From: Rhodocyclaceae bacterium
GTDB lineage: Bacteria > Pseudomonadota > Gammaproteobacteria > Burkholderiales > CAIKXV01
Length of the DNA stretch: 64,000 nucleotides
Reading direction: 5' to 3'
Assembly: GCA_020248265.1 (NCBI GenBank)
Contig: JADCHX010000010.1
Location: 1-64,000 of the forward strand
Position numbers and translations under genes: made by a program. Of this stretch, positions 1 through 64,000 are shown piece after piece; position 1 is the first letter of the stretch; every line of letters starts with the position of its first letter. The notes beneath the pieces are model-generated. The model did no database searches. It saw nothing but the letters and a program-made list of their open reading frames with translations, and was not told the DNA's origin.

Positions 1-2082
1 GGTAAAGCACGCCCGCTGGATTCTCAAGCACGTTTGCTGGCCGTCTACGGCGATGCACGGCTGTGGTTCCTGATCGCGCAGGCCAATGGGCTCTCCAGCG
101 ACGCGGACCTCAGAGCCGGCCAGACGCTCAACGTGCCCAATCGGGTCACCGACCTCTACGCCTCGGCGCAGCCGGTGAGGCCGTATTCGCCCGGCGAGAT
201 CGTCGGCGATACCACCCCCACCTTGCCCGATCCCCCGCCCCCGCCTCCCCCGCCCCAGGGACGAGGGGGGTGTGGCGGGTTCGGGCAGGTGCTGGTGATG
301 GTGGTGAGTATTGCGGTGGCCGTGGCGATGCCTGCAACGATGGGTTGGACTGCCGGCCAGTTGACTCTGGGCCAGGCGATGACCATCGGGGCAGTGAGCA
401 ACATCGCCGGTCAAGTCGCCGGCAACATCGCCGGGGTGCAGAAGGGCTTCAACTTCCGATCCTTCGCCACCTCGGTGATCAGTGCCGGCATCACGCAACG
501 GATGGGCCTCAACAGCGTCGATAGTGGGCTTGCCAAGAAGCTCAACCTATCGGGGTGGCAGGCCGCTGCGGTGCACGCCGCAGCGGGCAGCATCGTCGGT
601 CAAGGCGTGGGCATCGTCATCGGGGCGCAGCAGCGCTTCGACTGGCGCGCGGTAGCAGGCGCGGCGGTCGGGGTGGGGCTGACGACCGGGCTCAGCGCGA
701 CACCGGGCATCGGGGAGCGGGTGGTCGGCAACATCGCCGGGCAACTGGTTGCCCGAGGACGGGTGAACTTCGCCCAGGTCGCGGGCGATGTGTTCGGGAA
801 CCTGCTCGGCAATGCCCTGGCGGGGCAGATCTACGAGAGACGCGAGCAGCAGCTCGCCGCGCGCGAGGATGCGCGCGAGGCGGCCATGTGGCAGGCGGTC
901 GGGAGCGGCGCTGCACCTTCGCGGCAGTCCCCCATAGCAGCAAGACCGCCGGAATCGTCCTGGCGGATGATGGCCCGTTCGGGGGGGCCGGTCAGCGATG
1001 CAGCCATGTGGCAGGCGGTCGGGAGCGGCGCTGCACCTTCGCAGCAGTCCCCGGTAGCAGCAAGACCGCCGGAATCGTACTGGCGGATGATGGCCAGTTC
1101 GGGTGGGCTGGTCAGCGATGCGGCCGAGGGTGTGCCGGAGCTCGGTGTGTTCGACGAGTGGCGCGAACAGCAACTCGCCGCGCGGGAGGATGTGCGCGAG
1201 GCGGCCATGTGGCAGACGGTCGGGGGCGGCGCTGCGGACTCGCAGCAGTCCACGGCGCAACAGCGCGTGCATGCGCTGCTGAGAGCCCACATGTCCGACG
1301 CTGCATACCTGGTGAACCCGAGCGATCCAACGAAGGGTTATCGGGGTACGCTACCGTCGGGCGTCTACAGTGTTGAGCCTGGAGAGGGCGTGTTGTCCGC
1401 CCTTGCGCCCGAATGGTTCGAGAACCGCGACACCGGTTTCGCAGCGCGCCTGTTCTATCTCGCCGAGAGCGACACCTATACGCTGGCCTTCCGTGGCACC
1501 GATAACATCCAGGACTTCATCACCGGGAATCGGCAGGCCGTCGACCCGCGTGCGCCGCAGTACGAAGAAGCCCGTCGATTGGTTGAGGAGCTCCAAGTTA
1601 TTCTTGGCGATAAGCTCACCGACCTGACAGGCCATTCACTCGGCGGGGGACTGGCGGCGGCAATGTCGATGATGACGGGGCTACCCGCGACCACCTTCAA
1701 CGCGGCGGGTCTGAACACCAGCACCGTGACGCGCGCAGGCGGCACGTGGAGCGACGAGCGTTCACAAACCCTGATCACCAACTACAGGGTCAAAGACGAA
1801 GTACTGACGAGCCTGCAAGAGCGTGGCTCAATCGGATCGATACCGCTGGCGGCCAGTGCCCTCTTCGTGGGGCCTGTTGCCGGACTGGCATTGCAGGGGG
1901 CGGCAGCAGCCCTGCCTGACGCGGCTGGCCGGCAAGTCACGCTCGATGCCATTGGCACGTCGGGCACACCCATGTCGTGGCCTGAACGCAACAACCTCGT
2001 TAAGATGACCCCGATTGCCCTGCATGGCATGGACTACGTCCTGCGGGGCATGTCCGCTTATGCGAAACAAGGCCGCCAATGA
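1..2082 (+). CDS. LysM protein with C-terminal class-3 lipase domain, putative secreted effector (5' end outside window)
   Basis: The frame is open to the first base, so the N terminus is missing; residues here are counted from a TTG at 34, which is not claimed as the start. Residues about 1-36 resemble the end of a LysM module. A linker with eight consecutive prolines follows (about 70), then a long Gly/Ala-rich hydrophobic region (85-270) that could insert into or cross a membrane, then repeats (see repeat entry). The last 250 residues look like a class-3 lipase: a GHSLGG nucleophile elbow (Ser about 535), with an Asp in the later VKDE segment and a His near LHGMDY as candidate triad members. 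The architecture fits a polymorphic toxin or secreted lipase effector. The stop overlaps the start of the next gene. The lipase call is fairly sure; the effector role is inferred. Confidence 0.7.
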   Translation, partial: GKARPLDSQARLLAVYGDARLWFLIAQANGLSSDADLRAGQTLNVPNRVTDLYASAQPVRPYSPGEIVGDTTPTLPDPPPPPPPPQGRGGCGGFGQVLVMVVSIAVAVAMPATMGWTAGQLTLGQAMTIGAVSNIAGQVAGNIAGVQKGFNFRSFATSVISAGITQRMGLNSVDSGLAKKLNLSGWQAAAVHAAAGSIVGQGVGIVIGAQQRFDWRAVAGAAVGVGLTTGLSATPGIGERVVGNIAGQLVARGRVNFAQVAGDVFGNLLGNALAGQIYERREQQLAAREDAREAAMWQAVGSGAAPSRQSPIAARPPESSWRMMARSGGPVSDAAMWQAVGSGAAPSQQSPVAARPPESYWRMMASSGGLVSDAAEGVPELGVFDEWREQQLAAREDVREAAMWQTVGGGAADSQQSTAQQRVHALLRAHMSDAAYLVNPSDPTKGYRGTLPSGVYSVEPGEGVLSALAPEWFENRDTGFAARLFYLAESDTYTLAFRGTDNIQDFITGNRQAVDPRAPQYEEARRLVEELQVILGDKLTDLTGHSLGGGLAAAMSMMTGLPATTFNAAGLNTSTVTRAGGTWSDERSQTLITNYRVKDEVLTSLQERGSIGSIPLAASALFVGPVAGLALQGAAAALPDAAGRQVTLDAIGTSGTPMSWPERNNLVKMTPIALHGMDYVLRGMSAYAKQGRQ
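880..1251 (+). repeat. 120-bp in-frame tandem repeat plus a third partial copy
   Basis: Two nearly identical 120-bp units lie at 880-999 and 1000-1119, each encoding 40 residues starting AAMWQAVGSGAA and ending GGxVSD. A third, partial copy begins at 1201. The segment before copy 1 (EQQLAARED at about 844) recurs before copy 3 (about 1165), so a larger duplication enclosed the tandem. All copies keep the reading frame. They sit in the linker between the hydrophobic region and the lipase domain. Confidence 0.85.
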
Positions 2083-2903
2083 ACCGACGAATCTACGCGA
2101 TTGCTTTCTTGACGGTCTTTCTTGCGGGATGCACACCGATGGCCACCAGCATGTCGATTGGAAGCCGTGAAAGTCAGGCGTTTGAAACATCGCCCTACAT
2201 CGAAGCGGCTCAGGCTATCCGCCGAGACGACGCCGCTGGCTTGCGGGAGTTGATCGGACGCGGATTGGATGTGAACCACGAAACCCAGGCCGTACGCACG
2301 GCCTGGGGACTGGACACGGTGCATTTACTGCTTTATGCGGCGGCTTCCGACAGCGTCAAGGCGGCCACGGCCCTGCTTGAAGCGGGCGCCGACGTCAACA
2401 AGGCCACCAAGGCCGGCATGACGGCGCTGATCATGGGGGCGCCCTCCCCAAACGAGGCACTGTTCGATTTGCTGCTCATTCGCTACAAGGCGGATCCCAA
2501 CAAGGTAATGCGGACGTGGGCACCACAGACTGCCTTGATGTTCTTGCTGAAAGAACGCCGGGCGCTGGGCGACAAGCGGTTCGAGCGCGCCGCGACGATG
2601 ATTCGCTATGGCGCGAATGTGAACCTAGATCTTGGAGGCGGCGAGACACAGACGATTGCATTCAGCAAGATCGGGGACTGGCGCGCGGTGCATTGGCTAC
2701 TGGAAAACGGCGCACAACATGAGGCCCGAGATCGCGTGGGAACGTTGATGTGCTTTCTTCGGAATAGCTATCGCGCGAATGTGCTGGGACCCTCCGAAGC
2801 CTTCACATACCGGGACCTGGTACGAGACTGGCTGCTGGCCAAGGGGGTTGCGCGTTCACGCGTTGATCCTGCGCTGCACCCCAGTCCCAAGTGCGACGAC
2901 TGA
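2079..2903 (+). CDS. Ankyrin-repeat lipoprotein, candidate immunity protein
   Basis: This encodes 274 aa. The N terminus is a lipoprotein signal with an LAGC lipobox (Cys18), so the product should be anchored in the cell envelope facing the periplasm. The body holds degenerate ankyrin repeats, for example around residues 75-105 (ALLEAGADVN) and 180-215 (WLLENGAQHEA). Its ATG overlaps the TGA of the lipase gene (ATGA), implying translational coupling. Ankyrin proteins beside polymorphic toxins are a known class of immunity protein, and a periplasmic lipoprotein would be well placed against a periplasm-acting lipase. That pairing is inferred from context; a general ankyrin lipoprotein is the alternative. 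Base composition is visibly less GC-rich than the chromosome to the right. Confidence 0.7.
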   Translation: MNRRIYAIAFLTVFLAGCTPMATSMSIGSRESQAFETSPYIEAAQAIRRDDAAGLRELIGRGLDVNHETQAVRTAWGLDTVHLLLYAAASDSVKAATALLEAGADVNKATKAGMTALIMGAPSPNEALFDLLLIRYKADPNKVMRTWAPQTALMFLLKERRALGDKRFERAATMIRYGANVNLDLGGGETQTIAFSKIGDWRAVHWLLENGAQHEARDRVGTLMCFLRNSYRANVLGPSEAFTYRDLVRDWLLAKGVARSRVDPALHPSPKCDD

Positions 2904-2950
2904 ATGAGGCTTCCGCTCGCGCTTCGGGGAGGATAAGGAGAAATCGGTGA

Positions 2951-3130
2951 CGGGCTGGCAACTCCGTGAAGATGCTCCTCGACCGCTACGCCAGATGGAT
3001 TCCTGGTGGAGATCAAGGCAACGCGCGGGAGCTTCTGGTGGCCGCAATGGCGCCCGGTACTGAAGGAATTCGTCCCAACGGGCATTCCCGAGGCCGCCCA
3101 GAAAGTACAAAAGCCCAAGAAAATCAATGA
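2951..3130 (+). pseudogene. C-terminal remnant of a tyrosine-type integrase
   Basis: Reading forward from 2951, after an in-frame TGA at 2948-2950, gives about 59 residues containing SVKMLLDRYARWIPGGD. This closely resembles the last helix of phage and island tyrosine recombinases, which carries the catalytic Tyr. The catalytic domain upstream is absent and there is no start, so it is a relic. It ends 18 bp before the 3' end of tRNA-Val and points toward it, the usual position of an integrase whose target is the 3' end of a tRNA gene. Confidence 0.65.
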
Positions 3131-3143
3131 TTTACTTGGGCTT
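3111..3143 (-). terminator. 33-nt hairpin, probable terminator of tRNA-Val
   Basis: Arms AAGCCCAAG (3111-3119) and CTTGGGCTT (3135-3143) are perfectly complementary, and the inner part AAATCA/TGATTT extends the stem beyond one A-A mismatch. Read on the minus strand, the hairpin lies just past the tRNA 3' end and is followed by TTTTGT, a short U-tract. It also covers the integrase-remnant stop codon and could act in both directions. Confidence 0.55.
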
Positions 3144-3148
3144 GTAAT

Positions 3149-3225
3149 TGGTAGGCGCGATTGGACTCGAACCAACGACCCCCACCATGTCAAGGTGGTG
3201 CTCTAACCAGCTGAGCTACGCGCCT
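3149..3225 (-). tRNA. tRNA-Val (GAC)
   Basis: The minus strand folds into a full 77-nt cloverleaf. The acceptor stem AGGCGCG pairs with CGCGCCU, the D arm contains AGCUCAGCUGGUUAGAGC, the anticodon stem CCACC/GGUGG encloses the loop UUGACAU (anticodon GAC), the T arm contains GGUUCGAGUCC, and CCA is encoded. It appears intact and functional. Its 3' end faces the integrase relic, so it is a likely integration site. Confidence 0.96.
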
Positions 3226-3238
3226 GCCGAAGCCTCGC

Positions 3239-3268
3239 ATTGTATCGCAAAGTGCGGCGTTGGCGAAT
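3239..3268 (-). promoter_or_regulatory. Candidate promoter of tRNA-Val
   Basis: On the minus strand a TACAAT -10 element lies at 3244-3239, fourteen bases before the mature tRNA 5' end, with a weak TTCGCC -35 match 17 bases further upstream. Position and -10 are good; the -35 is poor. Confidence 0.4.
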
Positions 3269-3373
3269 GCATCGCAAATTCACGCGTGTCACGCGACGTT
3301 CACGGGACCGCGCTACGCTGCATTTCATCGCGCAAACCTGCCGCGCCGGCCCATCACACAGCGGAGCAACCCC

Positions 3374-5299
3374 ATGAAACCCGTCGACATCCCTTCGCAG
3401 CCCGGCACCGCCCCGGCAGCGCACGCGCACCCTGACCGGACCCGGCGCAGCCTGTTGAAGGCTGCGATGGCCGGCGCCGCGCTGTCAGTGCCCATGGCTG
3501 GCTGTGCCACCCCTTCGGGCACGCGCTGGCAAGGGCCGCCCGCGCTCGGCTTCAAGTCGATCGCGCCGATGGCGGAGGATTCGGTGCGGGTGCCCGAAGG
3601 ATACCGGGTGCAAGTGCTCAATGCCTGGGGTGATCCGATCGGGTCACCGCTGGGCGCGCCTGCGTTCCGCCAGGATGCTTCGAACACGGCAGACGAGCAG
3701 TTGCTCCAGTCCGGCATGCACCATGATGCGATCGAATACTTCCCGCTGCCGTACGGTTCGGCAGACAGCTCCAGCCGATCGCGCCGCGCGCTGCTCGCCA
3801 TCAACCACGAATACACGGATGACGGCCTGCTGCATGCGGATGGCATGGAACCCTGGACGGCTGCGAAGGTCGCCAAGTCGCAGGCCGCGCATGGTGTGTC
3901 GATCATCGAAGTGGCCGCGACCGCCGACGGCTGGGCCGTCGTCACGCCGTCGCGCCATGCGCGCCGGGTCACCCCACGCACGCCGATGATGCTGTCCGGC
4001 CCTGCCGCCGGCGCCGCTGCGCTGCGCACGAGCTACGACAGTTCGGGCACCCGCGTGCGCGGCACGCTGAACAACTGCGCGGGCGGCTATACGCCCTGGG
4101 GCACCTACCTCACCTGCGAGGAGAACTGGAACCTTTATTTCCACGGCGGTGCCAGTCCCGTCCCCGAGGCGCTGCGCCGCTACGGCGTCAACGCCAGGAG
4201 TTCCTACCGGTGGCACGAGCACGATGCACGATTCGACCTCTCGCAGGAACCCAATGAAGCCAACCGGTTCGGATGGGTGGTCGAGATCGACCCCTATGAG
4301 CCGGATTCGGTCCCGGTCAAGCGCACCGCACTCGGCCGCTTCAAGCACGAAGGGGCGATGCTTGCAGTCGGGCCCGACCGCAGGCTCGCCTGGTACATGG
4401 GCGATGACGAGGTATTCCAGTACGTCTACAAGTTCGTCACCCGCGACGCCTACGACCCGCGCGACCGCGCCGCCAACCGCAACCTGATGGACCATGGCAC
4501 GCTCTACGTGGCGCGCTTCAACGCAGGCGGCAGCGGCGAATGGGTCGAACTCGTCCATGGGCGCAACGGGCTGACGCCCGAGAACGGCTTCGCCGACCAG
4601 GCCGACGTCCTCATCCGCACGCGCGAGGCGGCCGAACGGGTCGGTGCCACGCCCATGGATCGTCCGGAGTGGGGTGCGGTACATCCATCCACGCTCGATG
4701 TCTACATGACGATGACCAACAACCCCCTGCGTGGCGCCCCGGGGCGACCTGGACCGGATGCCGCGAACCCGCGTGCGCGCAACGTGTTCGGGCACATCCT
4801 GCGCTGGCGCGAGGCAGGCCGCGATCCGAAGGCCACCCGCTTCGACTGGGATCTCTTCGCGCTCGCCGGCGACCCGAAGGCAGCCGATGCCGTGCAGCGC
4901 GGCAACGTCAAGGGCGACAGCTACGGCAGCCCGGACGGTCTCTGGTTCGACCCCTCCGGCAACCTGTGGATCCAGACCGACGTATCGACCAACAATCTCC
5001 ATCGCGGCGACTACCAGAGCATGGGCAACAACCAGATGCTGGTTGCCGACGTCACGACCGGCGAAACACGCCGCTTCCTGACCGGTCCGAATGGCTCCGA
5101 GGTGACTGGCTGCGTGATGTCGCCCGACGGCCGGACGCTGTTCGTGAACATCCAGCATCCGGGTGAGCCGGCGGGCGAGCGCAGCAACCCCGCGCGTCCG
5201 AAGGCGGTCAGCAGCTGGCCGGACGGCACGGCCGGCGGCCGTCCCCGCTCTGCGACATTGGCCATCCGCCGGATCGACGGCGGCCTGATCGGCACCTGA
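3374..5299 (+). CDS. PhoX-type (DUF839) phosphatase, Tat-exported
   Basis: This encodes 641 aa from the ATG at 3374. The frame is open further upstream, but this start places a twin-arginine signal (TRRSLLKAAMAG, about residues 23-35) correctly at the N terminus, so the protein folds before export to the periplasm. DUF839/PhoX hallmarks follow: NNCAGGYTPWGT with the conserved Cys235 (a Cys in this motif binds iron in characterised PhoX), CEEN just after it, GRFKHEGA, MGDDE..YVYKFV, and SPDGLWFDPSGNLWIQTD near the C terminus. Characterised PhoX enzymes use calcium and iron to release phosphate from phosphomonoesters. Family membership is secure; the substrate is inferred. The gene stands alone and converges with the amidohydrolase gene. 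Confidence 0.87.
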   Translation: MKPVDIPSQPGTAPAAHAHPDRTRRSLLKAAMAGAALSVPMAGCATPSGTRWQGPPALGFKSIAPMAEDSVRVPEGYRVQVLNAWGDPIGSPLGAPAFRQDASNTADEQLLQSGMHHDAIEYFPLPYGSADSSSRSRRALLAINHEYTDDGLLHADGMEPWTAAKVAKSQAAHGVSIIEVAATADGWAVVTPSRHARRVTPRTPMMLSGPAAGAAALRTSYDSSGTRVRGTLNNCAGGYTPWGTYLTCEENWNLYFHGGASPVPEALRRYGVNARSSYRWHEHDARFDLSQEPNEANRFGWVVEIDPYEPDSVPVKRTALGRFKHEGAMLAVGPDRRLAWYMGDDEVFQYVYKFVTRDAYDPRDRAANRNLMDHGTLYVARFNAGGSGEWVELVHGRNGLTPENGFADQADVLIRTREAAERVGATPMDRPEWGAVHPSTLDVYMTMTNNPLRGAPGRPGPDAANPRARNVFGHILRWREAGRDPKATRFDWDLFALAGDPKAADAVQRGNVKGDSYGSPDGLWFDPSGNLWIQTDVSTNNLHRGDYQSMGNNQMLVADVTTGETRRFLTGPNGSEVTGCVMSPDGRTLFVNIQHPGEPAGERSNPARPKAVSSWPDGTAGGRPRSATLAIRRIDGGLIGT

Positions 5300-5317
5300 A
5301 CCGGGCGCCGACGACGC

Positions 5318-6187
5318 TCAATCAGCCCAGTACAGCGCCGCGGGATTGTCGACCAGTACCTGGCGGCGCAGCGCTTCGTCGGTGACCGTGCGTGCGAACA
5401 GGTTCACCAGTTCGCCGTCGTTCGGCATGTCGGCGCTGATGTTCGGATGCGGGAAGTCGGTGCCCCACAGCACCCGGTCGGGCGCGACTTCGACCAGCGC
5501 ACGTGCGAAGGGAATCGCATCGTCGAACGGGGCCTTGCCGACCGACACCCGCTCGGAGCCGCTGATCTTCACCCAGGCCCTCGGGTTGCTGCGCATCAGG
5601 TCGAGCAACTGCACGAACGACGGCTGGCCGGTACCTGCCCCTGCCTTCACCCGCGCCATGTGGTCGATGATGAAAGGCACCGGCAGCGCATCGAGCAGCG
5701 GACGGTATTGCGGGATGTCCAGCGCGTCGAAATGCAGTTGCAGGTGCCAGCCGAGCGGCACAAGCCGTGCCACCGTCTCGTGGAAGAAATCCATGGCGGG
5801 TGCGCCGCCGAGATGCTTCACGAAGTTGAAACGCACGCCGCGCACGCCGCCTGCGTGCAGCCGCGCCAGCGCCGCATCGGACGTACCGGGATCGACCATC
5901 GCGACGCCCTTGTAGCGCCCGCCGCTGCGCGCGATCGCATCCAGCATCGCCGAATTGTCGGCGCCGTGGCAGCTCGCCTGCACCAGCACCGCGCGCTCGA
6001 AGCCGAGGAAGTCGTGCAGGCCGCGCAGGTGGTCGTAACCCGCGTCGGTCGGCGTGTAGGTCCGGTCGGGCGCGTACGGGAATCGGTCGGCAGGCCCGAA
6101 GATATGGCAATGGGCGTCGCAGGCGAGCGGCGGTGGCACCCACGATGGCTTGACCGGTTGCGTATCGTAGGGACGGCAGGGTTTCAT
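5318..6187 (-). CDS. Amidohydrolase-2 family hydrolase (2-pyrone-4,6-dicarboxylate lactonase-like)
   Basis: This encodes a 289-aa TIM-barrel metal-dependent hydrolase. Metal-binding signatures are DAHCHIF (His26, His28) near the N terminus, IIDHMARV in the middle and WGTDFPHPN towards the end. Layout and length match the LigI-like branch, which opens lactones or related rings in aromatic acid degradation. It lies 52 bp downstream of a Bug receptor gene on the same strand, so the receptor may deliver the substrate or its precursor. The precise substrate cannot be read from sequence. Confidence 0.8.
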   Translation of the reverse strand: MKPCRPYDTQPVKPSWVPPPLACDAHCHIFGPADRFPYAPDRTYTPTDAGYDHLRGLHDFLGFERAVLVQASCHGADNSAMLDAIARSGGRYKGVAMVDPGTSDAALARLHAGGVRGVRFNFVKHLGGAPAMDFFHETVARLVPLGWHLQLHFDALDIPQYRPLLDALPVPFIIDHMARVKAGAGTGQPSFVQLLDLMRSNPRAWVKISGSERVSVGKAPFDDAIPFARALVEVAPDRVLWGTDFPHPNISADMPNDGELVNLFARTVTDEALRRQVLVDNPAALYWAD

Positions 6188-6239
6188 CGGGCGTGAACTC
6201 CGTGGCGGAATCGGGCCGGGCTATCCCGGGCGGACGAGT

Positions 6240-7223
6240 CTACTGCCGCTCGATCTTCGCTTGTGTGACCACGTCTCCCCAGCGGCGGATCTCGCTCGAC
6301 AGCAGCTTCGACATGTCCTCGGGCGTGCCACCGGTCGGCGTGACGGCAAGTTCCGCCATCCGCTTGCGCATCTCCGGGCGGGCGATCGCAGCGTTGATCT
6401 CCGTGTTGAGCCGGTCGACGATCGCCCGCGGCGTGCGCGCCGGCGCAGCCACGCCGTTCCAGGCTGTCACGTTGTACTGCGGCATGCCGCTCTCGACTGC
6501 AGTGGGAACGTTCGGAAGGCCTTCGAACCGCTTGCCGGCCGTGACTGCGATCGCGCGCAACGCGCCGCCGGTGATCTGCGTCAATACCGGCCCGAGCACC
6601 TCGAACCCGACCTGCACCTCGTCGCCCTGCAACGCTGCAACCAGCGCCGGCGTGCCCTTGTAGGTCACCGCGTTCATCGGCACCCCGGCCTGGGCACGGA
6701 AAAGTTCGGTCGCGAGGTGCTGGGTGCTGCCGATGTTGATCGATCCGAGGTTCAGCTTCTGCGGCGCGGTACGCGCCAGGCTAAGGATGTCCTTGATCGA
6801 TCCGATCGGGGAGTTGCGCCCGGTGACGATCACCAGTTCGAACGAGGCCAGTGGCGCGATCATCGCGAAATCCTTCACCGGATCGTAAGGCAGCGACTTC
6901 ATCAGCGTCACCGCAGCCGCGTTGCCGTTGGTGATGAGCAGCAGCGTGTAACCGTCGGCTGCCGACTTGGCTACCGTCTCGGCGGCGATGATGCCGCCGG
7001 CACCCGGACGGTTGTCGACCAGGAACGGCTGGCCGGTCCGCTCGCCGAGTTGCTGCGCGAGCAGGCGCGAGGTGAGGTCGGCGACGCCGCCTGGCGCGAA
7101 ACCGAGGACGATGCGCACCGGCCGCGATGGGTAGTCCTGTGCGGCGGCGGTCATCGGGACCATCGCGCCCGCGGATGCGAGCACGAGGGTTGCAGCGATT
7201 TTCATCCGGGCCGTGGCATGCAT
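6240..7223 (-). CDS. Bug/TctC-family periplasmic solute-binding protein
   Basis: This encodes 327 aa with a Sec signal peptide ending near AAAQDYP. Bug-fold signatures are FAPGGVADLTSR after the first strand, VDNRPGAGGIIAAE, and LPNVPTAVESG in the second lobe. Such receptors bind carboxylates or amides in the periplasm and classically feed TctAB transporters; no TctA or TctB is nearby. It is probably co-transcribed with the downstream amidohydrolase gene, the best hint of its ligand class. Confidence 0.88.
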   Translation of the reverse strand: MHATARMKIAATLVLASAGAMVPMTAAAQDYPSRPVRIVLGFAPGGVADLTSRLLAQQLGERTGQPFLVDNRPGAGGIIAAETVAKSAADGYTLLLITNGNAAAVTLMKSLPYDPVKDFAMIAPLASFELVIVTGRNSPIGSIKDILSLARTAPQKLNLGSINIGSTQHLATELFRAQAGVPMNAVTYKGTPALVAALQGDEVQVGFEVLGPVLTQITGGALRAIAVTAGKRFEGLPNVPTAVESGMPQYNVTAWNGVAAPARTPRAIVDRLNTEINAAIARPEMRKRMAELAVTPTGGTPEDMSKLLSSEIRRWGDVVTQAKIERQ

Positions 7224-7447
7224 GGCGATTCCTCCGTTGGTTCGACTGTCTCGTTATCGGCCGATGGTAACCGAACGCGCCCCGGCCTCCGCGAGCGGGA
7301 CACCCTGGCACCGTGAGGTAAACTGCAGGCCCAGCTTCCCTCAGGATCGAGCATGCACGGCATGGCTGTCGAACACCGGAGCACCGTCCTGCTCGACCTG
7401 CCCCACGGTCAGGGCCGTCAGGCCGAGACCGACGCCTCGGCAGGCCA

Positions 7448-8809
7448 ATGACACCGGCGCAGGCACCGATGCAGGCACCAGCGCAGGTGACGTTCGCGGA
7501 GGCGCTCCGCTTCTGGTTCAAGCTCGGCTTCATCAGTTTCGGTGGCCCGGCGGGCCAGATCGCGTTGATGCATGCCGAACTGGTCGAGCGCCGCCGCTGG
7601 ATCAGCGAGCAGCGGTTCCTGCACGCGCTCAACTACTGCATGGTGCTGCCGGGGCCGGAGGCCCAGCAACTGGCGACCTACATCGGCTGGCTGCTGCACC
7701 GGACCTGGGGCGGCATCGTCGCCGGTGCGCTGTTCGTGCTGCCTTCGCTGCTGCTGCTGATCGCGCTGTCCTGGATCTACGTGCGCTTCGGCGAACAGCC
7801 CGTGATCGCCGGGCTGTTCTACGGCATCAAGCCGGCAGTCACCGCGATCGTGCTGCATGCGGCGTGGCGCATCGGCAGCCGGGCGATCGCGAACCGCTGG
7901 ATGGCAGGCATCGCCGCGACGGCCTTCGTGGCGATCTTCGCACTGGATGTACCGTTCCCGGCGATCGTTGTCGCCGCCGCGCTGGTCGGCCATTTCGGCG
8001 CGCGGCGCTGGCCGGGCGTGTTTGCGCTCGGCGGAGGCCATGCAGCCGGGAAGAAGGGCTATGGTCCGGCGCTGATCGACGACGACAGCCCGCGGGCGAT
8101 GCACACGCTGTTCACCCGGTCGCGGCTCGCGCTGGTGCTGGCGGTCGGCGGCGGGCTGTGGGTGGCCGCGATGGCGATCCTGCTGGCCCTGCATGGCTGG
8201 GACGGAACGCTCACGCGGATGGGCTGGTTCTTCACCAAGGCGGCGCTGCTCACCTTCGGCGGCGCGTATGCCGTGCTGCCCTACGTGTATCAGGGCGCGG
8301 TCGAGCACTACCAGTGGCTGACCCCGACGCAGATGATCGACGGGCTTGCGCTCGGCGAGACCACGCCGGGCCCGCTGATCATCGTCGTCGCCTTCGTCGC
8401 GTTCATCGGCGGCTGGTCGGCGCAGGTCGCGGGAGACGCTGCGCCGTTCCTCGGCGGGGCGCTGGCGGCCGTAGTGGTCACCTTCTTCACGTTCCTGCCC
8501 TCGTTCATCTTCATCCTCGCCGGCGGGCCGATGGTCGAGGCCACGCGCGGTCGGCTCGGCTTCACCGCGCCGCTGTCGGCGATCACCGCGGCGGTGGTCG
8601 GCGTGATCGTCAACCTCGCGCTGTTCTTTGCGTACCACGTGTTCTGGCCGAAAGGCTTCGCGGACGCCTTCGATCCGGCTGCAGCACTGATCGCCATCGC
8701 GGCTGGGGTCGCGCTGTTCCGTTTCAGGGTCGGCGTGTTGCCCCTGCTGGCGGGGTGTGCGGCGGTCGGCCTTGCGTTCAGCCTGCTGCGGCCAGTGCTC
8801 GCCGGCTGA
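7448..8809 (+). CDS. chrA: Chromate transporter ChrA (CHR family)
   Basis: This encodes a 453-aa membrane protein of the long, two-domain CHR type. Each half starts with the family motif: FGGPAGQIALM with LPGPEAQQLATYIG in the first half (about residues 35-80), and FGGAYAVLPYV with ETTPGPL in the second (about 270-310). There are about 10-12 hydrophobic segments. CHR proteins export chromate using the membrane potential, giving resistance. No chrB or other resistance gene is adjacent and the gene stands alone. The 224 bp between it and the Bug gene show no further gene. Confidence 0.9.
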   Translation: MTPAQAPMQAPAQVTFAEALRFWFKLGFISFGGPAGQIALMHAELVERRRWISEQRFLHALNYCMVLPGPEAQQLATYIGWLLHRTWGGIVAGALFVLPSLLLLIALSWIYVRFGEQPVIAGLFYGIKPAVTAIVLHAAWRIGSRAIANRWMAGIAATAFVAIFALDVPFPAIVVAAALVGHFGARRWPGVFALGGGHAAGKKGYGPALIDDDSPRAMHTLFTRSRLALVLAVGGGLWVAAMAILLALHGWDGTLTRMGWFFTKAALLTFGGAYAVLPYVYQGAVEHYQWLTPTQMIDGLALGETTPGPLIIVVAFVAFIGGWSAQVAGDAAPFLGGALAAVVVTFFTFLPSFIFILAGGPMVEATRGRLGFTAPLSAITAAVVGVIVNLALFFAYHVFWPKGFADAFDPAAALIAIAAGVALFRFRVGVLPLLAGCAAVGLAFSLLRPVLAG

Positions 8810-8870
8810 GCACGCTCCCTGTCGCTGCCGCGCCCAGGGCGCGATCCTGGCCGCCCCGGCAGCCGCGCAG

Positions 8871-10538
8871 TCAGGCTTCGATGCGGCGCGTCACGGCCCG
8901 CGTCTCGCCGAAGGTCGGCACGTAGACCGAGTGCGTACCCGGCCCGCCGGCCACGACGATGCCGACATCCTCTGGCGAGCGCGACAGTGGTACCCGCGTG
9001 GACCGGTCGAATCCGGGCAGCTCGCCCAGGCGTGCATTGCGCGTCCTTTCGTAGTCCCGCTGCGCGAACTCGCCGGCCACCATCATCGACTGCTCCCACA
9101 GCATCCGCCGGACGGCCGCCTTGTCGTAGCCATGCCTGGCCATCACCGCGGCATGCTCCGGCGACAGAATCATCCAGGGCTCGCCGCAGTAGTGATAGTC
9201 GTTGCTGGCCGGGTACGCCATCGAGCGTGCCAGACATGCAAGCAGTTCGTCGGCATCCTTGCTGTGCGTGTTCAGGTTGAGCGTGCCCGATGCAGCAACC
9301 AAAGTGACCGCGTCGTCGCCCGTCGCGAAACCGCGGTCGGCATGCAGCGGCGCCCATGGACTGGCGGCTTCGTTCTCGGCACAGCAGAACAGGAACTTGC
9401 CCGGCTGGCCGTGGGTCGCGCGGTCCATCTCCGCTGGCCATGCACCGCCGATGTTCTGCATCACCAGCCGCAGCGCACGGCCCAGCGTCGCGTTTGGCAG
9501 GTTGCCCTGCCCGAGGCAGTTGATGCCAGCGTTCATGCCGAGCGCCAGCGCGATCGGCCCGTTGACGATCAGCCAGGTCGTGACCGGGTTGGTGGTCGAC
9601 TGCACGGCCTGCAGGTTGAACGCCGGATCGGCGGCGGCCTCCACCGCGGCGATCAGCACCGGCAGGTGGGCAGGCAAGCAACCGGCCATCACCGCATTGA
9701 CCGCGATCAGCTCGACGGTGGCTGCACCGAAGCCGGGAGCGAGCGTCGCGACGACCGCTGTCGGCGCCCGGCGGCTGCCGGACAGCATGCGGGCGACGCG
9801 TGCTGGCGTCGGCGGGATCACCGGCAGGCCGTCACTCCAGCGTCGGTCGCTGCAGGCCTGGTGGAAGGCTTCGATATCGGCGGGCAGTTCGATCAGCCTG
9901 CCATCGGCCGCGCCGGCCGCTGGCGTAGCGCCGATATGCGACCCCGCCCGTGCCGCGCCAGCGACTGCGGCGAGACGTACCGTCTCGGCGATACGCTCGG
10001 CCAGTGTTTCCGCTAGCGCTGCGACCTCTTCGCGCGACCGCGACCCGAACGGATGCTCGATGATCAGCAGCGGCTGGTCTGGCGCACCGAGCGCCTTGGC
10101 CTGGGCGCGCGCGAGGCCGCCGAATGCCGTGGAGCACACGCTGATTCCGAACGCGCCGCGGCGGCCGATCGAAACGGAGTCGTGGACACTCCACGACGCG
10201 CAGGACCCTCAGTCGCCAGAGCCGCTGATCACCACCATGCTTTCGGACGCCATCCGGTCGAGCACTGAAGGATCGGCACCGATCGACGCATTCGGCTTGC
10301 GGTGCCGCAGCACCCGCGCCACGCCATGCCTGGACAGCAGCAGTTGCTCGAGGTCGTCCGCGAGGAGCGAGAAGTTGGGCTTGGAGTTGTCGATGAAGGC
10401 GACCGTCGCACCGGCGAGCGATCCGGTGAACCGTGCCGCTGGCGCGTGGACGGCTGCATGGCTGGGCGCGAGTGGATCGAGCACGGCCAGCATTGCACCG
10501 CCGCTGCCGGTCGCGCTGCTGTCGGGGATGACGGACAT
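8871..10538 (-). CDS. UGSC-motif selenoprotein with long C-terminal domain (in-frame TGA read as Sec110)
   Basis: One continuous frame runs from ATG 10538 (preceded by AAGGAAG) to 8871, interrupted only by TGA at 10211-10209. Reading TGA as selenocysteine gives 555 aa with the redox motif Sec110-Gly-Ser-Cys113 in the context GSGDUGSCASWSVHD. The homologous-looking sequence continues after the TGA (VCSTAFGGLARAQAKALG, then PDQPLLIIEHPFG), so the two halves are one domain. A SECIS-like hairpin follows at once. UGSC proteins are a recognised (seleno)protein family in marine and soil bacteria; their reaction is unknown to me. Residues about 200-555 form a second domain I cannot assign. Without readthrough the product would be 109 aa. 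The divergent neighbour encodes MmgE/PrpD. Confidence 0.8.
10179..10197 (-). promoter_or_regulatory. Bacterial SECIS-like hairpin
   Basis: On the minus strand, 11 bases after the TGA codon (10211-10209), GUCGUGGA and UCCACGAC form a perfect 8-bp stem around a GUG loop (or 7 bp around AGUGU). A bacterial SECIS needs a stem just 3' of the UGA with a G near the start of the apical loop about 16-37 bases away; here the loop begins about 19 bases from the UGA. It lies inside the coding sequence, as is normal for SelB-dependent readthrough in bacteria. Confidence 0.7.
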
Positions 10539-10633
10539 CGGTCTTCCTTCGGTAATCGGGCAACGTAAAAAGACGCATCGTTCGAGCGGAAGCTATCATA
10601 ACCACTGCTCGTTACCCCGCCTGGAGATGCACG

Positions 10634-12052
10634 ATGCCCGATCACAGCAACCCGTCCGGCGCAGCGCCAGCGCTGCCCCTTCACGATGGGTACACGCGCG
10701 AATTGTGCGACACGATCGCCGGCTGGAACTACGACCGGCTTCCGCCGGAAGTGGTCTCGACCAGCAAGGCACTCATCCTGGACGCCCTCGGTACGATCGC
10801 AGGTGCGTCGCACGCGCCCGGCATCCCGGAACTGCTGGCACGCCTGTCGCGCTGGGAACAGGCGGGCAGCGCGACCGGCCTCATCGGCCTGCGCCGGTTC
10901 TCGCCACCGACGGCCGCGCTCGCCAACGGTGCCGCCGCGCATGCGCTCGACTTCGACGATCAGCACGACCCGGCGCGCGTGCACACCAGTTGCGTGGTGC
11001 TGCCAGCGCTGCTCGCCACCGCCGAGGACGCCGCGCCAGTGAGCGGCCGCGACTTCATCCTCGCCTTTGCCATCGGTGCCGAGCTGCATGCGCGCCTCGG
11101 CCTGGCCTGCCACAACAGCCTCGGCCGCGGCTGGCACCCGACGATGGTCTCGGGCACCGTGGCTGCATCGATCGCCGCCGGCCGGCTGCTCGGGCTCGAT
11201 GGCGAGCACATCGCCAACGGGCTGGGTTTCGCCTACCACCAGGCCAGCGGCTCGGCGCAGAGCATGCGCGATGGCGTGCTGTCGAAGCGCATCGGCGCCG
11301 GTTTCGCTTCGCGCGCCGCGGTGCTGGGCGCCTTCCTGGGCGCGGACGGGCTGACCGGCACGCGCCGCACGCTCGAAGGCAATGCCGGCCTGTTCGCGCT
11401 GTACGAGGGCAACGACGTGCATCCGCACCTGCTCACCGACGGCCTCGGCGAACGCTGGCGGGTGCCCGAGTACAGCTTCAAGCCCTACCCGTGCTGCCGC
11501 TGCAACCACACCGCGATCGGCCTCGGCATCGGCCTGCATGCGCGCGGCATCCGTCCGGCGGACGTGGCTTCGATCGAGATCCGTATCGGCCACGTGAACT
11601 GGCTCACCGTCGGAACGCCTTACGACCCCGCACGCAACGACGTGGTCCATGCGCAGTTCAACATCGCCTACGGCTTCGCGCGTGCGCTGCTGGATGGCCA
11701 GGTCGGCCTCGAGTCATACCTGAAGTCGGTGATCTCGGCACCCGAGGTCGGCATGCTCACATCGAAGACCACGATCGTCGACGACCCGTCGATCGATCCG
11801 ACGGCCATCGAACCTGCGCGGGTTAGGGTGGTGCTTGCCAGCGGCGAGACCATCGAGGTCGGCAGCGACACGGTAAAGGGCAGCCCGCAGGAGCCGATGA
11901 CGCGCGACGAGCAGCGCGCGAAGTTGCGCGGTTGCCTGCGCTTCGGGCTGGGTGCCGGCGACGCGGCTGCGGACCGGCTGGCCGGAGCGGTGGACCAGCT
12001 CGAGGCTGCACCCGACGCGGCGCGCGCATTGATCGACGCTTTCCCGCGCTGA
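10634..12052 (+). CDS. MmgE/PrpD family protein
   Basis: This encodes 472 aa with the PrpD-like all-helical N-terminal domain: LDALGTIAGA near residue 50, then ALANGAAAHALDFDDQHD (about 95-115), the most conserved family segment. A smaller C-terminal domain contains KPYPCCRCNH, equivalent to the family KPYPxCRxxH motif. Characterised relatives include 2-methylcitrate dehydratase and itaconate- or aconitate-type isomerases and decarboxylases, so a dehydratase or isomerase on a polycarboxylate is likely, but not which one. It is divergent from the selenoprotein gene and convergent with the Bug gene at 12108, whose operon may share substrate chemistry. Confidence 0.85.
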   Translation: MPDHSNPSGAAPALPLHDGYTRELCDTIAGWNYDRLPPEVVSTSKALILDALGTIAGASHAPGIPELLARLSRWEQAGSATGLIGLRRFSPPTAALANGAAAHALDFDDQHDPARVHTSCVVLPALLATAEDAAPVSGRDFILAFAIGAELHARLGLACHNSLGRGWHPTMVSGTVAASIAAGRLLGLDGEHIANGLGFAYHQASGSAQSMRDGVLSKRIGAGFASRAAVLGAFLGADGLTGTRRTLEGNAGLFALYEGNDVHPHLLTDGLGERWRVPEYSFKPYPCCRCNHTAIGLGIGLHARGIRPADVASIEIRIGHVNWLTVGTPYDPARNDVVHAQFNIAYGFARALLDGQVGLESYLKSVISAPEVGMLTSKTTIVDDPSIDPTAIEPARVRVVLASGETIEVGSDTVKGSPQEPMTRDEQRAKLRGCLRFGLGAGDAAADRLAGAVDQLEAAPDAARALIDAFPR

Positions 12053-12107
12053 ACACGGAGCGTGCCCCGGCTCAGACGCGATTCGCGCGCCTGCACCGGG
12101 CCGTGGG

Positions 12108-13082
12108 TCACTCTGCCTTGGCGCCCGACGCCTTCACCGCCTTTGCAAAGGTGACCGTCTCGGCAGCGATCAGCCTGGCCAGTTCCGCCGGCGTACCGCC
12201 GCCGGGTTCGAACCCGAGCCCGATCAGGCGCTCGCTGACATCCGGGAGCCTGAGCACGCGGCTGATCTCTTCGCTGAGCTTGCGGACGGTCGCCTGTGGT
12301 GTACCCGCCGCCGTCATCAGCCCGACCCAGTTGCCCAGCACGAATCCCTTGACGCCCTGCTCTGCGAAGGTCGGGACGTCCGGCATCCATTGCAGCCGCT
12401 TCTCGGACATCGCACCGATCACGCGCACCTTGCCAGTCTTCACCGCCGGCCACAGTTCCGGCACCGCGTTGGAGATGACGTGCACCTGCCCGCCGATCAG
12501 GTCGGCTGCGGCTGGGGCGGCGCCCTTGTAGGGAACATGCACGCCCTCGATACCGGCGGATACCTTCAGCATCTCCATCGAGAGGTGGCTGATCGCACCA
12601 ACGCCGCCCGAGCCGTAGACCATCTTGTTCTGCTTCGCCCACGCGATGAGTTCGGGTACCGTCCTGATCTGGAGCGTGCCGCTGACCGCCGTGATCAGCG
12701 GCGAGCTTCCGAGGTAGACAACCGGCGTCAGGTCGCGCGAGAGGCTGTAGCCGAGCTTCGGATAGAGCGACTGCGCGATCACGTGCGCGGTGCTGATGTT
12801 GAGCAGCGTATAGCCGTCGGGCGCAGCCCGGGCGGCGACCTCGGCACCGACATTGCCGCCAGCCCCCGGCCGGTTGTCGACGATCACGGGCTGCTTCCAG
12901 GACTCGGTCAGCTTCTGGGCGACCACTCGTGCAAGCAGATCGTTGATGCCGCCGGGGGCGAAGGCCACCACGTAGCGGATCGCGCGCTCCGGATAGGCCT
13001 GGGCGACGGCCTGGCTCGCGGCAGACAGCGCCAGGGCGCCCCCTGCCAGCCCTGCTAGTGCACTGCGGATCGGTGCTTTCAT
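12108..13082 (-). CDS. Bug/TctC-family periplasmic solute-binding protein
   Basis: This encodes 324 aa. The ATG at 13082 is chosen because it begins a clean Sec signal (MKAPIRSALAGLAGG, cleaved after AVAQ); the frame is open further upstream without signal-like sequence. Bug signatures are FAPGGINDLLAR and VDNRPGAGGNVGAE. It is the last gene of the minus-strand operon running from hyuA at 18842, 49 bp after the racemase-like gene, so it probably binds the substrate that the hydantoinase-like and isomerase-like enzymes process. No TctAB partner is present. Confidence 0.88.
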   Translation of the reverse strand: MKAPIRSALAGLAGGALALSAASQAVAQAYPERAIRYVVAFAPGGINDLLARVVAQKLTESWKQPVIVDNRPGAGGNVGAEVAARAAPDGYTLLNISTAHVIAQSLYPKLGYSLSRDLTPVVYLGSSPLITAVSGTLQIRTVPELIAWAKQNKMVYGSGGVGAISHLSMEMLKVSAGIEGVHVPYKGAAPAAADLIGGQVHVISNAVPELWPAVKTGKVRVIGAMSEKRLQWMPDVPTFAEQGVKGFVLGNWVGLMTAAGTPQATVRKLSEEISRVLRLPDVSERLIGLGFEPGGGTPAELARLIAAETVTFAKAVKASGAKAE

Positions 13083-13131
13083 CTGGACACGTTCCTCTGC
13101 GTGGAAGGGAATATCCCGGCGCGGACGGGCG

Positions 13132-13902
13132 TCACGCCGACATGCGTGCAAGCGGCGGCATCTTCGCCGGCTTGCCTTCGGTAAAGGCGAGCGAGCGCAA
13201 CAGGCTACCGCAGTCCACGATCTTCGGGTCAACGCCCATCGCGCGGTAGGCCTGCCAGGCCGACGCCTGCACAGCCGAGTAGACCGGCTTGCCCAGGTCG
13301 CGCTCGAGCATCTCGAGCACTTCGAGGGCGCGCAGCTGCGTACAGGCGACGAACACCGCCTGCGAATCCGGCGTCGTCATCTCCTTCACCTTGCGGTAGA
13401 TCTCCTCCGGCAGCACCTTGGCATGGTCGAACATGTCCAGCATGTCGAAGGTTCCCAGCTTGGTCGTGGTAATGCCATAGGCGCTGGCGAACTGCTTCAA
13501 CCGTTCGTTGGTCAGTTCGACATAGGGTGTCACCACGTCGACCTTCTTCACACCGTTGTCGGCGAGGCAGGCGACCATCGCGCCGGCCGTGGTGACGGTG
13601 GGTGCCTTCGTGATCTCGGTCAACTGCTCGCAGATGCGGTCGTTCCACTCGGGACCTTCGAAGAAGCTGCCGCTGGTGCAGCCATAGACGACCACGTCCG
13701 GCTCGACCATCGCCACTTCGCTCGCCGCATGCTTGCTGGCCTGCTCCATGTTGCGCAGTTCCTCTGGCGTGCCCTCGCGGCCACCCGCGATGCGCGCGGT
13801 ATGCACCGACACGCCTGGCGGCGCGATACGCCAGAACTCGGTCTCCATCGTGGTGTTGATCGACGGAACCAGCAATCCGATCCTGCCTCTCCATCCGTAC
13901 AT
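13132..13902 (-). CDS. Asp/Glu racemase superfamily enzyme (maleate isomerase / arylmalonate decarboxylase-like)
   Basis: This encodes 256 aa from ATG 13902, which has AAGGAG eight bases upstream. The two-domain racemase fold is suggested by a catalytic Cys in each half: VVYGCTSGSF (Cys75) and VFVACTQLRA (Cys187). This matches maleate cis-trans isomerase, which uses a Cys pair; arylmalonate decarboxylase keeps only one. N-terminal IGLLVPSINTTME is also maleate-isomerase-like. It lies between the PLP enzyme gene and the Bug gene, so it probably acts on an intermediate of the same pathway. Isomerase versus hydantoin racemase stays open; HyuA/HyuB upstream makes a racemase role conceivable. Confidence 0.8.
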   Translation of the reverse strand: MYGWRGRIGLLVPSINTTMETEFWRIAPPGVSVHTARIAGGREGTPEELRNMEQASKHAASEVAMVEPDVVVYGCTSGSFFEGPEWNDRICEQLTEITKAPTVTTAGAMVACLADNGVKKVDVVTPYVELTNERLKQFASAYGITTTKLGTFDMLDMFDHAKVLPEEIYRKVKEMTTPDSQAVFVACTQLRALEVLEMLERDLGKPVYSAVQASAWQAYRAMGVDPKIVDCGSLLRSLAFTEGKPAKMPPLARMSA

Positions 13903-13963
13903 GGAATTACTCCTTCTCGACAATGGTCACTTGCGGGGTGCTGCGTGCGGGATGCCGCGCGTC

Positions 13964-15121
13964 TCAGAGGCGCGCGGCAAGGGGATCCAGCGTGCGCGCT
14001 GACAGTCCGAGCGCCTTTCCGATCATCTCCGAGGCCTTCAGTCCGGTGCCGGTGAGAACCGCCACCGTCGTCTCGCCCGGCCGGATGTCGCCCGCATCGA
14101 GCAGGTGCCCGAGCGCCGCGCCGACCGAGGCGCAGGTCGGCTCGACATAGAACCCCATGCCGGCCAGCGTGCGCAAGGCCGCGACGATCTCGTCCTCGCC
14201 GACCGACAGGATGCGGCCACCGGACTCGCGCACGGCGCGCAGGATCGAGCGGCCACGCGTCGGGCGCTGCGACGCGATGCCTTCGGCAAGCGTCGGTACC
14301 GGCACGATGTCCTTGTAGTCTTCCAGGCCCTCGTCGAACGCCTGCGCCAGCGGCGACACGTTGGCCGCCTGCACGCCGAAGATGCGCGGCATGCGGTCGG
14401 TTTCTCCGGCGCGCATCAGCTCGGCGAAGCCGCGCTCACAGCCGAGCACGTTCGCACCGTAGCCGACCGGGACGATCACGTTGTCCGGCAGCCGGAAGCC
14501 GAGCTGTTCCCAGAGCTCGTAGGCCAGCGTCTTGGTGCCCTCGAGGAAGTAAGGCTGCCGGTTGTGGCTCGCGTAGAACATCGACGAGGCTTCGCGCAGT
14601 GCGGCGTCGGCCACATCCTGCCGGGTGCCGGTCACCGCCACCACGTCTGCTCCGTGCGCGGCCATCTGGGCGATCTTCGGATAGGAGGCCGTTGCCGGCA
14701 CCATGATCCGGCAGCGCATCCCGGCTGCGGCGGCATAGGTCGAGAGCGACGCGCCGGCGTTGCCGGACGAATCCTCGAGCACGTCCGTGATGCCATGCAG
14801 CTTCAGGTAGCTCACCATCGCAGTCATGCCGCGGTCCTTGAACGAACCGGTCGGCATCACGTACTCGAGCTTCCACAGCAGCTCTACACCCTTCCACGAC
14901 CTGGGCAGCAGCGGCGTCCAGCCCTCGCCCAGCGTGACAGCACCTTCGTACGGCACGGCCATCGCGGCGGCATAACGCCACAGGGAGCGGCGAGACGGAT
15001 CGATCCGGTCGCGCGTGATGCCTGGACACGTTTCCAGGTCGACGCCGTTGCCGTCGTCGGACTGCCAGCGTGGCATGTCGGACGGGTAGCGCTTCCCCGT
15101 GACGATATCGACGTAGTTCAC
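13964..15121 (-). CDS. PLP-dependent threonine-synthase-like enzyme
   Basis: This encodes 385 aa from a GTG at 15121 whose last bases form the TGA of hyuB (GTGA overlap). It is a fold-type II PLP enzyme: TGSFKDRG carries the cofactor lysine (Lys95), DSSGNAGASLSTYAAAAG is the Asn-containing substrate and phosphate loop (about 118-135), and the C-terminal part holds a conserved glycine-rich segment. The N terminus has no zinc-finger cysteines and is shorter than biosynthetic threonine synthase. Its place in a HyuA/HyuB operon suggests a catabolic lyase or dehydratase on a beta-substituted amino acid instead of threonine biosynthesis; that is inference. Confidence 0.8.
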   Translation of the reverse strand: MNYVDIVTGKRYPSDMPRWQSDDGNGVDLETCPGITRDRIDPSRRSLWRYAAAMAVPYEGAVTLGEGWTPLLPRSWKGVELLWKLEYVMPTGSFKDRGMTAMVSYLKLHGITDVLEDSSGNAGASLSTYAAAAGMRCRIMVPATASYPKIAQMAAHGADVVAVTGTRQDVADAALREASSMFYASHNRQPYFLEGTKTLAYELWEQLGFRLPDNVIVPVGYGANVLGCERGFAELMRAGETDRMPRIFGVQAANVSPLAQAFDEGLEDYKDIVPVPTLAEGIASQRPTRGRSILRAVRESGGRILSVGEDEIVAALRTLAGMGFYVEPTCASVGAALGHLLDAGDIRPGETTVAVLTGTGLKASEMIGKALGLSARTLDPLAARL

Positions 15122-16794
15122 TGCGCCGGCTCCTTCGGCGACCGGTCTTCCCGCTGGTCGCGCTCGCGTGCCGCCGGCGCGCGTGCAGCCGGATCGCCGA
15201 AGCCCCCGCCGCCCGGCGTGCAGACACGCAGCACGCTGTCCCGGGGCAATCGGACATCCGCTGCGGCCGACGGCAGCACGCGCTCGTCCGCACGGCCCGG
15301 GTTGAACACGAAGCGCCCGCGCAACCCAGGCTGGCCACCCTTCATCCCCTCGGCTTCGACATGCTGTCGCTCCGACGAAAGGCTGACCACGATGTCGTCG
15401 CCCAGTACCCGATAGTCGCGGATCACGCCCATGCCGCCGCGATACTCGCCCTCGCCCCCGGAGCCTTCCCACAGCGCATAGCGATCGACGCGGAACGGAA
15501 ACGCATGCTCGAGCGCCTCCACCGGGAGGTTCGACGCGCCCGACGCGTGCACGCGAACCGCGTCCATGCCGTCGCGGTTCGAGCGCGCGCCCATGCCCCC
15601 TGCCACGGTCTCGTAATTGACGAAGTAGGTGCCGCTGCGCGGATCGCGGCCGGCCAGCACCATCAGGTGGTGCGGCCCGCTGGGCGCCAGCGCACGCACC
15701 GGCAGCGCCTGCGACAGCGCCTTGGCCACGACGTCGCCGAGCACCCCGCAGGAGATCGATCGGCAGCCGACCGCGGCTGGCGACTGCGGACCGACCACGC
15801 TGCCCTTCGGTGCAGCCGTGGTGATCGTCCGGTAGTAGCCGGCATTCGCAGGTACGTCCGGATCGAGCAGGCTCTTGGCGACCGTGTAGATCGTCGCCAG
15901 CAGCGCGCGCTCGGGGATGTTGCGCGCCGATTCGAGCTGCTTCGCGGAGCCGGCGAAATCGAAGTGCAGGCGGCCACCCTCGATCGTCATCGCCAGGCGG
16001 ATCAGCGCGCGCTCGCCCTCGGCATTGCCGTCGAGGCAGTCCTCGGCATGGTAGGTACCCGCCGGCAGCCGCGCGATCGCTGCGGCAAAGCGGCGCTCGG
16101 TGAAGTCGAGGTAGCCGGCGATCGTGCGCGCGGTCTCTTCCGGACCGTAGCGCGCGATCAGCGTCTCGACGGCGCGCGTACCAACCAGGTTCGCCGCGAA
16201 CTGCGCGCGCAGGTCGCCAAGACGCTCGTCCGGCGTGCGCGAGTTGAGCAGCACGATGTCGAGCACGTCGCGGTTGATCTCGCCGCCACGCATGATGCGC
16301 ACCGGTGGCAGGCGCAGCCCTTCCTGGAAGATCGAGTTGCAGACCGCTGCCTCGCTGCCGGGCACCATGCCGCCGACATCGGCGTGGTGCGCGATGTTAG
16401 CGACGAAGGCGACGATCTCGCCACCGATGAACACCGGCGAGATCACGTTGATGTCGGGCAGGTGCGAGCCGCCGCCGTTGTACGGGTCGTTGGCCATGAA
16501 CATGTCGCCCGGCAGGATGTTCTCGCGACCGTAACGCGAGAGTATCTCGTCGACCGCACCGACCATCGAGCCGAGGTGAATCGGCACCCGCTGCGCGAGC
16601 GCGATCACCTGGCCCTGCGCATCGAAGATCGCAGTGGAACAGTCGGCACGCTCCTTGATGTTCGGCGAGAAGGACGTGCGCATCAGCGTCGCACCCATCT
16701 CTTCCGCGGCGGCGAGCAGGTATCGCGCCATCACCTCGGCACGGATCGGATCGGGCGCCTGTACGGGCGCCCCCGGCTTGCGTTCATTGCTCAT
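15118..16794 (-). CDS. Hydantoinase B / oxoprolinase beta-subunit family protein (HyuB)
   Basis: This encodes 558 aa from ATG 16794, overlapping the hyuA stop (TGATG). It has the family's metal-binding segment NDPYNGGGSHLPD (about residues 102-114), ISCGVLGD in the middle, and GGEGEYRGGMGVIRDYRV towards the C terminus. HyuB forms a complex with HyuA and performs ATP-dependent hydrolysis of cyclic amides such as hydantoins or 5-oxoproline, or carboxylation in the related acetone carboxylases. No third acetone-carboxylase-type subunit is seen, which favours the hydantoinase/oxoprolinase branch. Confidence 0.9.
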   Translation of the reverse strand: MSNERKPGAPVQAPDPIRAEVMARYLLAAAEEMGATLMRTSFSPNIKERADCSTAIFDAQGQVIALAQRVPIHLGSMVGAVDEILSRYGRENILPGDMFMANDPYNGGGSHLPDINVISPVFIGGEIVAFVANIAHHADVGGMVPGSEAAVCNSIFQEGLRLPPVRIMRGGEINRDVLDIVLLNSRTPDERLGDLRAQFAANLVGTRAVETLIARYGPEETARTIAGYLDFTERRFAAAIARLPAGTYHAEDCLDGNAEGERALIRLAMTIEGGRLHFDFAGSAKQLESARNIPERALLATIYTVAKSLLDPDVPANAGYYRTITTAAPKGSVVGPQSPAAVGCRSISCGVLGDVVAKALSQALPVRALAPSGPHHLMVLAGRDPRSGTYFVNYETVAGGMGARSNRDGMDAVRVHASGASNLPVEALEHAFPFRVDRYALWEGSGGEGEYRGGMGVIRDYRVLGDDIVVSLSSERQHVEAEGMKGGQPGLRGRFVFNPGRADERVLPSAAADVRLPRDSVLRVCTPGGGGFGDPAARAPAARERDQREDRSPKEPAQ

Positions 16795-18842
16795 CACTGG
16801 ACCTCGCCAAGCATCACATGCAGGTTTCCGGCGTCGTCGATCCGACAGCGCGCCGACGGCGGGATCACCGTGGTCGCATCCATCTGTTCCACGATCGCCG
16901 GTCCGTCGAACGCCATGCCCGGAACGAGGTGCGATCGATCGTACACCGGCGAACGCACGTAACCGCCAGCCGGGAACCAGACGTCGCGGCTGCCCGGCGT
17001 CCCGACCGGCGCCGATGCCACCGCCGAGAATGACGGCCGCGGCCGTGGCACGGTCAGCGCGAGGCGCAGGTTGACCAGTTCGACCGCCTGGTCGCGTATG
17101 TCGTAACCGTAGTACTCGCGATGGCGCTGGTGGAACGCCTCGACCAGCGCGGCCACCGAAGCTTCATCGAGCGATCCGCCCGACAGCGGCAAAACCAGTT
17201 CGAAGCTCTGGCCGACATAGCGCAGGTCGGCACTCCATTCGGACACCGAAGCGCCAGCGTCGGCGCGCTCCTCGGCCAGCCACGCCTCGCCGCGGCGGCG
17301 CAGTTCGGCGAAACCGGCATCGATCGCGCGCAACTGCGCCGGTGCGAGCACCACCAGCCGGGTCAGGCTGAAGTCGCCACGCTGGTCGGCCTGCAGCAGC
17401 CCTTCGGCAGACAGCAGCCCGGGCCGCGCCGGCACCAGCACATGGCGCATGCCCATCGCCATCGCGACTTCCACCGCATGCAGCGGCCCCGCCCCGCCGA
17501 AGGCGACCAGCGCGAAGTCGCGCGGGTCCTCGCCCTGCTCGATCGAGATCACGCGTACTGCGCCCATCATGTTCACGTTGACGATCTCGACCACGCCAGC
17601 GGCGGCCTGTACCGGGTCGACACTCAACTTGCGCGCAAGGTCTTCGACGGCTTCGCGTGCCTTGTCCGGATGCATCTTCATGCGGCCACCGAGCAACGAC
17701 TCGGGGCTCAGGCGGCCGAGCACGACATTGGCATCGGTGACCGTGGGCTCCGTGCCACCACGCCCATAGGCGGCCGGCCCCGGATATGCACCGGCACTGC
17801 GCGGGCCGACCTTGAGCAGCCCGCCGGCATCGATCCAGGCGATGCTGCCGCCGCCCGCGCCTATGGTGTGGATGTCCAGCGTGCGCGTACGCACGGGATA
17901 GCCACCCATTTCCCGCTGGCTCTTCTTGGCCGGCTCGCCGTCCTTGATCAGGCACACATCGGTGCTGGTGCCGCCCATGTCGAAGGTGATCAGGTTGGGC
18001 AGGCCGATGCGGCTGCCGAGGCGGGCACTGCCGATCACCCCGCCGGCCGGACCGGAGAAGAAGGTGTTGATCGGCAGGCGCTTGACCGCAGCTGGCGTCA
18101 CCGCACCGCCGTTGGACTGCATCACCCGCGGCGTGCGCGGCACGCCGAGTTCGCGTACGCCGGCCTCGAAGCGGTCGAGGTAGGTCGCCATGATCGGCAT
18201 CAGGCTGGCGTTGACAAGCGTCGATGCGCAACGCTCGAATTCGCGGAACTCGGCCAGCACTTCGTACGACGCGCAGACTGCGGAACCGGGCCAGGCAGCC
18301 TCGATGATCGCGCGCGCGCGCGCCTCGTGCGCCGGGTTCTGGTACGAGTGCAGGAAGCAGATCGCGACCGACTGCACGCCAGCCTCCTTCAGCGCGGCCA
18401 CCGCCGCATGCACGGTCGACTCGTCGAGCGGCGTGACCACGCGGCCTTCGACGTCGATGCGCTCGCTCACCTCCAGCCGGCAGTCGCGCGAGGCCGGCGG
18501 CACCGGCTTGACCTTGTCGAGGTTGAAGTAGTCGGGGCGCCGCTGCCGCGCGAGTTCGATCACGTCGCGGAAGCCGGCCGTGGTGACGAGTCCGGTCTTC
18601 GCCCACTTGCCCTCGAGCACCGCGTTGGTCGCCAGGGTCGTGCCGAGCACGAGGAATGCGACGTCGGCTGCGGCCACACCCGACAGGGCGAGCAGTTCGC
18701 GGATGCCGTCGTGGATGCCAGCAGCGGGGTCCGCGGTGCGCGTCGGGACCTTGTGGTACTCCCAGCGGCCGGCGGAAGGTTCCGCCAGCACCAGGTCGGT
18801 GAACGTGCCACCGGTGTCGATGCCAATCCAGTATCCAGCCAT
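16794..18842 (-). CDS. Hydantoinase A / oxoprolinase alpha-subunit family protein (HyuA)
   Basis: This encodes 682 aa with the actin/ASKHA-fold ATPase signatures GIDTGGTFTD (residues 7-16) and FDMGGTSTDVCLI (about 285-297), plus IGAGGGSIAW and VAFGGAGPLHAVEVA. In this family HyuA binds ATP and activates the cyclic amide carbonyl for HyuB. First gene of the operon hyuA-hyuB-PLP enzyme-isomerase-Bug receptor, with overlapping coding regions. It starts 120 bp from a divergent LysR gene, the likely regulator. The true substrate (hydantoin, oxoproline or another lactam) is not determinable here. Confidence 0.92.
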   Translation of the reverse strand: MAGYWIGIDTGGTFTDLVLAEPSAGRWEYHKVPTRTADPAAGIHDGIRELLALSGVAAADVAFLVLGTTLATNAVLEGKWAKTGLVTTAGFRDVIELARQRRPDYFNLDKVKPVPPASRDCRLEVSERIDVEGRVVTPLDESTVHAAVAALKEAGVQSVAICFLHSYQNPAHEARARAIIEAAWPGSAVCASYEVLAEFREFERCASTLVNASLMPIMATYLDRFEAGVRELGVPRTPRVMQSNGGAVTPAAVKRLPINTFFSGPAGGVIGSARLGSRIGLPNLITFDMGGTSTDVCLIKDGEPAKKSQREMGGYPVRTRTLDIHTIGAGGGSIAWIDAGGLLKVGPRSAGAYPGPAAYGRGGTEPTVTDANVVLGRLSPESLLGGRMKMHPDKAREAVEDLARKLSVDPVQAAAGVVEIVNVNMMGAVRVISIEQGEDPRDFALVAFGGAGPLHAVEVAMAMGMRHVLVPARPGLLSAEGLLQADQRGDFSLTRLVVLAPAQLRAIDAGFAELRRRGEAWLAEERADAGASVSEWSADLRYVGQSFELVLPLSGGSLDEASVAALVEAFHQRHREYYGYDIRDQAVELVNLRLALTVPRPRPSFSAVASAPVGTPGSRDVWFPAGGYVRSPVYDRSHLVPGMAFDGPAIVEQMDATTVIPPSARCRIDDAGNLHVMLGEVQ

Positions 18843-18962
18843 CTTGCGTCGCGCTGCCAGGGCAGCGGCTCCTCCCTCGTCGAACTGCCTGTGGACGAAA
18901 ACTACAGCGCTTCGTATTCTTCAGGCAAATAGATCTTCCATCCCGATTCATAGGCTTGGTCA

Positions 18963-19886
18963 ATGAATTTCAAGCTTCGCCAGCTGCAGGGCCTGCTCGC
19001 CCTTGCACGCACCGGATCGTTCAGCCGCGCGGCGGCGGACTCGTCGATGACCCAGCCGGCGTTTTCTCAGATGATCCGGGAACTGGAGACGGCGCTGGGC
19101 GTGCGCCTGTTCGACCGCACGACGCGCCGCGTCGACCTGACGGACGCCGGCCGCACGCTGGTCGGCCTGGTGCAACGACCGGTCGATGAACTCGCCGATG
19201 CCTGGCTCGACCTGCGCGGTGTGGCCGCCGGCACGCGCGGACGGATCGCGCTCGCACTGCTGCCATCGGCTGCGTTCGGCTTCGTCACCCGCGCGCTGGC
19301 CGCGTACCGGGCGCTTCACCCGCTGGTCCAGGTGACGCTGCGCGAAGAACAGAACGACGTATTGCTGCAGAAGGTGCGCGACCGCGAGGTCGACTTCGGC
19401 ATCGGCATCCTGGCAGGCCGCGATCCGGAACTGGAGGCGACCGACCTGTTCGTCGACGAACTGGTCGCAGTGCTGGCGAGCGGGCATCCCCTGGCCGCGC
19501 GAACGACCCTGTCCTGGAAGGCGGTAGCGGCCGAGCCCCTGATCCTGCTGCCACGACCGTCGAGCGTCCGCCAACTGGTCGAGGCTTCGCTCGCTCGCCA
19601 CCGTGCCGCGCGCGAGCCGGCGTTCGAAGTGGCGAACATGCTTACTGCGGCCAGCATGGCCCGCTCCGGGCTGGGCATCACCGTGCTGCCGTGGCTGGCG
19701 CTGGCCGAGATGCGCCAGGAAGGCCTCGAGGTGCGCCGCATCGGCGTGCCGCGCCCGCTGCGGCGGGTATCGATCGTCTGCCGTGCCGACCGGCGGCCAA
19801 GCCCTGCCGCGAGTGCGTTCCTCGCCCTGCTCGAAGACGGCCGCACCCGTTTCCTGCCGCAGGCACTGGCGGCTCCGCGGGGCTGA
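18963..19886 (+). CDS. LysR-family transcriptional regulator
   Basis: This encodes 307 aa. Residues 1-60 form the LysR winged HTH (LRQLQGLLALARTGSFSRAA, ALGVRLFDRTTRRVDLTDAG), followed by a periplasmic-binding-like effector domain. It is divergent from hyuA across a 120-bp gap and just upstream of a Bug gene, so it could regulate either side. LysR regulators normally repress themselves and activate the divergent operon when bound to a pathway metabolite. No convincing inverted repeat stands out in the gap. Confidence 0.92.
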   Translation: MNFKLRQLQGLLALARTGSFSRAAADSSMTQPAFSQMIRELETALGVRLFDRTTRRVDLTDAGRTLVGLVQRPVDELADAWLDLRGVAAGTRGRIALALLPSAAFGFVTRALAAYRALHPLVQVTLREEQNDVLLQKVRDREVDFGIGILAGRDPELEATDLFVDELVAVLASGHPLAARTTLSWKAVAAEPLILLPRPSSVRQLVEASLARHRAAREPAFEVANMLTAASMARSGLGITVLPWLALAEMRQEGLEVRRIGVPRPLRRVSIVCRADRRPSPAASAFLALLEDGRTRFLPQALAAPRG

Positions 19887-19934
19887 TCCCTGTGTAAACT
19901 GTTCCGACGTGAACGCCCGGAAACGGAGCCTGCA

Positions 19935-20963
19935 ATGGACACAATATTGACGCGGATGCTGAAGCACTCCCCGATAGCCAGGCTGGCTGTACCGATCGGC
20001 ATGCTTTCCATCGCAGTAGCTGCCTGCACCGGGGCAGCCCATGCACAGGCACCCTTAGCCACTGGCTGGCCGACGAAGCCGGTACGGCTGATCGTCGACT
20101 TTCCGGCCGGCGGCGTGTCGGACACGATCGCACGCACGGTCGGCGGACGCTGGTCCGAAGGGCTCGGACAGCCGGTGGTGGTCGATCCGCGGCCAGGGGC
20201 GGGTGGGATGCTCGCCTACGGCCTGGGCATGCGCGCACAGCCCGACGGCCATACGATCTCGTTCGTCAGCGCGCCGTTCGTGCTGCTGGTCAGCCTTCAC
20301 GAGAAACCGCAGTACACGGTGGCCGGGTTCGCGCCGATCGGGCTGATCGGGACAGCACCCAACGTGCTGGTGGCCTCGCCGAAGGTGCCGGCGCGCGGCG
20401 TCAAGGAACTGATCGGCTGGGCGAAGGGACGCAGCGATTCGGTCAACTTCGCCTCGGTAGGCATCGGCTCCAGCCCGCACCTGTCCGGCGAACTGTTCAA
20501 CCAGGTCACTGGCGTACGCGCGACCCACGTGCCGTTCAACGGCAGCGGCCCTGCGATGAACGACCTGATGGCGGGAAGAGTCGACTTCATGTTCGTGAAT
20601 CTGCCGTCCGCCGCGCCCCTGGTCAAAGCCGGCAAACTACAGTTGCTCGCCCTGGGCGGCGACCGGCGCATACCTGCCTACCCCGATACTGCGACCGTGG
20701 CCGAGTCGGGCTTTCCAGGCTTCCGGTCGATCGGCTTCTATGGCATTGCGGCACCCGCGGGCATCCCTGCGACCGCCGGGACCCGGTTGCGGCAGGAACT
20801 GGCCAGGGCGATCGTCGTGCCGGAAGTACGAGAGCGCCTGCAGGCGCTCGGCGTCGATCCCGCGGGCAGCGACGCGGGCGACTTCGGCGCATTCCTGTTG
20901 GATGAAACGCGGCGCTGGGAGCGCGTGGTGCGAGAAGCGAAGATACGCCTCGAGGTGCAATGA
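19935..20963 (+). CDS. Bug/TctC-family periplasmic solute-binding protein
   Basis: This encodes 342 aa with an N-terminal signal (hydrophobic stretch about residues 15-35, cleavage near AHAQAP). Bug signatures are DFPAGGVSDTIAR (a variant of the usual FAPGG), VDPRPGAGGMLAYG and VAESGFPGFRS. It lies 48 bp after the LysR gene and 31 bp before the RidA-like fusion, so the three may be one transcript. Ligand unknown; no TctAB genes nearby. Confidence 0.87.
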   Translation: MDTILTRMLKHSPIARLAVPIGMLSIAVAACTGAAHAQAPLATGWPTKPVRLIVDFPAGGVSDTIARTVGGRWSEGLGQPVVVDPRPGAGGMLAYGLGMRAQPDGHTISFVSAPFVLLVSLHEKPQYTVAGFAPIGLIGTAPNVLVASPKVPARGVKELIGWAKGRSDSVNFASVGIGSSPHLSGELFNQVTGVRATHVPFNGSGPAMNDLMAGRVDFMFVNLPSAAPLVKAGKLQLLALGGDRRIPAYPDTATVAESGFPGFRSIGFYGIAAPAGIPATAGTRLRQELARAIVVPEVRERLQALGVDPAGSDAGDFGAFLLDETRRWERVVREAKIRLEVQ

Positions 20964-20994
20964 GCCCCTTCCACGCTACAGAACGGAAACGGAC

Positions 20995-22269
20995 ATGACG
21001 ATCAGGATCCTTGCCAGCGACACCCTGCCCTACACGCCGCTCAGCCACGCCGTCTGCGTCAGCGCCGGCCCCTGGGTCTTCCTCAACGGCCTCGAGGCTA
21101 CCGACGGAAGCCAGCGGCTGGATAGCCAGGTCGCGGGCGAGCCCGCCCTGCCCCTGCACGGTCTGCCGCGCCACCGGCGCGAAGGCGACTTCATCGCGCA
21201 ACGGCTGAAGACGCTGCTCGACGGCGCAGGCACCTCGTTCCAGAACACGGTACGGCTCGACCAGTACTACCCGACCTGGCAGGCAGTCAACCCCTACCAC
21301 CGTGCGCGCCGCGCGGCTTTCGGCGATTACATTCCACCGAGCACCTCGGTCGTGATGGGAGGCCTTCTGGCCGAGGGGGCCGGCATCTGCACGAACCTGA
21401 TGGCGGTGCTGCCGGGTACCGGCCTCGAGCCGCAGCGGATCGACCCTCCGAAGGTAGACGCGCCAGTGTGGTCGGGCTTCGTGCCCGCGGCGACCGTCGG
21501 GGACTATGTGTTCGTGGCCGGCCAGATGGCGCGTGGCGACGATGGCCCCGACCCCCGCGCGCATGTGCCCAAGCACAGCCGCTGGGGCGGCTACGAGGCG
21601 CGCAAGCAGGCCGAGTTCGTGATCGACTACCGCCTGGCGCCGGCACTCTCTGCGGCGGGCGCTTCGTTTGAAGGGGCCCTCAAGGCGCAAGCCTACCTGC
21701 GCCACGCCGAGGACCTGCCGCATTTCCTCGAAGTCTGGAACGACCGCTTCGGTGCGCGCAAGGTCGCCCTCACGATCGTGCAGGCCGACGAGTTCGGCTT
21801 GGTGGATGGCAGCCTCGAGATCAACCTGGTCGGGCTGCGTGACCATGCGATCGCGCGCAAGCGGATACTCGACGTCGACATTCCGGCCGAAGCGACCTTC
21901 GGTGCGCCGGGTGTCCTCGGGGGCGACCTGCTGTTCGCCTCGGGGCTGATGGCCTGTGACCGGCAGGGCGCCGATGCGTCGATCGCCGCGGCGGCCGGTC
22001 TCGGCCACTTCGGCGCGCCAGCGCGCGCGGAGATGGCCTGCCTGCTGCAGCACGCGATGAAGATCTGCAGCGCAGCCGGAACCAGCGCGGCATCCATCAC
22101 GCGGGCGATGCAGTTCCACACCGATCTGTCGGCGTTCCGCGACACCCTCGCGATGTGGGACGCGGTCGCCGACGTGCAATGCGTCCCCTACTGTGCGGTC
22201 AAGGCACCATCCCATCCCGTCCCGGGCTGCACCACCACGCTCGACTTCTGGGCCTGGGCCGGGGACTGA
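20995..22269 (+). CDS. Three-domain RidA/YjgF-like fusion protein
   Basis: This encodes 424 aa from ATG 20995. Three successive segments resemble the RidA/YER057c/UK114 fold: about residues 1-150 (GPWVFLNGLEA, then TSFQNTVRLDQYYPTW), 155-300 (GDYVFVAGQMARG, then GASFEGALKAQAYLRHAEDLP) and 300-424 (GDLLFASGLMACD, then ITRAMQFHTDLSAFRDT). Each shows the family order of a V/LFxSG strand, a long helix and a KxxxYL/F-type strand. Single-domain RidA hydrolyses reactive enamines/imines; other branches are catabolic deaminases. The RidA arginine is not clearly kept, so catalysis may differ. It follows a Bug gene, suggesting a role in degrading the imported compound. Confidence 0.75.
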   Translation: MTIRILASDTLPYTPLSHAVCVSAGPWVFLNGLEATDGSQRLDSQVAGEPALPLHGLPRHRREGDFIAQRLKTLLDGAGTSFQNTVRLDQYYPTWQAVNPYHRARRAAFGDYIPPSTSVVMGGLLAEGAGICTNLMAVLPGTGLEPQRIDPPKVDAPVWSGFVPAATVGDYVFVAGQMARGDDGPDPRAHVPKHSRWGGYEARKQAEFVIDYRLAPALSAAGASFEGALKAQAYLRHAEDLPHFLEVWNDRFGARKVALTIVQADEFGLVDGSLEINLVGLRDHAIARKRILDVDIPAEATFGAPGVLGGDLLFASGLMACDRQGADASIAAAAGLGHFGAPARAEMACLLQHAMKICSAAGTSAASITRAMQFHTDLSAFRDTLAMWDAVADVQCVPYCAVKAPSHPVPGCTTTLDFWAWAGD

Positions 22270-22270
22270 C

Positions 22271-23269
22271 TCAACCTTCGACCTTCTCCACCACGCCGCT
22301 CTTCGTTGCCTTGAAGATGGCCTCGAGCGCGGAGATGTTGGCGACCATCTGCTCGCGCGGCACCGGGTACGGCGCGCGCCCTTCGGCCGCGTCGGCGAAG
22401 GCCTCGAGGTTGGCGAGCACGCCGGGCACCGGCGGGAACTCCTTGACCTCGCGCCGGCCGCCGCGGAAGCACTGGGTCATCGTCCAGCCTTCCGGCGCTT
22501 CCGGGTGGGTCTTGTCGCGCACCTCGATCCAGCCCTCGTTGCAGTAGATCGCGAAGCGGCCATCGAACGGCGTGGCCAGGATCGCGCTGATCAGCGCATG
22601 GCCACCGTTGCGGAACGACACCAGGATCGCCAGCGTGTCGCCGTTGACGAGATGGCTGCCGAGTTGCTTCACGCTGGCATACACATGGTCGGCTTCGCCG
22701 AACACGCCGACCGACAGGTCTAGCAGGTGGATGCCGGTGGCGGTCATCGGACCGGCCGGCGCTTCCTTGCCCGACAGGCGCCAGTTGTCTGCCGCGAGCG
22801 ACAGGAACTTGTCCTGGCTGAAGTTGGCCTCGACCTGCAGCGGCTTGCCGAGCACGCCCGACTTCACGATCTGCATCATCTCGAGGATCGGCGGCTCGAA
22901 CCGGCGCTCGTGGCCGACCGCCAGCGCGACGCCGGCCTTCTCGATCGCGGCCACTGCACGCAGCACGTCGGCGCGGGTCATCGACAGCGGCTTCTCGCAG
23001 AACACATGCTTGCCGGCCGCGGCAGCGGCGACGATCTGGTCGGTGTGCTGGGTGTGCGGCGTGCACAGCACGACCGCCTGGATCGACGGATCCGCCAGCA
23101 CGTCTTCATAGCGGGTCACCACCTGCACGCCCTGCTCGCGCGCGAAATCGGCGATCGAGTCGGGGTTCACCTCGACCACCTTGCCGACGGTGATCTTCTT
23201 GCTGGTCTTGAGCAGCGGGACGATGATCTTGCCCCACCATCCCATGCCGACGACGGCTACGTTCAACAT
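22271..23269 (-). CDS. Gfo/Idh/MocA family oxidoreductase
   Basis: This encodes 332 aa from ATG 23269. The N-terminal Rossmann fold starts NVAVVGMGWWGK and contains the family CEKPLS motif (about residues 98-103); the C-terminal alpha/beta domain carries GHERRFEPP and GIHLLDL, the latter holding the usual catalytic His. These NAD(P)-dependent dehydrogenases act on sugars, inositols and related hydroxy compounds. It is 11 bp downstream of the luciferase-like gene, so it shares that operon. Its stop is one base from the stop of the convergent RidA-fusion gene. Confidence 0.87.
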   Translation of the reverse strand: MLNVAVVGMGWWGKIIVPLLKTSKKITVGKVVEVNPDSIADFAREQGVQVVTRYEDVLADPSIQAVVLCTPHTQHTDQIVAAAAAGKHVFCEKPLSMTRADVLRAVAAIEKAGVALAVGHERRFEPPILEMMQIVKSGVLGKPLQVEANFSQDKFLSLAADNWRLSGKEAPAGPMTATGIHLLDLSVGVFGEADHVYASVKQLGSHLVNGDTLAILVSFRNGGHALISAILATPFDGRFAIYCNEGWIEVRDKTHPEAPEGWTMTQCFRGGRREVKEFPPVPGVLANLEAFADAAEGRAPYPVPREQMVANISALEAIFKATKSGVVEKVEG

Positions 23270-23280
23270 CGAGTTTCTCC

Positions 23281-24393
23281 TCAGGCAGCGCGGGCGGTCT
23301 TGCCCGACGCGATCGCGGCATTCACCGCGGGCATGACCTTCTCGGCCATCAGTTCCATCGAGCGCTTGCCCAGCGCCGGGTCTTTCCAGTCCAGGGATGC
23401 ATAGACGAGCGTGCCGAAGTCGCCCACCTCCTCGCGGAAGGCGAGGATCTGGTCGACCACGCTGTCGACGGTGCCGGCGATGGTGAGCTTGCGGTTCACG
23501 TAATCCGCCGTGATCATCTCGTCGGGCATGCTCTGGTCGGCCTTGAACAGGTTGCCGCGGTTGCCGAAGCCCACCAGCTTGCGGATGAGCTGCTTGAAGT
23601 AGTGGTGGTAGGGGCCGTCCTCGCCATAGCCGTAGCGCTGTGCCGTGGCATCGTCGTCGGCGACGAAGACGCACTTGGCGACGCTCCAGTCGGCCGGGTC
23701 GGCCACCACGCCGATGTTCTTCTTGCCCTGCACGTAGCTGTCCCAGTGCGTCTTCACCCACTGCGGCAGCAGGAAGTTCGCCGAGATCGGCTTCCAGCCG
23801 CGCTCGGCCATCGCGACCACGCCCTTGGAGAACGGCGCCACCACGGTGCCGACGATCGGCGGATGCGGCTGCTGGTAGGGCTTGAGCATGATGCCGGTGC
23901 CGATCTCGGCGATCATCGTCTTCTCGGTGGTGACTTCCCAGAACTGGCCCTTGAGGTTGTACGGCGCCTCTCCGGCCCAGATGTCGAGCACCATGTTGAT
24001 GCCTTCGACGAACATCGCCATGCGGTCGCGGCCGTAGTTGCCGAAGGCCTCGGCATCCGACATCAGGCCGCCGGGGCTGATGCCCATGATGAACCGACCT
24101 TCCAGGATGTTGTCGAGCATGGCCGCCTGCGAGGCGACGTGGGCCGGATGGCTGTTGGGCAGATTGATCGTGCCGGTGCCGAGCTTGATGTGTTTGGTGT
24201 CGTGGGCGAGGCTGGCGAGGAACATCATGCACGAGGTCACCGTCTCGGCGGCGTCGGTCACGTGCTCGCCGACGAAGGCTTCCGAGTAGCCGAGACGATC
24301 GGCCAGGATGATCGCCTCGCGGTCTTCCTTGAGCGACAGCGGCCACGGCTTGCCCACGGGGTGCAGCGGCATCATGAAGGTGGACAGTTTCAT
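23281..24393 (-). CDS. Luciferase-like (LLM) flavin-dependent monooxygenase
   Basis: This encodes a 370-aa TIM-barrel flavin monooxygenase of the bacterial-luciferase superfamily. Typical segments are GYSEAFVGEHV, KLGTGTINLPNSHPAHVASQAAMLD and GRFIMGISPGG. Class C flavin monooxygenases take reduced flavin from a separate reductase, and the gene 61 bp upstream encodes one, so the two form a two-component system. A Gfo/Idh/MocA dehydrogenase follows. The substrate is unknown; it could be an alkane-type, sulfonate or nitrogenous compound. Confidence 0.86.
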   Translation of the reverse strand: MKLSTFMMPLHPVGKPWPLSLKEDREAIILADRLGYSEAFVGEHVTDAAETVTSCMMFLASLAHDTKHIKLGTGTINLPNSHPAHVASQAAMLDNILEGRFIMGISPGGLMSDAEAFGNYGRDRMAMFVEGINMVLDIWAGEAPYNLKGQFWEVTTEKTMIAEIGTGIMLKPYQQPHPPIVGTVVAPFSKGVVAMAERGWKPISANFLLPQWVKTHWDSYVQGKKNIGVVADPADWSVAKCVFVADDDATAQRYGYGEDGPYHHYFKQLIRKLVGFGNRGNLFKADQSMPDEMITADYVNRKLTIAGTVDSVVDQILAFREEVGDFGTLVYASLDWKDPALGKRSMELMAEKVMPAVNAAIASGKTARAA

Positions 24394-24453
24394 GCAGGTC
24401 TCCGTATGCGGATGTCTGTTGCGGATGGAAGTGGATCGAGGCGCGCCGCGCGC

Positions 24454-24975
24454 TCAGGCTGCCAACTGTATGGCGGTGCAGTAGCGGCCCTGGCTGTAGA
24501 TCAGCGGCTCGCCTTCGCCGTAATGGGCGGCGAGCACGCGGCCGATCACGATCCGGTGGTCGCCGCAGGTGACCGTATCCTCGACGCGGCATTCGAACGT
24601 CGCGAGGCTGCCGGACAGCAGAGGTACGCCATCGAGCCCGTCCTCGATCGCAACGCCGGTGAACTTGTCGTCCGACGGGCGGCAGAAACGCTGCGACACC
24701 TCGTGCTGCGCGGTCGCGAGTACGTTGACCGCGAACGCGCAGCCCTTGCCGAACGCGGGCTCGGACGGCGAGCCGGCCCGCAGGTTCCAGAGGATCATCG
24801 CCGGCTCGAGCGACAGCGACGTGAACGAATTCACGGTCAGACCGGTACGCCGGCCATCGGGCAGCAACGCGGTGATCACGGTGACGCCGGTGGCGAAGCG
24901 GCCGAATGCGTCCCGGAGCTTGCGCTGGGATGCGATATCGCCGGTGGCGTCGCGGCTTAGGTCCAGGCGGGTCAT
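24454..24975 (-). CDS. Flavin reductase domain protein
   Basis: This encodes 173 aa from ATG 24975 (the frame extends about 21 codons further but lacks domain sequence there). It is a flavin-reductase-like FMN-binding split barrel: RFATGVTVITA, LTVNSFTSLSLEPAMILWN and CAFAVNVLATAQ are diagnostic. It should reduce FMN or FAD with NAD(P)H and hand it to the LLM monooxygenase encoded downstream. First gene of a three-gene operon, divergent from a LysR gene. Confidence 0.87.
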   Translation of the reverse strand: MTRLDLSRDATGDIASQRKLRDAFGRFATGVTVITALLPDGRRTGLTVNSFTSLSLEPAMILWNLRAGSPSEPAFGKGCAFAVNVLATAQHEVSQRFCRPSDDKFTGVAIEDGLDGVPLLSGSLATFECRVEDTVTCGDHRIVIGRVLAAHYGEGEPLIYSQGRYCTAIQLAA

Positions 24976-25049
24976 CGGGGCTCCACGGTGAGGGCGAACA
25001 GGATCTTTCGACGGCGCACTGTAGCGATCGATTCGCATTACGCCAAATG

Positions 25050-25064
25050 ATGATTCATAATCAT
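25050..25064. promoter_or_regulatory. Candidate LysR operator palindrome
   Basis: ATGATT-CAT-AATCAT is a perfect inverted repeat in the gap between the flavin reductase gene and the divergent LysR gene. It fits the LysR T-N11-A pattern and sits where a regulator could control both genes. Confidence 0.5.
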
Positions 25065-25124
25065 GAGCATCCGTTTTCGTTATTCTTCGTACTTCCCAAG
25101 ATCGCCCGCCTCGACACGGGAACC

Positions 25125-26069
25125 GTGCCCTCCCTGACTGCCATCCGCCTGTTCACCGCCGCGTACGAAGAGCGTTCGTTCTCGCGCGCCGCCGCGCGGG
25201 AGCACACCACCCAGCCAGCCGTATCTCAGCGGGTGCGTGCACTGGAGGACGAACTCGGGGTACGCCTGCTGGAGCGTTCGCCCTCGCAGGTCACGCCGAC
25301 GGCGGCCGGCGACGCGTACTACCGGCGGGCGATCGACCTGCTGGCCACGCTGGAACAGGCCGGCCGCGATGCGCGAACCGTGGGCAGCGCGCTGTCCGGC
25401 GAGGTCCGGGTCGGGCTGATGCCCTCCCTCACCCGGTGCTGCCTCGCACCTGCGCTGGCCGCCTTCGGGCAGCGCCATCCGCAGGTCACGCTGAAGGTAA
25501 CCGAAGCCTACAGCGGCGTGCTCACAGACCTGCTGCGCGCGGGCGAACTCGACTTCGCGATCGTTCCGGCATTCGACGCACCGGTCGGGATCCGCAGCCG
25601 CTTCCTCGCGCGTACGCCGGAACTGCTCGTGTCGCGTCCCGACGGGCGCTGGCCGGCCGGCGAACCGGTCGATGCAGCCCGGCTGCTCGAACTGCGGCTG
25701 ATGGTACCTGCGCCGTTGAACACCCGCCGCCAGCGCATCGAGAGCTGGCTGGCTTCCAACGGTGCGACGGTCGCGCAGCGCCTGGAACTCGATTCGATGT
25801 ACGGCACACTCGACATGATCGGCCGCAGCGACTGGGTCGCCATCCTGCCAGGCGCGATGCTCACGCCCGAGATCGCCGACGGCTCGCTGGCGGTCTGCCC
25901 GCTTCAGGCCCCGCCGTTCACGCTGGACCTGGTGGTGATCGAGGCGGCGCGGCGGCCTCCCCCGGCGGCAGCCGAGGCATTCCTGGCGGAACTGGCCGCA
26001 CGCATCGAACCGCCGCCGCCCGGCACCACGCAGCCCTGGCACCAGGGCACGGGGCCGGCGGCGCCTTGA
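25125..26069 (+). CDS. LysR-family transcriptional regulator
   Basis: This encodes 314 aa from GTG 25125, which puts the HTH (LTAIRLFTAAYEERSFSRAA) at the normal distance from the N terminus. In-frame ATGs at 25047 and 25050 are possible but would add an atypical leader and overlap the palindrome at 25050-25064. The winged HTH is followed by a two-lobe effector domain (VRVGLMPSLTR onward). The C-terminal tail is rich in Pro and Gly. Divergent from the flavin reductase/monooxygenase operon, which it probably controls. Confidence 0.88.
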   Translation: MPSLTAIRLFTAAYEERSFSRAAAREHTTQPAVSQRVRALEDELGVRLLERSPSQVTPTAAGDAYYRRAIDLLATLEQAGRDARTVGSALSGEVRVGLMPSLTRCCLAPALAAFGQRHPQVTLKVTEAYSGVLTDLLRAGELDFAIVPAFDAPVGIRSRFLARTPELLVSRPDGRWPAGEPVDAARLLELRLMVPAPLNTRRQRIESWLASNGATVAQRLELDSMYGTLDMIGRSDWVAILPGAMLTPEIADGSLAVCPLQAPPFTLDLVVIEAARRPPPAAAEAFLAELAARIEPPPPGTTQPWHQGTGPAAP

Positions 26070-26073
26070 TCGC

Positions 26074-27060
26074 TCAGTCGGCCGTGATCTTCGCCTCGCG
26101 GATGGCGCGGCCGAAGCGCTCGTTCTCGTCACGCACGAAAGCCATGAAATCGTCGAGCGACTTGCTCACCACGACTTCCGCGCCGCCTTCGTTGAGCCGC
26201 CTCTTGACGTCCGGATGGGCCATCACCTTCTGCAACGCCTCGAACAGACGATTGACCACAGGCCTGGGAGTGCCGGCGGGCACGAATACGCCCTGCCAGG
26301 AACCGGTGCGCATGCTCTTGAATCCCACCTCGGCCATCGTCGGCACATCCGGGACGCCGGCATTGCGGGCGGGCGCGACGATACCCAGCATCCTGAGCTT
26401 GCCCGCCTTGACAAAGGACATCGCAGAGGACAGCGTCACGAACCCGAGCTGCGTCTCGCCCTGGATCAACGACGTGACGGCCGGCCCGGCACCGCCCTTG
26501 TAGGGAATGTGCGTCATCGTGATGCCGGCCGCACGCATCAGGATCTCCATCTCGATGCGATTGGCACTGCCCGGACCGGGCGATGCGAAATTGAGCTTGT
26601 TCGGATTGGCCTTGGCGAACGCGATCAGATCCGGCACGCTGGCGACCTGCAGCGACGGGTTCGCCACCAGCGCGCCCGGCACGTCGACCACCTGCGTGAC
26701 CGGGATGAAATGCTTCGTCGGCTTGAACGGGAAATCGGGATACAGGCTCGGGTTGATCGCCATCGTGCCGACGTTGCCGAGCAGCAGGGTGAAGCCGTCC
26801 GGCGAAGCCCGCCCAGCCACCTCGACGCCGATGTTGCCGGCCGCACCTGCGCGATTGTCGAGCAGTACCTGTGTGCCCAGTTCCTCGGCCAACCTGGGCT
26901 GCAGGATGCGGCCGACGAAGTCCGAGGCGCCGCCGGGGGCGAACGGGACGAGAATCCGCACCGGTCGCTTGGAAAAATCGACCGGCTGGGCAATGGCGGA
27001 CTGGGCTGCGAAGGGCAGCAGGGCGGCAGATGCCGCGATGAGCAGCGTCGAGCGGTTCAT
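26074..27060 (-). CDS. Bug/TctC-family periplasmic solute-binding protein
   Basis: This encodes 328 aa from ATG 27060, which starts a Sec signal (MNRSTLLIAASAALLPFAAQ, cleaved near AIAQ). Bug signatures are PFAPGGASDFVGR and LDNRAGAAGNIGVEVAG, with HIPYKGGAGPAV in lobe two. It lies 56 bp downstream of another Bug gene on the same strand; the two are recognisably alike but clearly diverged, an old duplication or paired acquisition. No transporter membrane subunits are adjacent. Confidence 0.88.
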   Translation of the reverse strand: MNRSTLLIAASAALLPFAAQSAIAQPVDFSKRPVRILVPFAPGGASDFVGRILQPRLAEELGTQVLLDNRAGAAGNIGVEVAGRASPDGFTLLLGNVGTMAINPSLYPDFPFKPTKHFIPVTQVVDVPGALVANPSLQVASVPDLIAFAKANPNKLNFASPGPGSANRIEMEILMRAAGITMTHIPYKGGAGPAVTSLIQGETQLGFVTLSSAMSFVKAGKLRMLGIVAPARNAGVPDVPTMAEVGFKSMRTGSWQGVFVPAGTPRPVVNRLFEALQKVMAHPDVKRRLNEGGAEVVVSKSLDDFMAFVRDENERFGRAIREAKITAD

Positions 27061-27116
27061 GGATCGTCCTCCGTGGTGTCGATCGCCCTGCCGGCCTGCC
27101 CGGCAGGGCCTGGGTG

Positions 27117-28109
27117 CTACTCGGCGACCTTGATGTTGTTCTCTCGGATCACCTTCGCCCACTTCGCGGTCTCGGCGCGCACGAACGCGGTATAGGCCTC
27201 GGGCGACTTGCTGGGCGCGACCTGCATCAGCAGCTTGCCGAGCGAGTCGCGCAGTTCCGCCGTCGAAAGCACCTTCAACGTGTCGTTGAAGATGCGGTCG
27301 AGGATCGGCCGGGGCAGCGCGGCCGGGCCGAACAGCCCGTTCCAGGCATTGGTACCCTGGCCGGCGAAGCCCTGCTCGGCCATCGTCGGCACGTTCGGCA
27401 GTTCAGGCAGCCGCTGCGGCGCAGTGGTGGCCAGTGCCTTCAATCGACCGGCGCGCAGGTGCTCGATGGTCGAACCCAGGTTGAGGAAGGCCACCTGCGT
27501 CTCGTTGCCCATCAGCGAAGGCACCATCTGCCCGGCACCGCCCTTGTAGGGGATGTGCGTGACCTGCATCCCGGTGACCCGGGCGAACAGCACCATGTCG
27601 AGGTGCGGATAGCTGCCGATGCCGGCCGATGCATAGTTCAGCTTGTTCGGATTCTTCCGCGCGTACTCGACCAGCTGCTTCACGTCGGCCACCGGCAGGC
27701 CGGGATGCGCCGCGACGACATGGGGAATCTCGATCAGGTTCGTGATGCCCACCAGGTCGCGCGAAGGACGCGACTTGCCGAGCACCTGCTCGAAGGTGGT
27801 TTCGTTGATCGCGTTGGTGGTGACATTGCCGACGAACAGGGTGTAACCGTCGGGCACCGCCTTCATGGTCGCCTCGAGCGCGATATTGCCCGAGGCCCCC
27901 GCGCGGTTGTCGATGATCACCGGCTGCCCCCACAGTTCGCCCAGCCTCGAGGCGACCTGGCGGGCGACGATGTCGGTGGCGCCGCCGGGCGAGAACGGCA
28001 CCAGCATCCGGACCGGACGCGACGGGAAGTTGTCGGCTGCCGCGGCAGCCCCGGACAGGGCCGGCGCCAGCGCGATCGCAGTGGCGATCGAAACGATCAG
28101 ACGGGACAT
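27117..28109 (-). CDS. Bug/TctC-family periplasmic solute-binding protein
   Basis: This encodes 330 aa with a Sec signal (cleavage near GAAAAADNFP). Bug signatures are PFSPGGATDIVARQV, IDNRAGASGNIALEATM, and VTHIPYKGGAGQMVPSL, the last shared with the tandem paralogue downstream. It lies 93 bp after a Gfo/Idh/MocA gene, so two dehydrogenases and two receptors form one likely transcription unit (30424 to 26074), suggesting uptake and oxidation of a polyol- or sugar-acid-like compound. This link is inferred. Confidence 0.88.
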   Translation of the reverse strand: MSRLIVSIATAIALAPALSGAAAAADNFPSRPVRMLVPFSPGGATDIVARQVASRLGELWGQPVIIDNRAGASGNIALEATMKAVPDGYTLFVGNVTTNAINETTFEQVLGKSRPSRDLVGITNLIEIPHVVAAHPGLPVADVKQLVEYARKNPNKLNYASAGIGSYPHLDMVLFARVTGMQVTHIPYKGGAGQMVPSLMGNETQVAFLNLGSTIEHLRAGRLKALATTAPQRLPELPNVPTMAEQGFAGQGTNAWNGLFGPAALPRPILDRIFNDTLKVLSTAELRDSLGKLLMQVAPSKSPEAYTAFVRAETAKWAKVIRENNIKVAE

Positions 28110-28202
28110 GCATTCCTCCTGGGGTAGGTCTGCCTCGCCCGCCCGGCGTTCGAACGCGCCGGATAGGGCATGGCTGGGATCGCGCCGAAGCGCCTGTAAA
28201 GC

Positions 28203-29312
28203 CTAAGAGCGGATGTCGCCGGCGCTGATCGGCAGCGGTACCGGCCGGCGCAGGCGTGCCGACAGGTCGATCGCCTTGGTCAGCATCAGCCGGTTGTGGC
28301 CTTCAGCCGCGGTGGCATGCTGGGTCTTGAGGCCGAGCGACACGCGATTGAGCCAGTCGACCGTCTCCTCGCGCATCGGGCCGCGCAGCTCGCCCAGCGC
28401 CATGTCGCCGACCGGATAGCTGGTCAGGAAGTCGACATGCCGGCGCTTGTCAGGGGCATAGCCCTCGCCCTGGATCAGGTTGGTCGCCAGCACGATGTCG
28501 CGGTGGGTGTCGTCGATGGTCAGCACGCCCTCGGTGCCGACGATGCCGACCTCGAGGCTGTACACCGCGCCTGGCCAGACTTCCGGCAGGCCCCAGCTCA
28601 GCACGCCGCTGTACACCGTGTCATCGGAGAAGGTGATGGTGTAGGCAGTGCCGTCGATGCCGTCGCAGATCGGCTTGAGCGCCTTGTTCACCGAGCGGGC
28701 ATAGACCTCGACCGCGGTCTTCGCCTCGAGCATCCACATGCACATGTCGAGTGCATGGGTGCCCGAGATCACCATCGGCGAGATCTCCGAAGGATTGTCG
28801 GTGCGCTTGTAGTTGTCGAGCGCGACCAGCCGGTTCATGAAGCCGCGCGAGGTGACCATGGTGACCTCGCCCAACGCGCCGGTGCGCACCTTTTCCTTGG
28901 TCACCAGCCAGCGCCGGCGGAATCGCTGGGTATAGCCGACCACCGCGTCGAGCTTCGCCTCGATGATCGCCTTGAGCACCATCTCGGATTCTTCGAGGTC
29001 GGTGGCCAGTGGTTTCTCGATCATCAACGAGATCCCGCGCTCGCAGGCGCCGAGGATCGGATCGACATGCAGGTGCTCGTCGGTGGAGATCACCGCCGCG
29101 GTGACCTCGGGGCGGCGCAGCAGTTCCTTGTAGTCGGTGGTGACGAAGTCGGCGCCGATCTGCTCGGCGACCAGCTTGCCACGCGCCGGATCCTTCTCGG
29201 CGATGCCGATCCATTCGACCGACGGATGGCGGCTCGCCACCGCGCCGCGGATCAGGCCGACCCGGCCCGCGCCGACGATGGCCAGGCCGATACCCTTCGC
29301 GTTCCTGTTCAT
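28203..29312 (-). CDS. Gfo/Idh/MocA family oxidoreductase
   Basis: This encodes 369 aa. The Rossmann start is GLAIVGAGRVGLIRG; the EKPLAT motif (about residues 95-100) binds the nicotinamide side of NAD(P); the second domain has GYTQRFRRRW and SGTHALDMCMWML, whose His-Asp spacing resembles other members. It is 59 bp downstream of a second Gfo/Idh/MocA gene. Tandem paralogues of this family often catalyse successive or opposite oxidations in sugar or inositol breakdown. Confidence 0.87.
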   Translation of the reverse strand: MNRNAKGIGLAIVGAGRVGLIRGAVASRHPSVEWIGIAEKDPARGKLVAEQIGADFVTTDYKELLRRPEVTAAVISTDEHLHVDPILGACERGISLMIEKPLATDLEESEMVLKAIIEAKLDAVVGYTQRFRRRWLVTKEKVRTGALGEVTMVTSRGFMNRLVALDNYKRTDNPSEISPMVISGTHALDMCMWMLEAKTAVEVYARSVNKALKPICDGIDGTAYTITFSDDTVYSGVLSWGLPEVWPGAVYSLEVGIVGTEGVLTIDDTHRDIVLATNLIQGEGYAPDKRRHVDFLTSYPVGDMALGELRGPMREETVDWLNRVSLGLKTQHATAAEGHNRLMLTKAIDLSARLRRPVPLPISAGDIRS

Positions 29313-29371
29313 GGTGCTCCTCCGGTGATGTCGGCAGGGGCTCTGCAGGCCCCTGCGCTGTTCGCTTCAGT

Positions 29372-30424
29372 TCAGCGGCGTGACTCCGGCAGCGGCAGGC
29401 TCACCGGCTCATGGCGCTCGGCCGAGATGTCTGCCGCGACATAGACTTCCATCACCTGCCGCGCCTGCTCGGCCGTGACCAGCACCGGCTTGTCCAGCGC
29501 GCAGGCCTCGATGAAGTGGTCGGTCTCGGGTGCCATCGCGCCAGCATAGGTGTGCTCGACATACTCGCCGGGCATCGTCGACATCGGGTGCACGATACCG
29601 TTCTTGACGGTGGACAGCTGGGTGTCGCGGTGCGTGTCGTCGATGATCAGTGCGCCTTCGGTGCCGATCAGCTCGATCCAGGTCGAGGAGAAGTTCGGGT
29701 AGGCCGGGGGCAGGCTCCAGCCGCCGCCGACCATCACCGAGACACCACTGTCCATCGTCACCATGATGTACTGGGTGTCGGGGACGTCGGCGCCGCTCAT
29801 GTCGCGCATCGCGCCATAGTTGTTCTGCGAATACACGCGGATCGGCTTGGCCGGCGCCAGGCACCAGAGCAGGAAGTCGAGGTCGTGCGTCGACTCCATC
29901 GCCGCGGGCGAGAGCTTGCTGCGGCCGGTGATCTTCTTGCCCAGGCTGCGGCCGATGTGGCGGCTGACCAGCGCGCTGACCGGTCGGCCCAGCGTGCCGT
30001 CGGTGGCGCACTTGTGCACGTAGGCATACTTCGGGTTGAAGCGCTGCGAGTAGCCGATGGTGAACTTGACGCCGTTGCGGCGGGCGATGGCTATGAGTTC
30101 GTCGGCCTCGTGGATCTCGATCGAGATCGGCTTTTCGAGGAACACGTGCTTGCCGCGCGACAGGCAGTCTTTCGCCATCGGGTAGTGCAGGTGCTCGGGC
30201 GTGGCCGAAATCATGTACGCGTCGATCGCGTCGTTCTTGAGCATGTCCTGCCAGTCGGTAGTCGCCGACGTCGCGTTGCACTTCTGGGCCATATCGGCCA
30301 GCCGGTCGGGGCGGATCTCGCACAGGTGCAGTTCGTTCACCAGCGGATGGCGCGCGCTCGCCTCGGCACGGATGCCGCCGCACCAGCCCACGCCGATGAT
30401 GCCTACATTGATTTCCCGGGCCAC
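29372..30424 (-). CDS. Gfo/Idh/MocA family oxidoreductase
   Basis: This encodes 350 aa from GTG 30424, which has GGAGAA a few bases upstream and begins directly at the Rossmann strand (INVGIIGVGWCGG); the frame is open further upstream without family-like sequence. Motifs are LEKPIS and GYSQRFNPKYAYV, with STHDLDFLLW in the second domain. First gene of the presumed unit with its paralogue and two Bug genes. It diverges from a LysR gene 223 bp away; that gap holds only weak promoter-like sequence. Confidence 0.86.
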   Translation of the reverse strand: MAREINVGIIGVGWCGGIRAEASARHPLVNELHLCEIRPDRLADMAQKCNATSATTDWQDMLKNDAIDAYMISATPEHLHYPMAKDCLSRGKHVFLEKPISIEIHEADELIAIARRNGVKFTIGYSQRFNPKYAYVHKCATDGTLGRPVSALVSRHIGRSLGKKITGRSKLSPAAMESTHDLDFLLWCLAPAKPIRVYSQNNYGAMRDMSGADVPDTQYIMVTMDSGVSVMVGGGWSLPPAYPNFSSTWIELIGTEGALIIDDTHRDTQLSTVKNGIVHPMSTMPGEYVEHTYAGAMAPETDHFIEACALDKPVLVTAEQARQVMEVYVAADISAERHEPVSLPLPESRR

Positions 30425-30647
30425 GATGTTCTCCAGTCGATTCGTTCGGTGACCGGGATGGTACCGACCCCCCCACATCTCGGGCAAATGTCGAATGCGC
30501 ATCCGTGCCATGCCAGGACGGCATTGCAGCCGCCGCCCGTTCCCCGGGGCGCTTGAGCCGCGCTTGCAGCCGGCGCGGCGCCGGACGTGCGGCGCATACC
30601 GGATCCGTATCGCGCCGGCCTGCCGGAATCGGCTATCCTCCGGCTCC

Positions 30648-31652
30648 ATGGATCTGCGCAGCATCCGCTATTTCGTGCACATCGCCGACGCCGGCAGCAT
30701 CACACGCGCGGCGGGCCAGCTCGGCATCGCACAGCCGGCATTGACGCGCCATGTACAAGGCATGGAGGCCGAACTGGGCGCGCCCCTGCTCGAACGACTG
30801 CCGCGCGGGGTGCGCCTGACGACTGCCGGCCGCAAGTTCCTCGAACATGCGCGGCGCGTCGTGCGCGAGATCGACCGTGCACAGGCTGAACTGGCGCATT
30901 CTGCACAGCCGGCCGGCGGACGGGTCATCCTCGGCGTTTCACCGACCACCGCCGCCTGGCTGGTACCCGGTTGCGTAGAGCGCTGCCGGCGGCAGGCGCC
31001 GGAGCTGTCGATCAAGGTCATCGAGGGTTTCAGCCCGCAGCTCGCCGATGCGCTCGGCGCGGGCCGCGTCGATGTCGCGCTGCTTACCAATCCGCAGCCG
31101 GCGCGCGCCTTGCGCTACACGCCGCTGCTCTCAGAACCGATCGTGGTCGTCGGCCCGCGCGGCGCAGCCCCTGCGCGGCCGTTCTTCACGCTGGCGGAAC
31201 TGTCGCGTACGCCGGTGCTGATCACCGACGGCATCCGCAGCGCCCTCGAAGAGCAACTGGCCCGCGCCGGTGCCCGGCTCAACGTCGAGGTCGAGATCGA
31301 TTCCATCGAGGCGATCCGCGCTCTGCTCCTGCGCGGGTCGACCCATGCGCTGATGCCGGTGTCGACCTTCCACGACGACATCGCGAGCGGCCGGCTCTCG
31401 GCCTGGCAGATCACCGATGCCAGCCTTCATCGCATGCTGGTGCTCGCGCAGCCCGTGCAACCGGCGCAGCCGGCCGCGACCGAAGCCGTCGCACAGATCG
31501 TCACGGCCGAGATCGAGAGCCTGTTCGAACGCGGCATCTTTGCGCTGCCGGTGCCGCCCGGTCCCGGGCCGCGCCGCCTGCCCGGCCCCATCCCCGTCAC
31601 ACCCGACGTGACTGCAGTCCAGACACGATCCCAACTGAGGAAGTCCGCATGA
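30648..31652 (+). CDS. LysR-family transcriptional regulator
   Basis: This encodes 334 aa from ATG 30648. The LysR HTH (DLRSIRYFVHIADAGSITRAA, LGAPLLERLPRGVRLTTAG) is followed by an effector-binding domain and an unusually proline-rich tail after about residue 300. It most resembles the Cbl/NAC branch by its DLRSIRYF opening. The stop overlaps the start of the amidohydrolase gene (ATGA), so regulator and enzyme are made from one message; it may also control the divergent Gfo/Bug unit. Confidence 0.9.
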   Translation: MDLRSIRYFVHIADAGSITRAAGQLGIAQPALTRHVQGMEAELGAPLLERLPRGVRLTTAGRKFLEHARRVVREIDRAQAELAHSAQPAGGRVILGVSPTTAAWLVPGCVERCRRQAPELSIKVIEGFSPQLADALGAGRVDVALLTNPQPARALRYTPLLSEPIVVVGPRGAAPARPFFTLAELSRTPVLITDGIRSALEEQLARAGARLNVEVEIDSIEAIRALLLRGSTHALMPVSTFHDDIASGRLSAWQITDASLHRMLVLAQPVQPAQPAATEAVAQIVTAEIESLFERGIFALPVPPGPGPRRLPGPIPVTPDVTAVQTRSQLRKSA

Positions 31653-32647
31653 AGAAAGTAGACCTGCACAGCCACGTGCTGCCCGACACCGTGCTCGACC
31701 TGATGGAGAAGGCGAGCGACGCCGACCTCTACAAGGCGAAGATCATCCGCAAGGACGGCAAGCGCTTCTACTCGCGCGGCAAGAACCAGTTCGAACTCGA
31801 TCCCGAGTACTACAGCGGCGAAGGCAAGGTCGCCAAGATGGACCGGATGAAGATCGACATCTCGTACATCTCGACCGGCCCGCAGGCCTTCTGCTACTGG
31901 CAGAAAGAAGAAGACGCAGTGAAGACCGCGCGCGCTGTGAACGAGGGCATCGCGAAGATGGTCGCCGAGCGCCCCGACCGCCTGCGTGGCATGGCCAGCG
32001 TGCCGATGCAGCATCCCGACCTGGCGATCGCCGAGCTCGAGCATGCGGTAAAGACCTATGGCTTCAAGGGCGTGGAGATCGCCACGTCGATCGTCGGCGA
32101 GGAGCTGGCCGCGAAGAAGTTCCGGCCTTTCCTCAAGCGCTGCCAGGACCTGAAGGTCTCGGTGTTCACCCACCCCGAGAACATCGGTGCCACCGGCCGC
32201 CTCGATTGCTACTACATGACCAACCTGATCGGCAATCCGCTCGACACCACGATCATGGTCGCCAACCTGATGTTCAGCGGCGCGCTCGACGAACTGAAGG
32301 AACTGAAGTTCCTGCTGCCGCATGCCGGTGGCTTCACCGTCGCCGACATCGGCCGCTTCCAGTGGGGCCATGGCTGCAGGCCGGACACCGCGATCGACTG
32401 CAAGACCCCGCCGATGGAACTGCTGCGCCGGTTCTGGTTCGACGCGCTGGCACACAACCCGAAGGCGGTGCGTTTCCTGATCGAGCAGGTCGGCGCGGAC
32501 CGCGTGGTGGTCGGCACGGACGATCCTTTCGACATGGGCGACATGACCCCGATCGACAACATCGAGAAGGTGCCCGGCCTGACCGATGCGGAGCGCGAGC
32601 GGATCTACTGGAAGAACGCGGAAGCGTTCATGGGCGGTCCGGTCTGA
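31649..32647 (+). CDS. ACMSD-like amidohydrolase-2 family enzyme
   Basis: This encodes 332 aa. The N-terminal VDLHSHV (His7, His9) with later FTHPENIG, LPHAGG and VVGTDDPFD forms the metal site of the amidohydrolase-2/ACMSD branch. Characterised relatives decarboxylate aromatic or semialdehyde acids such as 2-amino-3-carboxymuconate semialdehyde or resorcylate, without oxygen; some are plain hydrolases. Start codon overlaps the LysR stop. The substrate is not known; regulator coupling suggests an inducible catabolic step. Confidence 0.85.
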   Translation: MKKVDLHSHVLPDTVLDLMEKASDADLYKAKIIRKDGKRFYSRGKNQFELDPEYYSGEGKVAKMDRMKIDISYISTGPQAFCYWQKEEDAVKTARAVNEGIAKMVAERPDRLRGMASVPMQHPDLAIAELEHAVKTYGFKGVEIATSIVGEELAAKKFRPFLKRCQDLKVSVFTHPENIGATGRLDCYYMTNLIGNPLDTTIMVANLMFSGALDELKELKFLLPHAGGFTVADIGRFQWGHGCRPDTAIDCKTPPMELLRRFWFDALAHNPKAVRFLIEQVGADRVVVGTDDPFDMGDMTPIDNIEKVPGLTDAERERIYWKNAEAFMGGPV

Positions 32648-32666
32648 CCGGGCGCGGCGCAAGAGC

Positions 32667-33551
32667 ATGGAGACGACAGGCAGGACCTGCGCGGCCGCAC
32701 TGCTGGCGACCGCCCTCCTGTGCGCGGCACTCGATGCCGCTGCACAGGGGGCGCCGGAGCCGCTGGTACCGGAGGTCGCGCGCATCACGCTGCCGGGCGA
32801 AACGACCATGGTGGCCCACGTGTTCCGGCCGCCGGGCGAGGGTCCGTTTCCAGTACTGGTCTTTTCGCACGGGCGCGCAGGCTCAGACTTCGAGCGCCGC
32901 TCGCTCGTGAACCCCGTGCTGCACGGCCATGCGCGCCTGTGGATGGGGCGCGGCTATGCGGTGGTGGCACCGATCCGCCCCGGATACGGGGTCACCGGTG
33001 GGCCTGACCGGGAGGACTCCGGTGCGCGCTACAACGAGTGGGGCGCCTGCGTCACCCGCCCGGAACCGCAGCGTACGGCCGGGCCTGCTGCGGAAACGAT
33101 CGCATCGGCGGTGGCATGGGTGCGCACCCAGCCATGGGCGCGATCCGATCGCATCCTGCTGTCGGGCAACTCGGTCGGCGGCCTCGCGACGATGGCTGCC
33201 TGCTCGGCCAACCTGCCAGGGGTGATCGGCTGCATCAACTTCGCCGGGGGTTCCGGCGGCGCTCCGGCCTCTAACGGCCGGATGTGCCAGCCGGAGCGCA
33301 TCGAGTCGCTGATGGCCGGATGGGGACAGGCCAACCGCCTGCCCAGCATCTGGTTCTACGCACCCAACGACCTGTACTGGGGCGCGGAAGCGCCCATGCG
33401 CTGGCACGCAGCCTTCGCAGCGGGCGGCAGCCCGGCGCGCTTCGTCGGCACTGCACCCGTGCCAGCGCCCGACGGCCACGACCTGCTGCGCGTGGGCGGA
33501 AAACTGTGGTCAGTTCCGCTGCAGGCCTGGCTGGTCGAACACGGGTTCTGA
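32667..33551 (+). CDS. Exported alpha/beta hydrolase (dienelactone hydrolase-like)
   Basis: This encodes 294 aa from ATG 32667. An N-terminal signal (hydrophobic residues 8-25, cleavage near AAAQG) sends it to the periplasm. The alpha/beta-hydrolase core shows PVLVFSHGR for the oxyanion strand, a nucleophile elbow LLSGNSVGG (Ser169) and a late PDGHDL that probably supplies the His. Substrate could be an ester or short peptide. It lies 19 bp after the amidohydrolase gene, so probably co-transcribed. Confidence 0.8.
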   Translation: METTGRTCAAALLATALLCAALDAAAQGAPEPLVPEVARITLPGETTMVAHVFRPPGEGPFPVLVFSHGRAGSDFERRSLVNPVLHGHARLWMGRGYAVVAPIRPGYGVTGGPDREDSGARYNEWGACVTRPEPQRTAGPAAETIASAVAWVRTQPWARSDRILLSGNSVGGLATMAACSANLPGVIGCINFAGGSGGAPASNGRMCQPERIESLMAGWGQANRLPSIWFYAPNDLYWGAEAPMRWHAAFAAGGSPARFVGTAPVPAPDGHDLLRVGGKLWSVPLQAWLVEHGF

Positions 33552-33587
33552 AGCAGCAGCGTCAGCAGCAGCGTCAGCAGCGGCGTC
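33552..33587. repeat. Three 12-bp tandem repeats between convergent genes
   Basis: AGCAGCAGCGTC occurs at 33552-33563 and 33564-33575, and as AGCAGCGGCGTC at 33576-33587. The block fills the 34-bp gap between the hydrolase stop and the relA stop and reaches into the latter. Probably a slippage-prone simple repeat. Confidence 0.85.
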
Positions 33588-35853
33588 AGCGGCGCCGGAC
33601 GCGGATGACGCCCTTGACGTCGCCGATCGTCCCGAGCAGCCGCTGCACCTGGGCCACGTCCAGCACTTCCACCGTGAACATCATGTGCGCGGTGTCGCTG
33701 CGCGAAGCAGTCTGGGTAGCGGTGACGTTGACCTTCTCGCGCGACAGCAGCTCGGAAATGTCGCGCAGCAACCCCTGCCGGTCGTGCGCAAGCACCTCGA
33801 GGTCGACTGCGAAACGCTCGCCACCGGCCTGACCCCAGCCCGATTCGATCATGCGCTCCTGCGGCATGCGCGCAACGTTCGGGCAGTCGCGCCGGTGCAC
33901 GGTGACGCCGCGCCCGCGCGACACGAAGCCGATGATCGGATCGGGCGGTGCCGGCTTGCAGCACTTCGCCAGCACGGTGAGCAGCTTGTCGACGCCAACC
34001 ACCAGGATGCCGCGCCCGCTGTTGCCGGCCTCGGAGCGGCGCGCGATCGGTACCACGTCGGGCGCTTCGTGCGGCTGGCTGGCGTCGGACGCCGGGTCGC
34101 GCAGCGCAACCTGCAGCTGGCGCTGGTTGATCTCGCCGCGCGCGATGGTGGCCAGTGCATCGTCGAGCTTGCCCAGGCCGAGGCGACCCGGCAACTGCTC
34201 CAGGTTGTAGGAGCCGATGCCCAGTCGCTGCAGCTCGCGTTCGACCACCGCCCGCCCCTGCGAGATGCTGGCTGCCAGGTTCTGCGCGTTGAACCACTGC
34301 CGGACCTTGTTGCGCGCACGCGAGCTGCGGGTAAAGCCGAGCTGCGGATTCAACCAGTCGCGCGAAGGGCCACCCTCGCGGATGGTGATGATCTCGACCG
34401 TCTGGCCATTGGACAGCGGGAAGCTGAGCGGGACGATCGCACCGTCGACCCGGGCGCCGCGGCAGCGATGGCCCAGTTCGGTATGCAGCGCATAGGCGAA
34501 GTCCACCGGCGTGCTGCCAGCCGGCATGTCGACCACCCGTCCCTGCGGTGTCAGCGCATAGACGACGTCGCTGAACAGTTCGGTCTTGAACCGTTCGCCC
34601 AGCGACTCGGCGGGCTGGTCTGGATCGGGCGCCGCGTCCGGTGCCTGGCCCATGGCCTGCCCACCCTGCTGCACGACGGTATCGCGCCAGTCGAGCACGC
34701 GCCGCAGCCAGGCGATCCGCTGGTCGTAGTCGCTGCCGGCCGACCGGCTGCCGGCCTCCTTGTAGGCCCAGTGCGCAGCCACGCCCAGCTCGGCGTGCTG
34801 GTGCATCGCATGGGTGCGGATCTGGACCTCGACCGCCCGGTCGCCGGGACCGATGACGGCGGTGTGCAGCGACCGGTAGTCATTGCCCTTCGGCTTGGCG
34901 ATGTAGTCGTCGAATTCCTTCGGTACCGGCGTCCAGCGGTTGTGCACCAGACCGAGCGCGGCATAGCAGTCCTTCACCTCGTCGACCAGCACGCGCACGC
35001 CGAACACGTCGTACAGGTCTCCGAACTCGACACCCTTGCGGCCCATCTTGCGCCAGATGCTGTAGATGTGCTTCGGCCTGCCGGTCACCTGGGCGGCTAT
35101 GCCGGAAGCCGCGAGGTCCGCGCGCAGGATGCGCATCACCTCGTCGATCATCTTCTGGCGCGCCACGCGCTTCTCGTCGAGCAGCTTGGCGATGTGCTTG
35201 TAGGTGACCGGATCCGACAACCGGAAGGCGAGATCTTCCATCTCCCACTTGAGCTGCCAGATGCCCAGCCGGTTGGCGAGCGGCGCGAACAGGTCGAGCG
35301 TCACCCGCGCGTGGCGTCGGCGCAGTGCCTCGTCGGGATGCCGGATGAGCGCGCGCAGGGTGACCAGTTCCTGGGCCAGCTTGATCAGTACGGTACGGAT
35401 ATCCTGCACCATCGCCAGGAGCATCTTGCGCAGCGACTCCTGCTGGGCGGGCGTGGTACCGGCCTCGCCCACCTCGGACAGGGTCTGGATCGAATCGAGG
35501 CGGGCCGTTCCTTCGACCAGTGCGGCAACCTCGGTGCCGGCGCGCTGTCGCAGCGCCTCGCGCGCGTTGCCGGCATCGAGCGGCAGCCAGGCGAGCAGCG
35601 CTGCCATGCGGCTCGCCGGATCCGCACCGATCGTGGCCAGCACCTGGGCGACATCGAGTGCTGCCGCCGACCTGAGCGAGCCCACCGGCAGTTTCAGGTC
35701 GCCATACCTGAGCCCCGCCCAGGCGAGCGCCGCCTCGACCTGCGCACCCGGGATCGCCGCCAGCCGGCCCTGCTCGCGCAGCAGGGCCGCCGCATGCAGC
35801 GCCCAGTCGTCGGTCGTCCATTGCAGCGGCAGGGGCCGTTCGTCGGTCGTCAT
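33586..35853 (-). CDS. relA: (p)ppGpp synthetase RelA
   Basis: This encodes 755 aa. Domain order: a degenerate HD hydrolase region (about 50-190), synthetase domain with YDVFGVRVLVD and KPKGNDYRSLHTAV (about 265-340), a TGS domain (DMPAGSTPVDFAYALHTELG, about 440-500), a zinc-finger-like CC/GRGVTVHRRDCPN segment (about 635-665), and a C-terminal ACT domain. The HD-type His-Asp pair of SpoT is missing, so this should be the synthetase-only RelA that makes (p)ppGpp from GTP and ATP on ribosomes holding uncharged tRNA. It converges with the exported hydrolase gene and lies just after the DUF72 gene. Confidence 0.93.
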   Translation of the reverse strand: MTTDERPLPLQWTTDDWALHAAALLREQGRLAAIPGAQVEAALAWAGLRYGDLKLPVGSLRSAAALDVAQVLATIGADPASRMAALLAWLPLDAGNAREALRQRAGTEVAALVEGTARLDSIQTLSEVGEAGTTPAQQESLRKMLLAMVQDIRTVLIKLAQELVTLRALIRHPDEALRRRHARVTLDLFAPLANRLGIWQLKWEMEDLAFRLSDPVTYKHIAKLLDEKRVARQKMIDEVMRILRADLAASGIAAQVTGRPKHIYSIWRKMGRKGVEFGDLYDVFGVRVLVDEVKDCYAALGLVHNRWTPVPKEFDDYIAKPKGNDYRSLHTAVIGPGDRAVEVQIRTHAMHQHAELGVAAHWAYKEAGSRSAGSDYDQRIAWLRRVLDWRDTVVQQGGQAMGQAPDAAPDPDQPAESLGERFKTELFSDVVYALTPQGRVVDMPAGSTPVDFAYALHTELGHRCRGARVDGAIVPLSFPLSNGQTVEIITIREGGPSRDWLNPQLGFTRSSRARNKVRQWFNAQNLAASISQGRAVVERELQRLGIGSYNLEQLPGRLGLGKLDDALATIARGEINQRQLQVALRDPASDASQPHEAPDVVPIARRSEAGNSGRGILVVGVDKLLTVLAKCCKPAPPDPIIGFVSRGRGVTVHRRDCPNVARMPQERMIESGWGQAGGERFAVDLEVLAHDRQGLLRDISELLSREKVNVTATQTASRSDTAHMMFTVEVLDVAQVQRLLGTIGDVKGVIRVRRR

Positions 35854-35860
35854 GGTGCGA

Positions 35861-36922
35861 TTATCCCACCGGCCCTGCCGCGGCTCCGGCGTGGATGCGT
35901 CCGCGCACCGCTTCCGCCAGCCGGGTGAGCGTCAACGGTGCCGAGCCCTCGGCCTTGTTGTTGGCGATGACGTACACGGCGTCGCCGGCGCCGAGGGTGT
36001 CGCAGGCCAGTGCCGCGAGCGCCGCCCGCGCCACTGGATCTTCATCGACCAGGCGATCGAACGGCTCGTAACGTGCCTTCGCCTCGTCGTACCCGAACCC
36101 CGAGTGCAGGTTCCAGCGCACGACCAGCGGGCCGGGGCCGGCCAGCCGCGCCCGCTGGGCCTGCGCCTGGACCGATGGCATCCGGGCATGCACGCCGATG
36201 CAATAGCGCACACGATGCCCGGCCAGCGCCGCGAAGAAAGCCGGCTCGAGTACCTCCGGATCGCGCACCTCGACCGCCAGCAGGGCATCGGGCTCTTCGG
36301 CGCGCACTGCGCCGAGGAATCCGTCGAGCGCATCGACAAAGCGCTGCGGCACGCGCGTCCACGCCCGGCCCAGCGGTGAGAACTGGAACACCAGCGGTCC
36401 GGCCTTCGGGCCGAGTCCTTCGAGCGCCGGGCGAACGAACTGGTCGATGGCCACGCGTTCGTCCAGGAACTGATCATTGGCCACCGGCAACGCACCCTCG
36501 CTGCGCACGACGGCGCTGGTGCACGCCGACGGTGCCTTGACCAGGAAACGAAAATGGTCAGGCACCTGCGCAGCATGGCGCGCGAACGCTGCCGCCGGCA
36601 GCGGCGAATAGAAGGTGCGGTCGATGCCGACCGTACGCAGCACGGGATGGCGCGCATACGCGACCAGCCCTTCGCGCGACAGCCGGGAGGGGTCTGCGCT
36701 GCGGTCGTAGACGAGACCGGCCCAGCCCGGGAACGACCAGGACGAAGTACCGAGGTAGAGCGCTGCCGGAAGCGATTGGCCGAGTTCGACCAATGCCGGC
36801 GACACCACTGCCGGACCGAGACCGCCGGCCTGACGCGCGGCGCGCGGCCCGGTCCCGGCGCCCTCGGATGCGGCCGGGACCGGCCGCCCGAAAAGATCCA
36901 GTTGCGACATTCCGGAAGTCAT
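35861..36922 (-). CDS. DUF72 family protein
   Basis: This encodes about 353 aa with ATG 36922 or 36910 (giving MSQLDLFG) as likely starts. It is a predicted TIM-barrel DUF72 protein: YLGTSSWSFPGW, VGIDRTFYSPLP, VKAPSACTS, FQFSPLG and the late DAVYVIANNKAEGSAP are family-typical. The biochemical function of DUF72 is not established; a metal-dependent hydrolase has been proposed on fold grounds. It ends 7 bp before the relA start on the same strand, so the two may be co-transcribed, and it diverges from the ATP-grasp/Anbu operon. Confidence 0.85.
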   Translation of the reverse strand: MTSGMSQLDLFGRPVPAASEGAGTGPRAARQAGGLGPAVVSPALVELGQSLPAALYLGTSSWSFPGWAGLVYDRSADPSRLSREGLVAYARHPVLRTVGIDRTFYSPLPAAAFARHAAQVPDHFRFLVKAPSACTSAVVRSEGALPVANDQFLDERVAIDQFVRPALEGLGPKAGPLVFQFSPLGRAWTRVPQRFVDALDGFLGAVRAEEPDALLAVEVRDPEVLEPAFFAALAGHRVRYCIGVHARMPSVQAQAQRARLAGPGPLVVRWNLHSGFGYDEAKARYEPFDRLVDEDPVARAALAALACDTLGAGDAVYVIANNKAEGSAPLTLTRLAEAVRGRIHAGAAAGPVG

Positions 36923-36982
36923 CGCGGAAGGATAAGGCGAAATCCGCGTATCCATCGTGCCGCAGGCGCACCCGCGACCCGC

Positions 36983-36988
36983 TACAAT
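36983..36988 (+). promoter_or_regulatory. Candidate -10 element of the ATP-grasp/Anbu operon
   Basis: TACAAT, followed by G, lies 52 bp upstream of the first ATP-grasp gene in the divergent gap 36923-37040. No good -35 match is found at the standard spacing, so an activator may be needed or the element may be fortuitous. Confidence 0.35.
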
Positions 36989-37040
36989 GATCGCCTTACA
37001 GGCATGTTTTCTGCTTCGGAAGGCTTGGTAATCGCTCGAC

Positions 37041-38495
37041 ATGGCCATCAACTGGAAGACCTACCCCGCCCGCGGCGTGTACGACACGCTGCTCGCCGCA
37101 CCCGGCGAGGTACGGCCCGTGGCGAGCAGCCTCTGCGACTACCTCGGTTCGCTGACCGAGAAGGAGGTGCGCGACCGACGTGCCGCCGCAGACCTGGCGA
37201 TCCGCAACCTCGGCATCACCTTCACCGTCTACTCCGAAGAGGGCGGGTCGATCGACCGCGCCTGGCCGTTCGACATCATCCCGCGGGTCATCGCGCGCAG
37301 CGAGTGGACGCGCATCGAGCGCGGGTTGCGCCAGCGGGTCGAGGCCCTGAACCTGTTCATCGACGACATCTACCACGACCAGCGGATCGTCAAGGACAAG
37401 GTGTTCCCTGCCGAACTGCTGGCCGACTCGAAGAATTTCCGGCCGCAGTGCGTCGGTGCGACGCCGGCGCACGGTATCTGGGCGCACATCTGCGGCTCCG
37501 ACCTGGTGCGCGACCGCGACGGCACGATGTACGTGCTCGAAGACAACCTGCGCGTACCCTCCGGCGTGTCGTACATGCTCGAGAACCGGCTGGTGATGAA
37601 GCGCGTGTTCCCGGAACTGTTCGCCAACAGCACGATCCTGCCGGTGGACGACTACCCGTCGCAGCTGTTCGACTGCCTTGCCTCGCTGTCGCCGCGCCGC
37701 GGCCGTCGCCCAGAAGTCGTGGTGCTGACGCCGGGCATCCACAACTCCGCCTACTTCGAGCATGCGTACCTCGCACAGCAGATGGGCGCGGAGCTCTGCC
37801 TGGGGTCCGACCTGGTGGTCGGCGACGACGACTGCGTGTACAAGAAGGCGATCACCGGGCTGGAACGCGTCGACGTCATCTATCGCCGGATCGACGACCT
37901 CTACCTCGACCCGGAGTCGTTCAACAGCGATTCGGTGGTCGGCGTTAAGGGGCTGTTCCGCGCCTGGCGCAACGGCAAGGTCGGGCTGGCGAACGCGCCC
38001 GGGGCCGGCGTGGCGGACGACAAGGTCGTCTACGCATTCGTGCCGGCGATGATCCGCTACTACCTCGACGAGGAGGCGATCCTGCCGAACGTGCCAACGT
38101 ACAAGTGCGTCGACCGCAAGGAACGCGACCATGTGCTGGCGAACCTCGCCAGACTGGTGGTCAAGCCCGCAAACGAGTCAGGCGGCTACGGCATGCTGAT
38201 CGGCCCGCAGGCAAGCAGCAAGGACCTGGAAGACTTCGCGCGCCACATCCGGCGTGATCCCCGAAACTACATCGCGCAGCCGATGATCACGCTTTCCACC
38301 GCGCCTACGCTGGTCGAAGACCACGTCGAGCCGCGTCATGTCGACCTGCGTCCGTTCATACTGTCCAGCAAGTCCACTTACGTGACGACCGGCGGGCTGA
38401 CCCGCGTCGCACTGCGCAAGGGCTCGACCGTGGTCAATTCGTCGCAGGGCGGCGGCAGCAAGGACACCTGGATCGTCGACCATGAAGCGAGCTGA
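37041..38495 (+). CDS. Circularly permuted ATP-grasp family protein (DUF404/DUF407 type)
   Basis: This encodes 484 aa from ATG 37041. Family-typical segments are TFTVYSEEGGSIDRAWPFDIIPR, SEWTRIERGLRQRVEALNLFIDDIY, VLEDNLRVPSGVSYMLENR and the C-terminal GLTRVAL followed by SSQGGGSKDTW. The predicted fold is an ATP-grasp with permuted strands, expected to activate a carboxylate with ATP and join it to an amine. First gene of a six-gene operon with an alpha-E gene, two transglutaminase genes and anbu, the combination predicted by comparative genomics to be an amidoligase peptide-synthesis or peptide-tagging system. The substrate is unknown. Confidence 0.9.
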   Translation: MAINWKTYPARGVYDTLLAAPGEVRPVASSLCDYLGSLTEKEVRDRRAAADLAIRNLGITFTVYSEEGGSIDRAWPFDIIPRVIARSEWTRIERGLRQRVEALNLFIDDIYHDQRIVKDKVFPAELLADSKNFRPQCVGATPAHGIWAHICGSDLVRDRDGTMYVLEDNLRVPSGVSYMLENRLVMKRVFPELFANSTILPVDDYPSQLFDCLASLSPRRGRRPEVVVLTPGIHNSAYFEHAYLAQQMGAELCLGSDLVVGDDDCVYKKAITGLERVDVIYRRIDDLYLDPESFNSDSVVGVKGLFRAWRNGKVGLANAPGAGVADDKVVYAFVPAMIRYYLDEEAILPNVPTYKCVDRKERDHVLANLARLVVKPANESGGYGMLIGPQASSKDLEDFARHIRRDPRNYIAQPMITLSTAPTLVEDHVEPRHVDLRPFILSSKSTYVTTGGLTRVALRKGSTVVNSSQGGGSKDTWIVDHEAS

Positions 38496-38545
38496 CCCCA
38501 TCAAACGCCGCAGCAGCGTCCCGCTCACCGTCTGGAGCCCGCTCG

Positions 38546-39517
38546 ATGCTTTCCGGGCACGCTGAATCGATCTACTGGCTGGGCCGCTATGTCGAGCGGG
38601 CCGAGGACGGCGCGCGACTGGCCAACGTCCATGCCAACCTGCTCCTCGACCTGCCGCGCAAGTACACCTTCGGCTGGGCGCCGCTGATCGCGATCACCGG
38701 CTACTCCGACCTGTTCGCCGATCTGTACAGGGAAACCAACGAACGCAACGTCGTGCGCTTCCTGATCGCCGACGAGAAGAACCCGGGGTCGATCCTGTCC
38801 TCGCTCGCCTGCGCTCGCGAGAACGCTCGGCTGCTGCGCGACCTGCTGCCGCGCGAAGCCTGGGAGCAGATCAACGAGCTCTACCTGCGCGCGAAGCAGG
38901 ATGCCGGCAACTCGCTCGCGCAAGGTCGGCGCTACGACTACCTCGAGGCAGTGATCCGCGGCGCGCAGCAGCTGTCCGGCACGCTGGCGGGCACGATGGC
39001 GCATGACTACCCGTACGATTTCCTGCGCCTGGGCCTCGCGCTGGAGCGCGCCGACATGACCACCCGTATCATCGACGTGCGTTCGGCCAACCTGCTCGAC
39101 GGCAGCGTGAAGTCCGATGACGGTGCGGCAGACCTGGCGCCTTTCGAGACGATCCAGTGGATGAGCGTGCTGCGCTCGCTGTCAGGCTATCAGGTGTACC
39201 GCCAGACCGTTCGCGGCCCGGTCAGCCACGCAGACGTGCTGCGATTCCTGCTGACCGACACGCGCTTTCCGCGCTCGATCGGCTTCTGCCTGGCTCAGAT
39301 GGACGCGCTGCTGCGGCGGCTGCCGCGCAGCAGTGCGATCACCCGCGACATCCGCAGGCTGGTCGACGACCTCGAGCATGTCGATTTCGACCGCCTCGAC
39401 CGGCAGGCGCTCCATCGCTACACGGACGAGCTTCAGATCGGCTTCGGCACGCTGCACGACCGGATCAGCGCGACCTACTTCCTCACGGGACCGGCCACCG
39501 CGCCCGGAAGCACCTGA
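38546..39517 (+). CDS. Alpha-E (DUF403) domain protein
   Basis: This encodes a 323-aa, nearly all-helical protein of the alpha-E family. Opening ESIYWLGRYVERAEDGARL is the hallmark, followed by ARENARLLRDLLPREAWEQIN and LERADMTTRIIDVRS. The family has no proven activity and is nearly always encoded next to circularly permuted ATP-grasp genes, as here, where it lies 50 bp downstream. It is thought to be a partner or helper of that enzyme. Four bases separate its stop from the next start. Confidence 0.9.
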   Translation: MLSGHAESIYWLGRYVERAEDGARLANVHANLLLDLPRKYTFGWAPLIAITGYSDLFADLYRETNERNVVRFLIADEKNPGSILSSLACARENARLLRDLLPREAWEQINELYLRAKQDAGNSLAQGRRYDYLEAVIRGAQQLSGTLAGTMAHDYPYDFLRLGLALERADMTTRIIDVRSANLLDGSVKSDDGAADLAPFETIQWMSVLRSLSGYQVYRQTVRGPVSHADVLRFLLTDTRFPRSIGFCLAQMDALLRRLPRSSAITRDIRRLVDDLEHVDFDRLDRQALHRYTDELQIGFGTLHDRISATYFLTGPATAPGST

Positions 39518-39520
39518 TCC

Positions 39521-42500
39521 ATGACCATCCGTGTCGCGCTCCATCACAAGACGCTCTATCGCTACGATCGTCCGGTCGCCCTGTCTCCGCATGTGATGCG
39601 GCTGCGCCCGGCCGTGCATTCCCGCACGCCCATCGAGAGCTATTCGCTGCGCGTCACGCCCGAGCCACACTTCCTCAACTGGCAGCAGGATCCGTTCGGC
39701 AACTACCTCGGACGCGTCGTGTTCCCGGAGCGCACGCTGGAGCTGTCGATACAGGTAGACATCGTCGCGGACATGACGGTGATCAATCCGTTCGATTTCT
39801 TCCTCGAGGAAGCCGCAGAGCATTTCCCGTTCGAGTACGAAGCGCATCTGAGGAAGGACCTGGCGCCCTACCTCGAGGTACGCGAATCCGGCCCGCACCT
39901 GCGCCGATGGCTGGACGGCGTCGACCGCTCGCGCATGCGCACCGTCGATTTCCTGGTCTCGGTGAACCAGCGCCTCGCGCGCGACGTGGCCTACACGATC
40001 CGGATGGAGCCGGGCGTCCAGACCTGCGAGCAGACGCTCGAACGCGCGCTCGGGTCCTGCCGCGATACCGGCTGGGTACTGGTGCAGGTGCTGCGCCACA
40101 TGGGGCTCGCCGCCCGCTTCGTGTCCGGCTACCTGGTGCAGCTGGTCGCCGACCAGAAGCCGCTGGAAGGCCCGAGTGGCCCGACCGAGGACTTCACCGA
40201 CCTGCATGCCTGGGCCGAGGTATACATACCGGGCGCGGGCTGGGTCGGTCTTGACCCGACCTCCGGCCTGTTCGCCGGCGAAGGACATATCCCGCTCGCT
40301 TGCACGCCCGACCCGGAGAGCGCAGCTGCAGTGACCGGCTTCACCGACGAGTGCAAGGTGGTCACCTTCGAGTATGCGAACACGGTCACCCGCATCCACG
40401 AGGATCCGCGCGTCACCCGGCCCTACTCGCCTGACCAGTGGGCGCGCATCGACGCACTAGGACAGCAGGTCGATGCCGACCTGCAGGCGGGCGACGTGCG
40501 CCTGACGATGGGCGGCGAGCCTACCTTCGTGTCGATCGACGACATGGAATCGCCGCAATGGACCATCGCCGCCGACGGCGACGCCAAGCGCGAGCGCGCG
40601 AACGTGCTCGTGCGACGGCTGCGCGAGACCTTCGGACCCGGCGGCATGCTCTACCACGGCCAGGGGAAGTGGTATCCGGGCGAGCCGCTGCCACGCTGGC
40701 TGCTCGCCGTGTTCTGGCGGGCCGACGGCCGGCCGGTATGGCACGACGCATCGCTGCTCGCCGACACGACGAAGGACTACGGCCACGGTCTCCGGGAAGC
40801 GGAGGCGTTCGCACAGGAACTGACCGAACGCCTGGGCCTGCCGACGGTCTACCTGCAGCCCGGGCACGAAGACACGCTGTACTACATTCACGCTGAGCAG
40901 AATCTTCCCGACAACGTCGATCCACTGTCCGCGAACCTGAAGGATCCGCTGGAACGGCAGCGGCTGGCGCGCCTGCTTCAACGCGGGCTGGGCGAAGCGA
41001 CCGGCTTCGCGCTACCGCTGGCATGGGATACGGCGCGCAACCGCTGGTTGAGCGGCAACTGGACCTTCCGCCGCGGGCACATGTACCTGCTGCCCGGCGA
41101 TTCCGCGATGGGCTACCGCCTGCCGCTCGACGCACTGCCACAGCTGACGCCGGAACAACGGCTCCCGTTCATCGAACGCTCGCTGATGCAGCCGCTGCCG
41201 GGGCTCCCCGATTATGGCCGCGCACGCGCCGTGCCGGCTGCGGCCGGCCCGGCCATGGCTCCTGCCAGCGGCGTACAGCGTCCGGCAGCTGCACTCGCAT
41301 CGACGCAAGGCGGCGCCAGCCACCAGCCGAACGATGCCGTGCGCACCGCGCTGTGCATCGAGCCGCGCGAGGGGCGCTTGTACGTGTTCCTGCCGCCGCT
41401 GGCCTTCCTCGAGCATTTCCTGGAACTGGTCGGCGCGATCGAGGCCAGCGCCGCGGCGCTCGGCCTGCCGGTGGTGATCGAAGGCTATCCGCCGCCACGC
41501 GACCCGCGACTGGTGCGGCTCCCGGTCACGCCGGATCCAGGCGTGATCGAGGTGAACATCCATCCGGCTTCGAGCTGGACGCAACTGGTCGACAACACGC
41601 AGGCGTTGTACCGGGAGGCGCGCGAGACGCGGCTGGCCACCGAGAAGTTCATGCTCGACGGCCGGCACACCGGTACCGGTGGCGGCAACCACATCACGAT
41701 CGGCGCGGCGACGCCGGCCGACAGCCCGATCCTGCGCCGCCCCGACCTGCTGCGCAGCCTGATCAGCTACTGGCAGAACCATCCGTCGCTGTCCTACCTG
41801 TTCTCGGGCATGTTCATCGGGCCGACCAGTCAGGCGCCGCGCGTGGACGAGGCGCGCAACGAAAGCCTGTACGAGCTGGAGATCGCGTTCCGCCAGCTGC
41901 CGACCGGCGACGTGGCACAGCCGTGGCTGGTCGACCGGCTGCTGCGCAACCTGCTGATCGACAGTACCGGCAACACGCACCGCACCGAATTCTGCATCGA
42001 CAAGCTCCATTCGCCGGAAGGCGAAACCGGCCGCCTCGGCCTGGTCGAGCTGCGCGCGTTCGAGATGCCACCGCATCCGCAGATGGCGCTGGTGCAGGCG
42101 GCGCTTCTGCGCGCACTGATCGCCCGCTTCTGGAAGGATCCCTACAACCGACCGCTGGTACGCTGGGGCACGGAACTGCACGACCGATTCATGCTGCCGC
42201 ACTACGTCCGCTCCGACATCGCAGACGTGGTCGCAGACCTGCAGGCCGCCGGATATCCGTTCTCGGCGGACTGGCTGGCACCGTTCTTCGAGTTCCGCTA
42301 TCCGCACTACGGCACGCTGGTCAGCGGCGACCTGCAGCTCGAGCTGCGCGCTGCCACGGAACCGTGGCACGTTCTCGGCGAGGAAGTGTCCGCGGGCGGC
42401 ACTGCGCGCTACGTCGATTCATCGGTAGAACGCCTGCAGGTGAAGGCGACCGGCTTCACCGATTCGCGTTACGTCGTTTCCTGCAACGGCCGCCGGGTGC

Positions 42501-42886
42501 CACTGCGCGCGACCGGCGTCCGCGGCGAGTACGTAGCCGGCGTACGCTACCGCGCCTGGCAGCCACCGTCCGCATTGCATCCCGCGATCGGCGTGCATGC
42601 CCCGCTGACGTTCGACCTCATCGACACCTGGAACGGACGCGCGGTCGCGGGCTGCCGCTACCACGTGACGCATCCGGGCGGGCGCAGCTACGAGACTTTC
42701 CCGGTCAATGCGTTCGAGGCCGAGTCGCGCCGGGTGTCGCGTTTCCACGCCTACGGCCACACGCCGGGCGACCTGCCGCCGCCGGAGCCGGGAGGCCACC
42801 TGCCGAAGGACACGCCCAGGCCGATGGCACCGCCCCCGGTCGAGCCCGATCGCGACTTTCCGCACACGCTGGACCTGCGTCGATGA
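39521..42886 (+). CDS. Transglutaminase-like protein fused to DUF2126
   Basis: This encodes 1121 aa. Residues 1-110 are the bacterial transglutaminase N-terminal domain; the transglutaminase core has a probable triad Cys180 (GSCRDTGW), His229 (DLHAWAEVY) and Asp245 (GLDPTSG). From about 325 onward it is DUF2126: [25 protein letters not shown] (about 715-725), RTEFCIDK and [14 protein letters not shown]. The GGNH and ELRxFE patterns recall glutamine-synthetase-fold carboxylate-amine ligases, a proposal for this domain. The protein could pair ligation with amide cleavage or transfer. Third gene of the ATP-grasp/Anbu operon. Confidence 0.9.
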
Positions 42887-42958
42887 CCCTTCGAGAATGG
42901 CCGCAGTGCTAGACTGACCCGGTCAGAATCCTCCGTTCCACAGGTTCCCCCCGCACCG

Positions 42959-45550
42959 ATGTCGACGGACGCGCGCGCAGATACCGCAGTCACCCCGAAA
43001 CCTTTGTCCGAACCCTGGTATGCGCCCACCGCAGGCCTGTTCGACGAGACGCGGTCGGCCGACGGGACGGTCCGCCCGCACTGGGAGTACCTGTCCCGTG
43101 CGCTGCAGGGCCTCGGTACGGCCGAACTGCGGCGCCGGCGCGATGAAGCGAGCCGCCTGCTGCGCGAGAACGGGGTCAGCTACAACGTCTACGACGATCC
43201 GGATGGCTACAACCGCGTCTGGGACCTCGACCCGATCCCGCTGGTCATCGGCAGCAACGAATGGGCAGGCATCGAGAGCGGGCTGATCCAGCGCGCCGAA
43301 CTGATGGACCTGATCCTGCGCGACCTGTACGGGCCGCGCGAACTGCTCCGCAAAGGTCTCCTGCCGCCTGAACTGGTGTTCGGCCATGCGGGCTTCCTGC
43401 GCCAGTGCGACGGCGCGAGGCTGCCCGGCGAGCGACAGCTGATCCTGTACTCGGCGAACCTCGCGCGCGGACCGGATGGCCGGATGTGGGTACTCGGCGA
43501 CCGTACCCAGGCACCATCGGGCGCCGGCTATGCGCTCGAGAACCGGATGGTGATCACGCGCATCCTGCCGTCACTGTTCCGGGATTCGCGGGTACACCGG
43601 GTCGCCGTGTTCTTCCGAGCGCTGCGCCAGACGCTGGTCTCGATCGCACCGCGGGCCAGCCGCGAGCCACGCATCGTGATCCTCACGCCGGGGCCGCGAA
43701 ACGAAACCTACTTCGAGCATGCTTACCTCGCCAGCTACCTCGGCTACCCGCTGGTACAGGGCGACGACCTCACGGTGAGGAACGGCCGCGTCTGGCAGCG
43801 TACGCTGGCCGACCTGCAGCCGGTCGACGTGATCATCCGCCGGGTCGATGACGACTGGTGCGATCCCCTCGAATTGCGGCCAGAGTCGCGCCTGGGCGTC
43901 ACCGGCCTGCTCGACTGCGTGAGGCGTGGCAATGTGTCGATCGCCAACCCGCTGGGCAGCGGGCTGCTCGAGAACCCGGCACTGCTCGCCTTCCTGCCAG
44001 CCATCGCGCGCCACTTCCTGGGCCAGCCGCTGCGTCTTTCCTCGGTACAGACCTGGTGGTGCGGCAACCCGTCAGAGCTGCAGCATGTTCTGGCCAACCT
44101 CGAACGCCTGGTGATCAAGCCCCTGTCGCGCGCGCGCGGCGAGCGCACGCTGCTCGGGCCGACCATGAGCCGCGCCGAACTCGACCGGCTGCGCGCGCAG
44201 ATCACCGCGCAGCCGCGAAATTACGCCGGGCAGGAACTCGCCCTCATGTCCGCCACGCCGACGCTGTCGGACGCGGGCATCGAGCCGCGAGCGGCCGTGC
44301 TCCGCACCTTCCTCGTCGCGCGCGATGCCGACTACGCAGTGATGCCGGGAGGCCTGACCCGTGTCGCCTCGAGCCAGGGCAGCCCGCTGGTGAGCAACCA
44401 GCATGGCGGCAGCAGCAAAGACACCTGGGTGCTCGCCTCCGAGCCGGAACAGCAGGTCACGCTGTGGCTGCAGCCGGCCCGCGAACAGATGACCTCGGGC
44501 AACCGGGCGCCGCTGTCCTCGCGCGCGGCAGACAATCTCTTCTGGCTGGGTAGGTACTCGGAGCGGGCGGAAGGAACGGCGCGGCTGCTGGGCACGATCC
44601 TTCAGAAGTACGACGAGGCACTGCAGTACGACGATCCCGAACACGCACAGTGCCTGCATGCACTGCTGCGCTCGCTCACGCATTTCACGGCGACCTACCC
44701 CGGCTTCATGGCGGAGGACGCCCGGCTGCAACAGCCCGACGACGAACTGCTGGCTGTCGCGTGCGACGCCACGCGCAGCGGAAGCCTCGCCCAGTCGCTG
44801 CAGGCGCTGATCCATTCGGCACATGCGATCCGCGACTTCTGGTCGTCGGACTCCTGGCGCGTGCTCGACACGATAGACACCCAGCTCGCGACCCTGCGCC
44901 ACCGCAGCGGCGTGACCATCGAGAACCTGTCAGAGCACCTGAACCAGATCGTGGTCTCGCTTGCCGCGTTCAACGGACTGACCAGCGACCGGCTGATGCG
45001 CGACCAGGCATGGCGATTCCTCGACATGGGCAGGCGCATCGAACGCTCGCTGCTGCTCGCCTCGCTGACCCGTTCCACCGTCGCGCTGCACACCGACGCG
45101 GCGGTCGAGGCCCTGCTGCTCGACGCGGTACTGTCCACCGGCGAGAGCATCCTCACCTACCGGCAGCGCTACCGCTCCTACCTCGAGGTGCGCACCGTGC
45201 TCGAGCTGATGCTGCTCGACTCGAACAACCCGCGCGGGCTCATCCACCAGTTGCTCCGCCTGCAGGAGGCGCTGTCAGGGTTGCCACCCTCCCCCGGCGC
45301 GGCCACGGGTGGCTCGGAGCTTTGCGAGCGTGACCGGCTGGCGCTCGAAGCAGTGACCCAGCTCAGGCTGGTCAGCCTCGACCGGCTGGTGCAATCCGGC
45401 CCGGGATCGGTACTGCGCCACGACCTCGACCAGACGATGGCACGCATCACGCACCTGCTCACCCGCATGTCCGAGGTGATCGCGGAGCAGTACTTCGCGC
45501 ACCTGCGCGAGAGCCAGCAACTTGCGCAGGCGCGCATCGAGAACGGCTGA
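42959..45550 (+). CDS. Circularly permuted ATP-grasp and alpha-E fusion protein
   Basis: This encodes 863 aa. The first ~510 residues are a second permuted ATP-grasp (YNVYDDPDGYNRVWDLDPIP, VLGDRTQAPSGAGYALENR, then GLTRVASS and HGGSSKDTW), parallel to the 484-aa enzyme upstream. From about 515 the alpha-E domain begins (SRAADNLFWLGRYSERAEGTARLL). Thus one polypeptide repeats what the first two genes encode separately, which strongly implies ATP-grasp and alpha-E work as a complex. The 72-bp gap before it may hold an internal promoter. Confidence 0.92.
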   Translation: MSTDARADTAVTPKPLSEPWYAPTAGLFDETRSADGTVRPHWEYLSRALQGLGTAELRRRRDEASRLLRENGVSYNVYDDPDGYNRVWDLDPIPLVIGSNEWAGIESGLIQRAELMDLILRDLYGPRELLRKGLLPPELVFGHAGFLRQCDGARLPGERQLILYSANLARGPDGRMWVLGDRTQAPSGAGYALENRMVITRILPSLFRDSRVHRVAVFFRALRQTLVSIAPRASREPRIVILTPGPRNETYFEHAYLASYLGYPLVQGDDLTVRNGRVWQRTLADLQPVDVIIRRVDDDWCDPLELRPESRLGVTGLLDCVRRGNVSIANPLGSGLLENPALLAFLPAIARHFLGQPLRLSSVQTWWCGNPSELQHVLANLERLVIKPLSRARGERTLLGPTMSRAELDRLRAQITAQPRNYAGQELALMSATPTLSDAGIEPRAAVLRTFLVARDADYAVMPGGLTRVASSQGSPLVSNQHGGSSKDTWVLASEPEQQVTLWLQPAREQMTSGNRAPLSSRAADNLFWLGRYSERAEGTARLLGTILQKYDEALQYDDPEHAQCLHALLRSLTHFTATYPGFMAEDARLQQPDDELLAVACDATRSGSLAQSLQALIHSAHAIRDFWSSDSWRVLDTIDTQLATLRHRSGVTIENLSEHLNQIVVSLAAFNGLTSDRLMRDQAWRFLDMGRRIERSLLLASLTRSTVALHTDAAVEALLLDAVLSTGESILTYRQRYRSYLEVRTVLELMLLDSNNPRGLIHQLLRLQEALSGLPPSPGAATGGSELCERDRLALEAVTQLRLVSLDRLVQSGPGSVLRHDLDQTMARITHLLTRMSEVIAEQYFAHLRESQQLAQARIENG

Positions 45551-45560
45551 ACGGCGCGCG

Positions 45561-46496
45561 ATGAACTACCGGATCAGCCACAGGACCGAGTACCACTACG
45601 CCGAGCCCGTAGACAGCGGCTACAACGAGGCACGGCTGCTGCCACGCGTGGTGCCGCGGCAGGTCGCCACCGCATCGGCACTCGCGATCGATCCTCCGCC
45701 GTCCGACTACCGGGAGCGGCTCGACTACTTCGGCAACCGCGTGGCCAGCTTCTCCATCGACCAGCCACACCGGTCGCTCACCGTCACAGCGACCAGCGAG
45801 GTCGCGGTGGAACCCCGCTCGGGCCGCCTCGAACTGTTCGAAGGCGAGTCGTGGGAGAAGAGCCGCGGCATCCTGATGCAGTCGATCGACGCCGAGTCTC
45901 TGACGGCACGCGACTTCGTGCTCGATTCGCCACTGGTCGCAGCCCAGCCCGGGCTGGCCGACTATGCGACCGGCAGTTTCACGCGCGGCCGGTCGCTGCT
46001 CGAATCGGTGCACGACCTGATGGAGCGCATCCATCGAGACTTCCGTTACGACCCGGAGTTCACCACGCTGTCGACGCCACTGACGCAGGTGCTGGAGCAC
46101 CGGCGCGGCGTGTGCCAGGATTTCGCGCACCTGGCGATCGGTTGCATCCGTTCGCAGGGACTACCTGCCCGCTACGTCAGCGGCTACATCGAGACGCTGC
46201 CCCCACCAGGCAAACCGCGGCTGGTCGGCGCCGACGCCTCGCATGCCTGGTTCTCGGTGTTCGTGCCGGACGCAGGCTGGGTCGACTTCGACCCGACCAA
46301 CAACCAGATGCCCGAGACCCAGCACATCACGGTGGCCTGGGGTCGCGATTACTCCGACGTCACCCCGCTGAAGGGCATCATCTTCGGCGGCGGCCGCATG
46401 ACGATGAAAGTCGCGGTGGACGTGCTCAACCTCGATACCGCAGGCGCCACGTCGGCGACCGAAAGCGTCGGCGGGACCGGCTCCTGGCAGCCATGA
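45561..46496 (+). CDS. Transglutaminase-like cysteine peptidase family protein
   Basis: This encodes 311 aa from ATG 45561. An N-terminal beta-rich transglutaminase-N domain (MNYRISHRTEYHYAEPVDSG) precedes the core with a probable triad Cys185 (RGVCQDFAH), His228 (DASHAWFSV) and Asp244 (DFDPTNN). Bacterial members act as peptidases or amide transferases; in this operon type the protein may release or transfer the peptide built by the ATP-grasp enzymes. Its TGA overlaps the anbu start, so the two are translationally coupled. Confidence 0.9.
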   Translation: MNYRISHRTEYHYAEPVDSGYNEARLLPRVVPRQVATASALAIDPPPSDYRERLDYFGNRVASFSIDQPHRSLTVTATSEVAVEPRSGRLELFEGESWEKSRGILMQSIDAESLTARDFVLDSPLVAAQPGLADYATGSFTRGRSLLESVHDLMERIHRDFRYDPEFTTLSTPLTQVLEHRRGVCQDFAHLAIGCIRSQGLPARYVSGYIETLPPPGKPRLVGADASHAWFSVFVPDAGWVDFDPTNNQMPETQHITVAWGRDYSDVTPLKGIIFGGGRMTMKVAVDVLNLDTAGATSATESVGGTGSWQP

Positions 46497-47215
46497 CCTA
46501 TTGCTGCGCGCTGCACGTCGACGACGGCATCGTGTTCGCGTCCGATACGCGCACCAACGCCGGACCCGACCATATCGCGGTGGTGCCGAAGATGTCGGTC
46601 TGGGAGCGACCGGGCGACCGGGTCATCGTGCTGCTCGTGTCGGGCAACCTGGCCATCACGCAGAAGGTCATCAACCTGCTGAACGAGCGCCTGCATGTCG
46701 CCAGCCAGGTCAACCTGTGGAACGCCACCACGATGTTCAATGTCGCCCAGCTGATCGGCGATACCGTGCGTGAAGTCCACAAGCTCGACGGTGCCGCGCT
46801 GCGCGAATTCGGCTACGAGTTCACCGTTTCGCTGATCCTCGGCGGGCAGATCGCCGGCGAGGCGCCCCGTCTCTTCAACATCTACGCCGCCGGCAACTTC
46901 ATCGAAGTGACGCGCGAGACGCCCTACTTCCAGATCGGTGAGGTGAAGTACGGCAAGCCGATGCTCGACCGCGTGGTAACCGCCGAGACGCCACTGGGCA
47001 AGGCGGCGAAATGCGCGCTGATCTCGTTCGCGTCGACCCTGCGCAGCAACGTCACCGTAGGCATGCCGATCGACCTGCTCATCTACCGTCGAGACAGCCT
47101 GCAGGTCGACTTCCGCCGGCGCTACCCGCCGAACGATGCCTACTTCGACGCACTGGGCTCGGCGTTCGGCGAAGGCATCATCCGCGTGTTCGACGGGCTG
47201 CCAGACCCGGTCTGA
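46493..47215 (+). CDS. anbu: Anbu, ancestral proteasome-like beta-subunit peptidase
   Basis: This encodes 240 aa from ATG 46493, overlapping the upstream TGA. After Met removal the N terminus is Thr-Tyr-Cys, with Thr1 as nucleophile, Asp17 (FASDTRT) and Lys32 (VVPK) as the other NTN-hydrolase active-site residues. Length matches the Anbu family, which assembles into open ring or lock-washer oligomers, not a closed 20S core, and has shown little or no peptidase activity on standard substrates. It closes the ATP-grasp/alpha-E/transglutaminase operon, its usual genomic partners. Confidence 0.93.
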   Translation: MTYCCALHVDDGIVFASDTRTNAGPDHIAVVPKMSVWERPGDRVIVLLVSGNLAITQKVINLLNERLHVASQVNLWNATTMFNVAQLIGDTVREVHKLDGAALREFGYEFTVSLILGGQIAGEAPRLFNIYAAGNFIEVTRETPYFQIGEVKYGKPMLDRVVTAETPLGKAAKCALISFASTLRSNVTVGMPIDLLIYRRDSLQVDFRRRYPPNDAYFDALGSAFGEGIIRVFDGLPDPV

Positions 47216-47245
47216 GGACTTTCCCGTTTCGCACGCCTCCCGGCT

Positions 47246-48025
47246 TCAGATATCGACCGGCCGTGCACTGTCCGCCTGCGCCCGCCAGAGCATCCATCCA
47301 CCCCAGGCCACGGCGAGCAGCATGATCGCCCCCCCGGTGTACTTCACCAGGCTGCCCAGCAACAGGTCGTACGGTGCGAGGCCCAGCGTGTTCAGCAGGT
47401 ACTCCCAGTCGTGGCCGTCGCGCTCGGCGCCGGTGCCGCCACCGAGCAACTGCAGGTCGAGCTTGCGCGCGTCGGCGATGTAGGGCGCGCAGTCGGTCAG
47501 GCTCTGGCCGAACCACCAGAGGCCGACCGATGCCCCCACCGTGTCCCCGCGACTGACGACGAAGGCGATGCACACGACCAGCGGCATCGCCAGTTGCCCG
47601 AGCGTGCCCCCGAGCACATGCATGAATCGGCCGAACGGCATCATGAACAGGTGTCCCGCTTCGTGGAACACCAGGTTCACGCCATGCAGGAACCCGTTCC
47701 ATGCATCCGCCGTGCGCACGTCGCCCAGGATGAACGTCCAGCTGTAGCAGAACAGCGCCGCCAGCAGCAGTCCGTGGGCGATGCGCGAGGTCTCGCCCAT
47801 CGACTGCGGCGGCACCATGAACCGCGCGAGGAACTCGCCGACAGGTCCGTCCGGCCAGGTCGGCCGGCCCGTATCGACCTCCTCGTCATCAGGATCGGTG
47901 CCGCGTCCGGACTGCGCGTCGATCCATTTGGAGAATACCAGTCCGCATTGCATGCAAGACGGCGCCGGTCCGTCGGGTCCGCGTACGCGCGCGGTCGTGC
48001 ACTTCGGACAGATCGCCGGATACAT
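47246..48025 (-). CDS. Zinc-ribbon, HEAGH-motif membrane metalloprotease-like protein
   Basis: This encodes 259 aa. The N terminus has a zinc ribbon (CPKC at 6-9, CMQC at 24-27), then a charged cytosolic stretch and about four to five hydrophobic segments. HEAGH (His121-His125) lies inside a predicted membrane segment, as in site-2 (M50-like) proteases and membrane peptidases. A further Asp or His for metal binding cannot be placed with certainty. It converges on anbu with a 30-bp gap. Function unknown; the sequence supports an intramembrane metallopeptidase. Confidence 0.75.
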   Translation of the reverse strand: MYPAICPKCTTARVRGPDGPAPSCMQCGLVFSKWIDAQSGRGTDPDDEEVDTGRPTWPDGPVGEFLARFMVPPQSMGETSRIAHGLLLAALFCYSWTFILGDVRTADAWNGFLHGVNLVFHEAGHLFMMPFGRFMHVLGGTLGQLAMPLVVCIAFVVSRGDTVGASVGLWWFGQSLTDCAPYIADARKLDLQLLGGGTGAERDGHDWEYLLNTLGLAPYDLLLGSLVKYTGGAIMLLAVAWGGWMLWRAQADSARPVDI

Positions 48026-48068
48026 GCGGACGCGGCCGGATGGGGCCGGATGAGGCCGGCTGCCCGCC

Positions 48069-48992
48069 TCAGCGGACAGCGCCCCCGAGGAACGGCTTCA
48101 GGCAGGCATGGGCCACCGCATGCACGGGCGTCGGCACGCCCAGTTCGCGCCCCTTGCGCACGATGAGGCCGGACAGGCTTTCCAGTTCCAGCCGCTTGCC
48201 GCGGTTCAGGTCGTGGTACATCGAGGCATACATGTCGGCCGGGAAGCCCTGGTGCTTCTTCACCAGTTGCTCGACGATGTCGGCCGGCAGATCGATGCCG
48301 ACCGCACGTGCCACCGCGGCTGCCTCGGCAAATCCCTGGCGCGCGACCTCGAGCAGGTCGGGATCATGGTAGACGACGCCCGCCGGGCGGCGCGCGAGCG
48401 CCGTCAGCGCGGCATTGGTGCTCAGGCCGATGAACTTGTTCCACTGCGCGGCGCGGATGTCCTTCACCACGGTCGCGCCGAAGCCGGCGGCCAGGCAGGC
48501 GTCGCGGAAGCGCACCGCACGCTCCGACTGGCTGCCATCGACTTCGCCGAACTCGAGCGCCGGGTTGGCCGAGTTGTAGCGCACGGTGCCCGGCGTCTCG
48601 ATCACTGCCGAGACGAACGCGAGCCCGCCGAGCACGCGATCGGCGCCGACCACCACGCCGATCCGGTGCTGTCCGTCGACGCCATTCTGCAGGCTGATGC
48701 AGACGCCGCCGCGCGCGAGCAGCGGCTCGATCGCCCGTGCCGCGGCCTCGGTGTCGAACAGTTTCACGCAGAACAGCACGACGTCCACCGGCGCCAGCGA
48801 GGACGGGTCATCGGTGGCCACCGCCTCCGGCAGGTGGATGTCCCCGGCCGGGCCGACCAGCGAGAACCCCTTCGAGCGGATCGCATCGAGGTGGGCACCG
48901 CGCGCAATGAATGCCACCTCGTTACCGCTCGCCGCAAGCTTCGCGCCGTAGTACCCGCCGATGCCGCCGGCACCCATGATTGCAATGCGCAT
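48069..48992 (-). CDS. 2-dehydropantoate 2-reductase family protein
   Basis: This encodes 307 aa. N-terminal Rossmann fold MRIAIMGAGGIGGYYGAKLAASG binds NADP(H); the C-terminal helical domain has NKFIGLSTNAALTAL, equivalent to the family N-K(F)-N segment, and ends GRKLE-like (RGKRLELESLSG). The family reduces ketopantoate in pantothenate synthesis, but many paralogues act on other 2-keto acids or 2-hydroxy acids. Being 18 bp downstream of a PuuE-like deacetylase and near a Bug gene, a catabolic paralogue is at least as likely as PanE. Confidence 0.85.
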   Translation of the reverse strand: MRIAIMGAGGIGGYYGAKLAASGNEVAFIARGAHLDAIRSKGFSLVGPAGDIHLPEAVATDDPSSLAPVDVVLFCVKLFDTEAAARAIEPLLARGGVCISLQNGVDGQHRIGVVVGADRVLGGLAFVSAVIETPGTVRYNSANPALEFGEVDGSQSERAVRFRDACLAAGFGATVVKDIRAAQWNKFIGLSTNAALTALARRPAGVVYHDPDLLEVARQGFAEAAAVARAVGIDLPADIVEQLVKKHQGFPADMYASMYHDLNRGKRLELESLSGLIVRKGRELGVPTPVHAVAHACLKPFLGGAVR

Positions 48993-49010
48993 TGGTTTTC
49001 CTTCCGCCCC

Positions 49011-49895
49011 TCAGGGCACGATGCCTGCAGGCAGGCCTTCGATGTACTCGCAGATCTCGCCGGGACGGGTCAGCCAGACACGGTCGCGGTGACGCAGGAT
49101 GTGCTCGACCACGCGCCGGAAATGATGCAGCCGGTACGGCTGGCCGAGCACGAAACTGTGCAGCACGATCGGCATCACCAGCGGACGCCGCGCCGACTCG
49201 GCCAGCAGTTCGTCGAACTGGGCGATCAGGTTGTTGCACAGTTCCTCGGAGCCGGTCCTGCGCGACACCACCTCGACCGAGTCGTTCAGCTCGTGCGCGT
49301 AGGGAACCGAGAGGATCGGACCATGCTTCGTGCGGAACCACACCGGCTGATCGTCGAGCGACCAGTCCATCATGTAGCGGTAACCGGCTTCCTTCAGCAG
49401 GTCGAGCGAGTCGTGCGTCTGCGCGATGTATGGCGCCAGCCAGCCGAGCGGCTTGCGTCCCCAGTGCCTCTCGATCGCCGCAGTGGCCTCGCCGATGCAG
49501 CGGCGCTCTTCGTCGAGCGGCATCTCGCTCTGCCGTTCTGCGTTGGTACGGCCGTGTCCGACGATCTCGTCGCCACGCGCGGCATAGGCCTCGACCAGTT
49601 GCGGGCAGTAGTCGTACAACGCACTGTTGATCAGAAGCGCATAAGGCAGCCCGTATTCCTCGGCGAACTCGAGCAGGCGCCAGGCGCCGACCCGGTTACC
49701 GTAGTCGCGCCAGGCGTAGCTGCGCACGTTGGGCTGTGGCTGCGGCACGCCGTAGTCGTTGCCCAGCCCTTCCCCGAACGAGAAGTGCTCGACGTTCAGG
49801 CAGAAGTGGACGGCCAGCCGCTTGCCGCCCGGCCAGCTGTAGTCCGGGCGCCTGCTGATCGGGGAGTAGTCGTACCTGCCGTGGCTCTTGAGCAT
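49011..49895 (-). CDS. Polysaccharide deacetylase family protein (PuuE allantoinase-like)
   Basis: This encodes 294 aa. It has the PuuE-like NodB fold: LAVHFCLNVEHFSFGEG near the N terminus, VGHGRTNAERQ (about 128-138) and GWLAPYIAQTHDSLDLL (about 170). Several classical metal-binding His/Asp residues of NodB enzymes are replaced, as is usual in the PuuE branch, whose known member hydrolyses allantoin without a metal. It could open a cyclic ureide or amide. It precedes the reductase gene in a two-gene operon and is divergent from a Bug gene. Confidence 0.82.
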   Translation of the reverse strand: MLKSHGRYDYSPISRRPDYSWPGGKRLAVHFCLNVEHFSFGEGLGNDYGVPQPQPNVRSYAWRDYGNRVGAWRLLEFAEEYGLPYALLINSALYDYCPQLVEAYAARGDEIVGHGRTNAERQSEMPLDEERRCIGEATAAIERHWGRKPLGWLAPYIAQTHDSLDLLKEAGYRYMMDWSLDDQPVWFRTKHGPILSVPYAHELNDSVEVVSRRTGSEELCNNLIAQFDELLAESARRPLVMPIVLHSFVLGQPYRLHHFRRVVEHILRHRDRVWLTRPGEICEYIEGLPAGIVP

Positions 49896-50023
49896 GGGAT
49901 GGCCCTGGTGTCGTCGCAGGCGGCAACCTTAAGCCGTGGCGGGGGCCCTGGTCAACGCGGCATCGACAGCCGCGCGGGCGCGCTGCTATGCTGGGTGCAA
50001 CGTCGACCCGAGGGGATGCCTGA

Positions 50024-51028
50024 ATGCACGATCGCCCGACTGCCTGCGCCACGGCGCATCTCCGGACACTCCCGGCCCTGCTCCCGCCACTGCTGGCTGC
50101 GGCACTGCTCGCACCGTCAGGCGCGAGCGCACAGGCATGGCCGGCGAAGCCGATCCGCATGATCGTGAACTTCGCGGCCGGTGGCAGCACCGATGTCATC
50201 GCACGGTCGATGGCACCCCGGCTGGGCGATGCGCTCGGCCAGCAGGTGCTGGTCGAGAACCGGGTCGGCGCCGGCGGCAACATCGGCCTGGACGTGGTCG
50301 CCCGCTCGGCCCCGGATGGCTACACGCTGCTGCATTCGTCCGACGGCACCATCCTGATCAACCCGTTCCTGTACGAGATGCCGTCCGATCCGGCGAAGGA
50401 CCTCGCTGCGGTCGCCCCCACCGGGCGTGCCGCGATCTTCCTGGTGACGCGTGCCGGGCTGCCGGTGAAGACGCTGCCCGAGTTCATCGCCCATGCGCGC
50501 GCCAACCCTGGCAAGCTCAATTACGGGTCAGCCGGAAACGGCACCCTGCAGCACGTGGCCACCGAGATGCTCGCCCGCGAGGCGAAGCTCAACGTGGTCC
50601 ATGTCGCCTACAAGGGATCGCAGCAGGTGATGGTCGACCTGCTCGGCGGCCAGATCGACTTCACCTTCGACCTCGGCGCCGCCATCGAGCACATCAAGTC
50701 GGACAAGGTGCGGCTGCTGGCCGTACCCTCCACCACCCGCTCGTCGCTGTTCCCGAACGCGCCGACGATGATCGAAGCCGGCACCAACATGACCATCGCA
50801 TGGCTGTCCGGCGTCTATGCGCCGGCCGCAGCGCCGCGCGATGTCGTGCTGCGGCTCAACCGCGAGATCAACCGCATCATGCAGACGCCTGAGGCTCGGG
50901 CAGTGCTCTCCAGCATGGCCGCCGAGCCGGCCACGCCGTCGACGCCGGACGAGTTCGCAGCCAGCCAGCAGAAGGCGCGCGAGCGATTCGGCGCGCTGGT
51001 GAAGGACGCGAACATCCGGGTGAAGTGA
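50024..51028 (+). CDS. Bug/TctC-family periplasmic solute-binding protein
   Basis: This encodes 334 aa with a long signal peptide (hydrophobic residues about 15-34, cleavage near ASAQAWP). Bug signatures are NFAAGGSTDVIAR, VENRVGAGGNIGLDVVAR and VAYKGSQQVMVDLLGG. It is divergent from the PuuE-like deacetylase and reductase genes, so it may import a cyclic amide or its product. Sixth orphan Bug gene in the window. Confidence 0.88.
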   Translation: MHDRPTACATAHLRTLPALLPPLLAAALLAPSGASAQAWPAKPIRMIVNFAAGGSTDVIARSMAPRLGDALGQQVLVENRVGAGGNIGLDVVARSAPDGYTLLHSSDGTILINPFLYEMPSDPAKDLAAVAPTGRAAIFLVTRAGLPVKTLPEFIAHARANPGKLNYGSAGNGTLQHVATEMLAREAKLNVVHVAYKGSQQVMVDLLGGQIDFTFDLGAAIEHIKSDKVRLLAVPSTTRSSLFPNAPTMIEAGTNMTIAWLSGVYAPAAAPRDVVLRLNREINRIMQTPEARAVLSSMAAEPATPSTPDEFAASQQKARERFGALVKDANIRVK

Positions 51029-51041
51029 GCTGGCGGCCGGA

Positions 51042-52550
51042 TCAGCCTCCGGCCTCCCCGCCCAGCCCGACCGCGGCCGACAGCCGCGCGAAGGACTCCA
51101 GCATCCGGCTGCGCGACAGCGCACGCTCGGCATTGGCTGCATGCAATGCCTGCTCGGCCAGCACGACGTCCAGGAAGGGCACCAGGCCAGCCCGCCAGCG
51201 CGACCGGGCAAGCGCCACCCGCGCCGCCGCTGCATCGGCCGCGACCGCGTTCTGATCGTCCTCCGCCATCGCCTGCGCGAGACGCTGGAGGCCGTCCTCG
51301 ACCTCGCCCAGCGCCTCCAGCGCTGCCTGGCGATAGGCGATCGCCGCCGCGCGCTCGCGTGCCCGTGCGGCATCGGCCCTTGCCGCGAGCCGGCCGGCAT
51401 CGAACAGCGGTCCGGTGAGGCCTGCGAGCAGCGAGGAGGTCAGCCCGTCTCCCGCCAGCGGACCGGCAATGCGCACCGATTGCACGCCGATCAGCACGTC
51501 CAGCGTGAGCTTCGGCCAGCGATCGCGCAAGGCGGCCGCCGTCGTAGCCGATGCGGCCGCCAGTTCGTGTTCAGCGGCGCGCAGGTCAGGGCGCGAAGCG
51601 ACGACCTGCAGGGGCGTACGCATCAACGGCATCGCGTCGACGGTCGGGGCGGCCTCCAGGCGCGCCAGCGTCGGCGCAAGCGTCCCGGGCAAGTGGCCCA
51701 GCAGCGCTTCCAGCCCCAGCCGTACGCTGTCGCGCGCCGCCTCCAGCCGCGGCAACTGCGCCCGCGCGGCGGCCAGCGCAGCCCTGGCCTGCGCGACATC
51801 GAGCTCGGTGCCCAGTCCCGCACGCGTACGCGCGGCGGCCAGCCGCAGCGCATCCTCCAGCGAACGCACCGACAGCAGCGTTGCCTGTCGTCTCTCCGCA
51901 GCACCGGCAAAGGCGGCATACAACCGCACCGCCATCTCGCGCGCAGCGATGCGGGCGGCGGCCACCGCCTCGGTACGCGACTCGACCAGCGCACGCGTCG
52001 CCGATTCGCGCGCACGTCCCGCGCCGGAGACATCGAAGTCGTATCCGAACACGGCAGCGGTGCTGCGTGTCGACTGACGCACGGCGCCGTCGCCGGGCGC
52101 GTTGAAGCTGGCGGACACGCTACCGTTGACCGACGGCGCCAGCGCCGCACTCGCCGCACGCAGCGCAGCCTCGGCCTCGGCCAGACGCTCGCGCGCGAGG
52201 CGTACCGAGGCTACGTCGCCGGCGGCCTCCACCAGGCGATGCAGTTGCGGATCGTCGACCGCCAGCCACCAGCTGCCTGCAGGGCCTGGCATTCGTCCGG
52301 CGGGACGATCGTCGCCAGCGCTGCCGCTATCGGGTGCGGTCGTGGTTACGGTCGTCGTCGCATCGCGTGCGTGCGTCCAGCCGCTCGGGATCGCCGGCAA
52401 AGGCTCTAGTCCACCGCTCGGCGTCGATGCACAACCGACGATGCCGAGCGCGATCGGCAGCAGCACGGCTGAAGCGGCAGCACTCCTGCCCGGGCGCACG
52501 CCGGTTCCGGGGCACGCCGCGCGCGGCCCCTGCCGCCACCACCGGTTCAC
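51042..52550 (-). CDS. TolC/NodT-type outer membrane efflux lipoprotein
   Basis: This encodes 502 aa from a GTG at 52550 that overlaps the stop of the adaptor gene (GTGA). A lipobox-like GIVGCAS (Cys about 40) suggests a lipid anchor. The body is rich in long Ala/Arg/Leu helices, including the two repeated OEP domains (LVEAAGDVASVRLARERLAEAEAAL; GLGTELDVAQARAALAAARAQL). It forms the outer-membrane channel of an efflux system with the membrane-fusion protein and ABC subunits encoded upstream. Confidence 0.88.
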   Translation of the reverse strand: MNRWWRQGPRAACPGTGVRPGRSAAASAVLLPIALGIVGCASTPSGGLEPLPAIPSGWTHARDATTTVTTTAPDSGSAGDDRPAGRMPGPAGSWWLAVDDPQLHRLVEAAGDVASVRLARERLAEAEAALRAASAALAPSVNGSVSASFNAPGDGAVRQSTRSTAAVFGYDFDVSGAGRARESATRALVESRTEAVAAARIAAREMAVRLYAAFAGAAERRQATLLSVRSLEDALRLAAARTRAGLGTELDVAQARAALAAARAQLPRLEAARDSVRLGLEALLGHLPGTLAPTLARLEAAPTVDAMPLMRTPLQVVASRPDLRAAEHELAAASATTAAALRDRWPKLTLDVLIGVQSVRIAGPLAGDGLTSSLLAGLTGPLFDAGRLAARADAARARERAAAIAYRQAALEALGEVEDGLQRLAQAMAEDDQNAVAADAAAARVALARSRWRAGLVPFLDVVLAEQALHAANAERALSRSRMLESFARLSAAVGLGGEAGG

Positions 52551-53569
52551 CGGCGCCTCCCAGCGTCGGCCTCGATGAACACATCCATCCGCTGCCCGAT
52601 CAGCAGCGGCGCATCGCCGGCGCCGGCCGGTTCGAATCGATAGAGCACCTCGACCACCCGGCTGTCCACCCGTTGCGCCGCCCCCGACAAGGCGCGCCGG
52701 GCGCGCAGCTGAGGCTCGATGCGGGTGAACACCAGCGGGATACGCAGCCCCGGCTCGCCGCGGAACAACCCTTCGGCACGCGCGCCCGCACGCAGGCGGC
52801 CGGCATCCTCCTCGTCGATCTCGACCCGTACCTGGAGTACCCGGTCCGATCCCAGGACCATCAGCGGCTCGGGCGTGATGCCGGCCGGCGCGAACTCGCC
52901 GGGACGCACGTTGCGCCGCCAGACCCGGCCATCGATCGGCGAGCGAACCTGCAGGCGGTCCAGGTCGGTGCGTACCGAGCGCACGCGCGCATCGGCATGC
53001 TCGGCCCGGGCCCGCGCCGCCTCTGCCTGTGCACTGGCCTGGGCGAGCGCCGCACGAGCGCGCTCGACCGCGAAGCGCTGGCGCTCGACCTCGTCGCCGG
53101 ACACCGCGCGCGCATCGTCTACAGCGCCGTAGAGCGCGAGTCGCGCCTCGACATCGGCCAGCCCCGCGCGTGCCACCGGCAGCGCCGCCTCGGCCACGCG
53201 CTGCTCGGCGAGCGCCGAGCGCGCTTCGGCGCTCGCACTGTCCAGTGCCGCCGACAGCGCGCGGTCATCGAGGCGGAACAGCACCGTGCCGGCCTTTACG
53301 ACCTGTCCGGGCACCACTTCGACCGAACGCACGACGCCGGCCAGTTCGCTGGCGATCGCCACCGGTTCCGACTCCGGCTCGACGATGCCGATGCCGGCGA
53401 TCGTAGAGCCGTAGCCGGTCGCCGGCGGCGGCACCGGTGGCGCCGCCCGGGTGCGCTCCGGCTCGACGATAGACACCATCGCAAACACGAACAGGCCAGT
53501 CGCCATCAGCGGCAGCACGGCCGTCCCGGAACGGCGGCGCAATCGCCGCTGCCAGGTCTCGTCAGTCAT
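52547..53569 (-). CDS. HlyD/DevB-type periplasmic adaptor protein
   Basis: This encodes 340 aa. A single N-terminal membrane anchor (about residues 18-38) is followed by split lipoyl half-domains (VVRSVEVVPGQVVKAGTVLFRLDD; LQVRSPIDGRVWRR) around a long coiled-coil hairpin (about 95-190), then a beta-barrel domain. It links an inner-membrane exporter to the outer-membrane channel. Third gene of the ABC exporter operon, 11 bp after the ATPase gene. Confidence 0.9.
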   Translation of the reverse strand: MTDETWQRRLRRRSGTAVLPLMATGLFVFAMVSIVEPERTRAAPPVPPPATGYGSTIAGIGIVEPESEPVAIASELAGVVRSVEVVPGQVVKAGTVLFRLDDRALSAALDSASAEARSALAEQRVAEAALPVARAGLADVEARLALYGAVDDARAVSGDEVERQRFAVERARAALAQASAQAEAARARAEHADARVRSVRTDLDRLQVRSPIDGRVWRRNVRPGEFAPAGITPEPLMVLGSDRVLQVRVEIDEEDAGRLRAGARAEGLFRGEPGLRIPLVFTRIEPQLRARRALSGAAQRVDSRVVEVLYRFEPAGAGDAPLLIGQRMDVFIEADAGRRR

Positions 53570-53580
53570 CCACGCCTCCC

Positions 53581-54282
53581 TCAGTTGGCTTCCGGACGAT
53601 GCAGGATGCGCTCGCCCAGCACACGGCCGTCTTCCATCTCCACGATACGATCGGCAAATTCATGGATCCGGCTGTCGTGGGTCACCACCAGCACCGCGCG
53701 CCCGGGGGCCGCAGCGACCGCGCGCAGCAGTTCCATCACCGTGTGCCCGGTCTTCGCGTCCAGCGCCGCTGTCGGCTCGTCGCACACCACCAGCGCCGGT
53801 TCATGCACCAGCGCCCGGGCGATCGCCACCCGCTGCTGCTGCCCGCCAGAGAGCTGCCGAGGCAGCTTGTCCAGGTGCGCAGCCATGCCCAGCCGTTCCA
53901 GGACCGGCTGCGCCCGCCGGCTGGCTTCGGACAGCTTCATGCCTGCGGTCACCAGTGGGATCGCGGCATTCTCGGCAACAGTGAGGCTTGGCAGCAGGTT
54001 GTACTGCTGGAAAATGAAACCGATGCGCCGCCGGCGCAGGCGCACGCGCGCGGCGTCGTCCAGGTCCGACAACCGCTCGCCCATCACTTCCACCTCGCCC
54101 GAGGTGGCGGCCAGCGTCCCGGACAGCACCGAGAGCAGCGTCGTCTTGCCGCAGCCGGACGGCCCCACCAGCAGGGTCAGGCCGCCCGCCGGCACCTCGA
54201 TGCTGGCGCCGTGCAGCACGCGTGTCCGGCCGCCGCCGCCTTCGAACTCCATCACCACGTCGCGCGCGCTTGCCGCGATCAT
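53581..54282 (-). CDS. ABC transporter ATP-binding protein (DevA/LolD/MacB type)
   Basis: This encodes 233 aa. Walker A is GPSGCGKTT (about 40-48), the signature is LSGGQQQRVAIARAL (about 140-155) and Walker B is LVVCDEPTAALD (about 160-172). The IGFIFQQYNLLPSLT segment is typical of the DevA/LolD/MacB class that energises mechanotransmission rather than substrate passage. It pairs with the FtsX-like permease encoded 3 bp upstream. Confidence 0.94.
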   Translation of the reverse strand: MIAASARDVVMEFEGGGGRTRVLHGASIEVPAGGLTLLVGPSGCGKTTLLSVLSGTLAATSGEVEVMGERLSDLDDAARVRLRRRRIGFIFQQYNLLPSLTVAENAAIPLVTAGMKLSEASRRAQPVLERLGMAAHLDKLPRQLSGGQQQRVAIARALVHEPALVVCDEPTAALDAKTGHTVMELLRAVAAAPGRAVLVVTHDSRIHEFADRIVEMEDGRVLGERILHRPEAN

Positions 54283-54285
54283 CGC

Positions 54286-55425
54286 TCAGCCCCTGAACAC
54301 GATGGCTGGGTCGACGACGAACACCCGGCGCACGCTGAACAGGCAGGACAGCACCAGGATCAGCGCGATCACGCCCGCTGTCGCCACCACCACCTGCGGC
54401 ACCAGCCGGAAGCCCTCGAGCGCCGCCGAGCCGCTGGTCACCTCGAAGAAGATCGCGCACAGCCCGACGCCGATGCCATAGCCGAGCGCGCCCACCACCG
54501 CCGCCTGGGCCAGCACCATGCCCAGGATCTGCCTGTTGGTCGCACCGATCGCCTTGAGTGCGCCGAACTGGCGCAGGTTCTCGAACACGAACAGATAGAA
54601 GGTCTGTGCGGTCACGGCTGCGCCCACCAGGATGCCGAGCATCACGGTGATGCCGAAGTTCACCGGGATGCCGGTACGGGTGAGCACGTATTCGACGCTG
54701 CGCCAGGCGAATGCGTCCCAGGTCAGTGCCTGCAATCCGGTACGCGCGGCGATGCGCGCAGCGAGTTCCGCCGGGTCGATGCCTGGCGCGGCCTTGACGA
54801 CCACATACGACAGCACGTTGCGCTGCGGCGGCAGCAGGCGCACGGCATCGGAATACCGCATGTAGGCGATCGGCCAGGTGATGAACGTCGGCGAGACGTC
54901 CGCGATGCCGGTCAGTTCGACCCGCACGTCGTTGATCTCGGCGCTGCGTCCCAGCGGCACGTCCTCGCCGGGCCAGATGAACTGCGCACCCTGCAGGTCG
55001 AGTACGATGCCGTTCGGACGGCGCAACGCGGACAGGTCGCCCTTCACCCACTGGTGCGGCGCACCGACCAGCGTGGCATCGTCCACGCCGACCAGGAACA
55101 CCTGGTTGATGAGCCCTTCACGGGTGCGCAGGATGGCAGTGCCCTTGTAGAATGGGACGGCCCACTCGACGCCATCCACCCCGCGGATGCGTCCGAGGTC
55201 CACATCGCGCAGCGGCTCGACTTCGTCTACGTAGCGCACGCGTGGATCCATCACCCACAGGTCGACCTCGCGCACGTCCAGCACCTGATTGGCCGTGCGT
55301 ATCATCAGCGACACGAAGATCGACGCCTGCTGCGAAATCAGCAGCGTCGCGAACGCGATGCCGCTGACCAGGCCCAGATATTTGGTCCGGTCGCCGGACA
55401 GCATGCGCAGCGCAATCTCGATCAT
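54286..55425 (-). CDS. ABC transporter permease, DevC-like (FtsX family)
   Basis: This encodes 379 aa with one transmembrane helix near the N terminus (about 15-38), a large periplasmic domain (about 40-255) and three C-terminal helices, the FtsX/MacB/DevC layout. LRQFGALKAIGATNRQILGMVLAQA is the usual cytoplasmic coupling region. In cyanobacteria DevBCA with TolC exports glycolipids; in proteobacteria the substrate is mostly unknown. First gene of the exporter operon, divergent from tetR across 54 bp containing an operator-like palindrome. Confidence 0.88.
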   Translation of the reverse strand: MIEIALRMLSGDRTKYLGLVSGIAFATLLISQQASIFVSLMIRTANQVLDVREVDLWVMDPRVRYVDEVEPLRDVDLGRIRGVDGVEWAVPFYKGTAILRTREGLINQVFLVGVDDATLVGAPHQWVKGDLSALRRPNGIVLDLQGAQFIWPGEDVPLGRSAEINDVRVELTGIADVSPTFITWPIAYMRYSDAVRLLPPQRNVLSYVVVKAAPGIDPAELAARIAARTGLQALTWDAFAWRSVEYVLTRTGIPVNFGITVMLGILVGAAVTAQTFYLFVFENLRQFGALKAIGATNRQILGMVLAQAAVVGALGYGIGVGLCAIFFEVTSGSAALEGFRLVPQVVVATAGVIALILVLSCLFSVRRVFVVDPAIVFRG

Positions 55426-55444
55426 CGTATACCACGCGCGTAAT

Positions 55445-55473
55445 GTTTAATAAACTGTACGGTACAGTATAGT
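55445..55473 (+). promoter_or_regulatory. Candidate tetR promoter (possibly leaderless)
   Basis: A TATAGT -10 at 55468-55473 and a weak GTTTAA -35 at 55445-55450 are spaced by 17 bp. The ATG at 55480 lies six bases after the -10, so transcription would begin at or next to the start codon, giving a leaderless message. Confidence 0.45.
55454..55468. promoter_or_regulatory. TetR operator-like palindrome
   Basis: ACTGTAC-G-GTACAGT is a perfect 15-bp inverted repeat in the 54-bp gap between the exporter operon and tetR. A shorter palindrome GTTTA-A-TAAAC lies at 55445-55455. The site overlaps the likely tetR promoter, so binding would repress both directions. Confidence 0.65.
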
Positions 55474-55479
55474 ATTCTG

Positions 55480-56253
55480 ATGAGCAAGCAGTCTATCCAT
55501 GGCGTGATGGTTTCGACCGCTGGCGCAGGCCATGTGCGTCCTGCCGCGGACGCTCCTGCGCGATCGCGCGGGCGCGGACGTCCGCGCGACGAATCGAAGC
55601 GCGCCTCCATCGTGCTGGCAGCGCAGACACTGTTCTGCGCAAACGGCTACGGCGCGACCACCATGGAAGCGATCGCCGAGCATGCCGGCGTGTCCAAGCT
55701 GACGGTCTACAACCAGTTCGGCTCCAAGCAGGACGTGTTCGTCTCGGCGGTCACCACGAAATGTGCCGAGATGCTGGCTCCGCTCGACCTCGCAGCCACC
55801 GGGCACATGGCGCCCCGGCGTGCGTTGATCGCCGTGGGCGACACGTTCCTCGGGCTACTGCTCAGCCCCGAGGCGGTCGCGATGTTCCGGCTGATCATGC
55901 AGGAGCAGTCGAGCGAGCTGTCGGAACTGTTCTACCGCTCGGCGATCCAGCCCACGATCGAGCAGGTCGCCTCGGTCATCGCCGGCTTCGAACCCGATGC
56001 GCGCCTTTCCGTCGGCGATCCACGGCAGGCTTCGCACGACTATCTGGATCTGGTCAAGGGACGTCCGTTCCTGCTTTCACAGATGGGACTGCCGCCGATG
56101 GGCCAGTCCGAACTCGAACGGCATGTCGAGCACTGCGCCGACCTGATGCTGCGCGCCTGGACCCGACCTGCGGTCACTGGAGCGGACGGCCGCACGCGCA
56201 CCAGGGCTGCAGCAGGTCCGGTCGCCGGCCTCCGGCGCTCGAAACGCGGCTGA
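55480..56253 (+). CDS. TetR/AcrR-family transcriptional regulator
   Basis: This encodes 257 aa. After a 30-residue Arg/Ala-rich leader comes the TetR HTH (ASIVLAAQTLFCANGYGATTMEAIAEHAGVSKLTVYNQFGSKQDVF, about residues 42-87), followed by an all-helical ligand-binding domain. The leader is longer than usual; an internal ATG eight codons in is an alternative start. It is divergent from the DevCAB/TolC exporter genes and, with the palindrome between them, is the likely repressor that releases the exporter when its ligand binds. Confidence 0.9.
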   Translation: MSKQSIHGVMVSTAGAGHVRPAADAPARSRGRGRPRDESKRASIVLAAQTLFCANGYGATTMEAIAEHAGVSKLTVYNQFGSKQDVFVSAVTTKCAEMLAPLDLAATGHMAPRRALIAVGDTFLGLLLSPEAVAMFRLIMQEQSSELSELFYRSAIQPTIEQVASVIAGFEPDARLSVGDPRQASHDYLDLVKGRPFLLSQMGLPPMGQSELERHVEHCADLMLRAWTRPAVTGADGRTRTRAAAGPVAGLRRSKRG

Positions 56254-56426
56254 AGCTGCAGCGGACGTTCAGCGCAGCGCCGACAATGCCTCGACCTTCG
56301 TGTCGACGAAACCAGCCTCGAGCTGCGCGATGCTGTCGGCACACGCCCGGCCAGCGCCTGATCGGCGCCCTCGCCCGGACGCTCGGGCGCAGCACTCTCC
56401 GTTAACGCGCAGGCATCGCTCCAACG

Positions 56427-59054
56427 CTACAGCCGTTCCCCCACCCAGGCCTCGACCGCAGCCAGCGCCTGCGGCAGTTTCGCCGGTTCGGTTCCGCCCG
56501 CCTGTGCCATGTCGGCCCGGCCGCCGCCCTTGCCGCCGACCTGCTGTGCGACGAAGTTCACGACTTCGCCCGCCTTCACCTTGCCGACGAGATCCGGGGT
56601 CACGCCGGCGATCAGCGTGACCTTGCCGTCCGCGGTGCCACCGAGCACGATCACCGCCGACTTCAGCTTGTCCTTCAGCTTGTCCATCGTCTCGCGCAGC
56701 GCCTTTGCATCGCCGGTATCGAGCGACACGGCCAGCACCTTGATGCCCTTGACGTCGACCGCGCGCGTGAAGAGGTCCTCGCCCTGCGACGAAGCCATCT
56801 TCGACTTCAGCCGGCCGAGTTCCTTCTCGAGCATCCGCACCTGGTCGAGCACCTGCCCCACGCGCGCCTGCAGTTCGGCCGGGCTGGTCCTGAGCACCGA
56901 CGCCATCTCGGACAGCGAACGGTCGATCCGCTGCACGTGGGCTAGAGAGCCTTCGCCCGTGACCGCCTCGACCCGGCGGATGCCGGCCGCCACGCCACCT
57001 TCCATCAGTACCTTGAAGAAGCCGATGTCACCGGTGCGGGACACGTGGGTACCACCACACAGTTCGGTCGAGAACGCAGCCGACCTGTCGCCGCCCATCG
57101 ACAGCACCCGCACCTCGTCGCCGTACTTCTCGCCGAACAGGGCCATCGCACCAGCCTTGATCGCATCGTCGTACTTCATCACGCGTGCGCCGACCGCCGT
57201 GTTGCGGCGGATCTCGGTATTGACCAGCACCTCGACCGCCGCGATCTCGTCGGCGCTCATCGGCCTGTCGTGCGAAAAGTCGAACCGGGTGCGGTCGGCA
57301 TCGACCAGCGAGCCCTTCTGCTGCACATGCGCGCCGAGCACCTTGCGCAGCGCCGCATGCATCAGGTGCGTGGCCGAATGGTTGGCTGCCGCCCGCGAAC
57401 GCGCGACGATGTCGACCCGCGCACCGAGCGTCTCGCCGATCGCGATCGAACCGGTCATGATCTTGCCATGGTGGCCGAACACGTCCGGCTGGATCTTCGT
57501 CGTGTCGTCGACCGTGAACGTGCCGGAGGCGCCGACCAGTTCGCCGACATCGCCCACCTGGCCACCGGACTCGGCATAGAACGGCGTCTCGTCGAGCACG
57601 ATGATCGCCGTGTCACCAGCACCCACCTTGTCCACCGCCGTGCCGCCGACGTACAGCGCCACCACCCTGCCCTCGGACTCGAGCGTGTCGTATCCCTTGA
57701 AACGGGTCTTGTCGCCGGAATACGCGACCGCCGCAGCCGACTTGAACTTGCCCGCCGCCCGCGCCTGCTCGCGCTGCCGGCTCATCGCCTGCTCGAAGCC
57801 GGCGATATCGACCGTCTTGCCACGCTCACGCGCGATGTCCGCGGTCAGGTCCACCGGAAAACCGAAGGTGTCATACAGCGTGAACACCATCTCGCCGTCG
57901 AGCACATTGTCCTCGCGGGTGAGCGCGCCTTCGAGGATTCGCATGCCGTTCTCGAGGGTTTCGCCGAAACGCTCCTCTTCGGCCTTCAGTACCTGCTCGA
58001 CCCGCGTGGCCTCTTGTACCAGTTCAGGGTAGGCCTCGCCCATCTGCTCGACCAGCGGGCCGACCAGGCGATGGAAGAACGGCTTCTGCTGCCCGAGCTT
58101 GTAGCCGTGGCGCAGCGCGCGCCGGATGATGCGGCGCAGCACATAGCCGCGGCCCTCGCTTCCGGGGATGACCCCGTCGACGATCAGGAACGCACAGGCG
58201 CGGATGTGGTCGGCGATCACCTTCAACGAGTTTGCTTCGAGATCCTTCGTGCCCGTCTCGCGCGCAGCCGCGCCGATCAGCGCCTGGAACAGGTCGATCT
58301 CGTAGTTGCTGTGCACATGCTGCAGCACCGCTGCGATCCGCTCCAGGCCCATGCCGGTATCGACCGAGGGCTTGGGCAGCGGGTTCATGTTGCCCGCCTC
58401 GTCGCGGTTGAACTGCATGAACACCAGGTTCCATATCTCGATGTAGCGATCGCCATCCGCGTCGGGCGACCCCGGCGGACCACCTTCGACCTCCGGGCCG
58501 TGGTCGAAGAAGATCTCGCTGCACGGACCGCAGGGACCGGTATCGGCCATCTGCCAGAAGTTGTCCGACGCATAAGGCGCACCCTTGTTGTCGCCGATGC
58601 GCACGATACGTTCGACCGGCACGCCGATCTCATCCTTCCAGATCGTGAAGGCCTCGTCGTCCGTGTGGTAGACGGTGACCCACAGCTTGTCCTTGGGCAA
58701 CTGGTAGACGCTGGTCAGCAGCGTCCACGCATGGTGGATCGCCTCGCGCTTGAAGTAGTCGCCGAAACTGAAGTTGCCCAGCATCTCGAAGAAGGTATGG
58801 TGCCGGGCCGTGTAGCCGACGTTCTCGAGGTCGTTGTGCTTGCCACCAGCGCGCACCGAGCGCTGCGAAGTGGTCGCCTTCGTATACGCCCGCTTGTCGG
58901 TGCCGAGGAAAACGTCCTTGAACTGCACCATGCCGCTGTTGACGAACAGCAGGGTCGGGTCGTTGCCGGGCACCAGGCTCGACGAACGCACGACGGTGTG
59001 CCCCTGCTGCTCGAAGTACTGGAGGAACTTCGCCCGGATCTCGTTGGCTGTCAT
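56427..59054 (-). CDS. alaS: Alanyl-tRNA synthetase
   Basis: This encodes 875 aa from ATG 59054 ([19 protein letters not shown]), the standard family start; the frame is open 20 codons further upstream. Class II catalytic core (residues 1-350) includes [28 protein letters not shown] and GMGLERI; the editing domain holds [13 protein letters not shown] and [13 protein letters not shown]; the C-Ala domain ends near [13 protein letters not shown]. It charges tRNA-Ala and clears mischarged Ser and Gly. Last of the lexA-recA-recX-alaS series; 173 bp downstream before tetR hold no visible gene. Confidence 0.97.
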
Positions 59055-59146
59055 TTCGGCTTTCGGTCGATGCAGGCGCCGCAGGCGCCGATGCACGGAT
59101 GGAAAATGTGACAAGCCTTGGATTATAGGGCGGAAAGTAACACCAC

Positions 59147-59620
59147 TCAGTCGAGCGGATCGTCCGGCTCTTCATCGATCGAACGATCCTTCAGCACCTG
59201 GGCGATGGTGGCTCCGCTGAAGCCACGCGTGCGCAGGAACCGGATCTGCCGCATGCGGTCTTTCGCATCGGCTGGAGCAGTACCGAACTTGCGCCGCCAG
59301 ACATCCCTGGCGATGGCCAGTTCGCCCTGCCTCAGGGCTGGGGCGGCTTCCCCGACGAGGGTCGGATCGACCCCGCGGCGACGCAGGTCGTTGAGCACCC
59401 GGGCTGCACCGAAACGCTGCGAATGGTTGACCACCTGCTCGACCAGGCGCTTCTCCGACAGCCAGCCGCGGGCGACGAAATCGTCGAGCAGCGCGTCGAT
59501 GTCGTCATCGGGGCCGGCATGCCGCCTTAGCTTGGCGAGCAGTTCCGCCCGGGAATGCTCGCGGCGCGCCAGGTAGCCGAGCGCCCGGCCGCGCAGCGAA
59601 AGCGGTGGACGAGGCGGCAA
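59147..59620 (-). CDS. recX: Regulatory protein RecX
   Basis: This encodes 157 aa from a probable TTG at 59620; no ATG or GTG lies at a fitting place. The three-helix RecX repeats are visible: [37 protein letters not shown] and the later [16 protein letters not shown]. RecX binds RecA filaments and caps their growth. It lies 59 bp after recA on the same strand, its usual place, and is followed by alaS. Confidence 0.88.
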
Positions 59621-59679
59621 CGCGGCGCCCGCGAAGGTTCCGTGAAAAAGCCGGCAGCCGGGCGGCCGAAGCGTTCCGG

Positions 59680-60714
59680 TCAGGCCTCTTCTTCTTCGTC
59701 GTCCTCGACTTCGTCGACGAGCGAGGGTGTGCTGACGGCCGCGCGGATCTTGCCTTCGATCTCCATCGCGAGTTCGTTGTGCTCGCGGAGGTAATCGCGG
59801 GCGTTGTCCTTGCCCTGACCGATGCGCTCGCCGTTGTAGCTGTACCAGGCACCGGCCTTGTCGACGATCTTGTGCAACACGCCGAGCTCGACAATCTCGC
59901 CATGGCGCGAGATGCCCTCCCCGTAGAGGATGTCGAATTCGGCCTGGCGGAACGGCGGCGCCATCTTGTTCTTGACGACCTTGACCCGGGTCTCGGCACC
60001 GATCACTTCCTCGCCCTTCTTGATCGAGCCGATGCGGCGGATATCGAGGCGCACCGACGCGTAGAACTTGAGTGCATTGCCGCCGGTGGTGGTCTCCGGG
60101 CTGCCGAACATCACGCCGATCTTCATCCGGATCTGGTTGATGAAGATCACCAGCGTGTTGGAGCGCTTGATGTTCGCGGTGAGCTTGCGCAGCGCCTGGG
60201 ACATCAGGCGGGCCTGCAGGCCAGGAAGCTGATCGCCCATGTCGCCTTCGATCTCGGCCTTCGGCGTCAGCGCCGCAACCGAGTCGATGACCACGATGTC
60301 GACCGAGCCGGAGCGCACGAGCATGTCTGCGATCTCGAGCGCCTGTTCGCCGCTGTCGGGCTGGGAGATCAGCAGATCTTCGATCTGCACGCCGAGCTTG
60401 CGGGCGTACTGGGGATCGAGCGCATGCTCGGCGTCGATGAACGCCGCAGTGCCGCCGAGCTTCTGCATTTCGGCAATCGCCTGCAGCGTCAGCGTGGTCT
60501 TGCCGGAGGATTCAGGGCCATAGATCTCGACGATCCGGCCGCGCGGCAGCCCGCCGATGCCGAGCGCGAGGTCGAGGCCGAGCGATCCGGTGGAGACCAC
60601 GTCGATCTCCTTGTTCACCTCGGCTGTGCCGAGCTTCATGATCGACCCTTTGCCGAACTGCTTCTCGATCTGCGAAAGGGCTGCGACCAGTGCCTTCTGC
60701 TTGTTGGTATCCAT
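59680..60714 (-). CDS. recA: Recombinase RecA
   Basis: This encodes 344 aa from ATG 60714 ([20 protein letters not shown]), the usual betaproteobacterial start. Walker A is GPESSGKTT (about 67-75) and Walker B includes [12 protein letters not shown]; the [17 protein letters not shown] loop and NQIRMKIG are present, and the tail is acidic ([11 protein letters not shown]). It forms the filament for strand exchange and stimulates LexA self-cleavage. The 118-bp gap to lexA contains no clear CTGT-type LexA box. Confidence 0.98.
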
Positions 60715-60832
60715 CTGCTGGTGTACTCCTGAGTCAGGCGGCATTATCGCATCCTCTTCTGTTGTGTTCTGGCGGGAAAACGGGCTTTGGCGGACATTAC
60801 GAGGGGTTCGGACGGCAGGCTTTCCGGAGGCT

Positions 60833-61432
60833 TCAGATTGCGTTCAGGTCACGCACGACACCGATCGCGATCCCTTCGATCACGAGCGGCGTGCGGGCGA
60901 GTTCGATGACGATGGGCGAGAACTCGGGGTTCTCGGCGATCAGGTAGGCACGGCCCGCCTTGCGCTTTAGCCGCTTGACGGTGACTTCATCGTCGACACG
61001 GGCCACGACGATCTGGCCGTCGCGCGCCTCGCTGGCCTTGTGCACCACCAGCCAGTCGCCGTCGAGGATGCCCGCGTCACGCATGCTCCAGCCGCGTACC
61101 TTCAGCAGGTAATCGGCACGGAGCTTGAACAGGTTCGGGTTGACCGGGTAGTGGCCGACGACGTTTTCCGCGGCCAGCAGCGGTGCGCCGGCAGCGACCT
61201 GGCCGACCAGCGGCAGGCCGGAGGGCTCGGTCAGCCGGAGCCCGCGCGCCATGCCCGAGAGGGTTATGGCTCCCTTTTTTTCGAGCGCGCGCAGGTGCTC
61301 TTCGGCAGACGCTGGCGACTTGAAACCGAACGCGCGTGCGAGTTCGGCGCGGGTCGGCGGCATGCCCTCGGACTCCACGAAACCGCGGATGAAGTCGAGG
61401 ATTTCCTGCTGGCGTGGGGTCAGACCGTCCAT
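60833..61432 (-). CDS. lexA: SOS repressor LexA
   Basis: This encodes 199 aa. The winged HTH ([34 protein letters not shown]) is followed by the cleavage site Ala-Gly in [14 protein letters not shown] and the S24 protease dyad: Ser in [10 protein letters not shown] (about 118) and Lys in [11 protein letters not shown] (about 155). RecA filaments trigger its self-cleavage, inducing DNA repair genes. The start codon overlaps a 22-bp palindrome, probably its own operator. Confidence 0.96.
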
Positions 61433-61452
61433 ACCGTAAATTTATACGGTAT
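61431..61452. promoter_or_regulatory. Palindrome at the lexA start codon, probable LexA operator
   Basis: ATACCGTA (61431-61438) and TACGGTAT (61445-61452) are perfectly complementary arms around six A/T bases. On the minus strand a TATAAA lies within it, with TTGCAT 16 bases upstream as a plausible -35, so the site would cover the promoter. It is not the E. coli CTGT-N8-ACAG box. Confidence 0.6.
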
Positions 61453-61502
61453 CCGGTCAACAATGCAAGCCCTGCGTGAAAAAAACCGGCTCGCCCTGCG
61501 CG

Positions 61503-62432
61503 TCAGGGCCTGACCTGCCCGCTGAACCACTCGAAGATCTGCTCGCCCTGCCAGAACACCACGTCCTTGTGGCTGCGGAAGTAGCGCAGCATCGCATCGA
61601 AATACTTCGCCCGGTGCGCCGCACCCGAGATGTACGGGTGTACGCCGAACGACAGCACCCGGGGCTGCTTCGCCGACTCGCGGTAGAGCTGGTCGAACGC
61701 ATCCTTCGCCCGCTTGAGCATGGCATCCGATTCGTGCAGCCCGGTGAGCATGATCGTGATGTCGTTCAACTCGACCGAATACGGGATCGACAGCAGCGAC
61801 TTCGTCGCGGTCTTCACCCAGAACGGCTGGTCGTCCATCACCCAGTCGCCGAACCAGGTGAAGCCGTTCGCCGCCATGTAGTCGGGCGTCGCCCAGGTCT
61901 GCCCGCGGCCCGGCCCGAGCCAGCCGGTCGGGCGACGACCGGTGAACTTCTGAAGCACCTCGATCGTCTGGCGCATCATCGCGGGCTGGTCGGCGACCGC
62001 CTGGATAGGCATCTGCTCGTAGCAGTGCGCCATGAATTCCCAGCCGGCTTCGAGCGCGGCCTGCGCCACGCGCGGGCGGGTTTCGCAGACCTTCGCATTG
62101 ATCGACAGCGTCGGCCGGATCCGGTGCTTCGCGAGCGCTTCGGCGAGGCGCCAGAATCCCACGCGCATGCCGTACTCGTGCCATCCCCAGTTCTGGGTGT
62201 CGGGAATGCTTGCCTGACCGCCAGGCGCATTCGACACCCCGCGCGGCATCGGCCGCTCGATGCTCCATTCCTCGATGTTGACCACTGGCCAGACGATCAG
62301 CCGTACGCCTCGCGGCAGCTTCAGCTTCGGGCGATCGACGATCGCCGAATAGTCGAATCGCTGCTGCGGCTTGAGGGCGCCGGACTCGTCCGGTCGGGAG
62401 GTGGCTGCCATGGTGTTCGCTTTCCGTGCCAT
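61503..62432 (-). CDS. Polysaccharide deacetylase family protein (PuuE-like)
   Basis: This encodes 309 aa from 62432; an internal Met eight codons in is also possible. PuuE/NodB-type segments are VRLIVWPVVNIEEWSIERPMP, FMAHCYEQMPIQ and GWLGPGRGQTWATPDYM. As with the deacetylase at 49011, classical NodB metal ligands are mostly altered, favouring hydrolysis of a cyclic amide over sugar deacetylation, though this is uncertain. It stands between lexA and the cinA operon, with no catabolic neighbours that hint at its substrate. Confidence 0.8.
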   Translation of the reverse strand: MARKANTMAATSRPDESGALKPQQRFDYSAIVDRPKLKLPRGVRLIVWPVVNIEEWSIERPMPRGVSNAPGGQASIPDTQNWGWHEYGMRVGFWRLAEALAKHRIRPTLSINAKVCETRPRVAQAALEAGWEFMAHCYEQMPIQAVADQPAMMRQTIEVLQKFTGRRPTGWLGPGRGQTWATPDYMAANGFTWFGDWVMDDQPFWVKTATKSLLSIPYSVELNDITIMLTGLHESDAMLKRAKDAFDQLYRESAKQPRVLSFGVHPYISGAAHRAKYFDAMLRYFRSHKDVVFWQGEQIFEWFSGQVRP

Positions 62433-62472
62433 TTCGTGATCCGGCGGTGGCCGCCCTGCACCTGCCGCCCGG

Positions 62473-62970
62473 TCAGGCCAGCAGCCGGTCGAGCAGGCGC
62501 GTCAGGGTGTGATGCACCGATTGCCTGCGCACTGCATCGCGGTCGCCGGGAAAACAGAGCGTCTCGGCGTGGTTGCGTCCGTCGAGGAATGACCAGCCGA
62601 AACACACCGTCCCCACAGGCTTGTCGGGCGTGCCGCCGCCCGGGCCGGCCACGCCGGTGATCGACAGCGCGACCTGCGCCCGGCTGCGCTCGAGCGCCCC
62701 GCGCGCCATTTCGGTCGCGGTCTGCTCGCTCACCGCCCCCCAAGTCTCGAGCGTCGTGGCCTGCACGCCGAGCATCTCCATCTTGGACAGGTACGTGTAG
62801 GTGACGAAGCCGCGCTCGTACCACTCGGAGCTGCCGGGGATCATCGTCATCACCTGGCCCACCCAGCCGCCGGTGCACGACTCGGCAGTGGACAGCATCA
62901 GCCCGCGCGCCGACAGCGCGCGACCGACATTTTCGGACAGCTGGTACAGGAGTTGGTCTTCCGGGCTCAT
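62473..62970 (-). CDS. pncC: CinA-family nicotinamide-nucleotide amidohydrolase
   Basis: This encodes 165 aa, the stand-alone C-terminal CinA domain. STAESCTGGWVGQ (about 43-55) and SITGVAGPGGGTPDKPVGTV (about 100-120) form the conserved active-site core. PncC deamidates nicotinamide mononucleotide to nicotinate mononucleotide in NAD recycling. Its ATG overlaps the pgpA stop (ATGA), in a thiL-pgpA-cinA run common in betaproteobacteria. Confidence 0.9.
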   Translation of the reverse strand: MSPEDQLLYQLSENVGRALSARGLMLSTAESCTGGWVGQVMTMIPGSSEWYERGFVTYTYLSKMEMLGVQATTLETWGAVSEQTATEMARGALERSRAQVALSITGVAGPGGGTPDKPVGTVCFGWSFLDGRNHAETLCFPGDRDAVRRQSVHHTLTRLLDRLLA

Positions 62971-63500
62971 GGCGAGACGATAGCGGGGATGGCGAACACA
63001 ATCAATGTCGCCGCCGCCGCGAGCAGGTCATCGAACATCACGCCGAAGCCACCCTTCAGGTTGCGGTCGAACCAGCGGATCGGCTGCGGCTTCCAGATGT
63101 CGAACAACCGGAACAGCGCGAACGCGGCCACCCATGCAGGCAGGCTGGGCGGAACCCACCACAGCACCAGCAGGAAAGCCGCCACCTCGTCGATGACGAT
63201 GCCGCCGTGGTCGTCGGCGCCCAGGGCGCGGCCGGCGGCTGCGCAGGCCCAGACGCCGAGCACGAACAGCGCACCGATCGCCGCGAGGTGCAGCGTGGGG
63301 GCCAGCAGCCAGCCGAGAAGCAGGTGCAGGGGAAAGGCTACCAGCGTACCGGCCGTACCCGGCGCACGCGGGGCAAGCCCGCTGCCACCGCCGAAAGCGA
63401 TGAAGGCGGCCGGGCTCGAGAACACCCAGCGCGCGTCGGGCACCCGCGCGGCGCTCGTACCGGCCGGCGGCACCACGTCCTGTACCGGCTGCTCAGCCAA
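62967..63500 (-). CDS. pgpA: Phosphatidylglycerophosphatase A
   Basis: This encodes about 177 aa from a probable TTG at 63500, which overlaps the end of thiL; a GTG a few codons later is an alternative. PgpA signatures are IAFGGGSGLAPRAPGTAGTL, GADDHGGIVIDEVAAFL and WFDRNLKGGFGVMFDDLLA, with about four membrane segments. It removes the phosphate from phosphatidylglycerophosphate, making phosphatidylglycerol in the inner membrane. Confidence 0.9.
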   Translation of the reverse strand: MAEQPVQDVVPPAGTSAARVPDARWVFSSPAAFIAFGGGSGLAPRAPGTAGTLVAFPLHLLLGWLLAPTLHLAAIGALFVLGVWACAAAGRALGADDHGGIVIDEVAAFLLVLWWVPPSLPAWVAAFALFRLFDIWKPQPIRWFDRNLKGGFGVMFDDLLAAAATLIVFAIPAIVSP

Positions 63501-64000
63501 AATGGTCGAACCCGGCGCGCGGCGGCTGCAGGACCTGCCCGGACGGGTCGATGACCGCCAGGCCGCCGCCGGCCTCGATACGGCCGACACGGGTCACCCG
63601 CACGCCCGCCAGCCCGGCTGCCCGCTCGACTGCGGCACGGGCGGTCGCCGGGGCGGTGAAGCAGAGTTCGTAGTCGTCACCACCGCCGAGCAGCGCCGCG
63701 CGTACCGCTTCATCGCCGGCCCACGGTACCAGCGCGTCGGACACCGGAAGGCAGTCGAACTCGATACGCGCGCCGACCCCGGAGCGTTCGAGGATATGGC
63801 CGAGGTCGGCCGCGAAGCCGTCCGAGACATCGATCGCCGCGCTCGCCACGCCACGCAGCGCGATTCCGAGTGCCACCCGCGGCTGCGGCGCCTCCAGACG
63901 CTGCATGCAGGCCTGCGCCGCCGCCGCGTCCGGCGCGGGAGCGCGGCCACCGGTCAGCAGGGCGAGCCCGATCGCCGCATCGCCGAGGGTGCCAGACACC
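63493..64000 (-). CDS. thiL: Thiamine-monophosphate kinase (5' part outside window)
   Basis: Only the C-terminal ~168 residues are present; the frame is open to the last base. SGTLGDAAIGLALL, SAAIDVSDGFAADLGHIL and LGGGDDYELCFTAP are characteristic ThiL segments, including part of the ATP/Mg site. ThiL phosphorylates thiamine monophosphate to the diphosphate cofactor. Its stop overlaps the pgpA start. Confidence 0.92.
   Translation of the reverse strand, partial: VSGTLGDAAIGLALLTGGRAPAPDAAAAQACMQRLEAPQPRVALGIALRGVASAAIDVSDGFAADLGHILERSGVGARIEFDCLPVSDALVPWAGDEAVRAALLGGGDDYELCFTAPATARAAVERAAGLAGVRVTRVGRIEAGGGLAVIDPSGQVLQPPRAGFDHFG

Follow-up and report, generated by a model that had tools for sequence, protein, structure and literature searches.

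The window analysed here, a stretch of 64,000 nt, carries on its minus strand (10538 to 8871) a reading frame of 556 codons, i.e., 555 residues plus a terminal TGA, whose sole internal stop is a TGA at codon 110 in the context GSGD-U-GSC, where U is the TGA read as selenocysteine (Sec; Table 1). Mechanical ORF prediction breaks this frame into pieces of 109 aa (10209..10538) and 422 aa (8871..10139, from a GTG start), exactly as the first-pass annotation had described the frame, its coordinates and the lengths of its two parts. Despite this apparent stop, the product of the gene is almost certainly a single long protein that contains selenium. Among the stop codons of the window TGA is also the most frequent, closing 23 of 33 long non-overlapping frames, and thus does not code for a residue at every occurrence. 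A gene for a chromate efflux transporter family protein (7448-8809, plus strand; TIGR00937, 232 bits) converges on the selenoprotein gene, and on the minus strand at 13132-16797 a run of genes matches, below cut-off, EutA/arylmalonate decarboxylase, threonine synthase and caprolactamase subunit beta, with a Bug-type binding protein gene beside it (12159-12995). Rfam at gathering score found one tRNA only in the window; a 92-nt tRNA-Asp at 18484-18575 (plus strand), reported by ARAGORN and not by Rfam at gathering score, is possibly spurious. A phage search gave no match.

Table 1. Features of the gene and of its predicted product, in positions of the window.
Feature	Position	Strand	Remark
Complete gene, almost certainly of a selenoprotein	8871..10538	-	ATG at 10538, terminal TGA at 8873-8871, 555 residues
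Shine-Dalgarno-like purine-rich stretch 5' of the ATG	10541..10550	-	by eye only
UGSC domain, residues 19-186	9981..10484	-	Pfam PF24696
TGA codon 110, very probably read as Sec	10209..10211	-	homologue comparison: TGA conserved, Cys in others
Cys113, second residue of UxxC	10200..10202	-	unchanged across alignment A2 (36 sequences)
Predicted bacterial SECIS hairpin	10179..10197	-	7-bp stem, AGTGT loop starting 18 nt after the TGA
Partner domain, residues ~211-555	8874..9908	-	without Pfam or NCBIfam hit
Cys287 of partner domain	9680-9678	-	invariant in 38 members

The Pfam model for the UGSC domain, PF24696, runs across the TGA as a single match with 140.5 bits (E 8e-41; Pfam cut-off 25 bits), the two halves alone reaching 53.6 and 34.9 bits, which bears out the earlier claim that domain sequence continues unbroken over this codon. 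With the NCBIfam equivalog model NF041046 the protein scored 108.6 bits, below the cut-off of 125, and it is therefore a member of the Pfam family only and not of the equivalog. The UGSC membership put forward in the first-pass annotation accordingly holds at the Pfam level, far above the cut-off, and fails at the equivalog level; UGSC itself was recognized there, whereas a separate second domain making up about two thirds of the protein went unmentioned. A marine survey from 2008 (PMC2398784) already reported the UGSC family, with 255 Sec forms vs 21 Cys forms and Sec thus far commoner, as well as a fusion of UGSC to a domain termed 'Unknown_1' (Figure S1A). The C-terminal domain of the window protein likely is this 'Unknown_1'. 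The window gene, taken singly, thus joins an already described family, and fusions of its type have been known since 2008; what is added here are the kinship to PrdB/GrdB, the regular partner domain and the large UGSC families in relatives.

We conclude with very high confidence that TGA codon 110 is decoded as Sec. The window genome (4.55 Mb, 33 contigs, 98% complete) possesses the selA, selB, selC and selD functions whose presence had been named as a check: selA, selB and the Sec tRNA are consecutive on its contig C12, and SelA (580.5 bits), SelB (432.4 bits), tRNA-Sec (72.9 bits) and SelD (412.8 bits) all exceed their cut-offs, with selD carrying one in-frame TGA of its own. All six UGSC matches of this genome contain exactly one TGA. 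Among 300 genomes of the same order the family was matched in 37, in 34 of them above its cut-off. The list of best matches, which scores no more than 11 per genome and omits weaker ones, has 150 entries; 149 of these contain exactly one TGA, while the remaining match (G140:C44) is free of stops and reads TGC (Cys) in place of the TGA. Among the loci fetched first, TGA occupied the Sec column in 100 of 100 UGSC hits covering it, a count that includes redundant loci and excludes two partial hits ending short of the column. Plasmid records, of which 24 matched, supplied homologues from other lineages: in seven plasmid-borne loci the codon was TGC or TGT in six, namely in the haloarchaea Natrinema, Halalkalicoccus and Halorientalis, the actinomycete Embleya, Variovorax and Neorhizobium, and TGA in Acidovorax sp. 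T1. The expected alignment of Sec110 with Cys was thereby obtained, and a stop codon other than TGA was seen at this column in none of the homologues read. A weaker UGSC match (G002:C58:725-1198) contains a TAG and no TGA and might be a Cys form whose TAG is the normal end of the gene; in a Paracoccus relative the Sec column displays W, under a code that translates TGA as W.

The distribution of the Sec machinery follows that of the family, since selA accompanies above-cut-off UGSC in 32 of 34 genomes and occurs in 55 of the 266 others (Fisher p = 1.8e-17); the two UGSC genomes lacking a selA hit are 97% (G103) and 84% (G104) complete. Moreover, six genomes (G059, G131, G169, G211, G240 and G263) have a UGSC gene no more than ~1.3 kb away from selA, and in G059 and G211 the gene for the partner domain sits between the two. 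Fetched loci yielded 66 in-frame UGSC/partner pairs, 60 of which exceed 470 aa and contain a single internal stop; without near-copies 49 remain. The six others were dropped as too short or not having exactly one stop, one of them containing a run of N. It is very improbable that the TGA is a true stop and that two proteins are made, of 109 aa and, from the internal GTG, of 422 aa: the longer ORF does have this possible start and many genomes encode UGSC and partner separately, but the break would fall within the UGSC domain and not between the two domains, residues 111-133, conserved in homologues, would go untranslated, and both the conservation of TGA, with Cys in other homologues, and the presence of the Sec machinery speak against it. 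Less credible still, to the point of being negligible, is a sequencing error or a recent nonsense mutation giving rise to a pseudogene, as the assembly is indeed a draft, but the same TGA recurs in homologues from other assemblies down to ~30% identity and in all five remaining UGSC genes that the window genome has. The partner residue of Sec110 in the UxxC motif, Cys113, is replaced by Ser in two paralogues of genome G140. A fused homologue of 575 aa on a Sporomusa termitida plasmid (L133, 4305-6029), which adjoins flavoprotein genes, seems by eye to have neither Sec or Cys nor the second Cys at the motif and is possibly a non-redox member.

Decoding of codon 110 as Sec would employ a hairpin that begins 14 nt past the first base of the TGA. 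In the bacterial SECIS model given in a recent review (PMC13188914), the apical loop lies 16-37 nt after the UGA and has a G in one of its first two positions, and the window hairpin agrees with this model in loop distance and sequence (Table 1). Standard pairs fill 97.6% of the stem cells in 83 distinct sequences (stretches with N and repeats dropped) vs 17-61% in slid controls, and G stands at loop position 2 in 82 of the 83. Changes occur on both sides of the stem, the loop-closing pair being G-C in 73 sequences and C-G in 9, and a Sec paralogue of G140 has A-T in place of G-C. In this genome, locus L165 (G140:C44:5000-12600) comprises three adjacent UGSC units: a Sec paralogue that has the hairpin, a Cys paralogue that lacks a matching hairpin and whose second Cys is changed to Ser, and a unit reading UGSS; the locus offers a natural Sec-to-Cys comparison. 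Compared with synonymous recodings, the Sec stretches gave a mean z of only -1.74 (n = 74), with 12 of the 74 reached by three or fewer of 300 recodings, so that the hairpin is partly imposed by the peptide; the six Cys homologues ranged from -1.07 to +1.14. Since the GC-rich stretch 3' of the terminal TGA also folds strongly (-27.2 vs -18.0 for the hairpin), the folding energy by itself is not decisive. In a UGSC-rich genome of the order, G293, the hairpin was predicted and recognized by eye at the expected place in 27 of 30 loci and was absent from L137, L161 and L164. In another locus (L167; G131:C47:16000-23500), where divergent UGSC genes flank selA on both sides, a different, GC-rich hairpin lies 3' of the TGA.

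The C-terminal partner domain is a regular companion of UGSC, fused to it in the window and encoded by a separate neighbouring gene elsewhere. Polynucleobacter kasalickyi VK13 and P. rarus (L064, L067), for instance, possess a UGSC gene of the TGA type that is adjoined by a gene for the partner. The loci that were fetched contain 145 distinct UGSC genes; for 139 of these the partner was found within 600 nt and on the same strand, downstream in 122 cases and upstream in 17, and the remaining six UGSC genes lie near a sequence end. Most of these loci were fetched with the whole protein, so that the sampling favours the pair; loci fetched by the UGSC model alone also have the partner, namely all 30 of G293 and the six of the window genome. 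Neither Pfam nor NCBIfam matched residues ~211-555 of the window protein, and 38 diverse partner members gave merely scattered weak family hits. In these 38 sequences 16 columns are invariant, including Cys287 in VMAGC and an N-x-x-x-G-R motif. PrdA and GrdE are the pyruvoyl partner subunits of GrdB/PrdB-type reductases; the partner profile reached E 0.55 against PrdA, represented by three sequences only, and an assignment as PrdA-like pyruvoyl subunit is thus unsupported. Solved structures were searched by sequence and by profile, the queries being the complete protein, each of its two domains and a PrdB-like relative, and nothing credible was returned; the best match, thioredoxin reductase 4jnq to the partner part (E 0.019 and 0.032), is too weak to use.

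The family is greatly expanded in relatives of the window organism. G293, a 5.7-Mb genome of the same order that is 98% complete and has 2% contamination, contains 58 UGSC matches, some of them fragments, 54 with an internal TGA (51 with that stop alone, three with a further TAA or TAG) and four without. In each of the 30 loci fetched from it (L135-L164) the codon at the Sec column is TGA; no two of them reach 90% identity, and since best identities are 33-77%, they look like paralogues and not like strain duplicates. Seven further genomes hold 14-26 UGSC matches each, four of these matches being weak and below the cut-off, and selA is present in all eight UGSC-rich genomes.

As regards the origin of the UGSC domain, profile comparison suggests that it is probably a remote relative of PrdB and GrdB, the selenoproteins of D-proline and glycine reductases, with the UxxC motifs in register. 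UGSC against PrdB gave E 1.4e-5 and a probability of 80% over 71 columns with the motifs aligned, whereas the controls gave E 0.11 (reversed), 0.14-0.85 (15 column shuffles) and at best 0.032 (17 other alignments). With five PrdB-like sequences only, the probability was 10% (E 0.003), and it rose to 80% once true PrdB sequences had joined the profile; PrdB alone gave E 1.6e-5 and the PrdB-like Cys proteins alone E 0.0019. In direct scans, 12 of 81 aligned UGSC members matched glycine reductase selenoprotein B (best E 0.0018) and one matched PrdB (E 0.0006), but these matches alone are weak; unrelated-looking families came up there at comparable E-values (S-methyl thiourocanate hydratase, 0.0017 in eight members; NAD kinase, 0.014 in 12). 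The window protein had no GrdB or PrdB match at E 1, and the best scores among ten relatives, 19.3 bits for TIGR04483 (cut-off 300) and 17.3 for TIGR01917 (602.2), missed the family cut-offs. Two UGSC proteins place their Sec at position 148 of the PrdB model, their matched stretches being equal in length. The PrdB genes of Peptoclostridium, Ligilactobacillus and Terrisporobacter carry a TGA of their own at codon 151 in the context AG-U-GTC, and Enterococcus PrdB has Cys instead of Sec. Proteobacterial PrdB-like proteins of ~300 aa (L122-L126, L132) show CPVC or CPIC at the place of UxxC; one of them, from Roseomonas, is annotated as selenoprotein B family and adjoins SelO.

Gene neighbourhoods were compared for 40 non-redundant UGSC loci, retained after loci with a near-identical core had been dropped. 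Bug-type solute-binding proteins occur in 30 of them (67 ORFs in 433 kb, 28 within 300 nt); the window alone has six in 64 kb, so that the excess over the local background is modest, and 15 other loci had none in 49.5 kb. MmgE/PrpD occurs in six of the 40. When 103 of the 109 listed neighbours were searched (six left out), they matched 67 Pfam families, the commonest of the 25 families listed again being MmgE/PrpD, in seven neighbours; no substrate emerged from the 40 loci or from this search. The haloarchaeal pairs have varying neighbours, among them CoA transferases, enoyl-CoA hydratases, TRAP/tricarboxylate transporter proteins and RraA-like proteins, and the Cys-type pair of Variovorax lies near a thioredoxin reductase gene (trxB). 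Taken together, these neighbourhoods point to the catabolism of small carboxylates without singling one out. That reductive cleavage within such catabolism is the role of UGSC is conceivable, if somewhat doubtful.

Overall, we favour as the probable reading one Sec protein of 555 residues with a PrdB/GrdB-like UGSC domain and the partner domain, which may cooperate in a reductive cleavage. Following this, we propose that SelB with Sec-tRNA would bind the hairpin 14 nt past the first base of the UGA and that Sec would be inserted at position 110, yielding a single selenoprotein, with Sec110 and Cys113 occupying the place of the UxxC of PrdB/GrdB. The Sec selenolate may then attack an electrophilic carbon of a small carboxylate-type substrate, which the partner domain could help to hold, so that a carbon-heteroatom bond would be cleaved reductively, and in the last step the resulting Se-S bond with Cys113 would be reset by a thiol donor such as thioredoxin. 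This scheme draws on the chemistry of proline and glycine reductases, which is described in part in PMC13188914. It is unlikely, in our estimation, that the Sec protein instead passes on disulfides as a general thiol oxidoreductase of the thioredoxin-like kind, the partner serving as target or scaffold. The UxxC motif and the trxB gene near the Variovorax pair would suit such a function, and the authors of the 2008 survey considered a thioredoxin-like fold likely for UGSC (PMC2398784); however, none of the 10 Pfam and 25 NCBIfam families matched by the 81 members of alignment A1 at E 0.1 is a thioredoxin (one of the 81 matches AhpD at 0.052), whereas PrdB/GrdB models do match and the profile comparison backs them. 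Dozens of paralogues next to catabolic genes would also be better accounted for by substrate-specific enzymes.

The PrdB/GrdB-like reading of the fused protein turns 'function unknown' into a testable chemistry. As a tentative generalization, to which we give not quite even weight, UGSC and its partner may form a third class of PrdB/GrdB-like, Sec-dependent two-component reductases that diversified within a betaproteobacterial order into dozens of catabolic paralogues, each specific for its substrate, with 14 to more than 50 selenoproteins of one family per genome of 4.5-6.8 Mb, outside the lineages that PMC13188914 names as most enriched. In the library searched, no paper treats UGSC together with Burkholderiales, and no priority is claimed. 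Standard annotation splits such genes or loses part of them: on the Acidovorax sp. T1 plasmid, whose gene table is known to be incomplete, the sole annotation under the UGSC gene is a hypothetical CDS of 291 nt. If the UGSC-rich genomes are as they look, a whole enzyme family with tens of genes per genome is being misread. Additionally, the partner domain, common yet matched by neither Pfam nor NCBIfam, is a target in its own right, and UGSC provides a natural series on the retention of Sec, with TGA in nearly all of the order's listed matches vs Cys in three haloarchaea.

In comparison with known systems, the window protein shares with the UGSC family (PF24696/NF041046) the same domain and the same Sec-bearing UxxC motif, and differs from NF041046 by its score below the equivalog cut-off and by its additional C-terminal domain. 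The UGSC/Unknown_1 fusion of the marine survey (PMC2398784) likewise joins a UGSC selenoprotein to one conserved domain of unknown function. With 54 TGA-bearing UGSC matches, G293 alone comes near the largest bacterial selenoproteomes, which number 57 and 63 according to the 2026 review, where the most enriched lineages are mainly anaerobic (PMC13188914). The UGSC relatives score far below the cut-offs of PrdB (TIGR04483) and GrdB (PF07355, TIGR01917/TIGR01918), but share with both a U-G-T/S-C motif followed by a GIPT-type stretch, and PrdB and GrdB, like UGSC, work with a second protein, PrdA adjoining PrdB in the loci viewed.
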